A stretch of 64,000 nucleotides of DNA from Bacteroidales bacterium (GTDB lineage: Bacteria > Bacteroidota > Bacteroidia > Bacteroidales > Paludibacteraceae). This document shows positions 1 through 64,000 of the stretch, one piece after another. How positions within the stretch are numbered: position 1 is the stretch's first letter; the number at the start of each line of letters is the position of its first letter. The DNA lies in contig SUWZ01000012.1 of the NCBI GenBank assembly GCA_015061185.1, positions 1 to 64,000 on the forward strand, written 5' to 3'. Both the position numbers and the translations under genes were made by a program. The notes beneath the pieces are model-generated. The model was given only the letters and a program-made list of their open reading frames with translations, had not been told where the DNA came from and did not search any database.

Positions 1-114
1 AAATTAAACGATTTGAAATCCAAATTCAAGTCGCTTTTTTTTATAGCAAACTCGCCTGAAATCGGATGGTTACAAAAGATTTATAAAACTCACCTTTAAA
101 ATTCAACCCAAAAT

Positions 115-150
115 AAAGAGGGACACCACAAAAATGAATTGTCCCTCTTA
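115..150 (-). terminator. Rho-independent terminator downstream of ftsZ
   Basis: Inverted repeat AAGAGGGACA...TGTCCCTCTT, followed by a T-rich run on the minus strand. Confidence 0.75.
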
Positions 151-174
151 AATCCTTATTTTATTGATGCTCTG

Positions 175-1341
175 CTACTCTCTACTTGCAAATCCTATTC
201 GGTCATCATCGTCATCATCAAATTCCAGATCAGACAAATCTTGAATGCAATCAAATGGATCAGCAGGAGTTTCTTCTTGCTTTGGAGTTGCACTTTTAAC
301 TCCTGAACATCCATAATATTTTTCCAAATATTTATAATAATTTTCAGGATTTTCCAAATCCAAATCCTTCATATCATCTTCCGAATCAAAGCCGGTTACA
401 ACCAACAACACAGAGAGTTCGCCCTCTTCTAATAACTCATTGGCGGTACTTCCCCAAATATAATCGGTATCTCCCAACTCTTTATCCAAATAGGCTGTAA
501 CCAAGTTCAACTCTTTGGTAGTAATTTCGCTATCGGGGTGGTAAGAGATATTCATCAATACTTTTGTCGCACTTTGCAGTTGCGGCTTATACATCAATGG
601 GGAGTCAAACGCACGCTTAATAGCCTCTTCAGCTCTATTTTCAGCTTTACTGGTTCCCATACCAATGATAACGTATCCACTATTTTTGAGGGTGGTCTCC
701 ACATCTTTCATATCGACGTTCACCACACCATGACGGGTGACAACCTCAGCGATTCCTTTGGTGGCAGTAGCCATCACCTTGTCTATTTGAGCATGTCCTA
801 CACTCAACTTCACATCCTCTCTATCTTCATCAAAGAGGTGATCTGAATTCGCAATTAAAATTGCATCCACACTCTCGCGCAACTCTCGCAACCCCTTGAA
901 AGCATTATTAAGACGTTTCCTGCCCTCGAATTTCATTGGAACAGAGACAATAGCGACAGTTAAAATATTTTTCTCCTTAGCAATTTTTGCGATATAGGGA
1001 GAGGCACCTGTTCCGGTTCCACCACCCATTGCTACAGAGAGAAAAACCATATCCGTCCGCTCTTCGGTGAAGAGTTTTTCTATTTCTTCCCTAGATGATT
1101 TAGCGGCTTCAAATCCATTTTCCGGAATATTCCCTGCACCCAAACCGGTGGTTCCTAAAACGATTTTTTTAGGAACAGGAGAATTTTTTAAGAATTGGGC
1201 ATCAGTGTTGCAGACCACAAAATCTACACCTTCAATACCATTATTGTACATATAGTTGACGGCATTACCACCCCCTCCACCAATTCCTAATACTTTGATT
1301 TGAGGTCTAAACTCGTCATTGATGATTATATCTATTCCCAT
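175..1341 (-). CDS. ftsZ: Cell division protein FtsZ
   Basis: KVLGIGGGGGNAVNYM, GGGTGTGASPYIAKIAKE tubulin signature; last gene of dcw cluster. Confidence 0.98.
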   Translation of the reverse strand: MGIDIIINDEFRPQIKVLGIGGGGGNAVNYMYNNGIEGVDFVVCNTDAQFLKNSPVPKKIVLGTTGLGAGNIPENGFEAAKSSREEIEKLFTEERTDMVFLSVAMGGGTGTGASPYIAKIAKEKNILTVAIVSVPMKFEGRKRLNNAFKGLRELRESVDAILIANSDHLFDEDREDVKLSVGHAQIDKVMATATKGIAEVVTRHGVVNVDMKDVETTLKNSGYVIIGMGTSKAENRAEEAIKRAFDSPLMYKPQLQSATKVLMNISYHPDSEITTKELNLVTAYLDKELGDTDYIWGSTANELLEEGELSVLLVVTGFDSEDDMKDLDLENPENYYKYLEKYYGCSGVKSATPKQEETPADPFDCIQDLSDLEFDDDDDDRIGFASRE

Positions 1342-1365
1342 ATATTAATATTTTGATATTGTTAC

Positions 1366-2628
1366 TTATTTTCCCCAAATATTATTAGTTGCATTATCCA
1401 ATGCATCTACTAATTTATCCAAACTAAATCTGCTTTTTCCTTTTTTTTGTGGAGTAGGTTCAGGCATCTCCTCGATGCAATTTTCGTCATGCGATTTTAA
1501 AATTGCACAAAGTTTAGAATAATCCAAAAATTTCTGACACTCTTTTTTGTCTAAACTACTTAAATTTTCATTCAAACAGGTTGGATAACCTCCTACTACC
1601 TCTTTCCCAAAGATAGTTTGTATCTTTTCTGATATACCAACGCATTTAGCACCCCCTCCCACAAGAACAATTCTCATAGTTCTTGGAATGATGTTATTAT
1701 CTTGACAGAAAAGTTCGATTTGAGAGAGTTGCGAATCCACAATTTTATTTATACACTCAGAAACTTGAGCAAGATTAACAATAGTTTTTACACCACTAAT
1801 CTCCATAGCTATTTCCCCTACACGAGGTTTGACTCCGCACTTTATCTTAAGTTGTTCTGCCTGCTCTCTCGAAAAAGAAAACTCCTCCATCAACTTACGT
1901 GTTATATCATTTCCGCCAAAATCAAAGACACTCAAACTGCGCAATGACATTTGCGAATAAAAAGCCAAAGTTGTGGTTTCTCCTCCAAAATCCAACAATA
2001 AAGCTCCTTTTACTCGCTCCTTTTTAGTCAATACCACCTCTCCAAGTGACGCAAAAGAAAGAAAGTGAGAACAAGCATTCTCTGCTACATCTTTATTTCC
2101 ACAAGATATAGCCTTGTAAAGATTGTTTTCGCCCTCTTTGTTGCCTATAACCAAGGTGTATCTCGCCTTTAAACTTGTTGCATATTTTCCCTCAGCCGAA
2201 AGGGTAGGAACACTATCATTAACAATATAAGCCTGCAATATCGACTCTAAATTTGCATAACTATTTGAGGTCGGGTTTTTAAGGCTCTCTTCGCACATTT
2301 CATCAAGTAGAGACTGAGAAATCTCTTGTTCTTCAAAATTCCTTATCACATCAGTCGTTACACTTTTCATTTTGCGATAAGAATTAAATACGTAAAATTT
2401 CTTCACGACAACTTTTGTCAAGCCGGCTTTATTTAATAATTGTCTGACAAAAGGGAAAAAACACTCTCTTAAGGCCATAGTATCAACAATCAGTCCCTTT
2501 TCAATCCCTTTTGATTTTTGGGTATGAACAGCCTTTATAGAAACTTTACCCTCTTCGTTTCTACTTCCAATTACACCTTTTATGTAGGAGGAACCTAAAT
2601 CAACTCCCAATACCAAATTTTCATTCAT
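1366..2628 (-). CDS. ftsA: Cell division protein FtsA
   Basis: Actin-like ATPase motifs (LGVDLGSSYIKGVIG, LLDFGGETTTLAFY, VLVGGGAKCVGI); directly upstream of ftsZ. Confidence 0.95.
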   Translation of the reverse strand: MNENLVLGVDLGSSYIKGVIGSRNEEGKVSIKAVHTQKSKGIEKGLIVDTMALRECFFPFVRQLLNKAGLTKVVVKKFYVFNSYRKMKSVTTDVIRNFEEQEISQSLLDEMCEESLKNPTSNSYANLESILQAYIVNDSVPTLSAEGKYATSLKARYTLVIGNKEGENNLYKAISCGNKDVAENACSHFLSFASLGEVVLTKKERVKGALLLDFGGETTTLAFYSQMSLRSLSVFDFGGNDITRKLMEEFSFSREQAEQLKIKCGVKPRVGEIAMEISGVKTIVNLAQVSECINKIVDSQLSQIELFCQDNNIIPRTMRIVLVGGGAKCVGISEKIQTIFGKEVVGGYPTCLNENLSSLDKKECQKFLDYSKLCAILKSHDENCIEEMPEPTPQKKGKSRFSLDKLVDALDNATNNIWGK

Positions 2629-2667
2629 ACGCTATCCCAATTTGAAATAAACAGATTAGAACCATTA

Positions 2668-3408
2668 TTATTTCTTTGTACAAACTGCCTGATTATCAAA
2701 ACTCAAATTAATCTTTTTATAACGATTCCACCCCACTTTATTAAATCCATTTTTGTACAACGAATACAACTTATGCAACTTTCGTTCATAATCATCTAAT
2801 GATCCCATTTCGATAATTTGATTTCCCACTCGAGGAATTAATATCACCTTGCCATTGGACTCAAAATGAATCTGTTCGATCTGAGCTTTCCAAAAAGGAT
2901 TCTCATGCAGATAAAGTCCAAACTCATACAAATCTCCCTTTGCTAATTTTTTAGAGACACTTCCGGTAACAATGGGTACAAATGCAGTAAAATCCGGCGA
3001 GACAGTTAATACATTTCCCTCCAAATCGATGTAATAGTTACCGGAACTACCCATCACTCTCAAAATAGGTTCTCGCTGTCTGACTTCCACCACCAAAGTC
3101 CCTGATGGGGTTTTGTAGCACTCCGCCCTCTTGATTCTTGTCTGCGACTCCAATAACGACTCTATTTGTGCCTCATCAATGCAGTCATATCTCACTCCCA
3201 AAGGATTCATTCCTCCCTTATCTAAGATTTGAGACACATCCGATTTGGATACAAAACGTAGTGTTGCACTATCTTTGACAATGGTTTTCAATCCGGAACA
3301 CATCGTCTCGCTCGATTGAAACGAAATTGTCACAACCGAAATAACGAGGTAACCCAAAGCCAACACAACCAAGCCTACCTTTAACCAATATCGTTGTTTA
3401 TCTGTCAT
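2668..3408 (-). CDS. ftsQ: Cell division protein FtsQ/DivIB-like
   Basis: Single N-terminal TM plus POTRA-like region (RIKRAECYKTPSGTLVVEVRQREPILRV); position between murC and ftsA. Confidence 0.88.
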   Translation of the reverse strand: MTDKQRYWLKVGLVVLALGYLVISVVTISFQSSETMCSGLKTIVKDSATLRFVSKSDVSQILDKGGMNPLGVRYDCIDEAQIESLLESQTRIKRAECYKTPSGTLVVEVRQREPILRVMGSSGNYYIDLEGNVLTVSPDFTAFVPIVTGSVSKKLAKGDLYEFGLYLHENPFWKAQIEQIHFESNGKVILIPRVGNQIIEMGSLDDYERKLHKLYSLYKNGFNKVGWNRYKKINLSFDNQAVCTKK

Positions 3409-4782
3409 CTATTTAGCTTTCTTTAGTAATTTATCTGTCACTGTTGGTATCAACAAATCCAAATCGCCGGCCCCAGCCATCAAGAGCACCTCAAAGGGAT
3501 GTTGATCTGTAAAGGCAAGAAACTCTTCTTTTGAAAAAACTCTCTTTTCTCCCACTTGTACTTTGTTCAACAACATTTGCGAGGTCACACCCTCAATAGG
3601 TTCTTCTCTTGCAGGATAAATATCCAACAAATAGACCTCATCCGCCAATGAGAGAGCTTCCGAGAACTCGTCTGCCAAGTCTCTTGTTCTGGTATAAAGA
3701 TGTGGCTGAAAAACCACACTTAACTTTTTGTCAGAATAGAGTTTTCGCACCGACTCTATGCTGGATTTCAACTCTTCAGGATGGTGCGCATAATCATCCA
3801 AAAAAACAATATCATCCCTCTTGATGTGAAAATCGAATCGTCTTTTTACACCTGCAAAGGTAGCCATAGCCTCCTTTAGTTCCTTCTCTGACACTCCGTT
3901 CATCCATGCCATTGCCATCGCTGCAATTCCATTTTCTAAATTGACATAGACCGGCACACCCAACTGCACATCTGCAATACGCACATCCGGACCTACAAAG
4001 TCAAAGATGATTTCGCCTCCGCCTATACGAATATTCTCCGCATGAAAGTCGCCCTTTTCAATAGAGTAGGTATAAATCTTAACTCCCTTTTGCAACCTTG
4101 GTGATATAGGGAGATTCTCTTTCATCAACAAAACACCATCGGGACGAATAAGGGAGACAAACTCCTCAAATCCGGCGCGATACTCTTTTTCCGTCCCATA
4201 GACATCCAAATGGTCGGCATCTACCGCTGTTACCACTGCCATATAAGGAGTTAGGGTAAAAAATGAGCGATCATACTCATCCGCCTCAATTACAACCAAA
4301 TCCGACTCGTTCGACAATAATAAATTACGGTCGAAATTTTTGGAAATTCCACCTAAAAAGGCATTGCACTTCACCGAAGAATTATGCAACAAATGGGCTA
4401 TCATCGTAGAAGTGGTTGTTTTTCCATGCGTCCCCGACACACAAATGGCTTGCTGCATTCGAGTCACCTCACCCAAGGCTTGAGAACGTTTGCAAACGTT
4501 GAATTTATGTTCCCTGAACCAAACCAATTCCGACATATCAGCAGGAACAGCCGGTGTATAAACCACCATAGTATTTTGAGGATCCTTATACAACTCCGGA
4601 ATCAAAGCCACATCATCATTGTAATGAATGGATATTCCCTCTGCCTCCAACTCCTTCGTCAGCAAAGTTGATGTGCGATCATACCCGGCTACGTCAAAAC
4701 CTTTGGCTTTAAAATAACGTGCAAGAGCACTCATGCCAATTCCTCCAATTCCTAAAAAATAGACCGACTCCCTCTTTTTCAT
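3409..4782 (-). CDS. murC: UDP-N-acetylmuramate--L-alanine ligase
   Basis: FLGIGGIGMSALARYF and CVSGTHGKTTTSTMIAHLL motifs. Confidence 0.98.
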   Translation of the reverse strand: MKKRESVYFLGIGGIGMSALARYFKAKGFDVAGYDRTSTLLTKELEAEGISIHYNDDVALIPELYKDPQNTMVVYTPAVPADMSELVWFREHKFNVCKRSQALGEVTRMQQAICVSGTHGKTTTSTMIAHLLHNSSVKCNAFLGGISKNFDRNLLLSNESDLVVIEADEYDRSFFTLTPYMAVVTAVDADHLDVYGTEKEYRAGFEEFVSLIRPDGVLLMKENLPISPRLQKGVKIYTYSIEKGDFHAENIRIGGGEIIFDFVGPDVRIADVQLGVPVYVNLENGIAAMAMAWMNGVSEKELKEAMATFAGVKRRFDFHIKRDDIVFLDDYAHHPEELKSSIESVRKLYSDKKLSVVFQPHLYTRTRDLADEFSEALSLADEVYLLDIYPAREEPIEGVTSQMLLNKVQVGEKRVFSKEEFLAFTDQHPFEVLLMAGAGDLDLLIPTVTDKLLKKAK

Positions 4783-4784
4783 GA

Positions 4785-5882
4785 CTATACCAATTTTAAT
4801 ATTTCATCAGCAATCCTATCAGCAGAATTCAGCTGACTCATACTTAAAGCATTTTTACCTAATTTAGATAGACGCTCCCCATCCTTTATTAATGACAAAG
4901 CCTCGTCCACCATTACACGAGGAGCATCTACATCCCTTACCAAAACGGCAGCATCTTTTGTTGACAAAGCCTCTGCATTATGAGTTTGATGATCTTCTGC
5001 CACATTAGGAGAAGGAACCAAAATTGAGGGTTTACCCAATAGACATAACTCCGAAATGGAACTTGCTCCTGCACGTGAAACAACCAAATCGGCTATAGCA
5101 TAAGCATAATCCATTCTCTTAACAAAGTCGGTCACCACAATACGCTCACACGGAGACTCCGCAACCCTCTTTTTGACATCTTCAAAATAGTACTTTCCGG
5201 TCTGCCACAACACTTGAACATTGGCAGCCTGCAATTTCTCTAAATCACCCATCATACTTTGATTGATGGTTCTTGCTCCCAAACTTCCACCAACCACCAA
5301 CATGGTAGGTAATTCAGGGGAAAATCCGAAATGACGATAAGCCTCTTCTGCCTTCGGCTGAACTTCCAAGAAGTCTTGACGCACAGGATTTCCTGTTAGT
5401 TCGATGCTCTCTTTTGGAAAAAAACGTTCCATTCCGGTATATGCAACACAGATCTTTTTCGCATTTTTAGCCAAAAGTTTATTGGTAACTCCTGCATAGG
5501 AATTTTGCTCCTGCAATACTGTCGGGATACCCAACCTATTAGCCGCAAAGAGAGTCGGACCACTGGCATAACCACCTACCCCGATAACTACATTAGGCTG
5601 AAACTCCTTCACAATCTGTTTCGCCATTTTTAAACTCTTGAAGAGCTTTACGAGAACTTTAAAATTATTCAAGAGATTACTTCTATCGAATCCTGCCACA
5701 GGCAATCCTTCAATCTTATAACCTGCATTAGGCACTTTTTCCATCTCCATTCGTCCTTCTGCCCCTACAAATAGAAAATCAGCATCCGGCACTCTCTTTT
5801 TTAACGCATTAGCAATGGATATCGCAGGAAAGATATGTCCTCCTGTTCCACCTCCACTTATGATAAATTTTAACTGTTTCAT
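4785..5882 (-). CDS. murG: UDP-GlcNAc:undecaprenyl-PP-MurNAc-pentapeptide GlcNAc transferase
   Basis: ISGGGTGGHIFPAISIANALKKR, GVGGYASGPTLFAA; start moved to internal MKQLKFIISGGG (listed ORF begins at 5900). Confidence 0.97.
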   Translation of the reverse strand: MKQLKFIISGGGTGGHIFPAISIANALKKRVPDADFLFVGAEGRMEMEKVPNAGYKIEGLPVAGFDRSNLLNNFKVLVKLFKSLKMAKQIVKEFQPNVVIGVGGYASGPTLFAANRLGIPTVLQEQNSYAGVTNKLLAKNAKKICVAYTGMERFFPKESIELTGNPVRQDFLEVQPKAEEAYRHFGFSPELPTMLVVGGSLGARTINQSMMGDLEKLQAANVQVLWQTGKYYFEDVKKRVAESPCERIVVTDFVKRMDYAYAIADLVVSRAGASSISELCLLGKPSILVPSPNVAEDHQTHNAEALSTKDAAVLVRDVDAPRVMVDEALSLIKDGERLSKLGKNALSMSQLNSADRIADEILKLV

Positions 5883-5900
5883 ATTCCTATTCAATAACAA

Positions 5901-7151
5901 TTATTCCTCTATTTGCACCTCTTTATCTTCCCTTTTAGACTTATCCACACGTTGTCTTCCGTTTGAAGAACTCTCTTTAGGATTTTCGTAAATATATCTG
6001 CTGATACACAACAACAATCCGAAACTTAAACAGCCAACAAGACAGGAGGTTCCACCTCTACTGATAATTGGCAATGGTTGTCCTGTAACAGGTACACAAC
6101 CAAGCGAAACCGCCACGTGAAAATAGGCTTGAATCAATAACATCAAAGATATACCCAACAGAGTGTAACACAATATCGGCTCATCGCAACGATAAATCAA
6201 ATAAAGACAACGAGAAAAAACACCCAAATATAGAGCAATAACAAGCAACGAAAATAAGCCGGTTTCTTCAACAATTATAGCAAAGATAAAATCATCAAAG
6301 GCATGCGGAAGGAAATCTCTCTGCTCGCTATCTCCAATTCCCAACCCTGAATAACGACCATTTGAAATAGCTATTTTTGCATGAGTTGATTGCCGGTTAT
6401 AATCGGTTACTTCAAACGAACTATCCAAAGGAACCTCTGTATAAAATCTGACAAATCGATTTTGCCAAGTTTCAGCTCTATGAAACACATCACCTATTTC
6501 TTTGCCTGTATATAAAAAATAGGTAAGTCCAATCACAAAAACGGCACAAACAACACCAACAAAACCTCGCGAAGAAATAAATGTCCACAACTCCCTTAAA
6601 GAGATTCCTGCACAAAACAACATGATTAAACAAATTACAAAGAGCATTGCCGCAGTTGACAGATTATCCAAAAGAATTAAAAACGTAGGAATCATCACCA
6701 TGCCAAGAAATATCCAAATTCGTTTAGGAGTAAAGACTCCCTTGCATCGACCTATAAACAATGCGCAACTTATTATTGTTGATAGTTTTGCTAATTCAGA
6801 AGGTTGAAACTTAAACCCAAAAATAGGAAGCCAACGAGTTGCATCGTTGGTTGACTCCCCAATCATTAACACAAAAATGAGAAGGGCAATTGAGACTACA
6901 TACAAAAATAGACCCAAGAGAGGGATATACTTATAAGGCAAAGAACGATGCGTAAAGTAAGCCACAACAAATCCGACCAACAAAAACATGACATGTCGAG
7001 TGATGGGGGCATTGAAATTTTTAGCTCGGAACGCAAGCGTACTTGATGCCGAATACATCTCCACTATAGAGATCGCAATCAGCAAGAAGAAGCAGGTCCA
7101 AATAACCTTATCGCCCTTGAGAAAATCTTTATAAAAATCCGTTACACTCAT
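5901..7151 (-). CDS. ftsW: Lipid II polymerase/cell division protein FtsW (SEDS family)
   Basis: Polytopic; GFKFQPSELAKLSTII and QPLPIISRGGTSCL SEDS motifs. Confidence 0.96.
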   Translation of the reverse strand: MSVTDFYKDFLKGDKVIWTCFFLLIAISIVEMYSASSTLAFRAKNFNAPITRHVMFLLVGFVVAYFTHRSLPYKYIPLLGLFLYVVSIALLIFVLMIGESTNDATRWLPIFGFKFQPSELAKLSTIISCALFIGRCKGVFTPKRIWIFLGMVMIPTFLILLDNLSTAAMLFVICLIMLFCAGISLRELWTFISSRGFVGVVCAVFVIGLTYFLYTGKEIGDVFHRAETWQNRFVRFYTEVPLDSSFEVTDYNRQSTHAKIAISNGRYSGLGIGDSEQRDFLPHAFDDFIFAIIVEETGLFSLLVIALYLGVFSRCLYLIYRCDEPILCYTLLGISLMLLIQAYFHVAVSLGCVPVTGQPLPIISRGGTSCLVGCLSFGLLLCISRYIYENPKESSSNGRQRVDKSKREDKEVQIEE

Positions 7152-7154
7152 TTT

Positions 7155-8489
7155 TTATAAACTTTTTACCATCTCTTTAAATTGAGTTCCTCTATCTTCA
7201 TAACTTTTAAATAAATCAAAACTTGCGCAACAAGGAGACAACAGTACGGTATCTCCCTTTTTTGCCAACCGATACGCAGCTTCTACCGCTTCTTTCATTG
7301 ACCCCGCATCTTCGATATGGGACACCTTTCCATCGAAAAAGGCATGCAATTTTGAATTATCCACACCCAAACAAATCAATGCAGAAACTTTCTCCTTTAC
7401 CAACGCCTCGATTTCTGTATAGTCGTTTCCTTTATCTTTCCCTCCCAATATTAGAACAACGGGAGTGGTCATTGATTGCAGTGCATACCAACATGAATTA
7501 ACATTGGTTGCTTTCGAATCATTGATATAGGTAACCCCCTTCACATTAGCAACCCTTTCCAAACGATGTTCTGCACCTTTGAACGTACGGAAAGCCTCTC
7601 GAATAGATTCGTCAGAAATATTGGCAAGAACCGCAGTAATTCCCGCCGCCATGGAATTATACATATTGTGTTGTCCGCGCAATGTCAATTCTGAAACGGG
7701 TGTCTGGAAAGTTCTATTTCCTGTATTAATCTTAATTAATTCATTTTCGATATAAGCAGCCAAATCTTCTGACTTCTCCAAGGCAAACGGATAGGTCTTG
7801 GCCTTGATTTGACGTTCACTCAACTCCTTTCGGATATAAGGGTCTTCATTCCAATAGATAAAACAATCAGAAACTGACATGTTTTGAACTATACGAAATT
7901 TTGAATTAATGTAGTTCTGAAATTTATATTCATAACGATCTAAATGGTCGGGGGTGATATTCAACAAAATAGCTACATCTGCCTTGAACTCATACATGCC
8001 ATCCAATTGGAAACTACTCAATTCTATCACATAATACTCTTGCGGAGTTTGAGCCACCTGACGGGCCAAACTATTTCCGATATTTCCTGCCAACCCAACC
8101 TTCAACCCCGCGCATTTCAACAAATGATAAATCAGCATAGTAGTGGTAGTTTTACCATTGCTACCTGTGATACAAATCATCTTGGCATTAGAATATCTGC
8201 CGGCAAACTCTATTTCCGAAATAACCGGAATAGAAGCCTTTTTAAACGAGAGAATCATGGGCAATGAATCCGGGATGCCCGGACTCTTCACTACCAAGTC
8301 GGCATCTTCAAACATAGACAAGGTGTGAGTACCCTCCTCCCACGCTATGGAATGAGATTCTAACTCCTGTTTATAACGAGTTTGTATCTTACCCGAATCA
8401 GACACAAAAACATTATACCCTTTCTCTTTGCCTAAAATTGCAGCTCCAACGCCACTCTCTCCGGCTCCTAATACGATTAATTTTTTCAT
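7155..8489 (-). CDS. murD: UDP-N-acetylmuramoylalanine--D-glutamate ligase
   Basis: MKKLIVLGAGESGVGAA, CITGSNGKTTTTMLIYHLL; start moved to internal Met. Confidence 0.97.
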   Translation of the reverse strand: MKKLIVLGAGESGVGAAILGKEKGYNVFVSDSGKIQTRYKQELESHSIAWEEGTHTLSMFEDADLVVKSPGIPDSLPMILSFKKASIPVISEIEFAGRYSNAKMICITGSNGKTTTTMLIYHLLKCAGLKVGLAGNIGNSLARQVAQTPQEYYVIELSSFQLDGMYEFKADVAILLNITPDHLDRYEYKFQNYINSKFRIVQNMSVSDCFIYWNEDPYIRKELSERQIKAKTYPFALEKSEDLAAYIENELIKINTGNRTFQTPVSELTLRGQHNMYNSMAAGITAVLANISDESIREAFRTFKGAEHRLERVANVKGVTYINDSKATNVNSCWYALQSMTTPVVLILGGKDKGNDYTEIEALVKEKVSALICLGVDNSKLHAFFDGKVSHIEDAGSMKEAVEAAYRLAKKGDTVLLSPCCASFDLFKSYEDRGTQFKEMVKSL

Positions 8490-8564
8490 ATATTCTAACA
8501 ATGTATTACATTCATTTTGGCTACTTCAAATTCGCCCTATAATATCAAAAAACCTGTTTGACAC

Positions 8565-9779
8565 CTATCGTATCTTCAGCGTAACGATGGTCAAAACAGC
8601 CAAAAGAATACTAACAATCCAGAATCGCGCAACAATCTTTGACTCGGGAATATTCTTCTTCTGATAATGATGATGCAAAGGTGCCATCAAAAAGACTCTT
8701 CTGCCCTCACCATATTTCTTCTTTGTGTACTTAAAGTAGGTCGTCTGAATGATAACCGAAACACTTTCCACAAAAAAGACTCCGCACAAGATTGGTAATA
8801 GAAGCTCTTTACGAATAATAATAGAGATAACAGCTATCACACCACCAATCATCAAACTTCCTGTATCTCCCATAAAAACTTGTGCAGGGTAAGCATTGTA
8901 CCATAAAAAGCCTATCAGAGCCCCCACAAAAGCACAAATAAAAATAACCAACTCCTCAGAGTTTGGGATATACATGATATTCAAATAACTTGCAAATTCA
9001 ATATGCCCTGATAAATAGGCTAAAATACCTAACGTTATACCTATAATGGCAGAGACTCCTGTGGATAAACCATCTAATCCATCTGTTAAGTTAGCTCCAT
9101 TAGATACGGCTGTCAAAACAAATACCACAACGAGAACAAAGAATATCCAACCCAATATCTGTGTGTACTCTCCTGCCCACGAAAATAGGTCGGCATAATC
9201 AAAGTTATTCCCCTTGACAAAAGGAATGGTTGTTTCGGTGGACTTTTCACTGACAGATGAATAATGCACCACCTCTTTGTTATGCCGCTCTGAAGTAATA
9301 TTTTCTCTGATTACAACATCATCGTTTATGTATAAAGTAAGACCAACCAGCAAACCAATACAAACTTGACCAATAATTTTATAACGACCTTTCAATCCCT
9401 CTTTATCCTTCTTAAACACCTTGATATAATCATCCAAAAATCCCATTCCCCCCAACCATAATGTTGTGATAATCATAAGCAGGATATAGACATTATTCAA
9501 TTTAGCAAAACAAAGCACCGGTATCAATATCGAAATGATAATGATAATTCCACCCATTGTTGGAGTTCCTTTTTTTGCCATCTGCCCGGCCAAATCCAAA
9601 TCTCGTATCGTCTCTCCGACCTGTTTTTTTTGCAAAAAATCTATTATCTTCCTACCGATAATCGTAGCTATCAATAGAGAAGAGATAAATGCCAACGAAG
9701 AACGGAAAGAGATGTACTTAAACACGCCCATTCCAGGAATGTCTAAACTTGACAAGTAATCGAATAAATAACAGAACAT
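8565..9779 (-). CDS. mraY: Phospho-MurNAc-pentapeptide transferase
   Basis: [36 protein letters not shown] motifs. Confidence 0.98.
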
Positions 9780-9837
9780 ATCGTATAATTTAATTTTTTA
9801 TTCACAATTTTCTAACACAACATACAACAAGCCTCAA

Positions 9838-11295
9838 CTATACCATTGTCTCTCTAACCACCTCTTTATCATCAAAGTGAGTTCTTGTTCCATTGATTTC
9901 TTGATAATTCTCGTGCCCTTTGCCTGCAATCAAAACAACATCCTTAGGTCTTGCCAAAAGCATAGCTGTTTTTATTGCTTGGTAGCGGTCGAGAATAATT
10001 ATCACTTTAGCTCTATCCGCCATTTCAACCCCCTCCATCATCTCATCAACAATGGTTTGTGGTTCTTCATTTCTTGGATTGTCAGAGGTAAAAATCACCT
10101 GATGACTCAACTTGACAGCCTCTTTAGCCATCAATGGTCTCTTCCCTCTATCTCGATTTCCTCCACATCCTACAACCGTTATCAATCTCGCCTCAACAGC
10201 CAAGAAACTATCAATCGTCTCCAACACATTCTTTAAAGCGTCTGGGGTGTGCGCATAATCCACTATTACCTTATAACCGGAAGGAGCCGCTATCGGTTCG
10301 AACCGACCGGATACAGGTCTTAATGCACTAAGGTTTAACAGTGTCTCATCCGAGTCACAACCCAAAAGAAGTGCAGTAGCATAAACAGCAGTCAAATTAT
10401 ATGCATTGAATTTACCAATAAAAGGAAGAAAAACCTCTTTTCTATTTATTTCCAATTTCAATCCATCGAACCCATCTTCTATAACCTTGGTCTTAAAATC
10501 AGACATAGAGCGAACAGAATAGGTTTTCTTCTCAGCCTTGGTATTTTGCAACATCACCAATCCGTTTTTATCATCAACATTCGTCAACGCGAAAGCCTCG
10601 TCCGACAATTCATCAAAGAATCGTTTTTTCACTGCAAGATACTCTGCAAAAGTCTTATGATAATCTAAATGATCTCGAGTAAGATTTGTAAATACACCAC
10701 CCTCAAAGCAAAGTCCCTCTATTCGACGTTGATCGATGGCGTGAGAACTCACCTCCATAAAAGCAAATTTACAGCCACACTCAACCATTTGTGCCAACAA
10801 ACGATTGAGAGTAAGAGGATCCGGTGTAGTATGTGTTGACGGGAACTCCTCACTATCGATACAATTACAAACCGTTGAAATCAAACCACACTTATGACCT
10901 AAACGTCGAAACAAACGGTACAATAAAGTTGCTATAGTTGTTTTCCCATTTGTGCCGGTAACACCCACCAAGCGTAACGAGGAAGAAGGAAAATCATACC
11001 ATGCAGAGGCAATTTTTCCTAAAGCAACATTGGTATTTTTCACCACCACATAAACCACATCGGGAGAGAGTTTTTCCGGCAATATTTCACACACAACAGC
11101 CATAGCACCTTTTTCAATTGCCGATGCAATATAGTCATGGCCATCCACTTGGGTGCCGCGAGTGGCAACAAACAAACTACCCGGTTCCACTTTGCGGGAA
11201 TCGGAATTTACACCTGTCAAATCAATATCACTTTGTCCTACCAATTTGACAACATCCAACGAGGTCAATATATCATTCAAGTTATTCATAATCAC
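9838..11295 (-). CDS. murE: UDP-MurNAc-L-alanyl-D-glutamate--2,6-diaminopimelate ligase
   Basis: GVTGTNGKTTIATLLYRLF; SDNPRNEEP DAP-binding type motif. Confidence 0.97.
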   Translation of the reverse strand: MIMNNLNDILTSLDVVKLVGQSDIDLTGVNSDSRKVEPGSLFVATRGTQVDGHDYIASAIEKGAMAVVCEILPEKLSPDVVYVVVKNTNVALGKIASAWYDFPSSSLRLVGVTGTNGKTTIATLLYRLFRRLGHKCGLISTVCNCIDSEEFPSTHTTPDPLTLNRLLAQMVECGCKFAFMEVSSHAIDQRRIEGLCFEGGVFTNLTRDHLDYHKTFAEYLAVKKRFFDELSDEAFALTNVDDKNGLVMLQNTKAEKKTYSVRSMSDFKTKVIEDGFDGLKLEINRKEVFLPFIGKFNAYNLTAVYATALLLGCDSDETLLNLSALRPVSGRFEPIAAPSGYKVIVDYAHTPDALKNVLETIDSFLAVEARLITVVGCGGNRDRGKRPLMAKEAVKLSHQVIFTSDNPRNEEPQTIVDEMMEGVEMADRAKVIIILDRYQAIKTAMLLARPKDVVLIAGKGHENYQEINGTRTHFDDKEVVRETMV

Positions 11296-13442
11296 CTTAA
11301 ATTTAGTTTAATTTTACGACCCTTAACAAGGTTCGTTCCGGGAGATACAGACTGTGAATAAACAGTACCAACACCCTGAATTTCAACAACCAATCCACTA
11401 TTCTCTAATAAAAAGACTGCATCCTTCGCGCCCATTCCAACGACATTAGGAACAACATCTGTTTTCCAAGTTTGCCCAGTCAAAATCAAGTCTTTTTTAG
11501 AAACTTGCGAACGTCCCCACTCATTATCATACTCCACCGTATAAGGAATTTCCAAATCATCTAACAAATATCCTAAGTCCGTTATATTCCCATCTTTCGT
11601 TGCTGGATAGAATATTCTTGTCGTATCCGGAATTAATTGACGGCGCGACCTGAAAGAGGGAGCTTGAGCATACAACTGATCAGCAATATCCTTAAATGCA
11701 CTTCCAGAAATTCCTCCTGCTGAAGGATAAACACCCTGTTTCGGATACCATACAACAACAATCACACTATATTGCGGTTCATCAGCCGGAAAAAAACCAC
11801 AGAAAGTCAATTGATGCTTTCTTTCTCCTTTCACATTCTGTACAGCAGTTCCGGTTTTTCCTGCAATCTGAAAAATATCTGTTCGCACATTCTGAGCCGT
11901 ACCATGCTCTACCACATCCACCATCATCTGTTTCACCTTCCCCAACGTTGCAGGAGAACAAATTTGGGGATTCAACACCTTAGGACTCTTTTCAACAGAA
12001 CGTTTACCATTCAACCCAACACTATTCACCAAGTAAGGATGCATCATCTTTCCATTATTTGCAATCGCATTATAAAGTGTCAGTATATAAATAGGAGGAA
12101 CTTTAACCTCATACCCATGAGCAATCCACGGCAAAGACAATTTCGACCAAGTAGGGTCATCAACACTCTTAATATAAGGTCTCGCCACTCCTCTTATCTC
12201 TAAATCCAAATCATTATTTATCCCTAATTTATATAATCCCTCAATAAACTTCTGCGGGTTATCTTTAAACAACTCATCAATAATCAAAGCCGAAGCAATA
12301 TTTGAAGAGACCTGAATTCCTCTACTCAAAGATATTTTTCCGTACCCTCCTTTATTATAATTCCAATCTCTCATTGTCTTCCCATAAAAATTATGAGTTC
12401 CATTGCCTGTCGGAATCATAGTAGAAGTATCCACCTTCCCGGTCTCCAAAGCCACAATAGCAGAGGCTATTTTAAATGTAGAACCGGGTTCGGTTTGCGA
12501 TGCCAAAGCATAATTTGTTCCCTCTGAGTATGAACCATCTCCTGAACGTTTCAAATTACTCATGGCACGAATTTTCCCTGTTTGCACCTCCATTACCACC
12601 GCACAACCATGATCAGCTCCGTGCTTAATCAAAGTCTTCATCAATGCTTGCTCGGTTATATCTTGGATATTAACATCCAACGTAGTGTAAACATCCTCCC
12701 CGTCAATCGGCTCAACAATACAAATATCACGATATTTTCCAGCCACCTTTTCGTAGGAGAAAACTCCCGGCAAGCCCTTTAATAAAGAGTCGTAATATTG
12801 TTCAATACCACTTCTGCCCCCCTTCCCTTTTTCGGCATACAATCCTCCAATGGTTCGCGCCCCCATACGGTTAGAACCATACGGACATTGACGAGCAACA
12901 GACTCCTCTTCAAAAACGCCACTCTTATTTCTTCCTCTATTAACAAATGGGAATTTACGCACCCTCTTCAACTCAACATACGACAAACGCTTATCTCCAA
13001 TCCGATAATGGCGACTTTTCTTATTCTTTCCCTTAAGAATATGCTCCTTCAACTGCCGAGGAGTTTGATTCGTATAAATAGTTGCCAAAGAATCGCATAA
13101 ATCATCCAAAAAACACATCAACGTATCATATTGATAACTCACCTTTTTATTCTTACCCTGACCGGTAACAACCTCATATCCACCCGCACAGAAGTCCATA
13201 TAAAGTCGATACGTTGGAATACTCGCAGCCAACAACTTACCATCTTCAGCCCAGATATTACCACGATTTGGAGGAGCCGCAACGCTATCATTTCTTACCT
13301 TTATCCTTTTTCCCTCTGCAATCCAAAAATCGCCCTCCTCATACATGATTCTCCACATTTTTACTGCAAAAAAGGCAAGACCCAAAGATGCAATAAAAAA
13401 GATACAAGCAACACGCCGAATTAACGATTTCTTTGCAGACAT
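11292..13442 (-). CDS. ftsI: Penicillin-binding protein (FtsI/SpoVD-like transpeptidase) with C-terminal PASTA domain
   Basis: SQTEPGSTFKIASAIVALE (SxxK), SSNI (SxN), AGKTGTAVQ (KTG); C-terminal PNVVGMGAKDAVFLLENSGLVVEIQGVG PASTA. Confidence 0.96.
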   Translation of the reverse strand: MSAKKSLIRRVACIFFIASLGLAFFAVKMWRIMYEEGDFWIAEGKRIKVRNDSVAAPPNRGNIWAEDGKLLAASIPTYRLYMDFCAGGYEVVTGQGKNKKVSYQYDTLMCFLDDLCDSLATIYTNQTPRQLKEHILKGKNKKSRHYRIGDKRLSYVELKRVRKFPFVNRGRNKSGVFEEESVARQCPYGSNRMGARTIGGLYAEKGKGGRSGIEQYYDSLLKGLPGVFSYEKVAGKYRDICIVEPIDGEDVYTTLDVNIQDITEQALMKTLIKHGADHGCAVVMEVQTGKIRAMSNLKRSGDGSYSEGTNYALASQTEPGSTFKIASAIVALETGKVDTSTMIPTGNGTHNFYGKTMRDWNYNKGGYGKISLSRGIQVSSNIASALIIDELFKDNPQKFIEGLYKLGINNDLDLEIRGVARPYIKSVDDPTWSKLSLPWIAHGYEVKVPPIYILTLYNAIANNGKMMHPYLVNSVGLNGKRSVEKSPKVLNPQICSPATLGKVKQMMVDVVEHGTAQNVRTDIFQIAGKTGTAVQNVKGERKHQLTFCGFFPADEPQYSVIVVVWYPKQGVYPSAGGISGSAFKDIADQLYAQAPSFRSRRQLIPDTTRIFYPATKDGNITDLGYLLDDLEIPYTVEYDNEWGRSQVSKKDLILTGQTWKTDVVPNVVGMGAKDAVFLLENSGLVVEIQGVGTVYSQSVSPGTNLVKGRKIKLNLR

Positions 13443-13828
13443 TAGTACAACTCAATTACAAAAGGTGGACAATCCAATATATTCAACGAGCTATCTTTTT
13501 GAGATAACAAAAACTTAATTTGCGACTGTTTACTTTTTCCCAGCAACTCAGATGAGAGTGTCAATGCTTCATGCTTAACATCTCTCAATTCTCTTTGCAA
13601 ATTGTCAATTTCTGCAATTTTTGATTCGCAAGAAAAACGCAAAGCAACACTCGCAAGAAAAAAAATAATTACAAGTCCGAAAAGAGGAATATGACGATAG
13701 AATCTTCCTTTTGACAAGAAATTTCCGGACAATAAATCTCCAAACGATATTTTAGAACCTCTATTAAATATCGATTTATCCGTAAACTCCTTTGTCTCTG
13801 TAACAACTTTTTTAAAAAAATCAGCCAT
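13442..13828 (-). CDS. FtsL-like small division protein
   Basis: Small single-TM protein with coiled-coil between rsmH and ftsI; synteny-based. Confidence 0.65.
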   Translation of the reverse strand: MADFFKKVVTETKEFTDKSIFNRGSKISFGDLLSGNFLSKGRFYRHIPLFGLVIIFFLASVALRFSCESKIAEIDNLQRELRDVKHEALTLSSELLGKSKQSQIKFLLSQKDSSLNILDCPPFVIELY

Positions 13829-13832
13829 TTCA

Positions 13833-14741
13833 CTAACCTAAAAACTCTGCAATTCTCAACTTAGCACTACGAGAACGCGGATTTTGCTCAATCTCCTCAC
13901 AATCCGGCACAATCACCTTATTGTTAACCAACTTAAACGGCGACATCCTATTTCCAAAAAAATCCTGTTCAACCTTCCCCTCAAAATTGCCTGATTTCAT
14001 AAAATTCTTCACCAATCTATCCTCTAAAGAGTGATATGTCAATACCACTAACCGACCACCGGGATTTAGAAGATTTAAAGAGGACTGCAACAACTTCTTT
14101 AGTACTTCCATCTCTCGATTCACCTCAATACGAAGTGCCTGAAACAAACATGCCAAATTTTTCTTCTGTTTATCTTTTCCAACCAAAGGTTCCACAATAT
14201 TCACCAAATCAGAAATCATCTCAAATTTCTTCTCTGCACGATGCGCAACAACAACCGAAGCAATCTTACGAGCTGACTTCAATTCACCATAATAATAAAA
14301 AAGGTCAGCCAACTGCTCCTCTGTATAACGATTAAGAACATCTGCAGCAGTCATCACTGCATGCTGATTCATTCTCATATCCAACTTCCCATCAAAACGA
14401 AATGAAAATCCACGACCCGACTCATCAAAATGATGAAAAGAGACGCCCAAATCAGCCAAAATACCATCCACCTTATCAACACCATGATACTCCATAAAAT
14501 TGGAGATATATCTAAAATTACTTCTAACAAACGTAAATCTTGCGTCGTCGATAATATTTTGCATTGCGTCCAGATCCTGATCAAACCCAAACAAACGCCC
14601 TTCGGAACCCAAACGAGACAATATTTCACGAGAGTGTCCGCCACCACCAAAAGTCACATCCACATAAATTCCAGAGGGATTAATAGCAAGACCCTCCATG
14701 CACGGATATAACAAAGCCGGAGTATGATACACTTTTTCCAT
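13833..14741 (-). CDS. rsmH: 16S rRNA (cytosine1402-N4)-methyltransferase
   Basis: YHTPALLYPCMEGL, VDVTFGGGGHSREIL, ADLGVSFHHFD, LTYHSLEDRLVKNF. Confidence 0.98.
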   Translation of the reverse strand: MEKVYHTPALLYPCMEGLAINPSGIYVDVTFGGGGHSREILSRLGSEGRLFGFDQDLDAMQNIIDDARFTFVRSNFRYISNFMEYHGVDKVDGILADLGVSFHHFDESGRGFSFRFDGKLDMRMNQHAVMTAADVLNRYTEEQLADLFYYYGELKSARKIASVVVAHRAEKKFEMISDLVNIVEPLVGKDKQKKNLACLFQALRIEVNREMEVLKKLLQSSLNLLNPGGRLVVLTYHSLEDRLVKNFMKSGNFEGKVEQDFFGNRMSPFKLVNNKVIVPDCEEIEQNPRSRSAKLRIAEFLG

Positions 14742-14744
14742 ATA

Positions 14745-15197
14745 CTACAACACCATTTGATTTCCCATTTTCTCTTGCAAAGCCTTAGAGAAAGCTTCAT
14801 CATCTAACAGACTATCCTCAAATAAATCTTTATTCCACACCTCAAAATATTTTCCTACACCCACCACAAGAGCCTCTGAAGTAATTTCAAGAAGATCCAA
14901 ATTACGCCTTTGAATCAAAATTCTGCCACTTGCATCCAAATCTACTTGCTCGACACCCGCCGAAAATTGACGATAAAGACGCAAATCACTCTGATTCCAC
15001 AAATTCAATTGTGACATAAACTGAGCATTCAACTTTTCCCACTCGGAAGCAGGATAAAACTTAGCACACTTGCTTACCGTATCGACCCGCAAAAAGAGAG
15101 TAGAATCCCCCTCCAAAGCACGACGAAACGCTGCAGGAACAAACAATCGTCCTTTCCCGTCAACCTTTACATCCATATTTCCCGAAAATCGACACAT
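14745..15197 (-). CDS. mraZ: Transcriptional regulator MraZ
   Basis: SGNMDVKVDGKGRLFVPAAFRRAL and VEQVDLDASGRILIQRR repeats; first gene of dcw cluster; start tentative. Confidence 0.95.
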   Translation of the reverse strand: MCRFSGNMDVKVDGKGRLFVPAAFRRALEGDSTLFLRVDTVSKCAKFYPASEWEKLNAQFMSQLNLWNQSDLRLYRQFSAGVEQVDLDASGRILIQRRNLDLLEITSEALVVGVGKYFEVWNKDLFEDSLLDDEAFSKALQEKMGNQMVL

Positions 15198-15402
15198 AAA
15201 TAAACATTTTTTCAATGTGCCAAAGATAGAAAAAAAATTTCATCCCCCACTATTCCCCACTTCACTTTTTTTACACTGTTTTTCAATTAGTTTTCAACAA
15301 TTTGATTAATTTTATTTTTTTTAACACCAAAAGATGTTTAAAAGATTTTTTTGATTAAATTTGCGTGGATTTTTTTGCAAGGATGACGACACGCAAATAG
15401 AT

Positions 15403-16215
15403 ATGACAGAAAAAAAAATTGATATTGAAAAAATATTGAAAAAAAAGATGCCTTCCCTAAAAAAAAGGCTTCCCAAGTTCGTTATTTCCTACATTGAACG
15501 TGCCATCTGCCAAGACGAAATAAATCGTGTTTATAGCAAATTGGGACATCTGCAGGGATATGATTTTGCCCATGCCTTACTACAGGAGGAATTCAATATC
15601 AAGTATAACGTTATTGGAAAAGAAAATCTCCCCAAGGATTCTCGCGTGATATTTGCTTGTAACCATCCATTGGGAGGGGCTGATGGCGTGATAATGATTG
15701 ATATTTTAGGCGCAACCTACCCCACCCTAAAAATTCCGGTCAATGATTTTTTGATGAACATAGATAATCTTTGCATCTTTTTTATTCCTATCAACAAAAT
15801 CAGTGGTCAAGCTAAGGGAACATCGCAACTCCTAAATGAGGTATGCGATTCGGACGATGCGATTCTCTTTTTCCCTTCCGGACAATGCTCTCGAAGACAA
15901 GAGAATGGCGAGATAAAAGACAACGAATGGAAAAAGACATTTATCTCCAAAGCTATTCAGTATCAAAGAGATATAATCCCTATTCATTTTGAAGGAAAGA
16001 ACTCGAAATTCTTTTACAATTTAGCCTATTACAGAAAAAAGTTAGGCATCAAAGTGAATATCGAAATGCTCTACCTCCCGAGCGAATTATTTAAACAAAG
16101 AGACAAAACATTTACTATAAAAATCGGTCAACCTATCCCTTACTCTACATTCGACAAGTCGAAAACAGAGAAAGAGTGGGCTCAATGGGTAAAAGAAATT
16201 ACTTATAGTCTATAA
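15403..16215 (+). CDS. Lysophospholipid/lyso-lipoamino acid acyltransferase (GlsA-like)
   Basis: FACNHPLGGADGVIMID (NHxxxxD acyltransferase motif), FPSGQCSR; adjacent to GNAT partner; ATG at 15403 preferred over TTG at 15361. Confidence 0.85.
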   Translation: MTEKKIDIEKILKKKMPSLKKRLPKFVISYIERAICQDEINRVYSKLGHLQGYDFAHALLQEEFNIKYNVIGKENLPKDSRVIFACNHPLGGADGVIMIDILGATYPTLKIPVNDFLMNIDNLCIFFIPINKISGQAKGTSQLLNEVCDSDDAILFFPSGQCSRRQENGEIKDNEWKKTFISKAIQYQRDIIPIHFEGKNSKFFYNLAYYRKKLGIKVNIEMLYLPSELFKQRDKTFTIKIGQPIPYSTFDKSKTEKEWAQWVKEITYSL

Positions 16216-16237
16216 CTCCCAAAAGAAAGGATCTAAA

Positions 16238-17224
16238 ATGGAAGAAATTATAAATCCTATTTCAGTAGAACTTTTAGAAAGAGAACTAACTTCTGAAAAG
16301 CTTCTTAGAAAAACCAACAAGGGGAACAATGAAATATATGTGGTTACGGCTCACAATGCCCCTAATGTTATGCAAGAGATTGCTCGCCTCAGAGAAATCT
16401 CATTCCGTTCTGCCGGCGGGGGTACGGGACTAAGTTTGGATATAGATGAATATGATACTTGCGAAAATCCATACCTCCAATTAATCGTTTGGAATCCGGA
16501 AGCCAGAGAAATAATCGGTGGCTACCGCTATATACTAGGTAAGGATGTCTCTTTCGATGAACAAGGCTCACCCAAATTAACCTCTTCTCATCTTTTTGCT
16601 TACTCGGAAAAGTTTATAAAAGAATATCTCCCATACACGCTTGAATTAGGTCGTTCGTTTGTACGTCCGGAATATCAATCTTCCAAAATGGGAGCCAAAA
16701 GCCTTTTTGCGCTGGACAATCTTTGGGACGGAATCGGAGCTTTAACAGTTACACTTCCTAACGTAAAGTACTTTTTCGGGAAAGCAACCATCTATCCATC
16801 TTTTGACGAAGATGCTCGAAATCTAATCTTCACATTCATGCAAAAATATTTTCCGGACAAAGATCATTTGATATACCCTCACCACCTATTGGACACTCGC
16901 AAAAAATGGGAGGAAATGAACCAAATCCTTTGCGGAAATAACTACAAGGAAGATTATTGTATATTAAAGAGCTACATCCGACAGGCAGGTCTAAACATTC
17001 CGCCATTAATCAATGCTTACATGGCACTCTCTCCAACCATGCGCACCTTTGGCTCCTGCATCAATGATGAATTTGGAGATGTTATCGAAACAGGACTGAT
17101 GATTACAATCGAAGACATCTTCGAGGAGAAGCAACAAAGACATATTCAATCTTACGTCGAACAACTTCAACAAGAGAAAGAGGACATACTCAACAATGCG
17201 ACCTCTATCTTAAACATCAGTTGA
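16238..17224 (+). CDS. GNAT-family N-acyltransferase (OlsB/GlsB-like, hemolysin-annotated family)
   Basis: LELGRSFVRPEYQSSKMGAKSLFALDNLWDGIGAL; paired with acyltransferase as in Bacteroides glycine-lipid synthesis. Confidence 0.85.
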   Translation: MEEIINPISVELLERELTSEKLLRKTNKGNNEIYVVTAHNAPNVMQEIARLREISFRSAGGGTGLSLDIDEYDTCENPYLQLIVWNPEAREIIGGYRYILGKDVSFDEQGSPKLTSSHLFAYSEKFIKEYLPYTLELGRSFVRPEYQSSKMGAKSLFALDNLWDGIGALTVTLPNVKYFFGKATIYPSFDEDARNLIFTFMQKYFPDKDHLIYPHHLLDTRKKWEEMNQILCGNNYKEDYCILKSYIRQAGLNIPPLINAYMALSPTMRTFGSCINDEFGDVIETGLMITIEDIFEEKQQRHIQSYVEQLQQEKEDILNNATSILNIS

Positions 17225-17701
17225 ATCGGAGATAAGATAGGCTACCATAATAGAACAATAGGAGATTAGATCTTGCGGCGACAATTTTAGCTGCAAACCT
17301 CTTACTCCGGCACTTATGTAAATAAAAGGATAATCAATAGCGGTTTCATGTATGTACGTTGGGAACCGCTTTTTCATTCCTAAAGGTGAACATCCGCCTC
17401 GAATATATCCGGTAACAGGCAGTAATTCTTTCATGGGAATCATGGCGCAACTCTTATTCCCTGAGGCTTTGGCTGCCTTTTTTAAATCTACCTCTTTATC
17501 ACCGGGAATCACACATACAAAATAGCCCGATTTATCCCCTTTCAAAACCAACGTTTTAAATACACACTCGATGGGCTCACTCAATTGTTCGGCTATATGC
17601 ACCGCACTCAAATCCGACTCATCTACTTGATAAGGAATCAGTTCATACTTTATTTTTTGTTGATCTAACAACCTCGCTGCATTGGTTTTCTGTATCTTCA
17701 T
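17210..17701 (-). CDS. ybaK: YbaK/EbsC-family Cys-tRNA(Pro) deacylase
   Basis: KTLVLKGDKSGYFVCVIPGDKEVDLKKAAKASG, YIRGGCSPLGMKKRFPTYI; converges with the preceding gene (15-bp overlap). Confidence 0.92.
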   Translation of the reverse strand: MKIQKTNAARLLDQQKIKYELIPYQVDESDLSAVHIAEQLSEPIECVFKTLVLKGDKSGYFVCVIPGDKEVDLKKAAKASGNKSCAMIPMKELLPVTGYIRGGCSPLGMKKRFPTYIHETAIDYPFIYISAGVRGLQLKLSPQDLISYCSIMVAYLISDSTDV

Positions 17702-17728
17702 AACAAAAACTTCAAAACACTACATAAA

Positions 17729-17773
17729 AAGTGTGTCAGCCTGCAAAATCACAGATAACTGACACACTCATTT
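17729..17773 (-). terminator. Terminator-like hairpin between the OMP gene and ybaK
   Basis: AGTGTGTCAG...CTGACACACT followed by T-run on minus strand. Confidence 0.65.
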
Positions 17774-17838
17774 ATTTATGATAATTTCTAAAGGTGAATT
17801 GCAATATAATTCATAAAAGTCACCTATAAGACTCAAAA

Positions 17839-18570
17839 TCAATTAAAAACCCATCCCAAACGCAAAGATGGAGTTACAAGTGGAGCAAAATCTACTTGAT
17901 GATGATCACTATCAATTACATCGCTTGATGAAGAGTTTCCATTTTCACTTTCTGTTTTCACATCTCTCTCAAAATGAGCTGCAACACCAATTCCGATTTC
18001 AGCACCAATAAACAAGTTCTTTACAAAATAGTAGTTGAAACCTAATTGACCGGAAACGCCAAAAGTATTGTAACAATTTTCATTCTTCAATGTTGAAGAT
18101 GAAGTATTAGTTTCTTCATAAACTTTATTACTTGTCAAAGCAAAAGAGACTTCAGCACCAACGTATGGACAAAGTTTTTCTGTTCCTTTAAAAGTGTAGT
18201 TAAAACCTGGTGCGATAGAGAAACGAGATACTCGTTCAGAATTTCTTTCCCACTCATCTCCCTCTTCTCCATTATCTACAACATCTTTGCTAAGTCCGAA
18301 ACCTAAACCTAACTTTAGTTCTACCTTTTCAGATACAACATAGATTCCGCGCAACATACCACCATTTAGGCTTACGGCATTTGACAAAAGCGGAGCAAAT
18401 CCGATTTCTGCCATGAAGCTACCTTCATCTGCTTTAAACTTGTTTTGAACTTCTGACTCAGAAACCTCTGCTACATTAGCAGTTGTAGAATTAGTGGCTG
18501 TAGAATCTGCCACCTGCGCATTTAGACTCACTGCGGAGAATAACAATGCCATTAAAAATAATTTCTTCAT
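17839..18570 (-). CDS. Outer-membrane beta-barrel protein, secreted
   Basis: Signal peptide MKKLFLMALLFSAVSLNAQ; alternating strands, FNYTFKGTEKLCPYVGAEVSFAL, terminal aromatic (LGWVFN). Confidence 0.75.
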   Translation of the reverse strand: MKKLFLMALLFSAVSLNAQVADSTATNSTTANVAEVSESEVQNKFKADEGSFMAEIGFAPLLSNAVSLNGGMLRGIYVVSEKVELKLGLGFGLSKDVVDNGEEGDEWERNSERVSRFSIAPGFNYTFKGTEKLCPYVGAEVSFALTSNKVYEETNTSSSTLKNENCYNTFGVSGQLGFNYYFVKNLFIGAEIGIGVAAHFERDVKTESENGNSSSSDVIDSDHHQVDFAPLVTPSLRLGWVFN

Positions 18571-18841
18571 TTGTTTTTATAATTTTGGAGAACAATCTCC
18601 ATTGTTAAAATATTCGCAACCTACTATTGGTTTTTCAAAACCGATCGCAAAGATAAATCAAATAATTTATATTAACTACCTATCGTAGATATATTCCTCG
18701 ACAAGTTTATCAAAATTTTAATCAGAAAGAAATATAAGAGGATAATTATAGAAATCACTTTAAGATGAAATAATTTGCACATTAGCCCTCTCAAATCAGT
18801 TAACAATATCGTAACGAGAAAAAAAAGAAGCAAGACAACTT

Positions 18842-19411
18842 TCACATTTTCTTTGAGGCAATAAATGTGCCAGCAAACATTATGACAAGGGCAATAAAGA
18901 AGAGCAGTTCAGGGCGTTCACCAAGAATTAGCATCGAGAGAACAGCTCCGATAAATGGGGCTACTGCGTAATAAGCACTTGTGCGCGCCGCTCCAATAAC
19001 GCGCTGTGCGTAGGTATAGTAGTAGATGCTCAATCCGTAAGAGAGAAAGCCAAGCTGCATAGTTGCCACAATCCACCCAACAGAAGAAAACTTTTCGCCA
19101 ATAACCAAGGCTACAACAAGAGCTGCCAATCCGGATCCAACACCTTTGACCATAACAATTTGCAACGGGTCCTTATCGGCAATTTGACGAGTGCAATTAT
19201 TCTCCACTCCCCTGCAAATTGCTGCGCTAAGCACCAATAACGAGCCAAACGAGAACGAAACACCCTCCGCCGTATCAAGAGTAAGCAGTATGCTCGATAA
19301 GGTAATCAATATAATTGCACACCATAGACGCTTACCAATAGCCTCACTAAAAAACAGAAGGGCAATAACGGCAGTGGCCACAATCAAGTTGTGTTCTTCT
19401 GAACACAGCAA
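18842..19411 (-). pseudogene. EamA/DMT-family transporter, 5'-truncated
   Basis: Only the second EamA repeat remains (IVATAVIALLFFSEAIGKRLW ... APFIGAVLSMLILGERPE); N-terminal half replaced by the structured repeat at 19.4-19.6 kb. Confidence 0.8.
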
Positions 19412-19456
19412 AGTATGTTTTCAGCCGCTCCAAATGAATTGAGCCACTTCAAACTT

Positions 19457-19566
19457 GATGTTCGCAGGAACATGGCAAGGTATATTTTGAGTAACTCAAA
19501 ACCTTTCGGGTTACTCCCGAAAACCTTGCCACATTTCGCGAACTTCTCCCTCCGAAGTCGGGAGAA
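19457..19566. repeat. Highly structured palindromic boundary element (multi-hairpin)
   Basis: GTTCGC/GCGAAC and GGCAAGGT/ACCTTGCC enclose hairpins TTTTGAGTAACTCAAAA and TTTCGGGTTACTCCCGAAA; adjacent hairpin TTCTCCC/GGGAGAA. Confidence 0.75.
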
Positions 19567-19655
19567 TTGGGTATCTCGCAATAAAATAACAATGTTTTTT
19601 ATGTTTGTTGGCACAGCAGACCCACAATTTCAAAATAAATAAGTACTTTTGTCAT

Positions 19656-20582
19656 ATGAATATAAAAATTAGACAAATGGCAAAAGCAAAACCTTTCATT
19701 AAATGGGTTGGAGGGAAAGGCCAACTCATTGAACAACTCGAAGCATTGCTTCCAGCTGACTTTGCAGAAAGGGAAAATGTCACTTACATTGAGCCTTTTG
19801 TAGGAGGAGGAGCTATGCTCTTCTATATGTTACAAACATTTCCAAACATTAAGTCAGCCGTTATAAATGATATCAATCCAGATTTGACATTATGCTATCA
19901 GGTAGTGAGGGATAATCCGTCTGAATTAATTAAATCTCTCAATGTAATTCAATCTGATTTTTATGCTCTTCAAACAGAGGAAGAACGTAAGATGTTTTTC
20001 CTTCAACAACGTGAGCGATTCAATTCAAAATCATTAAATGAAATAGATAATACGACATTATTCTTCTTCCTTAATAGAACTTGTTTCAATGGACTTTATC
20101 GGGTAAATAAAGCCGGCAAATTTAATGTGCCATTTGGGAAATATACCACACCTACTATTTGTGATTCAGCAACAATTTATGCAGACAGCAAACTACTACA
20201 AAAGGTAGATATTATGACTGGGGATTTTGAGCAAACTTTTGCAAAAATTGAGGGAAACACTTTCTTCTATTTTGATCCTCCTTACCGACCGCTTAGTAAC
20301 ACTTCAAGTTTTAATGATTACACCAAGGAGAGTTTCAATGATAATGCCCAAATTCGCCTGAAATTATTCTGTGACCGTCTAAATGAAAATGGAATAAACT
20401 TTATGCTTAGCAATTCTGATTGCTTGGGGAAAGATGGCACAGATCGTTTCTTTGATGACTTATTCATTGACTATAGTATAGAAAGAGTCTGGGCATCAAG
20501 AAATGTAAATGCTATCGCTTCGAAAAGAGGAAAGTTGACAGAGATTGTAGTGAATAATTACCATAATAGATATTTATTCTAA
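19656..20582 (+). CDS. DNA adenine methyltransferase, DpnM/Dam-like (alpha class)
   Basis: KPFIKWVGGKGQLIEQL, YIEPFVGGGAML, FYFDPPYRPL; ATG at 19656 preferred over upstream TTG. Confidence 0.95.
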   Translation: MNIKIRQMAKAKPFIKWVGGKGQLIEQLEALLPADFAERENVTYIEPFVGGGAMLFYMLQTFPNIKSAVINDINPDLTLCYQVVRDNPSELIKSLNVIQSDFYALQTEEERKMFFLQQRERFNSKSLNEIDNTTLFFFLNRTCFNGLYRVNKAGKFNVPFGKYTTPTICDSATIYADSKLLQKVDIMTGDFEQTFAKIEGNTFFYFDPPYRPLSNTSSFNDYTKESFNDNAQIRLKLFCDRLNENGINFMLSNSDCLGKDGTDRFFDDLFIDYSIERVWASRNVNAIASKRGKLTEIVVNNYHNRYLF

Positions 20583-20586
20583 AGAT

Positions 20587-21432
20587 ATGTTTATGAGCGC
20601 ACATACCAAAGAACAATTCGACATGTTCATATCTCAACTGAAAGAGACAAATACGACTCTTGGGTTTTATTGTGACTTTGAAAAGATAAACAATAACGTA
20701 GAATCGATTTCCATAAAGCTAAACCAATTAAATTATTTGATTGGCCAAGTGGATATGGATGCAGCTATTCGTAGGCTTTGGGATGAGAATAGAAATGTTT
20801 TCAGCATTTTGGAAATCTTGATAGCGGTTCGTACATCAGACAAGAAGAAAGCTATAATGGCTGATGGAAATGTAAAACTGATAAACTCCCTTTTCGATAG
20901 CGTTGATGGAGTCATTGAATATGTACATGGTACGGGTCTTGATGAAGTGTTTAGGAATAAGCAAATCAAGAATCTTGTTGACTATGTATTTGGTGTTGAA
21001 ACAGGTTTAGATACCAATGCACGTAAAAATAGAAGCGGTCATTTAATGGAAGGGCAGGTTGCTTCAATGTTAGATAATGCAGGCGTTACTTACCGACAAG
21101 AAGTTTATTCAACAGAATACCCTGAATTGTCGGTCTTGGGTGAAGATAAAAAGCGTTTTGATTTTGTAATAGAGACAAGACTTCGTAAATATTTAATGGA
21201 AGTAAACTTCTATAGCGGTGGAGGTTCTAAATTGAATGAGGTAGCTCGTGCATACTCAGAGCTTTCTCCGAAAATTAATGCCGTAGATGGTTTTGAATTT
21301 GTTTGGATTACTGATGGCATTGGATGGAAGTCTGCAAAGAACAAGTTGGAAGAAGCTTTTTATGCAATACCCAACATTTATAATCTTACAACTATTGATG
21401 AGTTTATTAAACAAGTGAAGGAGAAATTATAA
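20587..21432 (+). CDS. Type II restriction endonuclease, DpnII/MboI-like
   Basis: IRRLWDENRNVFSILEILIAVR, GLDTNARKNRSGHLMEGQVA, YLMEVNFYSGGGSKLNEVARAYSEL; downstream of Dam-like MTase. Confidence 0.92.
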   Translation: MFMSAHTKEQFDMFISQLKETNTTLGFYCDFEKINNNVESISIKLNQLNYLIGQVDMDAAIRRLWDENRNVFSILEILIAVRTSDKKKAIMADGNVKLINSLFDSVDGVIEYVHGTGLDEVFRNKQIKNLVDYVFGVETGLDTNARKNRSGHLMEGQVASMLDNAGVTYRQEVYSTEYPELSVLGEDKKRFDFVIETRLRKYLMEVNFYSGGGSKLNEVARAYSELSPKINAVDGFEFVWITDGIGWKSAKNKLEEAFYAIPNIYNLTTIDEFIKQVKEKL

Positions 21433-21433
21433 T

Positions 21434-22513
21434 ATGAACGGAGGATTGTTTATTGCTTTATATGATGAAGACTCGTTGAAACTATACTTAAATAAGGGTC
21501 TATATGGTTTCCTGATGCCACCAATTAAAGAAAGTGTGCCTTCATCGCATAGTCGACATTATGCTATATTAGCAGATTATGCATGTAGCCGTGAAGGAGC
21601 TGATTTGTTCTTTTTTTTAAAACGAAAAATAGTCTATGGTGGTAAAATTTATGGAAACAAAGAAATTGGTTCTTTTTATATAAATGGTAAAACAAGTCCA
21701 TTGGGTAGAAAAGCTAATGCAGAGTTATTTTGGGATGAGTCTAAAAGAAAGAAATACTTTCCTACTAAAACACCAGGAGTATTCAAAATAGCCAAGGGAG
21801 GAAAAGATAAGGCACAACCATTTTTATTTCAATTTGAAAGGAAAGATGATACAGGAAAATATATCATCTCTGATGAATTATATTTCGAATTAGGAAAATT
21901 CCCATATCCTTTACCATCCAATAGTATGCAAGGAATGGGCTTTTGTACATTAACGCCTGGTGAAGTTTCAACTCTGACTACACTTATTTCTCAAAGTGAA
22001 GAAAAAATTGATTTTACATCCGTGGACGAGATAAATAAAGAGGGTAATGAAACGCTTTTCCAAAAAGATTTAGTATCTATAGAGGATAAGCTTGTTAATG
22101 AAGCCCAATTAGAATTCACTATACTTTCTTCTTTAGAGCCCTTTTCAGAGTTTCTTTCTGATGATTATGTATTATGTAGACAAGTTCCAATCTCACCATT
22201 TAAACCATCTGAAATGGATAGAGCTGATATCTGTTTGTATAGTATGAATCAACCGATCAAAAATGGAACTATACCAAATATTATTATTGAATTAAAGAAA
22301 GATGTTGCCAAAAAAGATGCATATATACAAGTAAGTCGTTACCTTAGATGGTTGGAAACTATTACTACCCCAGATGAATTTAAAGAAATAAGGGTTTACA
22401 TTATTGCTCATAAAATAGGACGTATTAAAAAAAGTAAGGTCGACTTAAAATATAGTGACAAGATAAAACTTTATTCGATTGATTCGTCTGAGTTTATTTT
22501 ATTAGAAGATTGA
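21434..22513 (+). CDS. Uncharacterised protein with C-terminal PD-(D/E)XK/NucS-like putative nuclease region
   Basis: RADICLYSMNQPIKNGTIPNIIIELKKDVAKKDAYIQVSRYLRWLE resembles D...ExK nuclease core; N-terminus ADYACSREGADLFFFLKRKIVYGGKI suggests a modified-base/PUA-EVE-like fold (tentative). Confidence 0.6.
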   Translation: MNGGLFIALYDEDSLKLYLNKGLYGFLMPPIKESVPSSHSRHYAILADYACSREGADLFFFLKRKIVYGGKIYGNKEIGSFYINGKTSPLGRKANAELFWDESKRKKYFPTKTPGVFKIAKGGKDKAQPFLFQFERKDDTGKYIISDELYFELGKFPYPLPSNSMQGMGFCTLTPGEVSTLTTLISQSEEKIDFTSVDEINKEGNETLFQKDLVSIEDKLVNEAQLEFTILSSLEPFSEFLSDDYVLCRQVPISPFKPSEMDRADICLYSMNQPIKNGTIPNIIIELKKDVAKKDAYIQVSRYLRWLETITTPDEFKEIRVYIIAHKIGRIKKSKVDLKYSDKIKLYSIDSSEFILLED

Positions 22514-23400
22514 TTATAAGCATGATTAAGCCATACTATAAATCCCCCGATCGCTCCTTTACATTGCTACAAGGGGATTGTTTCAAATTGCTACGCGAAT
22601 TTGATTTCAAGTTCAGTTGCATATTTGCCGATCCGCCTTATTTCCTTTCGAATGGTGGTATTAGTGTTCAGTCGGGAAAGGTGGTTTGTGTAAACAAAGG
22701 AGAATGGGATAAAGGAAAGAGCCAACAAGAAATGATGGAGTTCAACATGGAATGGCTCGGTCTTTGTCGCGATAAACTTAAGGATAATGGTACTATTTGG
22801 ATTTCAGGCACATATCATAATATCTTTTCCGTTGCCAATTGCTTGACAGAATTGGGATATAAGATTCTAAATGTAGTAACATGGGCAAAGACCAATCCTC
22901 CGCCTAATATCTCTTGCCGATATTTTACATATAGCACCGAATTTATCATTTGGGCACGTAAGAGCGAAAAGAAACCGCACTACTTCAATTACGACCTGAT
23001 GAAGCAGATAAATGGTAACAAACAAATGACCGATGTTTGGCACTTGCCGGCCATTACCCGATGGGAAAAATCATGCGGAAAACATCCGACACAAAAACCA
23101 CTTGCTTTGTTGGCAAGAATCATAATGGCATCTACTAAACCTGGCGAGTGGGTGCTCGACCCTTTTTGCGGTAGCTCGACAACCGGTATTGCAGCTAATT
23201 TGCTTGACCGTCGTTATTTAGGTATCGACCAGGAACAAAAGTATTTAGAAATAAGCAAGAATAGGCAAGCAGAATTAGAGAACCAACAAACATATCAGAT
23301 GTATCGTTCTAAAATTAAAGATATTCAAGTTATGGATTCTTTGCATCCTTCAATGGTAAAAGAAGATTCAGATATAACTTACGGAGATTTACCTTTCTAA
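22510..23400 (+). CDS. Second DNA methyltransferase (DpnA-like, beta class)
   Basis: FADPPYFLSNGGI early and LDPFCGSSTTGIAANLLDRRYLGID late; overlaps previous ORF by 4 bp (ATGA). Confidence 0.93.
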   Translation: MIISMIKPYYKSPDRSFTLLQGDCFKLLREFDFKFSCIFADPPYFLSNGGISVQSGKVVCVNKGEWDKGKSQQEMMEFNMEWLGLCRDKLKDNGTIWISGTYHNIFSVANCLTELGYKILNVVTWAKTNPPPNISCRYFTYSTEFIIWARKSEKKPHYFNYDLMKQINGNKQMTDVWHLPAITRWEKSCGKHPTQKPLALLARIIMASTKPGEWVLDPFCGSSTTGIAANLLDRRYLGIDQEQKYLEISKNRQAELENQQTYQMYRSKIKDIQVMDSLHPSMVKEDSDITYGDLPF

Positions 23401-23512
23401 GGTAAATAACTTACATGTAACTCCATAAAGTCGTATAATAATTTGCAGTCCAGGAATTATGTCGTTAAGTTTGTAGCGATATTATTTATGTTTAATTTTT
23501 AAATTAACAATT

Positions 23513-23767
23513 ATGATTTGTAATGAAACTCATCGCTACGATGCTCGCTTTGAAAATTTGCCAGAAGATCAAGGTGGTGCAGGAAGACATCGCTGTGCTG
23601 GCTGTGCGTATCAAAAAGGATATGAAGATGGATTGCTCCGTAAAGAACAGTTGGATTTAGATTTAGATTCATTGCCTGAAAGCCAAGCAGGAACTGTTAG
23701 ACATAAAAGTCCTCATGCTGCATATGCACTTGGATATTTAGCAGGAATAGAAGATTCTTACAGATAA
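23513..23767 (+). CDS. Small R-M-adjacent protein with internal duplication
   Basis: NLPEDQGGAGRHRCAGCAYQKGYEDG / SLPESQAGTVRHKSPHAAYALGYLAG. Confidence 0.7.
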   Translation: MICNETHRYDARFENLPEDQGGAGRHRCAGCAYQKGYEDGLLRKEQLDLDLDSLPESQAGTVRHKSPHAAYALGYLAGIEDSYR

Positions 23768-24036
23768 TTATGAATATTTATAACTATCAAATAGAATTAT
23801 AACTACAAATGCAACCAAACTCTTTGCTCAATCAAGGAATTTGGCTACTTTGTATTAGAGTTATTTTACAAAGTATAATGCAGAAGATTGGAGCAATTCC
23901 AAAGTCGCCCAATCATTACCAACAACTTTCTACAATAGCATTCGCTAATTGTGTATCAATCAGATATAGGATAATTAATTACCCATAGTGCAAAGATAAA
24001 GAAAAGTCAATTATTTCCCATTCCACCGCTTTCTAA

Positions 24037-25380
24037 TTATGATAACTTTCTATGAGAGGAAACTAATATCACAATTAAGGTGATAAATTCTGCCAGTGGC
24101 ATTGCAAGCCATATACCTATTGTGCCAAGGAGTTTGGGTAAGAGGATAAAACACGGAACCAGCAGGGCAAAGCCACGCAGAAATACAAAAATTGAGGCAC
24201 GTTTTATCTGTTCTACACTCTGATAATAGCCGACAATTGCCACATTGAGGATAAAGAAGATGACACCCATAGCAAAATAAGGGAAGCCATCAATGGCTAT
24301 TTGCCCCGCTTCACTTGAGGCATCAACAAACAATGCTACCAATTTATCAGGTACAAAAACAAAGAACAAAGCAACAACCACCCCAATTGCCACGGAGGAG
24401 GAAAGGAGCAGTTTGCGAGCCTCTGTAACCTTCTCCCAGCGTGAAATACCGTAGTTATAACTGATGATTGGCTGAGCAGACTGAGCAACAGAATTTCCCA
24501 TCATAAAGAAAAATGGCGTATAATAACACGCAATTCCAAAGGCTCCCACGCCCATATCTCCCAAATACTTCATAAAGACAAGATTGCCTACAAATATCAA
24601 TACTGCAAGAGTTAGTTCGCCAAAGAGCGAAGAAGAACCGATTCTACATTGATAGCCTATATTGCGAAAAGCCAACATAATGCTCTTGCGACTTAATTTA
24701 AGTGATACAAGTTGCAATGTATCTGCCGAAAAGAGCAGATAGACTAATGCCATTATACCACCAACGATAATGCTTATAGAGGTGGCTATCGCCGCACCCT
24801 TAACCCCCATCCCAAGAGGAAAAATAAAGATCCAATCCAAAAAGACATTTAGCACAGCCGGAACAATATTGCACCACATCGCATAGCGCGGCGATCCGTC
24901 TAAACGAATAATGAACAACCCTATCATACTCCACATTTGGAACATGTAGCACGGCATAATGCAACGCAGATAGTCTTGTACCTGTGGCAGCAGTGTATCA
25001 GAAGCCCCGAGTACTCTTGCTACCTGCTCGGAGAACGCAAAAATAAGCACTGAAATTATTGCAACAAAAAGCGATATAAATATTATCGCTTGAGAAATGT
25101 TGAGTTGTGCTACTTTTCTGTTTTGTTGCGATAGGTGAATGGATGCCACAACTGAACAACCAGCACCTACCATCAATCCTATTCCAGACATTATCTGATA
25201 GATAGGTACAACAATATTCACCGCTGCCACACCATTAGCACCTACACCATGTCCTACAAAAATACCATCAATGGCGGTTACCGCAGACATCGCTATTGTT
25301 CCCAACAACGTAGGAATGAGCAACTTGCGAAAGAGAAACGAAACTCTGTCTCGCTCAAAATCTATTGCATCCCTTTTCAT
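24037..25380 (-). CDS. MATE-family efflux transporter
   Basis: Twelve-TM pattern; DGIFVGHGVGANGVAAVNIVVPIYQIMSGIGLMVGAGCS. Confidence 0.93.
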   Translation of the reverse strand: MKRDAIDFERDRVSFLFRKLLIPTLLGTIAMSAVTAIDGIFVGHGVGANGVAAVNIVVPIYQIMSGIGLMVGAGCSVVASIHLSQQNRKVAQLNISQAIIFISLFVAIISVLIFAFSEQVARVLGASDTLLPQVQDYLRCIMPCYMFQMWSMIGLFIIRLDGSPRYAMWCNIVPAVLNVFLDWIFIFPLGMGVKGAAIATSISIIVGGIMALVYLLFSADTLQLVSLKLSRKSIMLAFRNIGYQCRIGSSSLFGELTLAVLIFVGNLVFMKYLGDMGVGAFGIACYYTPFFFMMGNSVAQSAQPIISYNYGISRWEKVTEARKLLLSSSVAIGVVVALFFVFVPDKLVALFVDASSEAGQIAIDGFPYFAMGVIFFILNVAIVGYYQSVEQIKRASIFVFLRGFALLVPCFILLPKLLGTIGIWLAMPLAEFITLIVILVSSHRKLS

Positions 25381-25976
25381 TAGAAACTTTTTCGATAAAT
25401 ATAGGTCAGGTAATCATTGGTGTCTGTTTTCCACTCGTCTGACTTAAACTCGGCAACCAATTCAAAACCGTGGTGAGCGTAGTAACTATGGTTACATGAT
25501 GAGTCGGTCCATAGGTAGAGGCTCTCATAGCCCTCTTTTTTTGCTAATGCAACGACTTTTGCAAGAAGTTGCTTCCCGCATCCCCGTATTGCCGAAATAA
25601 AGAACGACAAATACAGATCCTTATCGGCTTGCATATAGCGATAGACCTTTGGCGAAGTCTTGTCAAAGTAATCACGCAAAGCCAAGGCTTCCGTGCGTTG
25701 TTGCTCATTAAATGTCGGCAATACACTATCCAGCCACTTATTATATCCGTTATCCTGCTTGATATTGCCAGCAAGAATGCAACCTACCATTTTGCCCTCA
25801 TCGGTAATCTTAAATGCGAACGGTGCTCCATACCAGCCATAACGAATGATATACTCGCACATCAACAGTCCGAACTCTTCGCCCTGACCATTAGCAGCGT
25901 GACCCTCACCCCAAACGGGATAAGCAAGATGTGCAGCCTCTCGAATATCTTCATTAGTAAAAATTTCTATATTCAT
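25380..25976 (-). CDS. GNAT-family N-acetyltransferase
   Basis: ISAIRGCGKQLLAKVVALAKKEGYESLYLWTDSSCNHSYYAHHGFELVAEF. Confidence 0.9.
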   Translation of the reverse strand: MNIEIFTNEDIREAAHLAYPVWGEGHAANGQGEEFGLLMCEYIIRYGWYGAPFAFKITDEGKMVGCILAGNIKQDNGYNKWLDSVLPTFNEQQRTEALALRDYFDKTSPKVYRYMQADKDLYLSFFISAIRGCGKQLLAKVVALAKKEGYESLYLWTDSSCNHSYYAHHGFELVAEFKSDEWKTDTNDYLTYIYRKSF

Positions 25977-26125
25977 TATCTGTGATTATTTTTTTCGGCA
26001 ACAAAGTTATAATATAAAAGGAAGACTACATGTATATAAATCACTCCCTGTAAGGTACTTTTCGATACTACTATAAAAAAATAACAAATTTTTAGCCTAT
26101 CTTTGTGGCACAAATCAAGAATATG

Positions 26126-26965
26126 GAGAGATTACAGATTGGAATCGTGCCCGATGGTGGCAAAACGGGGCTGACAGACTTCAAGGCATACGGTAACAAT
26201 CGTATAGGAATAAGCGGCTGTATGGTTCTGCTTATTGATAGTGGGTGTGCTATTGTCTCGGTTGGCTTCAAGCGAAGAGTTCTTCGTCGGGGAATGATGG
26301 CTGTGCTGTTTTATGATGACATATTCTGGATAGAGCAAAGCAGTAGCACATTTCATTGCCGGTATGTGGCACTTGCCGATGAAAATGTACAGGAGGCAAT
26401 CTACAAACTCTCTTCGCCTTACTTTTGGGATGCTTTATCAGAAAATCCTCTGCTCAGCCTCAACAGTGGTCAACAGAAACTTTTGGAGCGTTGGCAAGAA
26501 CAAATGGAATGGATATGCCACAATTCTGCAAGCGAATACACAAACCAACTGCTCCGTAACAATATATACAATCTCTTTATGGCAATAGACGGTGCAATAA
26601 CTCAGAATAGTACAAGTTATACCCAAACCATCAGTCGAAGCCGAAGCTTGATTATTAAATTCTTAAAACTTGTCGCACAGCATTTTCGCACCAATCGCGA
26701 AGTGTCATTCTACGCCCGGCAGTTATGTATCACGACAACCTATCTCTACAAACTGACACACAAGCGATGGAACTTATCACCCAAGGAGTTGATTGACCAA
26801 CAGACAATCTGCGAGATAAAGACATTGCTATCGAGTACGGATATGTCTGTCAAGGAGATAGCGTCCACGCTCCATTTTGAAGACACACCCTATATGTGCC
26901 GATACTTCCGACATCACACCGGGTTCTCACCGATGGAGTATCGCAATGGTGCCAAACGATTATAA
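26126..26965 (+). CDS. AraC-family transcriptional regulator
   Basis: C-terminal HTH: FYARQLCITTTYLYKLTHKRWNLSPKELIDQQTICEIKTLLSSTDMSVKEIASTLHFEDTPYMCRYFRHHTGFSPMEYR. Confidence 0.92.
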   Translation, partial: ERLQIGIVPDGGKTGLTDFKAYGNNRIGISGCMVLLIDSGCAIVSVGFKRRVLRRGMMAVLFYDDIFWIEQSSSTFHCRYVALADENVQEAIYKLSSPYFWDALSENPLLSLNSGQQKLLERWQEQMEWICHNSASEYTNQLLRNNIYNLFMAIDGAITQNSTSYTQTISRSRSLIIKFLKLVAQHFRTNREVSFYARQLCITTTYLYKLTHKRWNLSPKELIDQQTICEIKTLLSSTDMSVKEIASTLHFEDTPYMCRYFRHHTGFSPMEYRNGAKRL

Positions 26966-27040
26966 AAAAAGCAATCGGCAGTGCAAACCACCGATTGCCA
27001 ATCGCAAATATTTATCTTGTCAAACACAATACTCTCACAA

Positions 27041-27205
27041 AATCCAATTAAACAAATAGCCTGAAAAAGTAATCAACAATGTTACCACGCCAAAGAAGAT
27101 GCCTATCAGTCGCCAAGTCATCACCTTTTTGAGCATTGTGGCTTCGGGGATAGATAGCCCGATGATAGCCATCATAAAGGCAATAGCCGTTCCAAGCGGA
27201 ATGCC
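27041..27205 (-). pseudogene. C-terminal remnant of predicted permease
   Basis: Minus-strand reading gives [54 protein letters not shown] without an upstream ORF. Confidence 0.7.
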
Positions 27206-27271
27206 TCTTCAACCTTAACAAAAGGCGATGGCGTTTTAATCGTGAATAGTTTATAATTCTCATAACAGTAA

Positions 27272-28098
27272 CTATTTATTATCGTAGCCTATAAACCTGT
27301 GGCGAGCACCCGACATGAGCCTTAAAATATTTGCCAAAGAAGATTGATTTGGGAAATTCATATCATAGGCAATCTGTTGTACGGAGCGCATCGTATAACG
27401 CATTTGGTATTGAATCTCGGCTACTACAAAGGTGTCAATCCATTTGGCGGTACCACACCCACTGAACTCCTTTGTAACGCGCAATAGGTATCGAGGTGTA
27501 AGACTCATCTGTTCGGCATAATACATCACAGATCGTTGTTATTTGTAGTTGTTTGTTAACAAGCGGAAGAACTCTGAGAATAACTCACCCTGTCTATTCT
27601 GAAAGAGAGTCTTTTTGCCTCGCTCGTATTTGGCTACAGCATCGTGCATTATGTAGAGAATAGTTGCTACGGCGTGTTGTGAGGCAAGTACAAACGATTT
27701 TAATTCAGAGTGCATATCGTTCAGTCGCTCTACGACTTTCAAAATATTTTTCAGTGAACTATACTCCTCGTCAGCTATCGGGATTATGGTATGCAAAAGA
27801 AAGTGGAGAAGCAGATCTCACGCATAATCAGTCTGTATGAGTCCATTATTTATGCTGTGAGAGCCAAACAGAACAATGTCTGCACTAAAATCGGAGGGCT
27901 ATGCAGTGTAATATTCAGCCACGAGGTAAGTGGGAGAACAGACATTGAACACAATGTTTTGTCGCTTTTACCATCACTTATTTGAAGTTCGCCACCTTTG
28001 CAGATTATCAAACCGCACAGTGATGGCAGAATATACTTCTGAGAGAATATTTGCGCTTTCGCACTTGCACATCTAAAAATTTTTCTATAACTTGCCAC
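27272..28098 (-). pseudogene. AraC-family regulator, degraded
   Basis: Fragments align as one protein: ...SPSDFSADIVLFGSHSINNGLIQTDYA (frameshift) ... LLTNNYK*QRSVMYYAEQMSLTPRYLLRVTKEFSG ... (in-frame TAA at ~27539). Confidence 0.8.
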
Positions 28099-28365
28099 GG
28101 ATTATCGGTGAGATTTGATGGATAATGATTCATTTCTTTATTGTTTGATGCCCTTAAAGTTACGAAAAAACATTCACTTATCAAATTGATAATCAATATT
28201 TTAAGTGTAATTTTGAGAGTTTTTTTCAACCTCTCAAATTAGTTTTTAATTAAATTTAAACAGCTTCTTATAATGCCAATAGTCAAAGAAAAGCAGAAAA
28301 ATAAAACTATAATAGCGAATCGTCCCCAACTGCGATTTTTCTTGCGCAACTTAAAAAAAAGTGTA

Positions 28366-28375
28366 ACTTTGCATC
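28366..28375 (+). promoter_or_regulatory. Bacteroidetes-type -7 element upstream of DUF3791-DUF3990 operon
   Basis: GTAACTTTGC matches TAnnTTTG. Confidence 0.55.
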
Positions 28376-28396
28376 TAAATATCCAAAAGAATTGAT

Positions 28397-28606
28397 ATGC
28401 GTAGCAGCGAAATTTCGTATTTCATCTCTTTTTGCATTGAGCAATACAAGCAAAAACACCATCTGACAGGCGAGCAGGCAATGCTTGAACTGGACAAATA
28501 TGGCGTATTGGAATATCTGGAGGAGTTTTACGAGGTATTACACACGCAAAGTGCGCAATGGATTGTAGAAGATATTGACAACTATATCAATCAGCGAAAG
28601 CAATGA
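28397..28606 (+). CDS. DUF3791-like small protein
   Basis: ISYFISFCIEQYKQKHHLTGEQAMLELDKYGVLEYLEEFYEVLHTQ; overlaps the next ORF. Confidence 0.8.
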   Translation: MRSSEISYFISFCIEQYKQKHHLTGEQAMLELDKYGVLEYLEEFYEVLHTQSAQWIVEDIDNYINQRKQ

Positions 28607-29088
28607 AAGTTTATCACGGCAGTTTAGAGTGTGTTGATACACCTGAGATTCGCGAACCTAATCGCACCCTTGATTATGGTAGCGGATTTTATACCACGAC
28701 TTCGTATGAGCAAGCCGAGGAATGGGTGCGTAGAAAGATGAAGGGCAACCGTGCAGCCAAAGGCTTTGTCAATGAATACGAATTGGACATAGATAAGTTG
28801 CAATCAGTTAAGTGCTTGCTCTTTGAATCGCCTACCGACGAATGGATAGATTTCGTGATGAACAACCGCCTCAACAAGGACTTTGTACACGATCATGATA
28901 TTGTATATGGTCCTGTGGCAAATGACCGTGTTTATACATGCTTTGCCCTGTACGAAGGCGGATTGATGAGCAAACAAAACCTGCTTGCTGAACTTAAGAC
29001 ATACGAACTCGTTGATCAATATTTGTTCCATACAGAACACGCATTGCAACTATTAACATTCATCCAAGCGCGAGAGATACTCTTATGA
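28603..29088 (+). CDS. DUF3990 protein (ADP-ribosyltransferase-like fold)
   Basis: KVYHGSLECVDTPEIREPNRTLDYGSGFYTTTSYEQAEEWVRRK ... DIVYGPVANDRVY. Confidence 0.85.
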   Translation: MKVYHGSLECVDTPEIREPNRTLDYGSGFYTTTSYEQAEEWVRRKMKGNRAAKGFVNEYELDIDKLQSVKCLLFESPTDEWIDFVMNNRLNKDFVHDHDIVYGPVANDRVYTCFALYEGGLMSKQNLLAELKTYELVDQYLFHTEHALQLLTFIQAREILL

Positions 29089-29297
29089 CCGAAGTGACCC
29101 AAAATAATTTGCATTTGCTTTTACCTTCCAAAGTGAGTTGGTTGGCAGATATGTTGTGTGCAGAGAAGCACATTAGTGTCATTGAAGCCATGCGCCAAAT
29201 CTATTCTTCAGATATGTACAAACAATTGGAACAAGAGAGCACCAAACGTTGGCACGAAGGTCCCGTTGCTTTGTACCAAGAATGGATGAAAAAATAA
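29085..29297 (+). CDS. Second DUF3791-like small protein
   Basis: KVSWLADMLCAEKHISVIEAMRQIYSSDMYKQLEQES; 4-bp overlap with DUF3990 gene. Confidence 0.75.
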   Translation: MTEVTQNNLHLLLPSKVSWLADMLCAEKHISVIEAMRQIYSSDMYKQLEQESTKRWHEGPVALYQEWMKK

Positions 29298-29357
29298 CAA
29301 AACAATACTAACCCATTAAATTACTTTATAGATTATTACTCATAACTTATAGTTAAT

Positions 29358-29577
29358 CCGCAACGATACCGTTGCACGACATATTTAATATAGCGTTATA
29401 AGCCCAGACTTGATTGTTTGAAAACTGGACACTTTCAAAACATCAATATTCTTCAAGTACGGTTTATGCACGCTCATGCTTTCAGCGTGAGTTTTCCGTG
29501 CGTAGATTTGAAGAATATAGGTAGTCCAGAACCTCAAACAATCAAATTGAAGCGAACGAAAGTTCACGCTTTTTTTG
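29358..29577 (+). ncRNA. Candidate structured RNA/leader upstream of GIY-YIG-like gene
   Basis: Nested stems: TTGATTGTTTGA(29410)/TCAAACAATCAA(29534), CTGGAC/GTCCAG, ATATTCTTCAA/TTGAAGAATAT, CACGCT/AGCGTG; then GCGAAC-GAAA-GTTCACGC + T7. Confidence 0.6.
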
Positions 29578-29613
29578 TGTATATATATCAACAACTTATA
29601 AATCACTACAATC

Positions 29614-30165
29614 ATGGAAAAAGATTTTGTTCGTGAAATCGCAGATTTGTACAGTGCTCGTTTTCACCACCTCGCAGAAATCGGTATTGTAAAAGAAATG
29701 TCTTTTGAAATTGATAGCAAAGATTTCGAAGACAAATACCGTGACTTAGAAGATGTTCGTTATGCAACACCTTTTAAGATGATGTTTGAGCAATTAGCCG
29801 AAGTAGATGAATTGCCTTGCTTGTATCGTTGGGAGATTACATCGCCCTATGACGCAGAGCAAATCAAACAAACCGTCAGCCAATTGCCCAAATATACACC
29901 TCGTGTACTAAAAAAAGCAGTAGCAAGAGAAAATACGCTTTATGTGGGCAAAGTGCAGCAGCATATTGTCGGCAGAGTTATTCAACATCTTGGCTACCAC
30001 CTAAATCAAGCATCGCATGGTTTGCAACTCAATGATTGGGCAAAAGCGATGAATCTGCAACTTCGCTTACATATCATCGTTTTACCATACGACGTGATAC
30101 CTGTACAAGAGATTTTTGAGACAGAACTCGCCCATAAATACGAACCGTTAATCGGAATACACTAA
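29614..30165 (+). CDS. GIY-YIG-like nuclease-domain protein
   Basis: ENTLYVGKVQQHIVGRVIQHLGYH ... VQEIFETELAHKYEPLIG. Confidence 0.65.
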   Translation: MEKDFVREIADLYSARFHHLAEIGIVKEMSFEIDSKDFEDKYRDLEDVRYATPFKMMFEQLAEVDELPCLYRWEITSPYDAEQIKQTVSQLPKYTPRVLKKAVARENTLYVGKVQQHIVGRVIQHLGYHLNQASHGLQLNDWAKAMNLQLRLHIIVLPYDVIPVQEIFETELAHKYEPLIGIH

Positions 30166-30185
30166 CCCTATAAATTATTTGAACA

Positions 30186-31793
30186 ATGAAAAAGATTATT
30201 ATTCTTGCAAGCATTGCTTTATGCTCTATGCTTGTAAAAGCTCAAACAGTTCAGACTAAGACTGAAAAAATCAATGATGAGACCACAAGAACTTATAGTT
30301 TCTATAAGAACGAAGCTGGTGAGGAAATTCGTCATGGAAAATACACCATTACATGGAAAGTTAATAAGAATGATTACAAAGTAAATAAGATATTAAATTG
30401 TAATTATAAAGATGGATTACTACACGGAAGACTTACATATTCTTGCGACTGGAATGTGTATGAAGCATATTTGTCATTATTGGGAAAAGAAGATGTTGTA
30501 TGGAAACTTGTACAAAAGAATCTTGACAATTTCAGTGTGGATATGTACGAAGGTTATATGACCGGAGATATAAATGTTACATATCAAGGCTGGTGGACTA
30601 ATGAAACTACCTTTAAAGCTAAAGCTATTAATGGCGTATTGGCTGATGATTCTGAACTAGTTATTACAGAACAATCAAGACAACTTGTACAAGAAAAATT
30701 ACGGTATATTGGTGAATCTAGCGAGGTCAAACGATATAAGAATGTTTTGCCTGCTAATACTCCTAATGCAAATTTACAAGAACCATCCGAGTTTATTGCC
30801 TTTGAATTCCCGAGCGATCAATACGGAGGAATGGAAAAATATGTCGTAAACTTGCCACGTTATGTAGAAAAGCCATTTGACGAATTAAAAGACATACCTG
30901 AATATAAATTTATGATGCAGTATCAAGGTACTAATCTAAATGAAATTGTATATATTGAAAGCAATATCGTAAACTCTTACTATTTATCTCAGATTGATAA
31001 AGATACATTGCGCTCTCATTACATAAAAGCGAAAGAACAGGTTCGAGAAAGGCAGAAAAAAGAACAGGAAATTATTAGTAAACGCAAAGACACTTATTTC
31101 TCTGCATATTCGCGAGCTGAAAATATAGTTGAGAAATGCAAACGTGCACGCGTCGATTTGAAACCAATGGATAATTACTATACCATGAATGGCATTGTGC
31201 ATCCAGTAGTCTTAAATGAAGCCGTAGATAGTTTACTATTTGGTATGTTTAACAAGCATTTGAATGTTATAGGAGAAACTATTAATAGTTTAGAATTTCA
31301 TAAATATAATTTGGGAGGAAAAGGAGATGAAGTCTTAACAGATGAAACAGTCAAGACAATGAGCGACTATTTACAACGACTAAACGATACGGATGTAGCA
31401 AAGACTATAGAACAGTTAGAAATACTATGTGAACAACTAAACAAGAATATGGATAAGATATACCGCATATCATCGGGTTATACAAAATCAACATACAACG
31501 AAGGACGATTATCTGTATCTTCAACCCAAAGACCCAGATTCACTAATAAAAATTGCACCACAAAGTGCAAGAAGAAGAAGGTTTTGTATAGTGCTTATGT
31601 AGAAGTTGCAGATAATCTCTACAATAAATTAAAAACATCCACTATAGATGAATATCAAGAGGGTGTAAAACAATTTATTTCAGTGATAGATGTGATGTAT
31701 GAAGGGCGAGATTCAAATACAAAAGATTTAGAAAAAGCTTTAAAAAGTGCCTCTACACCCGAAGAAAAACTTAATCTTTTCTTGCAACAATAG
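30186..31793 (+). CDS. Secreted hypothetical protein
   Basis: Signal peptide MKKIIILASIALCSMLVKAQ; MORN-like YKDGLLHGRLTY near N-terminus; long ORF. Confidence 0.7.
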   Translation: MKKIIILASIALCSMLVKAQTVQTKTEKINDETTRTYSFYKNEAGEEIRHGKYTITWKVNKNDYKVNKILNCNYKDGLLHGRLTYSCDWNVYEAYLSLLGKEDVVWKLVQKNLDNFSVDMYEGYMTGDINVTYQGWWTNETTFKAKAINGVLADDSELVITEQSRQLVQEKLRYIGESSEVKRYKNVLPANTPNANLQEPSEFIAFEFPSDQYGGMEKYVVNLPRYVEKPFDELKDIPEYKFMMQYQGTNLNEIVYIESNIVNSYYLSQIDKDTLRSHYIKAKEQVRERQKKEQEIISKRKDTYFSAYSRAENIVEKCKRARVDLKPMDNYYTMNGIVHPVVLNEAVDSLLFGMFNKHLNVIGETINSLEFHKYNLGGKGDEVLTDETVKTMSDYLQRLNDTDVAKTIEQLEILCEQLNKNMDKIYRISSGYTKSTYNEGRLSVSSTQRPRFTNKNCTTKCKKKKVLYSAYVEVADNLYNKLKTSTIDEYQEGVKQFISVIDVMYEGRDSNTKDLEKALKSASTPEEKLNLFLQQ

Positions 31794-31850
31794 AAGATTA
31801 GACAACCTTCGGCACAATCTTCAGCATACGAAAACTTTTTTCTAAAAATA

Positions 31851-31895
31851 CACTCACGCGGGAAGCATAGTAAACACTACACTTCCCGCGTGTTA
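31851..31895 (+). terminator. Terminator-like hairpin
   Basis: CACGCGGGAAG...CTTCCCGCGTG. Confidence 0.65.
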
Positions 31896-31906
31896 TATAT
31901 ATCGTT

Positions 31907-32185
31907 TTATGGTCTCAGACAGCCAATAGGCACGACATGTACTCCGTCTGCACGACGAGTGGCAAATTTACCGCCTGTAAGAATCATTAATAAATCTGGT
32001 TCGCGAATAGGATTCTGTTTTTCCGTCCGATTATGTTCAATAATAAGCTTCTTCAGTTGCAACAAATGTTTTGCACCCTCTTCAATTTCGTTACTACCTA
32101 ACTTACATTCAATCAATGCATATCTACCATCCGACAAATGTAATACCACATCTGCCTCTAAATCATAGCGATCATTTATTCGGTG
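31907..32185 (-). pseudogene. C-terminal fragment of AAA ATPase/DUF4143 protein
   Basis: NDRYDLEADVVLHLSDGRYALIECKLGSNEIEEGAKHLLQLKKLI with no upstream ATPase domain. Confidence 0.75.
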
Positions 32186-32241
32186 TTTTTGAGGTGTTTT
32201 GTTCGGTGTTTTTGAGGTATTATATTCTATGTTTTTGAGGT
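32179..32241. repeat. 23-bp-period tandem repeat, 3 units
   Basis: TTCGGTGTTTTTGAGGT at 32179 and 32202; TTCTATGTTTTTGAGGT at 32225. Confidence 0.85.
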
Positions 32242-32425
32242 ATTCTTACATGATTACCGCAAACTTTCGGCACCATCTTCGGCACTCGAAAACTTTTTTG
32301 CAAAAAAAAACTATCGTGTAACGGCAACACCGCACACGACTCCTTTGTGTTCGATTGCGAACTCTGTACTGTAAATAACGATGTGCAAAAAAATATTATC
32401 ATTCTCCTCTCCCTACTGGAGTGTC

Positions 32426-32682
32426 CTAATAGGCAAAAATTTTCCTCCCATCCACACCCAGCAACTTCACTGGATTGCCAGCGAAGTAGTTATACGGACT
32501 CATCCCACACACTTCTCAAACAGCGGATCCACACTCAGCCACACCGCTTCCGTAGGGTCTGGATACCTTCACCATAGTAGTACAATCCTGTCTCATTGTC
32601 AAGTTCTTTGGCATTAAACAAGTAGTTTATGGCAAAAGAGTTGTTGCGCTCTTCAATGAAGATTTCGCCGTATGGGATATAC
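32426..32682 (-). pseudogene. RHS-repeat-associated core domain fragment
   Basis: Conceptual minus-strand reading with frameshifts: YIPYGEIFIEERNNSFAINYLFNAKELDNETGLYYYGE / DPTEAVWLSVDPLFEKCVG / MSPYNYFAGNPVKLLGVDGRK. Confidence 0.88.
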
Positions 32683-32815
32683 GATTTTTCTCACTCCTTC
32701 CGTCCGGATTATATAATTTTATAGGATTCCGCAAACAATAAATGTATGGACTTTTATCCCCCCCAAAAAAAAAATTTAAAAAAAATCTAAAAAAATATTG
32801 CAGAAAAAAAAAGTA

Positions 32816-32828
32816 TCTCTACCTTTGC
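32816..32828 (+). promoter_or_regulatory. Probable -7 promoter element of the phe operon
   Basis: TCTACCTTTGCAA (TAnnTTTG) ~30 bp before leader ORF. Confidence 0.6.
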
Positions 32829-32857
32829 AACGTTGAAACAAAAAACGTCAAAAACAA

Positions 32858-32935
32858 ATGAGAAATTTTAATTACACATTCTTTTTCTTCTTTTACTTTT
32901 ACTTTAAGAGTAGAAGCGGGATTGTGTTGTCGTAA
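32858..32935 (+). CDS. Phe leader peptide MRNFNYTFFFFFYFYFKSRSGIVLS
   Basis: 25-aa ORF with 8 Phe and 3 Tyr, followed by attenuator, upstream of prephenate dehydratase. Confidence 0.92.
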   Translation: MRNFNYTFFFFFYFYFKSRSGIVLS

Positions 32936-32961
32936 TTAAACTAAAATAAGTAAAACAATAG

Positions 32962-32988
32962 GTCCCGCAGTAATGTGGGACTTTTTTT
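32962..32988 (+). terminator. Attenuator terminator of phe operon
   Basis: GTCCCGC-AGTAAT-GTGGGAC + T7; upstream GCGGGA (32916-32921) complements TCCCGC as antiterminator. Confidence 0.9.
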
Positions 32989-33000
32989 ATACATAAAAAT

Positions 33001-33843
33001 ATGAAAAGAGTAGCTATACAAGGAATTGCAGGGTCATTCCACGACATCGCAGCAAGAGAGTACTTCAAAGATGAAGAGATTGAAATTGTTCCATGCGAAA
33101 CGTTCGCACAGGTTTTCCAAACTATGAAGAGCGATACATCTCTGATTAGTTTAGTTGCAATCGAAAATACGATTGCAGGAAGTTTACTTCAAAATCATCA
33201 GTTATTGAAAAATAGCGGTCTAAAAATAGCCGGAGAACATAAACTTAGAATTAAACATAACTTAGTTGCCATTGCAGGACAAAGTATTGAGGATATTAAA
33301 GAGGTCTATTCTCACCCGATAGCATTAATGCAATGTGGCGAATTTTTAGGTCAAAACAAAGGGATAAAAGCGATTGAATATGACGATACTGCATCAAGTG
33401 CTAAAATGATTGCAGAACTCAATGAAACGGGGAAAGCTGCCATCTGTGGCGAGGAAGCTGCCCAAATCTACGGATTGGAAATTTTATCCAAAGGAATTGA
33501 GACTAACAAACGTAATTTCACCCGTTTTTTGGTATTGGCAGACCCATGGATGGTGGACGATTTAAATCAAAAAAAACAACCTAACAAAGCAAGTTTGGCT
33601 TTTGTTCTACCGCATGAGGAGGGCAGCTTAGCTCAAATCCTTTCCATCCTCTCTTACTACAAAATGAACCTAACCAAAATTCAATCCATGCCTATAATTG
33701 GTCATGAATGGGAATACGAGTTTTTTGTGGATTTGCGTTTCGAAGATTATTTGCGCTTCAAACAATCATTAGATGCTATCGGCCCCCTAACCAAGGGATT
33801 GACAATTTTAGGGGAGTATCAAGAGGGAAAACAAACTTTATAA
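33001..33843 (+). CDS. pheA: Prephenate dehydratase with C-terminal ACT domain
   Basis: IQGIAGSFHDIAAREYF, VAIENTIAGSL, NFTRFLVLAD, ACT-like LAQILSILSYYKMNLTKIQSMP. Confidence 0.96.
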   Translation: MKRVAIQGIAGSFHDIAAREYFKDEEIEIVPCETFAQVFQTMKSDTSLISLVAIENTIAGSLLQNHQLLKNSGLKIAGEHKLRIKHNLVAIAGQSIEDIKEVYSHPIALMQCGEFLGQNKGIKAIEYDDTASSAKMIAELNETGKAAICGEEAAQIYGLEILSKGIETNKRNFTRFLVLADPWMVDDLNQKKQPNKASLAFVLPHEEGSLAQILSILSYYKMNLTKIQSMPIIGHEWEYEFFVDLRFEDYLRFKQSLDAIGPLTKGLTILGEYQEGKQTL

Positions 33844-33900
33844 CAAGGTAAATTTCATACAAAAAGATAAAATAGTAATAACAATATAAAAAGATATAAA

Positions 33901-34962
33901 ATGGATTTAGAAAAATTACAATTAACAGGTGTTGAAGAGAAACGCCCATTGGTAATAGCCGGACCTTGCAGTGCTGAGACAGAAGATCAAGTGATGGAAA
34001 CGGCTAAAGAGTTAGCAAAAAATGGTGTAAAGGTATTTCGTGCAGGAATTTGGAAACCAAGAACCAAACCGGGAGGTTTTGAAGGAAATGGTATTGTGGC
34101 ATTACCTTGGATGCAACAAGTGAAAAAAGAGACAGGTATGTTGACTGCTACAGAGGTTGCTACCGCAAAACATGTTGAAGAGGCCCTAAAACACGATATT
34201 GATTTACTATGGATTGGAGCCAGAACCACTGCAGACCCATTCGCTGTACAAGAGATTGCTGACACTCTTAAAGGTGTGGACATTCCTGTATTGATAAAAA
34301 ATCCGGTTAACCCCGATTTAGAGTTGTGGATTGGAGCTTTGCAACGACTAAATTTTGCCGGCATAAAACGTTTAGGAGCTATCCACAGAGGATTTAGTTC
34401 TTACGACAAAAAATTATATAGAAACCTTCCTCAATGGCATATTCCTATCGAGTTACACAGACGTATTCCGGAATTGCCAATCATCTGCGACCCAAGTCAT
34501 ATTGCCGGAAGAAGAGACCTTATCGCCACTCTTTGTCAACAAGCTATGGACCTACAGTTTGATGGTTTGATTATTGAATCTCACACAGACCCTGACCATG
34601 CTTGGAGTGATGCTTCTCAACAAGTTACTCCTGACGTATTATCACTGATTCTTAACAACTTGGTTATCAGAGAAACAAGTCAAACCACAGAAAACCTATC
34701 GGAACTAAGAAAACAAATCGATGAAATAGACATCAATTTGACAGAGATTCTTGCTAAACGAATGAGAATTTCTAAAGAGATTGGTATCTATAAAAAAGAG
34801 CATGATATGCCTATCCTTCAAACCAGCAGATACGATGAAATCATCCAAAAACGAGTTCAAGAGGGTATGGCAATGGAGATGGGAGAAGAGTTCTTAAAAT
34901 CTATTTTTGAGGCTATCCACTCAGAATCTGTTCGTCAGCAAATGATGATTATCAACAAATAA
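33901..34962 (+). CDS. Bifunctional DAHP synthase/chorismate mutase (type II AroQ fusion)
   Basis: VIAGPCSAETEDQVMETA...KPRTKPGGFEGNG; C-terminal LRKQIDEIDINLTEILAKRMRISKEIG. Confidence 0.96.
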   Translation: MDLEKLQLTGVEEKRPLVIAGPCSAETEDQVMETAKELAKNGVKVFRAGIWKPRTKPGGFEGNGIVALPWMQQVKKETGMLTATEVATAKHVEEALKHDIDLLWIGARTTADPFAVQEIADTLKGVDIPVLIKNPVNPDLELWIGALQRLNFAGIKRLGAIHRGFSSYDKKLYRNLPQWHIPIELHRRIPELPIICDPSHIAGRRDLIATLCQQAMDLQFDGLIIESHTDPDHAWSDASQQVTPDVLSLILNNLVIRETSQTTENLSELRKQIDEIDINLTEILAKRMRISKEIGIYKKEHDMPILQTSRYDEIIQKRVQEGMAMEMGEEFLKSIFEAIHSESVRQQMMIINK

Positions 34963-35015
34963 TTCATCGTAAAAAAAAATGAAACCATCCTTCTATAGAA
35001 AGATGGAACTATAAA

Positions 35016-35058
35016 AACTAACCCTAATGTTTATTATCGAACATCAGGGTTAGTTTTT
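35016..35058 (+). terminator. Rho-independent terminator of phe operon
   Basis: AACTAACCCTAATGTT...AACATCAGGGTTAGTTTTTTT. Confidence 0.9.
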
Positions 35059-35182
35059 TTCTCATCAACTCCGGATTGACAAATGCTCTACAGAATCATC
35101 TCGACCTAATTTATAGAACCTGCCTTGACCAAAATTTCAATGCCTCCTATTCGGTAATTTTCAAGTAAGGAGAAAACCTCAC

Positions 35183-36097
35183 CTATTTATTCATCTCGAT
35201 TCTAACATTATCACCGACAACAACATCCACATTAGCACCCAAGATAAGAGGCATATTCTGACAACCATGACCGGCAGGAAAATCAAAAACCACAGGTATA
35301 TTCCGACCTCCGACAGCCTCCAAAATTGCAGTTTCTAAATTATTTAACATAGAAGGATCTGCTGCCACATCCGAAAATTCACCAACAATCACACCGGAAA
35401 CCCGATCAAAGACTCCTGACAAACGAAGAGCCTGCAACATACGATCTACATGATAAAGAGCTTCCGAAACATCTTCAATAAAGAGAACAGCACCTTGTTT
35501 AATAGGATTATAAGAGGTTCCTAACAAGGCATATAACAGAGAGAGATTCCCGCCTACCAACTGTCCGGCAGCTTTCCCTCTGCGGTTGTAGCCGGAAGAG
35601 GGCAAAGTATATGAGAGTTTATTCCCAAACAAAGTATCCTTTAAAGCCTCAACAGACTCTCTATTATTACTCTCATGAGCAATCGCCTTCGCCATCGCCC
35701 CGTGAATAGAGGCATACCCTTGTTTATTCAAGACTGCGTGCAACACTGTAATATCACTAAATCCAATCACCCATTTAGGATGTTTTCTAAAACATGCAAA
35801 ATCAATTTTATCAATAATTCGCATCGTTCCATACCCTCCTCTTGAGCATAAAACACCAGCAATAGAGGGATCGTCCAACACGGTCTGAAGATCGTCGCAA
35901 CGCCACTTATCATAACCGGCAAAACGTCCAACCTTAGCTGTTGTGTACTCTCTTTTTTCGGGTCGCAATCCCCACGTCTTTAAAACCTCAATGGCACCGT
36001 CAACCAAATCTGCATCAATTGCACCTGCCGGAGATACAATCGCCACTCTGTCATCTTTTTTTAAGAATGGAGGTAAAATCACTTTATTCATTTTCAA
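35183..36097 (-). CDS. LD-carboxypeptidase (peptidase S66)
   Basis: VAIVSPAGAIDADLVDGAIEVLKTWGL, CSRGGYGTMRIIDKID, VIGFSDITVLHA. Confidence 0.95.
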   Translation of the reverse strand: MKMNKVILPPFLKKDDRVAIVSPAGAIDADLVDGAIEVLKTWGLRPEKREYTTAKVGRFAGYDKWRCDDLQTVLDDPSIAGVLCSRGGYGTMRIIDKIDFACFRKHPKWVIGFSDITVLHAVLNKQGYASIHGAMAKAIAHESNNRESVEALKDTLFGNKLSYTLPSSGYNRRGKAAGQLVGGNLSLLYALLGTSYNPIKQGAVLFIEDVSEALYHVDRMLQALRLSGVFDRVSGVIVGEFSDVAADPSMLNNLETAILEAVGGRNIPVVFDFPAGHGCQNMPLILGANVDVVVGDNVRIEMNK

Positions 36098-36285
36098 TCA
36101 GAATTATTAAATATATGGTGCTTCTAACATTCATTTTGCGAAATTTTTAAATTTATTTCGAGTAGATTACTGTGCGAAAAGAAGGAACTTACCTAAAATA
36201 AATCAAAAAGCACCCCAAAGTTACTCACCCAAGTTACCCAAGATAACTTTCCACAATATTCGTAAAAAAATATGACATCGCAAAA

Positions 36286-38040
36286 TTATTTAGAAGAAAC
36301 AAATACAACCCAATTTTTTCTAACAACACTCCCCTTCTCATGAATCGCCTCCCACAACAAAACATAGGGAGCCGAAGGCAATACCCTGCCGGCATCATCT
36401 CTTCCGTCCCAAACAATCTCTCCCTCATTAGGAAACAAAAGATGATCGGCAAGAATTTTGACACAATAACCGGAAAGCGAATAGATACGAATGGTTACAA
36501 AATAGCCCACATCGTCCAAATGGTATCGCAATCTAAAATGTTGCGACTCATCATAATAGGGGAAGCAATATTCAGACGATTCAAAACTAAGCACATCCAC
36601 CGATTCTGCCGAAGAGGTATTGGCATAGCCCGGAGTTCCATAGCCTGCACTACCGGCAGAAGATACCCAAAGATTACTTGTCCAATCCACCCGCTCCAAC
36701 GAGACACCCTTAGCATTATTCGATAACAATTCAGAATGCATAGAGGCATTGTAATAAAAATTATCTATCACCAAACTATCCTTACTTCTAAACAAAACAA
36801 TACACCCATCCTCATTCCTCAAACTCGGCATGGTGGATAATAAAACAAACGAAGAAAGGTTCGGACAATCAAAATAGTTACAAACACCTTCGACCTCATC
36901 CGTAATCAATTTATACTCTCCGGGGAAGATAAACAGAGGATCCGAGGACAACTTTTTAGATGAGTAGATAGAGGAATCAGCCGCCTTTCGAGTAGAGAAA
37001 CGCAAAGTAGAAAGGTCGATAATTTTATTGCTATTGTTATAAATTTCCGCATATTCACTTCCACCGGAAGTCGGATTAAACAAGACTTCCGAAAATAAGA
37101 GGTCGCCGGGAGCCACACTATCCGGGATAGCAAAATAGAGTGTGGTATCATTCATTGCATTGCCTGCCATATCCCTACAATTAGAGATTGATAAACCATA
37201 ACGAACACCATGTTCCAATTTTTCATGCAAAAGAATAGACAAGGTATTGCACTGCGAATTCCAATAAGACTCATAATATGAGAGATTCTGCAACTCATAC
37301 GAAAAATCCACACAATCAATCCGCTCACTCATTTGCAAGATGATTGAAGAATCTGTGATAGAGAATTTATCCACTTCCGGTGCCACATTGTCTGAAAGCG
37401 CAGTCCCATCAATAAACAAATCATCAAAATAAAACTTATCCGAATTGGTTTTGGAATATTTGCAATAAATTCCGGAAAAGTAAGAATTCACAAACATAGT
37501 ATCTTGCACCACAAACTCCTCCGTAAAAGAGATTTCATCATTTAGTCTGGAATAAACTCTCCACTCACCCATTTCCGAACGTATCACTTTTACAGAAAGA
37601 GAGATGGAAGAACGATCCAATCGCTCCTCAACACTTCTGCCTAAAATTTTGGTAGAACCATTGCTCATTCGGTACAACAAAATTTGTCTATTCGTATTTC
37701 CGACCTGCAGAAAATAGCCATTCAACGCCTCGGACAATACAGGAGAGTCGCTGCAAAGGAAAAAACGCATATAATTAGAGCTCGAAGGACGAAATTGCAA
37801 CTCCATCGTCAGGCTCCACTCTGCATTATTCATAGCCGTAGAAGAGAATGCCACATAGCTCTTTCCCAACTTATCCGGGTCATTTAATTGCAACCTATTA
37901 TCCTCTGAAATTAGGAACCGCGAACAATCTCCAGTCCACTCTATAGGGATAGAATTTTCAGAAAAAGAGTTAGAAATAGAAGAAAAAGAACAAAGCGGAA
38001 ACAATAATCCCGCAAAAACAGATAAAAATTTTCGTTTCAT
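36286..38040 (-). CDS. Secreted lamin-tail-domain (LTD) protein with FlgD-like C-terminal region
   Basis: LLFSEVLFNPTSGGSEYAEIYNNSNKIIDLSTLRFSTRK; C-term YSLSGYCVKILADHLLFPNEGEIVWDGRDDAGR. Confidence 0.85.
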   Translation of the reverse strand: MKRKFLSVFAGLLFPLCSFSSISNSFSENSIPIEWTGDCSRFLISEDNRLQLNDPDKLGKSYVAFSSTAMNNAEWSLTMELQFRPSSSNYMRFFLCSDSPVLSEALNGYFLQVGNTNRQILLYRMSNGSTKILGRSVEERLDRSSISLSVKVIRSEMGEWRVYSRLNDEISFTEEFVVQDTMFVNSYFSGIYCKYSKTNSDKFYFDDLFIDGTALSDNVAPEVDKFSITDSSIILQMSERIDCVDFSYELQNLSYYESYWNSQCNTLSILLHEKLEHGVRYGLSISNCRDMAGNAMNDTTLYFAIPDSVAPGDLLFSEVLFNPTSGGSEYAEIYNNSNKIIDLSTLRFSTRKAADSSIYSSKKLSSDPLFIFPGEYKLITDEVEGVCNYFDCPNLSSFVLLSTMPSLRNEDGCIVLFRSKDSLVIDNFYYNASMHSELLSNNAKGVSLERVDWTSNLWVSSAGSAGYGTPGYANTSSAESVDVLSFESSEYCFPYYDESQHFRLRYHLDDVGYFVTIRIYSLSGYCVKILADHLLFPNEGEIVWDGRDDAGRVLPSAPYVLLWEAIHEKGSVVRKNWVVFVSSK

Positions 38041-38264
38041 TTTACGTTAAGTTAATAGTTTATAAATATCTTTGCATCAGTTTTTGAAAACCTGTCTGCA
38101 AATTTAATGTAAAATAAGGTTTCTCAAAGAAAAATTATAAAAAATTAAACAGGAAACATTGCTTTGGGCATAATCATAAAAACATGGCAAAGCAATTATC
38201 CACAACAAAAAAGATTTACTAACACCGGGGAGGAGAGCCTTCCCCACAAAGAAAAAAAGATAAA

Positions 38265-39275
38265 ATGAGAGTAGCAATTGTTGGAGCAAGCGGAGCCGTA
38301 GGACAAGAATTTCTACGAGTATTAGCAGAAAGAAATTTTCCATTAGACGAGTTAGTATTATTTGGTTCGTCAAGAAGTGCCGGAAAAGAGTATGAATTCA
38401 AGGGCAAGAAATACGTGGTAAAAGAGTTGAGACATGGCGATGATTTCAAAGACATCGACATCGTATTCACCTCGGCAGGAGCCGGAATTTCTAAAGAATA
38501 TGCTGCCGACATTACGAAATATGGAGCAGTAATGATAGACAATTCAAGTGCATTCCGCATGGATGACGATGTACCTTTGGTTGTGCCAGAGTGCAATGCA
38601 GCAGACGCATTGAATCGCCCAAGAGGAATCATTGCCAATCCTAATTGTACAACCATTATGATGGTAGTTGCCCTTCAGCCATTAGAAAATATCAGTCATA
38701 TCAAGCGCATTCACGTTGCAAGTTACCAAGCTGCAAGTGGAGCAGGAGCAGCAGCCATGGCAGAGTTGGAGCAACAATATCGCGAAGTGTTGGATGACAA
38801 ACCCGTAACAGTAGAGAAATTTGCTTACCAATTGGCCTACAACGTAATACCTCAGATTGACGTATTTACTGATAACGGCTACACCAAAGAGGAGATGAAG
38901 ATGTTTAACGAAACAAAGAAAATCATGCATAGTGATGTTAATTGCTCTGCAATGTGTGTTCGCGTTCCATCTCTTCGCTCCCACTCAGAGTCTATTTGGA
39001 TTGAAACTGAAAAACCTATCAGCGTAGAAGAAGCAAGAGAAGCTTTTGAAAAATTTGAAGGAGTTCAATTGATGGACGATCCTGCCAATAAGAAATATCC
39101 TATGCCACTATTCTTGGCCGGAACGGACGATATTTATGTAGGACGTATTCGCAAAGATTTAGCTAACGAAAATGGCTTAACATTCTGGATTGTGGGAGAC
39201 CAAATTAAGAAAGGTGCAGCCCTAAATGCAGTTCAAATTGCTGAATACTTGATTAAAGTTGGTAATGTAAAATAA
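38265..39275 (+). CDS. asd: Aspartate-semialdehyde dehydrogenase
   Basis: [53 protein letters not shown]. Confidence 0.97.
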
Positions 39276-39313
39276 TAAGATAAAATCAATTACGAACGAT
39301 TTTTATATAGGCA

Positions 39314-39350
39314 ACAAAGCCCTGCATCATAACGATGCAGGGCTTTTGTA
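39314..39350 (+). terminator. Terminator of asd
   Basis: AAAGCCCTGCATC-ATAAC-GATGCAGGGCTTTT. Confidence 0.92.
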
Positions 39351-39511
39351 TTGGGAATCAGCCATCTACCTATCAATTTTTAAACCGGCTACATACATAT
39401 TATAATTAATAGATTTGACATCCACGAATAGCCTCAATCAGACCCAATGCAAACCTCTGCATTTCCCTTCATTAAGTATTTATTTCCAAACCATCAGCTC
39501 ATACACAACGT

Positions 39512-40216
39512 TCAAAAATTCATATAGAACGAAACAGCATTCATCCCTAATCCGAAATCAAATTCCGGATTAAAACTCAACGATGAAGCATTATGCTGCC
39601 TCACAAGACGCTTACAGCCACGAGTCCCTTTTATCGTATTTACAAGTCCGGTCGCTAAAAGCGGATAACTTGTCAGGCGCAATCCCGAAGCGACTATGTA
39701 CCAAGGTATATCTCCCGTGAAAACACCAACCATAACAGTTCCCGAACTTAAAACTCGACAGACTGCACTCCAGACTATTAGTTTTTTACCTTTTTCTCTT
39801 TTCGCTTGATACATTTGAAAATCGTTCCAATCGGCTCCCATAATCCTTTGGGCATATTTTATTGAGAGTTCAGTACCTCCTGAAGATAAACCGGACTTTG
39901 AATCTTTGTCATAAATCAAACTCGGTACTGTCATCACTGACGAAGGGTTGATAAGAATATCTTGTGATTGAAACTCTGTTTTCACTCCGAAAACATCCTT
40001 CTCTCCATTTTGATATTTTATCATAAAGACATCATCTTTTTCCTCCACAAATGTAGGCCCATTCAGATTTGACAATCTTTTGTATTTAATGTTTTCCACA
40101 CCTACTTCTACAAGTTTACACTCTATTTCATCGCCATTTTGCATGACAATCACATCTTGTCCAACGGTTGTTAATGAGCATAATACAGAAATAATAGATA
40201 GCAATATCTTTTTCAT
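39512..40216 (-). CDS. Secreted hypothetical protein, tandem paralog of neighbour
   Basis: Shared DVIVMQNGDEIECKLVEVGVENIKYKRLSNLNGPTFVEEKDDVFMIKYQNGEKD. Confidence 0.8.
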   Translation of the reverse strand: MKKILLSIISVLCSLTTVGQDVIVMQNGDEIECKLVEVGVENIKYKRLSNLNGPTFVEEKDDVFMIKYQNGEKDVFGVKTEFQSQDILINPSSVMTVPSLIYDKDSKSGLSSGGTELSIKYAQRIMGADWNDFQMYQAKREKGKKLIVWSAVCRVLSSGTVMVGVFTGDIPWYIVASGLRLTSYPLLATGLVNTIKGTRGCKRLVRQHNASSLSFNPEFDFGLGMNAVSFYMNF

Positions 40217-40219
40217 ATT

Positions 40220-41020
40220 TTAGAATGTTACTGCAAATGCGATATTATTACCATTTGAATTAATACTAAACTCAGGCACAGCCATGCCGGTGTTCTTTTT
40301 GCCATTTTCATACGCTTCAATATACTTGTCAACTATTTGAGTAGCGTTTTTGTGACCTCGCTTATGCAATCTTCTTCCAATAAAAAAGGTAGGAGTACTC
40401 AAGGCTAAACTCGCCCCAGAAACCAACAATGTACAATAAAAAAAATCTACATGATCTTTACGTATATAATGGACTAAACCAGGTATACCAACACAAGTAC
40501 CCACCAATCCTGTAATAGCGAATGAGGCACCTACATTAGTCAAAATCTTACCTACTCTTGATTCTTCTCTTGCTTTCTTAAAATCAAGCCAATCATGGCT
40601 TAGCAAATCCATCGCTTGCTCTTCCGGCAACATATTTCCCCATTTGATTAGACCGGACTCTCTTTTCCCTTTTGTTGTATATTTTAAGTAAGTATGAGAA
40701 ATGGGGGTAGGCTCTTCAAAAATATATTCATTAGGATCTACACTATTCATACCGGAAGAGACAGCAGAAGATTCTGATACGGGAGAGCTATGAGCAATCA
40801 TATCCTTTTCTCCATTCTCATACTTGATCATGAAAATGTCGGATTTCTTTTCAGAAAAAGCAGGACCATCCAAATTTACCCAACGTTTGTACTTCACCTC
40901 ATTTTTACTAACCTCCAAAATTCTACATTGTAGTTCATCTCCATTTCGTTTGACAATTATGTCTTGAGCAGACAGATTAAAAACCACGCACATTGTCAAT
41001 AAAAAAATTAGTTTTTTCAT
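40220..41020 (-). CDS. Secreted hypothetical protein, tandem paralog of neighbour
   Basis: DIIVKRNGDELQCRILEVSKNEVKYKRWVNLDGPAFSEKKSDIFMIKYENGEKD; start moved to internal MKKLIFLLTMCVVFNLSAQ. Confidence 0.8.
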   Translation of the reverse strand: MKKLIFLLTMCVVFNLSAQDIIVKRNGDELQCRILEVSKNEVKYKRWVNLDGPAFSEKKSDIFMIKYENGEKDMIAHSSPVSESSAVSSGMNSVDPNEYIFEEPTPISHTYLKYTTKGKRESGLIKWGNMLPEEQAMDLLSHDWLDFKKAREESRVGKILTNVGASFAITGLVGTCVGIPGLVHYIRKDHVDFFYCTLLVSGASLALSTPTFFIGRRLHKRGHKNATQIVDKYIEAYENGKKNTGMAVPEFSINSNGNNIAFAVTF

Positions 41021-41229
41021 TCTTTCACTTAATAAATTATTAAAAAAACTCCTCCCAATAACTCTAACTACCAAGAGGGTGTTTAAGCGAATGAGTTTTT
41101 TTTGTGATAGCAAAAAAAACTCATGTCTTTACAAAGATATGAGCGAATTTAATTTTCAAATTATTTCACCTATTCAACTGACTATCAGAAACATTCAAAC
41201 AAAACAAATTATTCAACAAACTTAGATGA

Positions 41230-41280
41230 TTGAGAAAAAAAACATTGTTCCTAACAAGAAATCTGTTAGAAACAATGTTA
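41230..41280 (-). terminator. Terminator downstream of GH16 gene
   Basis: AACATTGTTCCTAACA...TGTTAGAAACAATGTT with T8 on minus strand. Confidence 0.85.
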
Positions 41281-41318
41281 ATAATATTTTGAAATAGATT
41301 AAAAAGAGTTCCTTACCT

Positions 41319-42365
41319 CTATTTTTTCAAGAAAGAAGCCACTCTTTTCCCGTCTTTGCAAAGATAATAGATTCCCTTAGGCAAAGAGGATACATCTAAA
41401 GTACCGGCAGAGACATTAGAACTCACCGTAACACCTTGAATTGAAACAAGTTGATACTCTACACCCTCTTCTCCACCACAGATATTTACAGACTCTGTTG
41501 CAAAAGAAGGAGTCACTTTAAGCCGATTCGCTCTTATTAATTCTGTTTCTGTTGAATTTTGTTGTTCATAAACACGCACATAATCAACCAACATACGTTG
41601 AGGGAAAACACTATCATCAATACCTTGTTCACCGCCCCAACCGCCTCCAACGGCAATATTCAACAGAAGATGAAAACGTTGGTCAAATGGCCATACAGCA
41701 GAATTATTATCTTGCTCTTTGTCAAAAGAAAAGACCATATTTCCATCCAAATAAAAAGTAACATTGTCTTCAAACCATTCAAGACTATAAATATGCCAAT
41801 TTTCGGCAGGATTGGAGGTTGTAACAGTATTACCTTTGTTGGTATTAATACTATGATGATAAGCCTCTGTATGAATATTACAGTGAATCTTCAAGGGATC
41901 AAAACCTACATTTTCCATGATATCCAACTCGCCACTTTTAGGCCACCCCCCATAAACCTCATCCGTAGGAAGCATCCAAATGGCAGGCCACATTCCTCTG
42001 CCTTTTGGCAATAAGGCTCTCACCTCAAATTTCCCATACGTCCAATCGCCTTTGTTTTTAGAGATAATCCGGGCAGAAGTATATTGCTTGGTTTCTCCAT
42101 CACCCCACCAACGCCAACTCTCTTTTCTGGCTTCAATAACTAGATTTCCATTTTCCACCCAAGCATTTCTATTCTCCTTCGGGGTATAGTTTTGCGCTTC
42201 ATTGTTCCCCCAATCCCAGTCATTCCCCTGGGTATCAAAAGACCATTTAGAATTATCCGGCTCACCGGAATAATCAAACTCATCCGACCAAACTAACCCC
42301 CACTCTTCTGCATGGAGAGAAGACAAAATAAAACAAGAAATAGCTAACAATAAAAATCGTTTCAT
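41319..42365 (-). CDS. GH16-family beta-glucanase with T9SS-like C-terminal domain
   Basis: LVWSDEFDYSGEPDNSKW, PAIWMLPTDEVYGGWPKSGELDIMENVG (ExDxxE catalytic motif); C-term YQLVSIQGVTVSSN...LPKGIYYL. Confidence 0.95.
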   Translation of the reverse strand: MKRFLLLAISCFILSSLHAEEWGLVWSDEFDYSGEPDNSKWSFDTQGNDWDWGNNEAQNYTPKENRNAWVENGNLVIEARKESWRWWGDGETKQYTSARIISKNKGDWTYGKFEVRALLPKGRGMWPAIWMLPTDEVYGGWPKSGELDIMENVGFDPLKIHCNIHTEAYHHSINTNKGNTVTTSNPAENWHIYSLEWFEDNVTFYLDGNMVFSFDKEQDNNSAVWPFDQRFHLLLNIAVGGGWGGEQGIDDSVFPQRMLVDYVRVYEQQNSTETELIRANRLKVTPSFATESVNICGGEEGVEYQLVSIQGVTVSSNVSAGTLDVSSLPKGIYYLCKDGKRVASFLKK

Positions 42366-42469
42366 ACTTAGAATATTAATAAAAGGAATCACTTCAAATT
42401 ATATCTACCCAATTTATAGCAACTACCAATGGTTATTCTTCGTTTCAAAAATAATTATTTTCTTATAAA

Positions 42470-42552
42470 AGAAGTTGTTTAAATTTTATTTCGAGCATAT
42501 TTGAGAGAGTGAAACTCAAAACAAATTTAAAATAAAATTTAAACGGTTTCTT
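42470..42552. repeat. MITE-like element, copy B (83 bp)
   Basis: TIRs AGAAGTTGTTTAAATTTTATT / AATAAAATTTAAACGGTTTCTT; internal sequence shared inverted with 55195-55389. Confidence 0.75.
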
Positions 42553-42571
42553 AATAATGGCTTTAACAATA

Positions 42572-44158
42572 TCAGTTAACCAACCGCTCAATCTTGCAAC
42601 TGTGTTCCTTGGTCTTCTCGTCGTAATTCACGCCTACGAAAAGCAGGTCGCCTTTGTAGTTGTTGAGAGCTTGGCAGTAGTTTTTATCCTTTATTTGTTG
42701 AAGCGCACTTCCTGCGCTTTTGTTGTGTTTTAACTCTATCACCATTGCCGGAATGTTGGGCAAATATGGAATTAACACCAAGTCTGCGTAACCTTTGCCG
42801 GTTGGCAACTCTTTGAAGAGCGTGTAGCGTGTGTTAGCGTAGAAGTAAGCCAAGCAGATGGCACTTTGGAAGCAATGCTCGTCGTTGTAGGTTAGAGGGT
42901 TGGTCACCTCTGTGTGGGCTGCGTCGAGAGCCTTTGCCACTGCCTCCTCGTTGCCTTCGACGGTTGCGTCGAGGAGTTTCTTGGAGGCGTTGATAATCTC
43001 CATCAGTTTTTTGTAGTCGGGACTCAATTTGACAGAACGCACCCACTCTTGCCGAACCTCCTCGTTGGGGATGCAGCAAGTTTGTTCCTCAAAATTATAG
43101 TTCAAGTAACCCAAGTGAATCAGGTAAGTGAACACATCGTCCTTCGACTCAAACTTGTCCAAAGTGTTCAAGAACGAGCCGACATCCACCTCCACACTGT
43201 CACCCGAAATCATGGTGACAACATCTTGACGAATGCCTTCAAAATCCATCAAAATGTAATCCTTCAACGCCTCAAATGAACCTGTAGCAGACCAATAGCT
43301 GCCCATCCTTTTGCGACTGATGGAAGAGGTCACCGACTTTGGATTGAACAAGCTGACTTCGTCGCTGAGCCTGTAACCGTCATACCAACGCTCAAATTCG
43401 GCAAAGTCACATCCGTATTGTTCGCAAAGGGCCTTGGTCTCCTCTGCGGTGAAACCTACGTGCGGAGCAAATTGCGCAGCGTCGAGCATAGTATATTCCG
43501 TGAACTCGTTCAGTTTGGACTGTACCTTGTCGCGCACAATCGGAATAATGCCGGTAATATAAGCCAATGCAATAGCCGGACGAATAGCGGTGTCCTTGAA
43601 AAGTGCGTTGAGAAAACTTAGGTAACTGTCGAACAGCGATTGCGGAACTTGCTCACGAATCAAGACATCGTATTCATCTATGATGATGACAAACTTTTCG
43701 CCGGTTTCCGCATAGACTTTAAGAATGCATTGATCCAAAGTTTCTCCGCTACAAAAAGACAACGCAGGAAAAGCCACCTTAAATTCATCAACCAAAGTCT
43801 CATGAATGTCTGTCAACAAAAGATCCTTTCTATTCCTCTGTATCGCCCTTTGATACCACCCGTTCAAATCCAGTTTGATGACATTGAACTTGTTCAGGTA
43901 TTTGTCAAAGCATGGCTCTTGACCGAGTTTCATCTGGCTGAAAACCTCTCTGGTGTTGCAGCCCTTTGAGTAGTAGGCAGAAATCATGTTGCCCGCCATG
44001 CTCTTCCCAAAACGGCGAGGACGGGAGAGGCAGACAAAATTATCATCAGAATCTATCAAGTCATTAAGTTCATAGATTATCTGTGATTTGTCCACATATA
44101 TCTTTTTATTTCTGTTCTGCATGAACGCATCCGCGTTCGGATTCAGATATAAGCCCAT
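42572..44158 (-). CDS. AAA ATPase with C-terminal PD-(D/E)XK-like (DUF1703) domain
   Basis: YVDKSQIIYELND, LSRPRRFGKSMAGNMISAYYSKG, VIIIDEYDVLI, MVIELKHNKSAGSALQQIKDKNYCQAL. Confidence 0.93.
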   Translation of the reverse strand: MGLYLNPNADAFMQNRNKKIYVDKSQIIYELNDLIDSDDNFVCLSRPRRFGKSMAGNMISAYYSKGCNTREVFSQMKLGQEPCFDKYLNKFNVIKLDLNGWYQRAIQRNRKDLLLTDIHETLVDEFKVAFPALSFCSGETLDQCILKVYAETGEKFVIIIDEYDVLIREQVPQSLFDSYLSFLNALFKDTAIRPAIALAYITGIIPIVRDKVQSKLNEFTEYTMLDAAQFAPHVGFTAEETKALCEQYGCDFAEFERWYDGYRLSDEVSLFNPKSVTSSISRKRMGSYWSATGSFEALKDYILMDFEGIRQDVVTMISGDSVEVDVGSFLNTLDKFESKDDVFTYLIHLGYLNYNFEEQTCCIPNEEVRQEWVRSVKLSPDYKKLMEIINASKKLLDATVEGNEEAVAKALDAAHTEVTNPLTYNDEHCFQSAICLAYFYANTRYTLFKELPTGKGYADLVLIPYLPNIPAMVIELKHNKSAGSALQQIKDKNYCQALNNYKGDLLFVGVNYDEKTKEHSCKIERLVN

Positions 44159-44410
44159 AATTTCTGATATTTAAGTTTTTACAAAGATAGAAAAATTTTG
44201 AAATATCTCTCTATTCATTGTATATAACAAACTTCAGAGAGAGTAGTATTATAACACTCTCTGCAACTTGACTCTGCATTTGTGGAAATATTTATAATCA
44301 ATTTTAAACTGAGAAAAGGTTCAATGATAAGACAATAATCATCATTGGAGGAAAGCGATATAACTTCCTTGTTCTTTCTGATTGTCAGTTACTTTAGGTC
44401 CTTCAAAAAA

Positions 44411-44444
44411 ACAAACAAAGGCAGCTACCTTGCCGCCTTTGTAA
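44411..44444 (-). terminator. Terminator of ilvE
   Basis: ACAAAGGCAGC...GCCGCCTTTGT with T-run on minus strand. Confidence 0.75.
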
Positions 44445-44461
44445 ATAGAGTATTAAATTTG

Positions 44462-45484
44462 TTAATCCAATACAGTCACCCAATTATGCGTATCAGGCTC
44501 ATCACCATATTGAATACCTCTCAATTTATCATATAACATTTTGCTGATAGGGCCTGGTTTTCCGTCTTTAGAGATAACGTAAGACTTATTCATCTCCAAA
44601 TCGTCGATGCGAGCGATAGGGCTGATTACAGCAGCAGTACCGCAAGCGCCGGCCTCTTCCATTGTTTCCAACTCTTCGATAGGAATCTGTCTGCGTTCAA
44701 CCTTCATACCCATATCTTCAGCGAGTTGCATCAAACTACGGTTTGTGATAGAAGGCAAAATCGAAGTAGATTCAGGAGTGATGTAAGTATTATTCTTGAT
44801 TCCGAAGAAATTGGCTGCTCCAGCCTCGTCAATATACTTCTTCTCTTTCGCATCCAAATAGAATTCGCAAGAGTATCCCAAGTCATGAGCTTTTTTGTTT
44901 GCCAACAAACTTGCAGCATAGTTACCACCCACTTTATACACACCTGTACCTAATGGTGCAGAACGGTCAAATTCACGAATTACAACATACGGATTAGCAG
45001 AGAAACCTCCTTTGAAGTAAGGACCTACAGGCGTTACAAAAACAACGAAAAGATATTCATTAGCAGGACGAACACCAACTTGAGCTCCGGTTCCAATCAA
45101 CAATGGACGAATATACAAAGATGCTCCGCTCTCGTATGGAGGAATAAATCTTTCGTTCATCTTAACAACCTTTTTAATCATCTCACAGAACTTTTCTGTT
45201 GGCAATTCCGGCATTAAAATTCCACGACAAGTTGATTGCAAACGTTCTGCATTAGCCTCCATTCTGAAGATACGAATCTTTCCATCTTTACAGCGAAAAG
45301 CCTTTAGTCCCTCAAATGCCTCTTGACCATAATGAAGGCAAGTTGCAGCCATGTGCATATTGATACTCTCTTCTGAACTAAGCTCAATCTCTCCCCAAGC
45401 TCCGTTTCTGTAATAACAACGAACATTATAATCTGTCTTCATATAACCAAAAGACAAGTTCGCCCAATCTATATTTTCTGACAT
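44462..45484 (-). CDS. ilvE: Branched-chain amino acid aminotransferase
   Basis: CLHYGQEAFEGLKAFRCKDG, GVYKVGGNYAASL, EAGAANFFGI, EEAGACGTAAVISPI. Confidence 0.96.
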   Translation of the reverse strand: MSENIDWANLSFGYMKTDYNVRCYYRNGAWGEIELSSEESINMHMAATCLHYGQEAFEGLKAFRCKDGKIRIFRMEANAERLQSTCRGILMPELPTEKFCEMIKKVVKMNERFIPPYESGASLYIRPLLIGTGAQVGVRPANEYLFVVFVTPVGPYFKGGFSANPYVVIREFDRSAPLGTGVYKVGGNYAASLLANKKAHDLGYSCEFYLDAKEKKYIDEAGAANFFGIKNNTYITPESTSILPSITNRSLMQLAEDMGMKVERRQIPIEELETMEEAGACGTAAVISPIARIDDLEMNKSYVISKDGKPGPISKMLYDKLRGIQYGDEPDTHNWVTVLD

Positions 45485-45618
45485 ATCTTTGGATATTAAA
45501 ATTTAAACATCTTTATTTGAACCTCAAAGGTAGTAAAATTTTATTTAGAACGTTGTTTAAATCTTTATAAAATACATCAACCTTAACAAAAAAACTGAGA
45601 TTTTGGAGAAATTACGTC

Positions 45619-45662
45619 AAAGGAAAGGTCCGTTTTGCACAAGAACAAAACAGACCTTTTAT
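45619..45662 (-). terminator. Terminator of surface-protein cassette
   Basis: AAAGGTCCGTTTTG...CAAAACAGACCTTT. Confidence 0.8.
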
Positions 45663-45706
45663 GCAATCCTTTACAAAGCAACTTCTATTAATTACCCTAT
45701 AAAGCT

Positions 45707-47584
45707 TTATTTCACTTCAACAAGAAGGGCATTTGGTTTGAATGAGATACTATTACCGCCAGAGTAGGTAGCACTTTGGTAAATTCCATTCCATTCTGTA
45801 CCTCCGGAAATTACTCCTCCTGAAGAAAGATCATAATCCACCGTTTTACCATAAGGACCATAAATAAACATGTAAACACTACCGGAAGTCAATGCATTAA
45901 TGGAAGTCGGCAATTGATATGTCAACATATCCAAACCATCTTTCGATTTGATGTTAATTGCATTCCCGACAGTAGCAGCATACTTAATAGATGCGTATGG
46001 CGAAGAAGCAGTTATATAATGGTTACCATACCCTTTCAATCCCAAAGAAATCATCACACCACCGGCAGCAGTTGTCTCCGTCATATCTGTACAAGAAGGC
46101 GCAATTGTTATCACTTGCCCTCCTTTCAGTTTTATGACATCCAGCACCTTAGAAAAGACGTTAGAATAAGAGATTAATTGCACCTTTGCCCCTTCATTCA
46201 CCTCAAAAGTATAGGATGAAACCGGAATACCACTATTAGCAGTTAATTCACTTGATATATTTACATCACAATTATTCATTATCACGTCATAATCGGTTTT
46301 CAACCCATAACCATATTTTGGTTTTTTCGACTCATCATAATTTTTGTAGTAAGGAGAACATGCAATATTTAAATTCAACTTAACCCCACCATCAAAAATA
46401 ATTGAGTTATCGGCAACCAAACCTCTACCACCGTATGAAACTTCAGAGATAGTCAAATCATGATTTCCTCCCAACATCTTAATCATACCGTCTGCTTTAA
46501 CAATACACTGATAAGAGATATCATCAATTTCAGAATCGTAGAATGGAGTTGCATTCAACACACCATTGATAGTACCACCATTAACAATTACATCACCGGA
46601 GCAACGAATAAAACGACTCACTTCACCACCAACATCAAAGGTAAGCAATCCTCCATTGATTGTAATCGAACCATTTTCCGGGGTAATAGGAAGCAATGTA
46701 TCACCATCACACTTCAAACCTTTTGCATCATCAATATATTTATCTTCCGAATCACGGTTAACATAATTAATGCTACCTCCATTAATCTGCATATACCCTT
46801 TTTCCACTTCAACTCCATATCCCAAAACGAGTAAAGCCCCTCCATTCATTTCGAAATAATCATTCATTTTGAGTGCATCACCATACGGTGCAATCACGCT
46901 AACAGTACCACTATTAATTTCGATATAATCTCCTGATTGAATACCGCGTTTAGAGTTTGCCACAACAGACAAAGCTCCTTCTCCCACAAACACAATTTGA
47001 CCTTTGCTTCTCAAAACAGCATTACAAGTATCAGCCGAAGAATCAGCTAAACGATTTTCACCTTTCAATTCCAAGTTCATAGAACTTCCCGCAAAAGAAC
47101 GAATAGGAGCCAACACTCCTTTAGAAGCCAAGTTCAAGTTATTCAATTGTACAGTGAATTTTCTTTCAGACTCAATATGGAAGTAGCCATCAGAAGAGGA
47201 GCCGGACAATGAATAGACAACATTTTCTAATTGAGAATGACAATTTACAAAAACACCACCCTCTTCTATTGTAACTTCAATATCATTTTCCAATGGATTA
47301 ACAACCACAGGATCTTGTCCATCTTGAAAAGTCACAAAAACTGTATCAGAAGCGACAAGAATCTCCTCAAAAGAGAGAGAGTCTATTGCATCGATTTCAT
47401 ATACCATCATTTCATCACCCTCCATTGAAAAGAGAGCCTGACCCTCGAGGAATCTCAACGTATCTAAATCCGAACATTTTTCATCCTCAACAATTTCACC
47501 ACCACTATGCAAATAAAAGACATGTGCTCCAAAAGTAGAGAAGCATAAGAACAGACTGATTAAGAATAAAAAAGACCTTTTCAT
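45707..47584 (-). CDS. Secreted carbohydrate-binding-domain (DUF4353-like) beta-solenoid protein
   Basis: Repeated NGG/INGGSI..., YIEINSGTVSVIAPYGDALKMNDYFEMNGGALLVLGYG; signal peptide. Confidence 0.8.
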   Translation of the reverse strand: MKRSFLFLISLFLCFSTFGAHVFYLHSGGEIVEDEKCSDLDTLRFLEGQALFSMEGDEMMVYEIDAIDSLSFEEILVASDTVFVTFQDGQDPVVVNPLENDIEVTIEEGGVFVNCHSQLENVVYSLSGSSSDGYFHIESERKFTVQLNNLNLASKGVLAPIRSFAGSSMNLELKGENRLADSSADTCNAVLRSKGQIVFVGEGALSVVANSKRGIQSGDYIEINSGTVSVIAPYGDALKMNDYFEMNGGALLVLGYGVEVEKGYMQINGGSINYVNRDSEDKYIDDAKGLKCDGDTLLPITPENGSITINGGLLTFDVGGEVSRFIRCSGDVIVNGGTINGVLNATPFYDSEIDDISYQCIVKADGMIKMLGGNHDLTISEVSYGGRGLVADNSIIFDGGVKLNLNIACSPYYKNYDESKKPKYGYGLKTDYDVIMNNCDVNISSELTANSGIPVSSYTFEVNEGAKVQLISYSNVFSKVLDVIKLKGGQVITIAPSCTDMTETTAAGGVMISLGLKGYGNHYITASSPYASIKYAATVGNAINIKSKDGLDMLTYQLPTSINALTSGSVYMFIYGPYGKTVDYDLSSGGVISGGTEWNGIYQSATYSGGNSISFKPNALLVEVK

Positions 47585-48072
47585 AGTTTACTGATTTTAA
47601 TTGATACTCCATTAACTTTCACAACATAATTTCCGACAGAATATCCGGAAAGATCAATCCCCTCATCACTATAAGCGAACTCAGCCAACAAAACTCCGGA
47701 CAAAGAGAACAGTTGCACCCAATCACCTTGGTTTACCCCAGAGAGATAAAACTTAGAGAAGACAGGATTGGGATAAGCAGCCAAACAAGATAATGAAGAA
47801 AGAGAATTATCTGTATCACCCGTAGTATAAGGAGAAAAAATCTGCATTGTTTTAATCATCGACAACGGAATCAACATCAAATCTTGCTGTTTATCTGAAG
47901 TTTTAATCTTCATAGTATCTTTATTGAAAAGCAAATAACCACTTGGTTCAATATTGTAACTACAACTACCACCTTTTTTCAACGTTAACGTGATGTCAGC
48001 TTGAGCTGATACCACGAGGGGAAAAAGGAGAAAAACAACACCCCACAATAGTTTTCTGGAACAGTCTCTCAT
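47581..48072 (-). CDS. Small secreted protein with T9SS-type C-terminal sorting-like domain
   Basis: AYPNPVFSKFYLSG...VQLFSLSGVLLAEF...LSGYSVGNYVVKVNG; 4-bp overlap with downstream gene. Confidence 0.85.
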   Translation of the reverse strand: MRDCSRKLLWGVVFLLFPLVVSAQADITLTLKKGGSCSYNIEPSGYLLFNKDTMKIKTSDKQQDLMLIPLSMIKTMQIFSPYTTGDTDNSLSSLSCLAAYPNPVFSKFYLSGVNQGDWVQLFSLSGVLLAEFAYSDEGIDLSGYSVGNYVVKVNGVSIKISKL

Positions 48073-48146
48073 GATATTAAAATTTATTTATGCAATATTA
48101 CATTTTTTTTATTAAATACACACACTAAAATTGTTAAAAAAAGCAG

Positions 48147-48182
48147 AGACCGTCCATTCTCTCGAAAAAACGGTCTCAAAAA
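48147..48182 (-). terminator. Terminator of 863-aa surface protein gene
   Basis: GAGACCGT...ACGGTCTC. Confidence 0.6.
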
Positions 48183-48213
48183 TATATAAGAACAACACAA
48201 TTTAGGGTCTAAG

Positions 48214-50805
48214 TTACCAACGCCCACCGGAACTGGAAGAAGAACCTGATGCAGAAGCTCCACTCACACTTCCTCCTTCACCGTAAAAATGGCCTCCATT
48301 ATTATAGCCCAACTCACCAAAATAGGTATAAGTTCCAGTATAGTTACCTCCGGTATAGAAACCATAAGACGAGGAAGATTTATCGGAAGCAAAATACATA
48401 GACGAGCTTCCAATAGGCAATTTTATGGAAGACAACACATTTCCGCTTGCGTCTGCAACATGTAGCAAGGTATTAGCCGACAAATTAGCAGATTTATATC
48501 CTGTAGCAACCACTTTCCCGGATGTATTAGGTGTAACTGCCATATCCGAGCCTCCAAAAGCCAAGACAGTTCCTCCTGAAATTGACAACGTATAGCTACC
48601 ATCTCCAATATCAAAAATTCCATTTCCGCCACCGGATTGTCCCACAACGACGGTACCACCGGAGATAACTCCATTTCCATTGGAATCAAATCCATCCCCA
48701 CCTGCCACAAGCAAATGGTAGCCTCCGGCTACTGTCAGAACCGACGTTGTTCCTGAAGAAGGACTGCCACCCCACATTCCTCCGCCGGGAGTTGATGAAG
48801 ATGTTGATGAACTTAAATGCGAAGCGGTTGCATTCCAACCATCATCTGATGTATTAACCATGGAGACTCCGCCTAAGAGATTGATATAACATGCTTCAAA
48901 GCCCTCAAATGCCTCCTTAACCACAACCAACCCGCCGGAAATTGTCAATATAGAGTCGGCACGAACTCCCTTCGCATCCATTCCATCCAACACCTCTGTG
49001 ATGATGTACCCTCCGGAAATATTCACCTGATTATTACTAAAAATTGGAGCATCGCCGGAATTAATAGTGATTGTACCACTGTATATATCAATGATGTTAT
49101 CAACGTTGAATCCTCGAGGTTTGGAGATATAACGAGTGCGGGACTCATTTCCCATGCCACCGCCACCCCACATTCCTCCGCCGGAAGAAGAGTTGGATAT
49201 GGTTGCTGATTGTGTACCATTACAAGTTAAGTTCATCACTAAAGAGCTATCTTCCGCACCTTCAACTCCTACGTATGCGTTCCAACTATTCACGCCTCGG
49301 CCATTTCCTGAGAGAGTCAGTTCTCCCGAACGAATTATAACGTCATTATCCGCTTTTAGGTAGATAGTGGCCGTTGTATCTGCTGTTCCGGCAGAGTCTT
49401 TATAGATATGAAACGAACCTTGTGCATCGATTGTCAGTTCGCCACTGATCATCGAGATATTGGCATCAGAATTGATACCCTTTGCTCCTTTTGCTCCGGA
49501 TGAGAGCTGAATGGAGAGTTGAGCATCACTCAACGAGACGTCCCCCGAAGCTTTAACGCCGCAAAGGAACGATGGGTCATATCCACTCCCCTTGGGCTCA
49601 TCGAATGTAGAGCCGGTGAGGTTGGCAATAACTTTTGCTCCGTCAGAGATATTTACCGTAGTTCCATTGATTGCCTTAGCACCATTAGCCGAACTATTGA
49701 TCACAATCTCTCCTCCGGATATTTCAATGCCGGCATCAGATTTCAACGCTCCTCCGTATGCATAATCTGCTTCTGCTTCATCATAATAGGGATCTTCTGA
49801 TGTAATATTCAGTTCGATTTTACCGCCGGCAATGCGCAACGGCTCTGCCCCGCTTTTGATAGCCTTGGCTCCTGCTCCACTCATATTCACCACCACATTT
49901 CCTCCATTAATCATAATGGCTGAATCACATTTCAATCCCTTCTTATCATCACCCAAAGAGGTAATTTTCATATTTCCCGCATTAATTTCGATACGACTTT
50001 TTTCGGCATCTATCCCATCACCTCCTACATTATCGGCCAACAGTTCTCCTCCATTCATCACAAAATAATCCAAATGCAAAGCATCTGCTACGGAAGAGTT
50101 AATTCGGATAGTATTCCCCTCTTCCAAACGAATGTAATCACTACTGAAAATAGCATGATTAGCATTTCCTGTCACATTTAAAACTCCATCGCTCTCTTCA
50201 CTAAATATCAACTGTGTTTTTGAAGTAAGAGTAGCTTTATTGTTGTTAGAAGAGTGATCGGAGAGCGAGGAGATGCCTAACAATTTCAGGGTTACCGCCT
50301 TGTCTTGAAGAATTTCAATCGCCGGCATTGAAGATTGGGTTGCAATCGAGACCTCATCCAAAATCAATGTTAACCGATCTGCTGAATTAATGGATAAGAA
50401 TCCATTTCCCGTTGCTCCGGAGATATAATACTCCAAATCTTTAATTCCCGTTGCCGCATCTACAACCACATTAGCTCCATCAACAGCAATCGACAAACCT
50501 GCATTTTTGTATGGATTATGCACTTCAACGGTTGAATCTAAATAATGAATCCGTATGATACTATCAGAAAGTACGGATGATGAAACCTCCGAAAAAAGGA
50601 GACTATCAATGCCTGAAATCGTAAATGGGATAGCTTTCTCAGGTGTATTCACAATCACGCTTCCGCCTCCTAATTTGATACTATCTACATTTGAAGTAAG
50701 TTCTTCATAAACAACTTCGTTTTGGAAATAGAACTGAATTTTTTGCTGAGCATACAATGCTAATCCACATAACACGCTCAATATTGCAGCAATATGTTTT
50801 TTCAT
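48214..50805 (-). CDS. Large secreted carbohydrate-binding-domain (DUF4353-like) protein
   Basis: Multiple ISGG.../NGG repeats, Gly/Ser-rich linkers SSSGGGMWGGGGMGNES and STPGGGMWGGSPSSG. Confidence 0.85.
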   Translation of the reverse strand: MKKHIAAILSVLCGLALYAQQKIQFYFQNEVVYEELTSNVDSIKLGGGSVIVNTPEKAIPFTISGIDSLLFSEVSSSVLSDSIIRIHYLDSTVEVHNPYKNAGLSIAVDGANVVVDAATGIKDLEYYISGATGNGFLSINSADRLTLILDEVSIATQSSMPAIEILQDKAVTLKLLGISSLSDHSSNNNKATLTSKTQLIFSEESDGVLNVTGNANHAIFSSDYIRLEEGNTIRINSSVADALHLDYFVMNGGELLADNVGGDGIDAEKSRIEINAGNMKITSLGDDKKGLKCDSAIMINGGNVVVNMSGAGAKAIKSGAEPLRIAGGKIELNITSEDPYYDEAEADYAYGGALKSDAGIEISGGEIVINSSANGAKAINGTTVNISDGAKVIANLTGSTFDEPKGSGYDPSFLCGVKASGDVSLSDAQLSIQLSSGAKGAKGINSDANISMISGELTIDAQGSFHIYKDSAGTADTTATIYLKADNDVIIRSGELTLSGNGRGVNSWNAYVGVEGAEDSSLVMNLTCNGTQSATISNSSSGGGMWGGGGMGNESRTRYISKPRGFNVDNIIDIYSGTITINSGDAPIFSNNQVNISGGYIITEVLDGMDAKGVRADSILTISGGLVVVKEAFEGFEACYINLLGGVSMVNTSDDGWNATASHLSSSTSSSTPGGGMWGGSPSSGTTSVLTVAGGYHLLVAGGDGFDSNGNGVISGGTVVVGQSGGGNGIFDIGDGSYTLSISGGTVLAFGGSDMAVTPNTSGKVVATGYKSANLSANTLLHVADASGNVLSSIKLPIGSSSMYFASDKSSSSYGFYTGGNYTGTYTYFGELGYNNGGHFYGEGGSVSGASASGSSSSSGGRW

Positions 50806-51287
50806 AATTTTGAGAATCTAACAATTATACCATTCACGTTAATAAAATAAATTCCGGGTAACAAAGAGGAGATATCCAATGGCTCGCCCCCTTTACACAC
50901 CCCTTCAAGAAGAGTTGTACCGCTAACAGAGAAAATCACATACTCAGCCCAATCTTCTCCTATACCTAAGATGTAAAGGTTATCATTTACGGGATTAGGA
51001 TACAACATGAGCGAATTCTTATCTTTACCAACCGACTGTAAATCTACCGAACCGGTTGATTCTGAAAACAGCACTTTTTGAATCTCAGTCATCTTAATCG
51101 TCTTTACATTCCCGGATATTTGAGCAATCAGTAATTGTTCATCCAAAAAATATAATCCGCCATCATCTTGCACTGTCAAAATCTCTCGCCCTCCATTAGA
51201 ATAGACAACCGTCACATCGGTCTGAGCAGAGAGGGAGGCAAATAAAAATTGCCCCACAACAATTAATAAATAGTTAATTTGTTTCAT
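50802..51287 (-). CDS. Small secreted protein with T9SS-type C-terminal sorting-like domain
   Basis: LYPNPVNDNLYILG...VIFSVSGTTLLEG...LLPGIYFINVNG; start moved to MKQINYLLIVVGQFLFASLSAQ; 4-bp overlap with next gene. Confidence 0.87.
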   Translation of the reverse strand: MKQINYLLIVVGQFLFASLSAQTDVTVVYSNGGREILTVQDDGGLYFLDEQLLIAQISGNVKTIKMTEIQKVLFSESTGSVDLQSVGKDKNSLMLYPNPVNDNLYILGIGEDWAEYVIFSVSGTTLLEGVCKGGEPLDISSLLPGIYFINVNGIIVRFSKL

Positions 51288-51729
51288 TTTATATTCGTTT
51301 TTATAGATTAAATTGTATCGCAAAAGTATCTTCAAAAAAAAGAGTCGAACAACTTTATTCAATGAACGACACAATTTTTTAAGTAAAAAACAGCGGATAT
51401 TTATGGCGTTAGAAGAAAGAAAAATCAGAACGATAAAACTATTTTGTAAAAAATAGGTGGATTTTAAAGTTTATTGATTATTTTAGCGAAAAATAATTAA
51501 GAAGGGTTCTATAAATTCATTTTTGGGAGGATTTTTGAATTTATTTCAAGTAGATTATTGTTCGAAAGAAGAGAGTAGATTAGGGTGTTATATTTTACTG
51601 ATAAACAACAAATTACAACTAAAAAAGTTATACACCCATATCTATATGGAGAATTTTAGAACCCATCGTAACTATTTCTAAATAGAATGATTCGAGGGGA
51701 AATTATATAATTTATAAAATACTATAATC

Positions 51730-53223
51730 ATGAAAAACGCTATTGACTTTCTTATTGACATCTCTGATAAGATGGATAAGAAACTGACAATCACACAAAC
51801 AATTTTACAAAATGAGATTATTCCATACCTAAACTTCGACGAGAATATTGGTATGAGAACATTTTTATCGGTAGTAAAGAATCCGATTGTTATCAACTCT
51901 CTGGACATGGGTCTTAACACCAAGTCGGACTTTATGCAGAAGGCAGGTAGCTTACCATTCCCGAATGGAGGTTCGCCTATTGGTTACACCATCAAAGAAT
52001 CACTAAAATCGCTTCGAAATGTAGATGCCGATTGCAAACGAATAGTTTTGGTGACAGCCGGAGAAGAGACTGACGGAGGAAACTATGAGTATGAAATAGA
52101 GCATGGGCATGAGGGTGTACAAGTAAATATCATTGGAATAGGAATTAATGAAAGTGACAAAAAAATTGCAGAGCGAGCAAGTGCTTTCACCGGAGGAGTT
52201 TTTTGTGAAATTCCGGAAGAGATCTTCAACAATTCCATCGAAATTGCCAACCAATTAAAACCTTTGATTGATGCTTTACAAGGAAAAACGGTGGCACCGA
52301 CCCAACCAAAGGAAGAGCCTAAAGAAGAGGTTAAAATCGAGCCAAAGGCAGAGATCAAAGAGGAGCCAAAAGTGGAGGTAAAACCGGAACCTAAAAAAGA
52401 GTATGTTCGCGTAGAAATCAAAGACACCCCTAAAGTAGAAGTTGCTGCGCCAATTGCAGAGCAAGAAGAGAGCGAAGAGGATACATTTGATGCAATGGCA
52501 GCACTGAAAGCCGGCACACAAAAGATCAGTCAACTTTTGGAGGAAAACGAAAAGATCTTGTCCCGCACACTTGAAAACGGCAAAGAAAACATCTCTAAGA
52601 TAGAAAAGTTGCGTGCACAATGTAAAGCATACGAAAAGAATATCACAGATCTTCAAGCAGAGAGTGAAAATAAATCTGCCCAAATTGCCGCATTAAAAGA
52701 AGAGAGAGAAGAATTAAATGCCACTATTTCAGAGATAAACAAAGAGAAAGAGATTCAAAACAAGAAAATAGAGGAATTGATTCAACAAGATAAGGATGTT
52801 GTAATTCAATTGGATTCAAAAGAGCAAAATTCCGTATCAGAAAAGAGCGAAAAATACCTCTATGAATATCTCCAAAAGAAGTATCCTAATCGTGTAAAAT
52901 GGATGAATGAAGGCAGCAAAAAAAGTGTTGGATATGACTTTGAGATTGTTGACTTTGAAAACAATGTGACCGAATATTACATAGCATGCAAAGGGTCAAA
53001 AGAGAGCAATCAAACATTCTTCTTAACTGAAAAAGAGTGGGATAAATGCTTGGAGAATAATTTGAATTATCAAGTCTATTTGGTTCAGAACATAGAAAAC
53101 AAACCAACCATCACCCTAATCGAGAATCTAATCGGTTGGATGATGAGTGGCAAAATTCGTCCGGGAGCCACAAAGAATGAGAAGGTTAAAGCCGGTCAAA
53201 TCATGTTGAGTTTGAAAAAATAG
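51730..53223 (+). CDS. VWA-like / coiled-coil / DUF3883-like protein
   Basis: N-term LIDISDKMDKKLTI...RIVLVTAGEETDGG; EPKxE-rich linker; C-term SVGYDFEIVDFENNVTEYYIACKGSKESNQTFFLTEKEWDKC. Confidence 0.75.
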   Translation: MKNAIDFLIDISDKMDKKLTITQTILQNEIIPYLNFDENIGMRTFLSVVKNPIVINSLDMGLNTKSDFMQKAGSLPFPNGGSPIGYTIKESLKSLRNVDADCKRIVLVTAGEETDGGNYEYEIEHGHEGVQVNIIGIGINESDKKIAERASAFTGGVFCEIPEEIFNNSIEIANQLKPLIDALQGKTVAPTQPKEEPKEEVKIEPKAEIKEEPKVEVKPEPKKEYVRVEIKDTPKVEVAAPIAEQEESEEDTFDAMAALKAGTQKISQLLEENEKILSRTLENGKENISKIEKLRAQCKAYEKNITDLQAESENKSAQIAALKEEREELNATISEINKEKEIQNKKIEELIQQDKDVVIQLDSKEQNSVSEKSEKYLYEYLQKKYPNRVKWMNEGSKKSVGYDFEIVDFENNVTEYYIACKGSKESNQTFFLTEKEWDKCLENNLNYQVYLVQNIENKPTITLIENLIGWMMSGKIRPGATKNEKVKAGQIMLSLKK

Positions 53224-53244
53224 AGCATCACAACAGAGCCTAAA

Positions 53245-53292
53245 AGCCCGTCCGGTCATCCATTACAAAGATCGAACGGGCTTATTTCTTTT
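53245..53292 (+). terminator. Terminator-like hairpin
   Basis: AGCCCGT...ACGGGCT followed by T-rich tract. Confidence 0.75.
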
Positions 53293-53437
53293 GGAGATAT
53301 AAGCAACGTACATTCTCCGAAATCATAAAAAAGTCTACTATCCACCCCTATCGGGAACAAAAAAAATTCAACGAAGACCTCAAATGTTCATACAAAATAT
53401 ATAACTTTGCAACACTTTATAAAAATTAGGAAAAGTT

Positions 53438-55129
53438 ATGTCTGAAAAAACAATTGAAAAAGAGGAGAAAAAAAGTTTGAACTTCATCGAAGAGATCGTA
53501 GAAGAGGATTTAAGAGAGGGCCGAAATGGAGGTCGCATTCAAACTCGTTTCCCTCCGGAACCCAATGGATATCTACATATTGGCCACGCAAAAGCCATCT
53601 GCATGGATTTTGGAATTGCGCAAAAATACAATGGAATTTGTAATTTGCGATTCGATGATACCAATCCGGTAAAAGAGGATGTTGAATATGTAGATTCTAT
53701 ACAAGAGGATATTCAATGGTTGGGATTTCAATGGAAAAATATCTATTACGCCTCAGACTATTTCCAACAATTATGGGATTTGGCTGTTCGCTTCATTAAA
53801 GAAGGGAAAGCCTACGTTGATGAGCAGAGTGCCGAAGAGATTGCGAAACAAAAAGGAACTCCTACCACACCGGGGACAGAGAGTCCGTACAGAAACAGAC
53901 CGATTGAAGAGAACTTACAACTCTTCATGGATATGACAGAGGGTAAAATTGAAGATGGTAAAATGGTATTGCGTGCCAAGATAGATATGGCAAGTCCGAA
54001 TATGCACTTCCGCGACCCTATTATCTACCGTATTATCACCACTCACCCTCACCATCGCACAGGTTATCAATGGAAAGTATATCCAATGTACGACTTTGCA
54101 CACGGACAGTCCGACTATTTTGAGGGAGTAACCCACTCACTATGTACGTTAGAATTTGAGGTACACAGACCTCTCTATGATTGGTTCATCGACCAATTTG
54201 CTAACGATGATTATCGACCAAAACAGCGTGAATTCAACCGTTTGAACATTACATATACCGTAATGAGCAAACGTAAAATGTTGCAATTGGTGCAAGAGGG
54301 ATTGGTTCGCGGATGGGACGACCCTCGTATGCCAACCATTGGAGGACTTAGAAGAAGAGGATATACCCCATCTTCTATTCGCAAATTTATCGACAGAATT
54401 GGTTACACCAAGTATGATGGCATCATCGACGTATCACTTTTAGAAGCAACTATTCGCGAGGAGTTGAATGCCACCGCTATTCGTGTAAATGCAGTTATCA
54501 ACCCTATCAAATTGATTTTGACAAACTATCCTGAGGGTCAGGTGGAGATGATGGAGGCAATCAACAATCCGGAAGATGAATCAATGGGCAAGAGAGAAAT
54601 TCCTTTCTCCCGCGAGTTGTACATCGAAAGTGATGACTTCATGGAAGAGGCTCCAAAGAAATACTTCCGTTTGACAATCGGCAATGAGGTTCGTTTGAAG
54701 AATGGTTATATCGTGAAATGCACAGGATGCAAAAAAGATGAGACAGGCAAGGTGACAGAGGTATATGCAGAATATGATCCGGACACAAAGAGCGGAATGC
54801 CGGGTAGCGACAGAAAAGTTAAAGGTACAATTCACTGGGTTTCTGTTCCTCATGCAGTGCCTGCAGAGGTGCGTTTGTATGACAGACTATTCAATGTTGA
54901 GAATCCGGGAGACGAGAAAGAGAAGGATTTCAGAGAGATGTTAAATCCGGACTCATTAAAGATTGCCAACGCATTTATCGAACCATGGTTGACAAATGCT
55001 CAACCTCTTCAGAACTTCCAGTTCCAACGAATCGGATACTTTAATGTAGATCCAGATTCAACTGCAGATATGATGGTATTTAACCGCACAGTATCCCTAA
55101 AAGATAGTTGGGCAAAAATAGCAAAATAA
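53438..55129 (+). CDS. glnS: Glutaminyl-tRNA synthetase
   Basis: TRFPPEPNGYLHIGHAKAICMDFGIA (HIGH), VMSKRKMLQLV (KMSKS-equivalent MSKRK). Confidence 0.97.
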   Translation: MSEKTIEKEEKKSLNFIEEIVEEDLREGRNGGRIQTRFPPEPNGYLHIGHAKAICMDFGIAQKYNGICNLRFDDTNPVKEDVEYVDSIQEDIQWLGFQWKNIYYASDYFQQLWDLAVRFIKEGKAYVDEQSAEEIAKQKGTPTTPGTESPYRNRPIEENLQLFMDMTEGKIEDGKMVLRAKIDMASPNMHFRDPIIYRIITTHPHHRTGYQWKVYPMYDFAHGQSDYFEGVTHSLCTLEFEVHRPLYDWFIDQFANDDYRPKQREFNRLNITYTVMSKRKMLQLVQEGLVRGWDDPRMPTIGGLRRRGYTPSSIRKFIDRIGYTKYDGIIDVSLLEATIREELNATAIRVNAVINPIKLILTNYPEGQVEMMEAINNPEDESMGKREIPFSRELYIESDDFMEEAPKKYFRLTIGNEVRLKNGYIVKCTGCKKDETGKVTEVYAEYDPDTKSGMPGSDRKVKGTIHWVSVPHAVPAEVRLYDRLFNVENPGDEKEKDFREMLNPDSLKIANAFIEPWLTNAQPLQNFQFQRIGYFNVDPDSTADMMVFNRTVSLKDSWAKIAK

Positions 55130-55151
55130 AGTTTGTTTAAGATAAGAAAAA

Positions 55152-55188
55152 GAAACTGCTAATCTTAGATGGTTAGCAGTTTTTTTAT
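55152..55188 (+). terminator. Terminator of glnS
   Basis: AAACTGCTAATC...GGTTAGCAGTTTTTTT. Confidence 0.88.
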
Positions 55189-55194
55189 ATTACT

Positions 55195-55389
55195 AAGAAG
55201 CTGTTTAAATTTTATTACTGAATTGATTTTGAGTTTCACTCTCTTTTTTTTCGGCATCTTTGAAGCGCTTTTTAACCTATTTTTACTATTCTTTTTTGAT
55301 AATAGTCCACTATTAACTTCAAAAGAATAATAAAAATATTTTTAAAAATCGCCCTCAAATATGCTCGAAATAAAATTTAAACAACTTCT
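55195..55389. repeat. MITE-like element, copy A (195 bp)
   Basis: TIRs AAGAAGCTGTTTAAATTTTATT / AATAAAATTTAAACAACTTCT; internal TTTTGAGTTTCACTCTC and CTCAAATATGCTCGAAATAAAATTT shared with copy B. Confidence 0.75.
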
Positions 55390-55425
55390 AAAAACACTCT
55401 CTATCAATCACAAAATAATTCTTAC

Positions 55426-55492
55426 CTTCCGATTCTTTATCGGAAACTTACTTTTTTATGCGTTTCCGAAAGAGAATCGATTGTTTTTGCAG
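55426..55492. repeat. Dispersed repeat R1, copy 1
   Basis: CTTCCGATTCTTTATCGGAAACTTACTTTTTTATGCGTTTCCGAAAGAGAATCGATTGTTTTTGCAGA. Confidence 0.9.
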
Positions 55493-55496
55493 ATTA

Positions 55497-56909
55497 TTAC
55501 TCTGAAAACAGATCATCAAGAGTTACTTCGCTCTGCACATTTCCGCTGTATATGTTTTTTTTCACGCCATAAGTTGTTACGAATGTTAGGTGTAGAGACT
55601 TGCGGGTTTTAGTTGAAGACCTGAAAATCTCCGTACGTTCACGAAGTCGCTCATCATATTGTTTTGTAATTTCAAACTCACCCAACGAAAATTTCATTTC
55701 GCAGAGGTTAATCGTTTGGTCGCGGCGGTCGATTAAAAGGTCTATTTGAGCACCCTCACCTTTCCATCCGCAAACATCGCTTTGCACTCCGCTTATTCCA
55801 AGTTTCCTTTTGATTTGACGAATGTGGTGCATACATAACTGCTCAAAAGAGTAGCCGCTCCATGCTCTTCGAGAGGGAGAGTCAATCATATTTTGCCAAT
55901 GATGGTCATCCTGTCCGCGGTAACTTTTGACATAACGCAAATAGAACAAAGAGAATAGGTCTGTCAATTGAAAAATTGTTCCTTTTTCAGCCTTCCCGAA
56001 AGCTGTGTATTGACGGATGAAATCGCAGTCGCATAAATTTCGTAAAGCCTTAGACAAGGCACCCCCATCGTCAATTTTGGCAATTGTCATAATTTCAGAA
56101 CGAGTCAGTCCTGCGGCTTTATTAGCAAGGGTTTCAATGATTTGTTTGTGAATTGTAGCCTTGTTAAATAACGAACGAAACAAGAAGTTATATTCTTGAG
56201 AAAGAGGTGCATTTTGTACAAAGAAAAGTTGGTCTATGTTTTGCGCAAGGCTCAAATTGCTGTCCAGCATCTGGAGATAGAGTGGGGTTCCGCCCAGAAT
56301 CATGTAACACTCGGCAATTTGATAACGGTTCCATTTGACTCCTTGGGAAGCAAGATACAATTCGGTTTCGTGAAGAGTGAAAGGGGCAAGATAAATAGTG
56401 CGAGTGGTGCGGTTATACAAACCGCCCTTGTCAGAAAGCACGTTTTCTCGCATCCAAGAGGTGGCGCTTCCACAAACGATAAGTTTTAGACGTTTGTTTG
56501 TTGCTCCCCATGAATTCCAAAAATACTCGAAAGCCTTGATAAATCTGCTTTTGGGCGTATCCATCCACGGCAATTCGTCAAGAAAAACAACGATCGGATT
56601 ATCTCCTTCTAAAGACTCAAGATAATCACGAAGCAGAGAAAAAGCATCGAACCAATCTTTGGGTGTCGCCCATTTGTGTCCTGAGTAACGCTCTAATTGG
56701 CGTTTGAACTCTCTAAGTTGCTCTTTCTTAGTTCCCTGATAGATGCCTGTATAATAGAAGCTAAATGAGTCTTTGAAAAATTGACGAACAAGGAAGGTTT
56801 TGCCAATACGGCGACGACCGTAAATTGTAATCAATTCCGGATTATCTGATTCTACAAGTTGACGTAGAATTTCTTGTTCGACTTTTCGTCCTATAATGGA
56901 GTCAATCAT
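55497..56909 (-). CDS. AAA ATPase, archaeal-type/DUF234 family
   Basis: IIGRKVEQEILRQLVESDNPELITIYGRRRIGKTFLVRQFF; DUF234 C-term LCEMKFSLGEFEITKQYDERLRERTEIF; start moved to MIDSIIGRK because the listed N-terminus lies in repeat R1. Confidence 0.92.
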   Translation of the reverse strand: MIDSIIGRKVEQEILRQLVESDNPELITIYGRRRIGKTFLVRQFFKDSFSFYYTGIYQGTKKEQLREFKRQLERYSGHKWATPKDWFDAFSLLRDYLESLEGDNPIVVFLDELPWMDTPKSRFIKAFEYFWNSWGATNKRLKLIVCGSATSWMRENVLSDKGGLYNRTTRTIYLAPFTLHETELYLASQGVKWNRYQIAECYMILGGTPLYLQMLDSNLSLAQNIDQLFFVQNAPLSQEYNFLFRSLFNKATIHKQIIETLANKAAGLTRSEIMTIAKIDDGGALSKALRNLCDCDFIRQYTAFGKAEKGTIFQLTDLFSLFYLRYVKSYRGQDDHHWQNMIDSPSRRAWSGYSFEQLCMHHIRQIKRKLGISGVQSDVCGWKGEGAQIDLLIDRRDQTINLCEMKFSLGEFEITKQYDERLRERTEIFRSSTKTRKSLHLTFVTTYGVKKNIYSGNVQSEVTLDDLFSE

Positions 56910-56954
56910 GTTGCAAAAAACATTTAAAATGTATGGCAAAGATATAAAAATATG

Positions 56955-57066
56955 CCGATTCTTTATCGGAAACTCACTTTTTTTATGCGTTTCCGAAAGA
57001 GAATCGATAGTTTTTGCGGAATTTGAATGCAAAAAAATGGGACGCACTTTTTCGCGCATCCCATTA
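56955..57066. repeat. Dispersed repeat R1, copy 2, followed by terminator hairpin
   Basis: CCGATTCTTTATCGGAAACTCACTTTTTTTATGCGTTTCCGAAAGAGAATCGATAGTTTTTGCGGAATTTGA then AATGGGACGCACTTTTTCGCGCATCCCATT. Confidence 0.9.
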
Positions 57067-57089
57067 TTGTTAGTTATTACTAAAGAGGT

Positions 57090-58637
57090 TTATTTCTTCC
57101 AAGTCACTGATTTGCAATTTAGGAAAGCTTGCGGTCTAACTTCAACATTATCTTCCGAGTTGTCTATCACAAGGTCAAGATTCTCGCAATCCGCAAACGC
57201 CTGAACTCCAATAATTTTAACGTTTGACGAAAGTTCTAAATTGGTTAAGCTTGTACAGTCCGCAAACGCACTTTCTCCAATACTTTCAACGCTTGACGGG
57301 ATTTTTACACTAACCAAAAATGAGCAACTTTTGAACACGGCATAACCGAAGCTTGTAATGCTGGAAGGCAGTTCGATAGTAGTTAGACCCGAATTTTTAA
57401 ATGCTTCGATTCCAATACTTTCAACGCTTGACGGAATTGTTATGTTAGTCAGCCCTTTGCAGTTCTCAAACGCATAGTCATGGATGCGAACAACACTATA
57501 TGTCTTTCCGTCAATTACCACTTTTGAAGGAATTGCAACAGAACCCTCCACGCAACTTTTTGTCACCTCTGCAACGTTTTCTGACAAGACTTCAAATTTA
57601 AGTGGAGATTCAGACTCGTCTATTATTTTCCATGTTACTGATTTGCAGTCGTCAAAAGCATAGCTTCCAACAGTTACGTCTTCTTCTGCGTTACGAATTA
57701 CTACATCGAGATTTTCACAGCCCGCAAATGCTTTATGGTTGATGTTTTTTACGCTTGACGGAATAGTTAGGTTGGTCAAACCGTAACAACCCTCGAAAGC
57801 AAATTCAGAGATGCTTGTGACTGTGTTTGGAATCTCTACGCCGGTCAGACCTTCGCATAAACCGAACGCTCCGCTTGCGATATTTGTTACGCCAGAAGGT
57901 ATTGTGAACTTGCCTTGAAATTTGCCCGGCACCTGAACCAAAATTGTCTTCTCTTTGTTATACAAAACACCATCGACAGAAGCATAAGCAGGATTTTTGT
58001 CATCCACGTTTATGCTTGCCAAATTTTGGCAGTTGTAAAACGCATATTCTACAATATTTGTAACATTAGCCGGAATATCTATGCTCGCCAAACTTGCGCA
58101 GCCTTCAAATGCCAATCCGTCAATTTCTGTAACCGAAGCAGGCATATTAATATCCGACAAGCTTGCACATCCATAAAAGAGTGAATTACTGATTTTTTCA
58201 ATGCCTTCTCCCAGCACGACTGTTTCCAAGTTTTCACAGCCGGAAAAAATTGCAATGCCCATATTTGTAACTCCTTCGGACACATTCACGTAAGTTAAGT
58301 TTTTGCAATTGCTGAACGCATTGTTCGCAATACCTGTAACAGTATATACACTGCCGTTAATTTTCACCTTCGACGGGATGAATACAGAATCAAGCTTAGA
58401 GTAATCGCCTTTTACAACTGTTGCGGTTGTGCCGGACACTTCAAATTTCAATCCAGTTTCTTCTATATCAGGGATGTTGCCAGCCGCATGTATCTCTTCA
58501 AAAACCACCTCTTTTACATTCTCAACATCAAACTTTACATTTTCTCCGTTGTTTAGTTTTACAATCATGTTGGTTTCTGCAAATGCAAACAAACCTACTG
58601 CTAACGCCGCAACTGATGTTATTAAACTCTTTTTCAT
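57090..58637 (-). CDS. BspA-like leucine-rich-repeat (LRR_5) surface protein
   Basis: Repeated (I/V)TSI...AF.GC..L..(I/V).IPSSV units; signal peptide. Confidence 0.95.
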   Translation of the reverse strand: MKKSLITSVAALAVGLFAFAETNMIVKLNNGENVKFDVENVKEVVFEEIHAAGNIPDIEETGLKFEVSGTTATVVKGDYSKLDSVFIPSKVKINGSVYTVTGIANNAFSNCKNLTYVNVSEGVTNMGIAIFSGCENLETVVLGEGIEKISNSLFYGCASLSDINMPASVTEIDGLAFEGCASLASIDIPANVTNIVEYAFYNCQNLASINVDDKNPAYASVDGVLYNKEKTILVQVPGKFQGKFTIPSGVTNIASGAFGLCEGLTGVEIPNTVTSISEFAFEGCYGLTNLTIPSSVKNINHKAFAGCENLDVVIRNAEEDVTVGSYAFDDCKSVTWKIIDESESPLKFEVLSENVAEVTKSCVEGSVAIPSKVVIDGKTYSVVRIHDYAFENCKGLTNITIPSSVESIGIEAFKNSGLTTIELPSSITSFGYAVFKSCSFLVSVKIPSSVESIGESAFADCTSLTNLELSSNVKIIGVQAFADCENLDLVIDNSEDNVEVRPQAFLNCKSVTWKK

Positions 58638-58658
58638 TTTATTTATTATCTTATTTTA

Positions 58659-59144
58659 TTATTTACGAATGATTTTAAATGATTGATTTCCAGTAGAAAG
58701 CACATAAACTCCTGCTTTGTTTGGTATAACGATGGTTGCTTTCCCGTCTGCGTCTGCCTTTGTCTGAGACAATACTGAGCCACTTATGCTAACAAGTGAA
58801 ACTGTTAGGTTAGGCTGCGCATTCTGCACTTCGACAGTCTCGTTGTCTATCCAGACAATTTGCAAAGGTCGGGAAGAGTTTGCTTCTACTTTTGTAGTGC
58901 CTCCTGTACTTCCTTCGTTGTTCTCTGTGAAGTGATAGTTTTTGACACTCTCGAAAGCGTAGGTTGTCTTTGCGTCTTTGTTGACCACAAGGCTTCCGCT
59001 TTGGTAGGTGATGACGGGATTGTCCGCCAAAAGGAACGAGAACTTTGCCCCTTCCTTCATTTCGACTGTCAGGTATTTAGATTCGGCATGCAAACCTAAT
59101 ACCATACTCATCAGAGACAAAGTTGTAATAAACCGTTTTTTCAT
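58659..59144 (-). CDS. Small secreted protein with T9SS-like C-terminal domain
   Basis: SKYLTVEMKEGAKFSFLLADNPVITYQSGSLVVNKDAKTTYAFESVKNYHFTE...VSLVSISGSVLSQ...PNKAGVYVLSTGNQSFKIIRK. Confidence 0.82.
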   Translation of the reverse strand: MKKRFITTLSLMSMVLGLHAESKYLTVEMKEGAKFSFLLADNPVITYQSGSLVVNKDAKTTYAFESVKNYHFTENNEGSTGGTTKVEANSSRPLQIVWIDNETVEVQNAQPNLTVSLVSISGSVLSQTKADADGKATIVIPNKAGVYVLSTGNQSFKIIRK

Positions 59145-59302
59145 CTTGTTTTGTTTCTGTTCTTTAGTGAGGTTCCATAAAATTTCACATCATCAGCAAG
59201 TAGTCTGAACCCCATTGAGGCTACAACCAATGAATAAATTGGGCGCAAAAGTAGTATGATTAGTTCTAAAAATCAAGTATTTTTGTAGCAATTTTTACCC
59301 AT

Positions 59303-59311
59303 GGGGGGGGG
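59303..59311. repeat. Homopolymeric G9 tract upstream of the small surface protein gene
   Basis: ACCCATGGGGGGGGGTAAAA. Confidence 0.9.
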
Positions 59312-59475
59312 TAAAACACTGATTATTAGTACTTTATTTTTTTAACAACAAAGAAAGACAATGGCAAACAATGTAATAAACTTAGAGACTACATTACTTG
59401 AAAAGAAGTACATTGCAACCAAGAAAAGATACGAATTACTCAAACACTTTCAATAAAATGATAAGAAGCTTTCCA

Positions 59476-59592
59476 CCTTCCGATTCTTTATTGGAAACTC
59501 ACTTTTTTATGCGTTTCCGAAAGCGAATCAATAGTTTTTGCAGAATTTGATTAGAAAAAAAATGGGATGCACATTTTCGCGCATCCCATTGA
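59476..59592. repeat. Dispersed repeat R1, copy 3, followed by terminator hairpin
   Basis: CCTTCCGATTCTTTATTGGAAACTCACTTTTTTATGCGTTTCCGAAAGCGAATCAATAGTTTTTGCAGAATTTGA then AATGGGATGCACATTTTCGCGCATCCCATT. Confidence 0.9.
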
Positions 59593-59612
59593 TTATAGGG
59601 AGTGGAAGAGAT

Positions 59613-59696
59613 TTATTTCTTCCAAGTCACTGATTTGCAATTTTGGAAAACGGTATCTCCGAATGATACATTGCTTTCAGAAATAGACTTCACAAA
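59613..59696 (-). pseudogene. Remnant of a BspA-like LRR C-terminus
   Basis: Conceptual FVKSISESNVSFGDTVFQNCKSVTWKK* matches the end of the 57090-58637 protein (AFLNCKSVTWKK*). Confidence 0.8.
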
Positions 59697-61478
59697 TCAC
59701 TCTCTAACAACTTTCTCGACAACGTTCTCATTTCCTTCACGCTTAAAAGAAACCAAATAAACCGTATCTTTCAAAGCCGATAGATCCAAGGTAGTCGGAC
59801 CGGTTGCTTCGCCCTTCAACAGAGAACGACCGGAGAGATCAAAAATCTCAAAACTAAAGTTTCCTTCGCAATAAAATTGCAACATACCATCCTTAGCAAT
59901 CTGAGAGAAACATCTCTTTTCAACATTAGATTCCACCAAATTTAAATCCGTTGTAATTTCCATTCCCTCAACAATTCTATCATAAGCAACTTTCGGTTTA
60001 TATTCACTGAAAAGCAACGGTTTTCCTTCTGCTCTCCAACTTGTTTCATCATTAGTACCCCAAACAGCTACTAAACTGATTTTTTCTTTATACTCGCGAT
60101 AGATATCAAACAAATCTTTGTACATCTGCGCTTGCTTATTAAAATCAGCACCATCCGCCAAGGTAATATCCAACTCTGTCACTTGTATATCGCAACCGAT
60201 AGAAGCAAATTTCTCCACAGCAGCACGATACAACGATGCAGAAGGGAAACTTGTACTAAGATGCGACTGCATTCCCACTCCATCGCAAAGACTTTGAGCA
60301 AACAAACTGCTAACTAAACTATAGATGGCATCACGCTTAGCATCGATATACTCATTGTAATCATTGTAATACAATTTGCACTGACGAGGAACATACTTAC
60401 GCGCATACTCAAAAGCTTTAAAAATAAATGAATTATCCCCATAAATCTCTGACCAACGAGAAGTTCCATCGGTTACGTAATTACTTCCCGGCTGACGCAA
60501 ATTACCATTATCCAGAAAAGCCTCATTTACAACGTCCCAAGCATAAATCTCCAAATTGGGAAATTCCGAGACAACCAACTCCACAACGTTTTTGATGTAA
60601 TTCTCCATACGTTGATTCATAATCTCTTTAGAGACAGAAGCCCCATTCGTTTGAAATCCCTCGTTAAAGAACCAATCAGGAGTTTGTGAATGCCATACAA
60701 AAACATGCCCTCTGATTGGCAAACCATTATCTTCGCAGAATTTCAATACAGCACGAGTAGAACCCGGCAATTTAACTTGAGGATTAATATTGTCCCCACT
60801 CTCTATACTTGCTTGTTGATCCAACAAACAATCGGGTTTTAACTCATTTCCGGGAGTAACACTATTAAAGTGATGCAAAATCAATTTTTTATTATTCATC
60901 GGAGTGATTTCACCTTGAGTGGCAGCAGTTCCGATTTTAAAATAGGAAGAAAAGTAATCTTTTAAAGGTGCTTCCGGATGCTCTACCAACTCTTCCACTA
61001 CCTCTTCGCAAGTAAAATCATCAAAAAAGAAACTCAATGTCTCGTTACTTGATTGCAAATAGGGCTTAACATCCACAACATCATCCGGTAAGATCATCTC
61101 CCCCTTCAACTCTGTCCAAGAGTAAGCATAAACCTCCTTTTGCTCCACGCAAGGGTAAGAGGCATTCCCGTTCTCCGAATATTGGAGACTTAAATTCATG
61201 TTAGCATTTTGAGTTACAAATACATAAACACTGAATTTATACTTTTTCCCACCTTGAAAATAAGAGCTGGATAATTCAGCACCATGCCAATTAGCAGTAC
61301 GTCCGGAGACAAAGAGAGATTGTTGGCCACCATGTTTTTGTTCAGAACTAAGAGTGATTTGACCATCACCACGACCCGACCAATCATCCGAGCCACTTTC
61401 AAAATCATAATTTAAACCTGCTGCACTTACAGAAACAAAAGAAGCGCAAACACATAGAAGTAATAATAGTTTTTTCAT
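59697..61478 (-). CDS. GH10 endo-1,4-beta-xylanase with N-terminal carbohydrate-binding region and T9SS-like C-terminus
   Basis: GHVFVWHSQTPDWFF, YAWDVVNEAF (acid/base Glu), IQVTELDITL (nucleophile Glu); N-term FESGSDDWSGRGDGQITLSSEQKHGGQQSLFVSGRTANWHG. Confidence 0.96.
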   Translation of the reverse strand: MKKLLLLLCVCASFVSVSAAGLNYDFESGSDDWSGRGDGQITLSSEQKHGGQQSLFVSGRTANWHGAELSSSYFQGGKKYKFSVYVFVTQNANMNLSLQYSENGNASYPCVEQKEVYAYSWTELKGEMILPDDVVDVKPYLQSSNETLSFFFDDFTCEEVVEELVEHPEAPLKDYFSSYFKIGTAATQGEITPMNNKKLILHHFNSVTPGNELKPDCLLDQQASIESGDNINPQVKLPGSTRAVLKFCEDNGLPIRGHVFVWHSQTPDWFFNEGFQTNGASVSKEIMNQRMENYIKNVVELVVSEFPNLEIYAWDVVNEAFLDNGNLRQPGSNYVTDGTSRWSEIYGDNSFIFKAFEYARKYVPRQCKLYYNDYNEYIDAKRDAIYSLVSSLFAQSLCDGVGMQSHLSTSFPSASLYRAAVEKFASIGCDIQVTELDITLADGADFNKQAQMYKDLFDIYREYKEKISLVAVWGTNDETSWRAEGKPLLFSEYKPKVAYDRIVEGMEITTDLNLVESNVEKRCFSQIAKDGMLQFYCEGNFSFEIFDLSGRSLLKGEATGPTTLDLSALKDTVYLVSFKREGNENVVEKVVRE

Positions 61479-61673
61479 TTTTATTGCATTTGATTGTTAA
61501 CAAAAACAAAGATACAACAAAGAAATGAAAAAAAGAAAAGAAATCTGAAAAGTTACCTTAGGAGCGCAGGATAGATAGAAAAAAGAAGAGTAGCAATAAA
61601 AAGTAATTAGGTCAAGTTGATTTAAAATTCAAACCAACTTGACCCAATTTAACTATACACATCAGCGAACGAA

Positions 61674-63329
61674 TCAATGCAAAACAAGACACTTCTTCCA
61701 TGCCTCTGCGTACTCCGTCAATATTTGACGAATAGATTTTCCGATATGAGCGTAATCCTCCTCATTCAAGTTAGCCAAAGAGACTCTTACACTCCACTCA
61801 GGAGCATCAAATCCACCGCCATTAAGTACCACCAAGCTGGTTTCTCGAGCCAAACGAAAGACTATATCCAAAGGATTGTAATTCTCCTGAAGATACTCAA
61901 CAAACTCTTGTCCATAGAATTTTTTTGCCCATACCAACATATCAATTTCGCTATAATATCCGGCGCGAAGAGGATCCGGCAACAAAGTAAACCCAGCCTC
62001 TTCCCAAAGCACTTTCAACCGTTTTTCGATAATGGATAGCATTCGCTCTCTATACTTATTCTCTGTATCAACCAAGCTGAAAAGAGCAAAAAGAGACATT
62101 TGCATTTGCTGAGGCAAACTTAACCCTGCTGTATGATTTAGTGCCACCTGTCTGCTGTCTGCCACCATTCTGTCTATAAACTTCAAATCCTGAGGTCTCA
62201 TTGTTAAACTTCCGTAGCGATGAGCCAGACTCGATTTCCTTTTGGAAGGTAATTTTTTTATCAAATCATCAAAAATATTCTCTTCCCATAAAGCGATAAC
62301 TGCAGCTCGCCAACCGGTAGCTCCAAAATATTTGCTAAATGAATAGACCCCAATGGTGTTACGAGGGAGATCAGCCAAAAGAGACCTAAAATTGGGGATA
62401 TAAGTTGCGTAAACATCATCTGTCACAATCATTAAATTCGGATTACTTTTCGCCACAATATCCTTAAGTTGCTCCACGGTCTCCTTAGCCAGAGCATAAC
62501 TTGGCGGATTACTTGGGTTTATCACAAACAAGGCCTTGTATTTAGGGTCACGCAAAGCATCAATAGCCTCCTTTTCATACTGCCAGAGATGCAAACCATC
62601 TTGCGACATGCGTGAAGCCGGAATATGCAACACATCAAAACGATATCGTTCCAATTGCGGGATTTCTATGTAGGGTGTAAAGGCCGGTACCAACAAGGCA
62701 ATGCTATCACCGGGTTCCAACAAGAAATTCTGCATCAATGAATCGAAGATATAACACATAGCTGCTGTTCCCCCTTCGGTAGCGAATAATTTCAACGACC
62801 CTGCAGGCGGCTGATTATCGCATAACTCATGATTCAAATAATCTACCACTACTATTTCTGTATATTTCAAGATTCGATCAGGCACCGGATATTGGTCACC
62901 AATAACACTTTCTGCCCACTCATGAATCATCTCATCGGGGTCCGCAGCGTGTTCCATCAACATATACTTATAGGCAGATTTGAGGAAATCACATGCTGGA
63001 GCCTCCTTATTCTCCATTAAAAAAGTTTCGAAACGCCGAGCGATACCCTCTTTTTGAGGTAACCCTGCGAAACCTTCCGGAAGATTAAAAGTTCTTCTGC
63101 ACTCAGCCATGGCAAATTTGCCTAAGGTGAAAAATGCCTCTCTTGGGAGAGTAGCAATCCAGTTGGGATTTCCTCTACCTGCATTCAACATTGTTCTTGC
63201 AAAAGAGCGCAAACTAACTGTTGCCTGTTCAATCAAACGGTTTTTCAATTCAAATGGACTTAGCGATGATAAGAGTTGCTCTTGGTCCTTTGTCATAACA
63301 TTCTTTTCGTCATTCATTTTCATAAACAC
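61674..63329 (-). CDS. aspD: Bifunctional aspartate aminotransferase/aspartate 4-decarboxylase
   Basis: VINPSNPPSYALAKETVEQL, SFSKYFGATGWRAAVIAL; size and adjacency to AspT-like antiporter. Confidence 0.9.
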   Translation of the reverse strand: MFMKMNDEKNVMTKDQEQLLSSLSPFELKNRLIEQATVSLRSFARTMLNAGRGNPNWIATLPREAFFTLGKFAMAECRRTFNLPEGFAGLPQKEGIARRFETFLMENKEAPACDFLKSAYKYMLMEHAADPDEMIHEWAESVIGDQYPVPDRILKYTEIVVVDYLNHELCDNQPPAGSLKLFATEGGTAAMCYIFDSLMQNFLLEPGDSIALLVPAFTPYIEIPQLERYRFDVLHIPASRMSQDGLHLWQYEKEAIDALRDPKYKALFVINPSNPPSYALAKETVEQLKDIVAKSNPNLMIVTDDVYATYIPNFRSLLADLPRNTIGVYSFSKYFGATGWRAAVIALWEENIFDDLIKKLPSKRKSSLAHRYGSLTMRPQDLKFIDRMVADSRQVALNHTAGLSLPQQMQMSLFALFSLVDTENKYRERMLSIIEKRLKVLWEEAGFTLLPDPLRAGYYSEIDMLVWAKKFYGQEFVEYLQENYNPLDIVFRLARETSLVVLNGGGFDAPEWSVRVSLANLNEEDYAHIGKSIRQILTEYAEAWKKCLVLH

Positions 63330-63422
63330 AATTATTTATCATTCATAGATTGAAAATCTTCTCGGCAAAATTTGTAGAAACTATCTTCAAAAATTCAACA
63401 TAATAAATTTATAGAACTCACC

Positions 63423-64000
63423 TTAACTACATAAAAGAACAATTACAACACCCCAGATAATCAACAAGGTATTCCCAATTGCGTAAGTTACAGTATAACC
63501 CAAGGCAGGTGTTTCGCTACCCACAGCCTCTTCCACAGCACCTAATGCCGCTGTAGTTGTTCTCGCACCGGCACAACAGCCCAAAGCTAAAGCCGGATGG
63601 AAATGGAATAAATATTTAGCCAGAAGGAGTCCGATAATCAAAGGCAACGTAGTGGCTATGGCTCCTATTAAAAACATCATAGGCCCAATCTCTGAGAATC
63701 CTTTGATAAAGCTCGGACCCGCTGTAATTCCTACAACAGCGATGAACATATTCAATCCAACATTATTTAAAACCCACAAAGAAGAGTCCGGAATATTACC
63801 AAAATTAGGATGATAAGAGCGAAACCAACCAAAAACCAACCCGGCAATCAAGGCACCTCCACTCGTACTTAAACTAATTGGCACTCCTCCGATTTTTACC
63901 GCCAAAGAGCCAACAATTCCTCCTAATAAAATACCAAGAGCGACAAAAACCATGTCAGTTACATTGCTCGCCCGATTGGCAACTCCCATACGCTTGGCAG
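63423..64000 (-). CDS. aspT: Aspartate:alanine antiporter (AspT-like), partial at window edge
   Basis: [63 protein letters not shown]; reading frame continues past the window end. Confidence 0.9.

What the first reader, a model, noticed from the sequence alone, without database searches (positions are those of the whole stretch)
32816..32990. Phe-rich leader peptide with terminator/antiterminator controlling a pheA-DAHP synthase operon
Directly seen: ATG at 32858 encodes MRNFNYTFFFFFYFYFKSRSGIVLS (8 Phe, 3 Tyr in 25 aa). A TAnnTTTG -7 element lies ~30 bp upstream. A terminator GTCCCGC-AGTAAT-GTGGGAC-T7 sits just before pheA. GCGGGA at 32916-32921, inside the leader ORF just after the Phe run, is an exact complement of TCCCGC at 32963-32968, so it can form an antiterminator. 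This is classical ribosome-mediated attenuation in a phylum where amino-acid attenuators are comparatively little documented; I do not know whether this one is described.
Basis: partly seen in the sequence, partly recalled or inferred. Interest (0 to 1): 0.72.

Follow-up and report, generated by a model that had tools for sequence, protein, structure and literature searches.

The report
Phe/Tyr leader-peptide switch before pheA
A 25-codon gene packed with phenylalanine and tyrosine codons lets the ribosome act as a gauge that switches the bacterium's phenylalanine-making genes on or off; the switch works like a textbook one, but it is shared by most Bacteroidia relatives that carry this gene and is doubled in series in about one in eight of them.

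Summary
The window holds a ribosome-mediated transcription attenuator: Bacteroidota-type promoter, 25-codon leader peptide (8 Phe, 3 Tyr), terminator hairpin with T7, then pheA and DAHP synthase/chorismate mutase. Comparative work supports the reading strongly. Of 235 distinct regions upstream of related pheA genes, 214 have a Phe/Tyr-rich ATG leader and 206 leader plus terminator (shuffles 1.3% and 0%). The antiterminator covaries with the terminator arm and starts a near-fixed 11 nt after the last Phe/Tyr codon, just where a stalled ribosome would leave it free. The mechanism is known (E. coli pheA); no Rfam family covers this element, though a structured element before pheA was already noted in Flavobacteriaceae (PMC9723704). 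The less expected part lies in relatives, not in the window: 29 of 235 loci, in 14 family codes, carry two complete leader-terminator modules in series, each antiterminator preferring its own terminator. Nothing has been tested experimentally. Verdict: real; a new, widespread member of a known kind, with a tandem variant in relatives that deserves an experiment.

The parts
32798..32827 (+). Promoter of Bacteroidota type: TTG 32798-32800, 19 nt, TACCTTTG 32820-32827; start of RNA inferred near 32834
   Evidence: Sequence. TAnnTTTG lies a median 33 nt before the leader ATG in 193 of 214 first leaders; 163 also have TTG at the right spacing.
32858..32935 (+). Leader peptide ORF MRNFNYTFFFFFYFYFKSRSGIVLS, 8 Phe and 3 Tyr
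   Evidence: Phe/Tyr-rich ATG ORF in 214 of 235 relatives against 1.3% of shuffles.
32879..32905 (+). Regulatory codons 8-16 (FFFFFYFYF), where the ribosome is proposed to stall
   Evidence: Sequence; distance from the last Phe/Tyr codon to segment 2 is 10 nt here, median 11 nt (quartiles 9-12) in relatives.
32896..32916 (+). Protecting hairpin 1:2: CUUUUAC 32896-32902 with GUAGAAG 32910-32916; longer in the minimum-energy fold
   Evidence: 89.4% of cells paired in 45 relatives, two pairs with changes on both sides.
32916..32922 (+). Segment 2, GCGGGAU, 5' arm of the antiterminator
   Evidence: Pairs with 32962-32968; 95.2% of cells paired, four of seven pairs covary.
32962..32969 (+). Segment 3, GUCCCGCA: 3' arm of the antiterminator and 5' arm of the terminator
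32974..32988 (+). Segment 4, UGUGGGAC, and the T7 run: 3' arm of the intrinsic terminator
   Evidence: 99% of cells paired, four of seven pairs covary.
33001..33843 (+). pheA, prephenate dehydratase, first regulated gene
   Evidence: PF00800, E 1.7e-56.
33901..34962 (+). DAHP synthase/chorismate mutase, second gene, co-transcription inferred
   Evidence: PF00793 and PF01817; follows pheA, directly or after an aminotransferase gene, in most loci with enough downstream sequence.

Best explanation
A ribosome-mediated transcription attenuator controls pheA and the following DAHP synthase/chorismate mutase gene according to charging of tRNA-Phe and probably tRNA-Tyr. RNA polymerase starts near 32834 and a ribosome begins the leader at 32858. 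(1) Phe/Tyr scarce: the ribosome stalls on codons 8-16; segment 2 (GCGGGAU) lies just beyond its leading edge and pairs with segment 3 before segment 4 is made; no terminator forms and pheA is transcribed. (2) Phe/Tyr plentiful: the ribosome runs to the stop codon at 32933 and covers segment 2; segment 3 pairs with segment 4 and transcription ends at the T7 run. (3) Leader not translated: segment 1 (the Phe codons) pairs with segment 2 and the terminator again forms. Shown by sequence and comparison: the ORF, the three helices, their covariation and spacing. Inferred: stalling, coupling of ribosome and polymerase, and the response to the amino acids.
For: Leader plus terminator in 206 of 235 upstream regions against 0% of shuffles. 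Antiterminator of at least 6 Watson-Crick pairs in 83% of 226 modules against 21% with terminator arms dealt anew. Covariation of antiterminator and terminator, 0 of 500 shuffles reach the score. Gap from last Phe/Tyr codon to segment 2 median 11 nt, quartiles 9-12, in leaders of very different length; segment 2 lies within the reach of a ribosome at the stop codon. Computed folds of the three states: antiterminator favoured in 202 of 206 modules when stalled, terminator in 205 of 205 with the ribosome at the stop, terminator in 197 of 206 without ribosome. Leader to terminator identical in the nearest relative while pheA differs by 4%. The gene controlled makes the amino acid encoded.
Against: No expression data. 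Tight coupling of ribosome and polymerase has not been shown for this phylum in anything I read. 21 of 235 relatives lack a detected ATG leader. The 1:2 helix has weaker covariation. The full-length fold always favours the terminator, so the antiterminator must win by timing, as in other attenuators.
Confidence: 0.93

Rival explanations
1. The leader acts through the nascent peptide: the aromatic chain arrests the ribosome in response to free Phe/Tyr or another ligand, as TnaC does, rather than by shortage of charged tRNA.
For: The runs are hydrophobic and aromatic; the same RNA geometry would serve.
Against: Order and number of Phe and Tyr vary freely among relatives and flanking residues are not conserved, which fits codon counting and not a specific peptide.
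Confidence: 0.03
2. The terminator is controlled by something other than the ribosome (a tRNA-binding T-box type RNA or a protein), and the leader ORF is incidental.
For: An intrinsic terminator before a biosynthesis gene is common to several kinds of switch.
Against: No T-box or riboswitch family matches; the Phe/Tyr ORF and its fixed distance to segment 2 are conserved.
Confidence: 0.01
3. The switch is a non-functional relic in this particular organism; pheA is expressed by constant partial read-through.
For: The window and its nearest relative lack the second module that sister species of the genus keep, and the operon is reduced.
Against: 0 differences in 143 nt between the window and its nearest relative, while pheA differs by 4% and about 41% of aligned columns upstream differ.
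Confidence: 0.03

Closest known systems
pheA attenuator of enterobacteria (Rfam RF01859 Phe_leader)
   Same: Phe-rich leader peptide, 1:2, 2:3 and 3:4 helices, terminator before pheA; RF01859 is the best sub-threshold Rfam match and aligns end to end.
   Different: 34.9 bits, below the gathering score of 55; Tyr codons mixed with Phe in relatives; Bacteroidota promoter, no Shine-Dalgarno; monofunctional prephenate dehydratase followed by DAHP synthase.
Bacteroid-trp RNA, RF01692 (PMC2864571)
   Same: Listed as a putative cis-regulatory RNA of Bacteroidetes; from its name and from general knowledge a trp leader-peptide attenuator.
   Different: Different amino acid and operon; no match to the window at gathering score or at E up to 10.
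Structured 5' element upstream of pheA in Flavobacteriaceae (PMC9723704)
   Same: Same gene, same class; the paper reports signs of leader-peptide attenuation at amino-acid operons. Leaders of the same kind appear here in class-level loci such as L246-L265.
   Different: Main text gives no leader sequence, mechanism or distribution for pheA; supplement not readable here.
Tandem attenuators of Salmonella mgtCBR (PMC3641672)
   Same: Two short leader ORFs in one leader mRNA, each an attenuator; relevant to the doubled form in relatives.
   Different: mgtM and mgtP sense different signals (ATP and proline) and the paper contrasts the leader with one that has intrinsic terminators. Here both modules carry Phe/Tyr runs and each has its own intrinsic terminator.

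Membership tests
Ribosome-mediated amino-acid attenuator (general kind) | Short translated ORF rich in codons of the amino acid made by the operon | tested here: met
   8 Phe, 3 Tyr in 25 codons before pheA; conserved in 214 of 235 relatives. Translation itself not shown.
Ribosome-mediated amino-acid attenuator (general kind) | Mutually exclusive antiterminator and intrinsic terminator | tested here: met
   Shared segment 3; covariation of both helices.
Ribosome-mediated amino-acid attenuator (general kind) | Spacing such that a stalled ribosome frees segment 2 and a ribosome at the stop covers it | tested here: met
   Gap median 11 nt; segment 2 roughly -25 to +5 relative to the stop codon; computed states.
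Ribosome-mediated amino-acid attenuator (general kind) | Read-through depends on the amino acid or its charged tRNA | not testable with these tools
   Needs expression data.
Rfam RF01859 Phe_leader | Score at or above Rfam's gathering score (55 bits) | tested here: not met
   34.9 bits, E 1.8e-4, model 1-125 of 125; no hits at gathering score in 12 relatives. Works like it, but is not filed as a member.
Bacteroid-trp RF01692 | Match to the Rfam model | tested here: not met
   No match at gathering score or E up to 10.
Tandem attenuators (relatives only) | Two leader ORFs on one transcript, each with its own terminator and antiterminator | tested here: met
   29 loci; TAnnTTTG within 80 nt before leader 1 in 25 and before leader 2 in none; own terminator arm preferred in 35 of 40; terminators that the scan missed seen on folding in the 8 loci examined. 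Shared transcript is inferred. Not met in the window, which has one module.

The most novel reading that the evidence does not exclude
In Bacteroidia the pheA leader is in many lineages a two-stage device: two Phe/Tyr attenuators with non-interchangeable antiterminators stand in series on one transcript and sense the same amino acids, so that polymerase must pass two ribosome-gated terminators. The single form in the window would have arisen by loss of the second stage. Such same-signal serial ribosome attenuation is not described in the papers I could search.
Probability: 0.55. Interest if true: 0.58.

Novelty: new member of a known kind. Interest (0 to 1): 0.42.

Why it matters
Ribosome-mediated attenuation needs a ribosome that follows the polymerase closely. 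A conserved set of such attenuators in a class whose leaders carry almost no Shine-Dalgarno-like site (2%) makes transcription-translation coupling in Bacteroidota directly testable, including in culturable gut genera such as Parabacteroides and Barnesiella. It also gives a covariance model for an element missing from Rfam, and a natural set of one-stage and two-stage versions of one switch for measuring what a second stage buys.

Tried and rejected
Chance ORF: rejected by shuffles, reverse strands and other windows. Membership in an existing Rfam family: not met. Other attenuators in the window: none found. Other places with this element in the same genome: three weak model hits (E 0.1-0.3); the one read (L267) shows no comparable leader at the hit. 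Link between Phe:Tyr ratio and tyrA in the operon: mean Phe fraction 0.53 with tyrA, 0.60-0.67 without; small, confounded by ancestry, not claimed. A pairing of TTTTACTT 32897-32904 with AAGTAAAA 32948-32955: considered and dropped, not in the predicted folds. The first upstream scan misread minus-strand loci, because genome-search loci are not reoriented; repeated correctly. First covariance-model call failed for a wrong structure length. The 2010 survey by Lopatovskaya and others is not held.

Full report
WHAT IS THERE. The window sequence agrees with the finding at every stated position. A promoter of the Bacteroidota type (TTG 32798-32800, 19 nt, TACCTTTG 32820-32827) is followed by an A-rich stretch and an ATG at 32858. 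The ORF of 25 codons has 8 Phe and 3 Tyr, nine of them together in codons 8-16 (32879-32905). A hairpin GTCCCGCA-GTAA-TGTGGGAC (32962-32981) with seven T lies 12 nt before pheA (33001-33843, PF00800), which is followed by a DAHP synthase/chorismate mutase gene (33901-34962, PF00793+PF01817). GCGGGAU at 32916-32922 is complementary to GUCCCGC at 32962-32968.

THE THIRD HELIX. The Phe-codon strand pairs with the bases that follow it, CUUUUAC 32896-32902 with GUAGAAG 32910-32916, and the hairpin extends over most of the ORF (z = -4.8). This corresponds to segment 1:2 of a classical attenuator. It sequesters segment 2 when no ribosome is present, so that the terminator forms.

IS IT MORE THAN CHANCE. 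Relatives of PheA were sought in the genus, family, order, class and phylum, and 80 named loci were taken from GTDB genomes. After removal of identical upstream regions, 235 loci remained from the searches up to class level. Of these, 214 have an ATG ORF in which at least 6 of 10 consecutive residues are Phe/Tyr, and 206 have such an ORF followed by an intrinsic terminator. Controls: dinucleotide shuffles 1.3% and 0% (n = 705), reverse strands 2.6% and 0%, other 450-nt windows of the same loci 0.8% and 0.04% (n = 2674). Between the window and its closest relative (PheA 97% identical) the 143 nt from the leader ATG to pheA are identical, while pheA differs at 12 of 300 positions and 228 of 561 aligned columns upstream differ. 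Named loci include Parabacteroides distasonis, P. goldsteinii, Barnesiella, Proteiniphilum and many Paludibacteraceae MAGs. Contig lengths tie some of these MAGs to the window's family code, so the window probably comes from an uncultured Paludibacteraceae-like bacterium (inference).

COVARIATION. On a MAFFT alignment of 45 modules, not fitted to any structure, the antiterminator is paired in 95.2% of cells with four of seven pairs changed on both sides (GCGGGA/UCCCGC, GCAGGA/UCCUGC, ACGGGA/UCCCGU); none of 500 shuffles reaches the score and slid versions fall to 31-50%. The terminator is paired in 99% with four of seven pairs changed on both sides. The 1:2 helix is paired in 89.4% with two pairs changed on both sides, so its support is weaker. 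The 45 sequences had been chosen in part for a good antiterminator, so the unselected test matters more: over all 226 modules a complement of at least 6 Watson-Crick pairs exists in 83%, against 21% when the terminator arms are dealt anew among modules.

GEOMETRY. The distance from the last Phe/Tyr codon to segment 2 is nearly fixed: median 11 nt, quartiles 9 and 12 (window 10). This holds whether the leader stops right after the Phe/Tyr run (MQQRYFAYYYFFYFYFRR) or goes on for many codons (MNRFSFTYFFYYFYFSRVKAGVCM). In the central 90% of modules segment 2 starts between 25 nt before and 5 nt after the first base of the stop codon, within the stretch that a ribosome at the stop would cover. Computed folds of the three states agree: antiterminator favoured in 202 of 206 modules when the ribosome stalls and segment 4 is not yet made; terminator favoured in 205 of 205 with the ribosome at the stop; terminator in 197 and segment 2 sequestered in 173 of 206 without a ribosome. 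The fixed gap is, in my view, the strongest single argument that the ribosome is the sensor.

WHAT IS SENSED. The runs mix Phe (25.5% of all leader residues) and Tyr (18.7%). Many relatives have pheA, an aminotransferase, DAHP synthase/chorismate mutase and tyrA in a row, which would supply both amino acids. The window operon has pheA and DAHP synthase only. A search of its 99.98% complete genome with the P. distasonis TyrA found nothing, though an empty answer is weak evidence. Its leader is at the Phe-rich end. Sensing of both amino acids is an inference.

TANDEM FORM IN RELATIVES. In 29 loci two leaders stand in series (a 30th, L034, was set aside as doubtful). TAnnTTTG lies within 80 nt before leader 1 in 25 of them and before leader 2 in none. 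The second ATG usually lies 17-48 nt after the first hairpin (149 in L231). Where the simple scan missed the second terminator, folding shows it in the eight loci examined. The antiterminator region of each module matches its own terminator arm better than the other arm of the same transcript in 35 of 40 comparisons. In eleven order-level representatives, first modules resemble first modules (0.32) and second modules second modules (0.33) far more than first resemble second (0.15). So there the two modules look old, distinct and in fixed order. Tandems occur in 14 of 51 family codes, with at least 16 changes of state on a rough PheA tree. Within the window's genus some species keep both modules, the window and its nearest relative keep only the first kind, and L007/L008 only the second kind.

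DISTRIBUTION. A covariance model of the element finds the window site with 88.5 bits. In 61 genomes of the family it gives hits in 39, nearly all beside pheA, and a second one in some tandem loci; two weak hits lie elsewhere. Of 19 further pheA genes sampled outside the class 18 lack the element. The exception (L334) and three more loci (L299, L301, L314) have a PheA unusually close to the Bacteroidia type, 41-49% identical, which suggests that operon and switch were transferred together (inference).

LIMITS. The survey covers genomes in which a relative of this PheA was found: 127 of 295 in the order, 87 of 290 in the class. Thresholds for leader and terminator are mine. The sequences share ancestry, so counts are not independent trials. 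There are no expression data, and coupling of transcription and translation in this phylum is assumed.

COMPARISON WITH THE KNOWN. The mechanism is that of the E. coli pheA attenuator. Rfam's Phe_leader is the best sub-threshold match and aligns end to end, but at 34.9 bits it misses the gathering score of 55, and no leader family of Rfam reaches its gathering score in 12 relatives. For the phylum, Bacteroid-trp is listed in PMC2864571, and PMC9723704 reports signs of leader-peptide attenuation at amino-acid operons of F. psychrophilum and a conserved 5' element upstream of pheA without an Rfam hit. PMC7366714 mentions leader-like sORFs in B. thetaiotaomicron without naming pheA. PMC3641672 describes tandem attenuators in Salmonella mgtCBR that respond to two different signals. 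A 2010 comparative survey cited in PMC4833913 may already predict Bacteroidetes cases; it could not be read. The window element is therefore a new member of a known kind; the serial, same-signal form in relatives is the part that might be new.

Noticed in passing
L003, L010, L045, L061, L155, L233, L242 and 22 further loci, within about 400 nt upstream of pheA: Two complete Phe/Tyr leader-terminator modules in series, with a promoter element seen only before the first. The window itself has only one.
   Followed up: yes
L299, L301, L314, L334 (other classes of the phylum): Sporadic pheA genes outside the class, unusually close to the Bacteroidia type (41-49% identity), carry the same kind of leader and terminator; most sampled neighbours do not. 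Suggests transfer of operon and switch together.
   Followed up: partly
Whole genome of the window (G000): No TyrA relative was found with the Parabacteroides distasonis protein, and the operon lacks the aminotransferase and tyrA genes seen in relatives; possible tyrosine auxotrophy or a different tyrosine route.
   Followed up: partly
Leaders of 214 loci: Phe codons in the leaders are TTT in 78% against 51% in pheA of the same loci, while Tyr codons show no such excess; may reflect pairing demands of segment 1 or tRNA decoding.
   Followed up: no
window 31907-32149, minus strand: An 80-aa ORF upstream of the leader looks like the C-terminal remnant of a DUF4143-type ATPase (a recalled resemblance, not searched), in a stretch that is poorly conserved in the nearest relative.
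   Followed up: no
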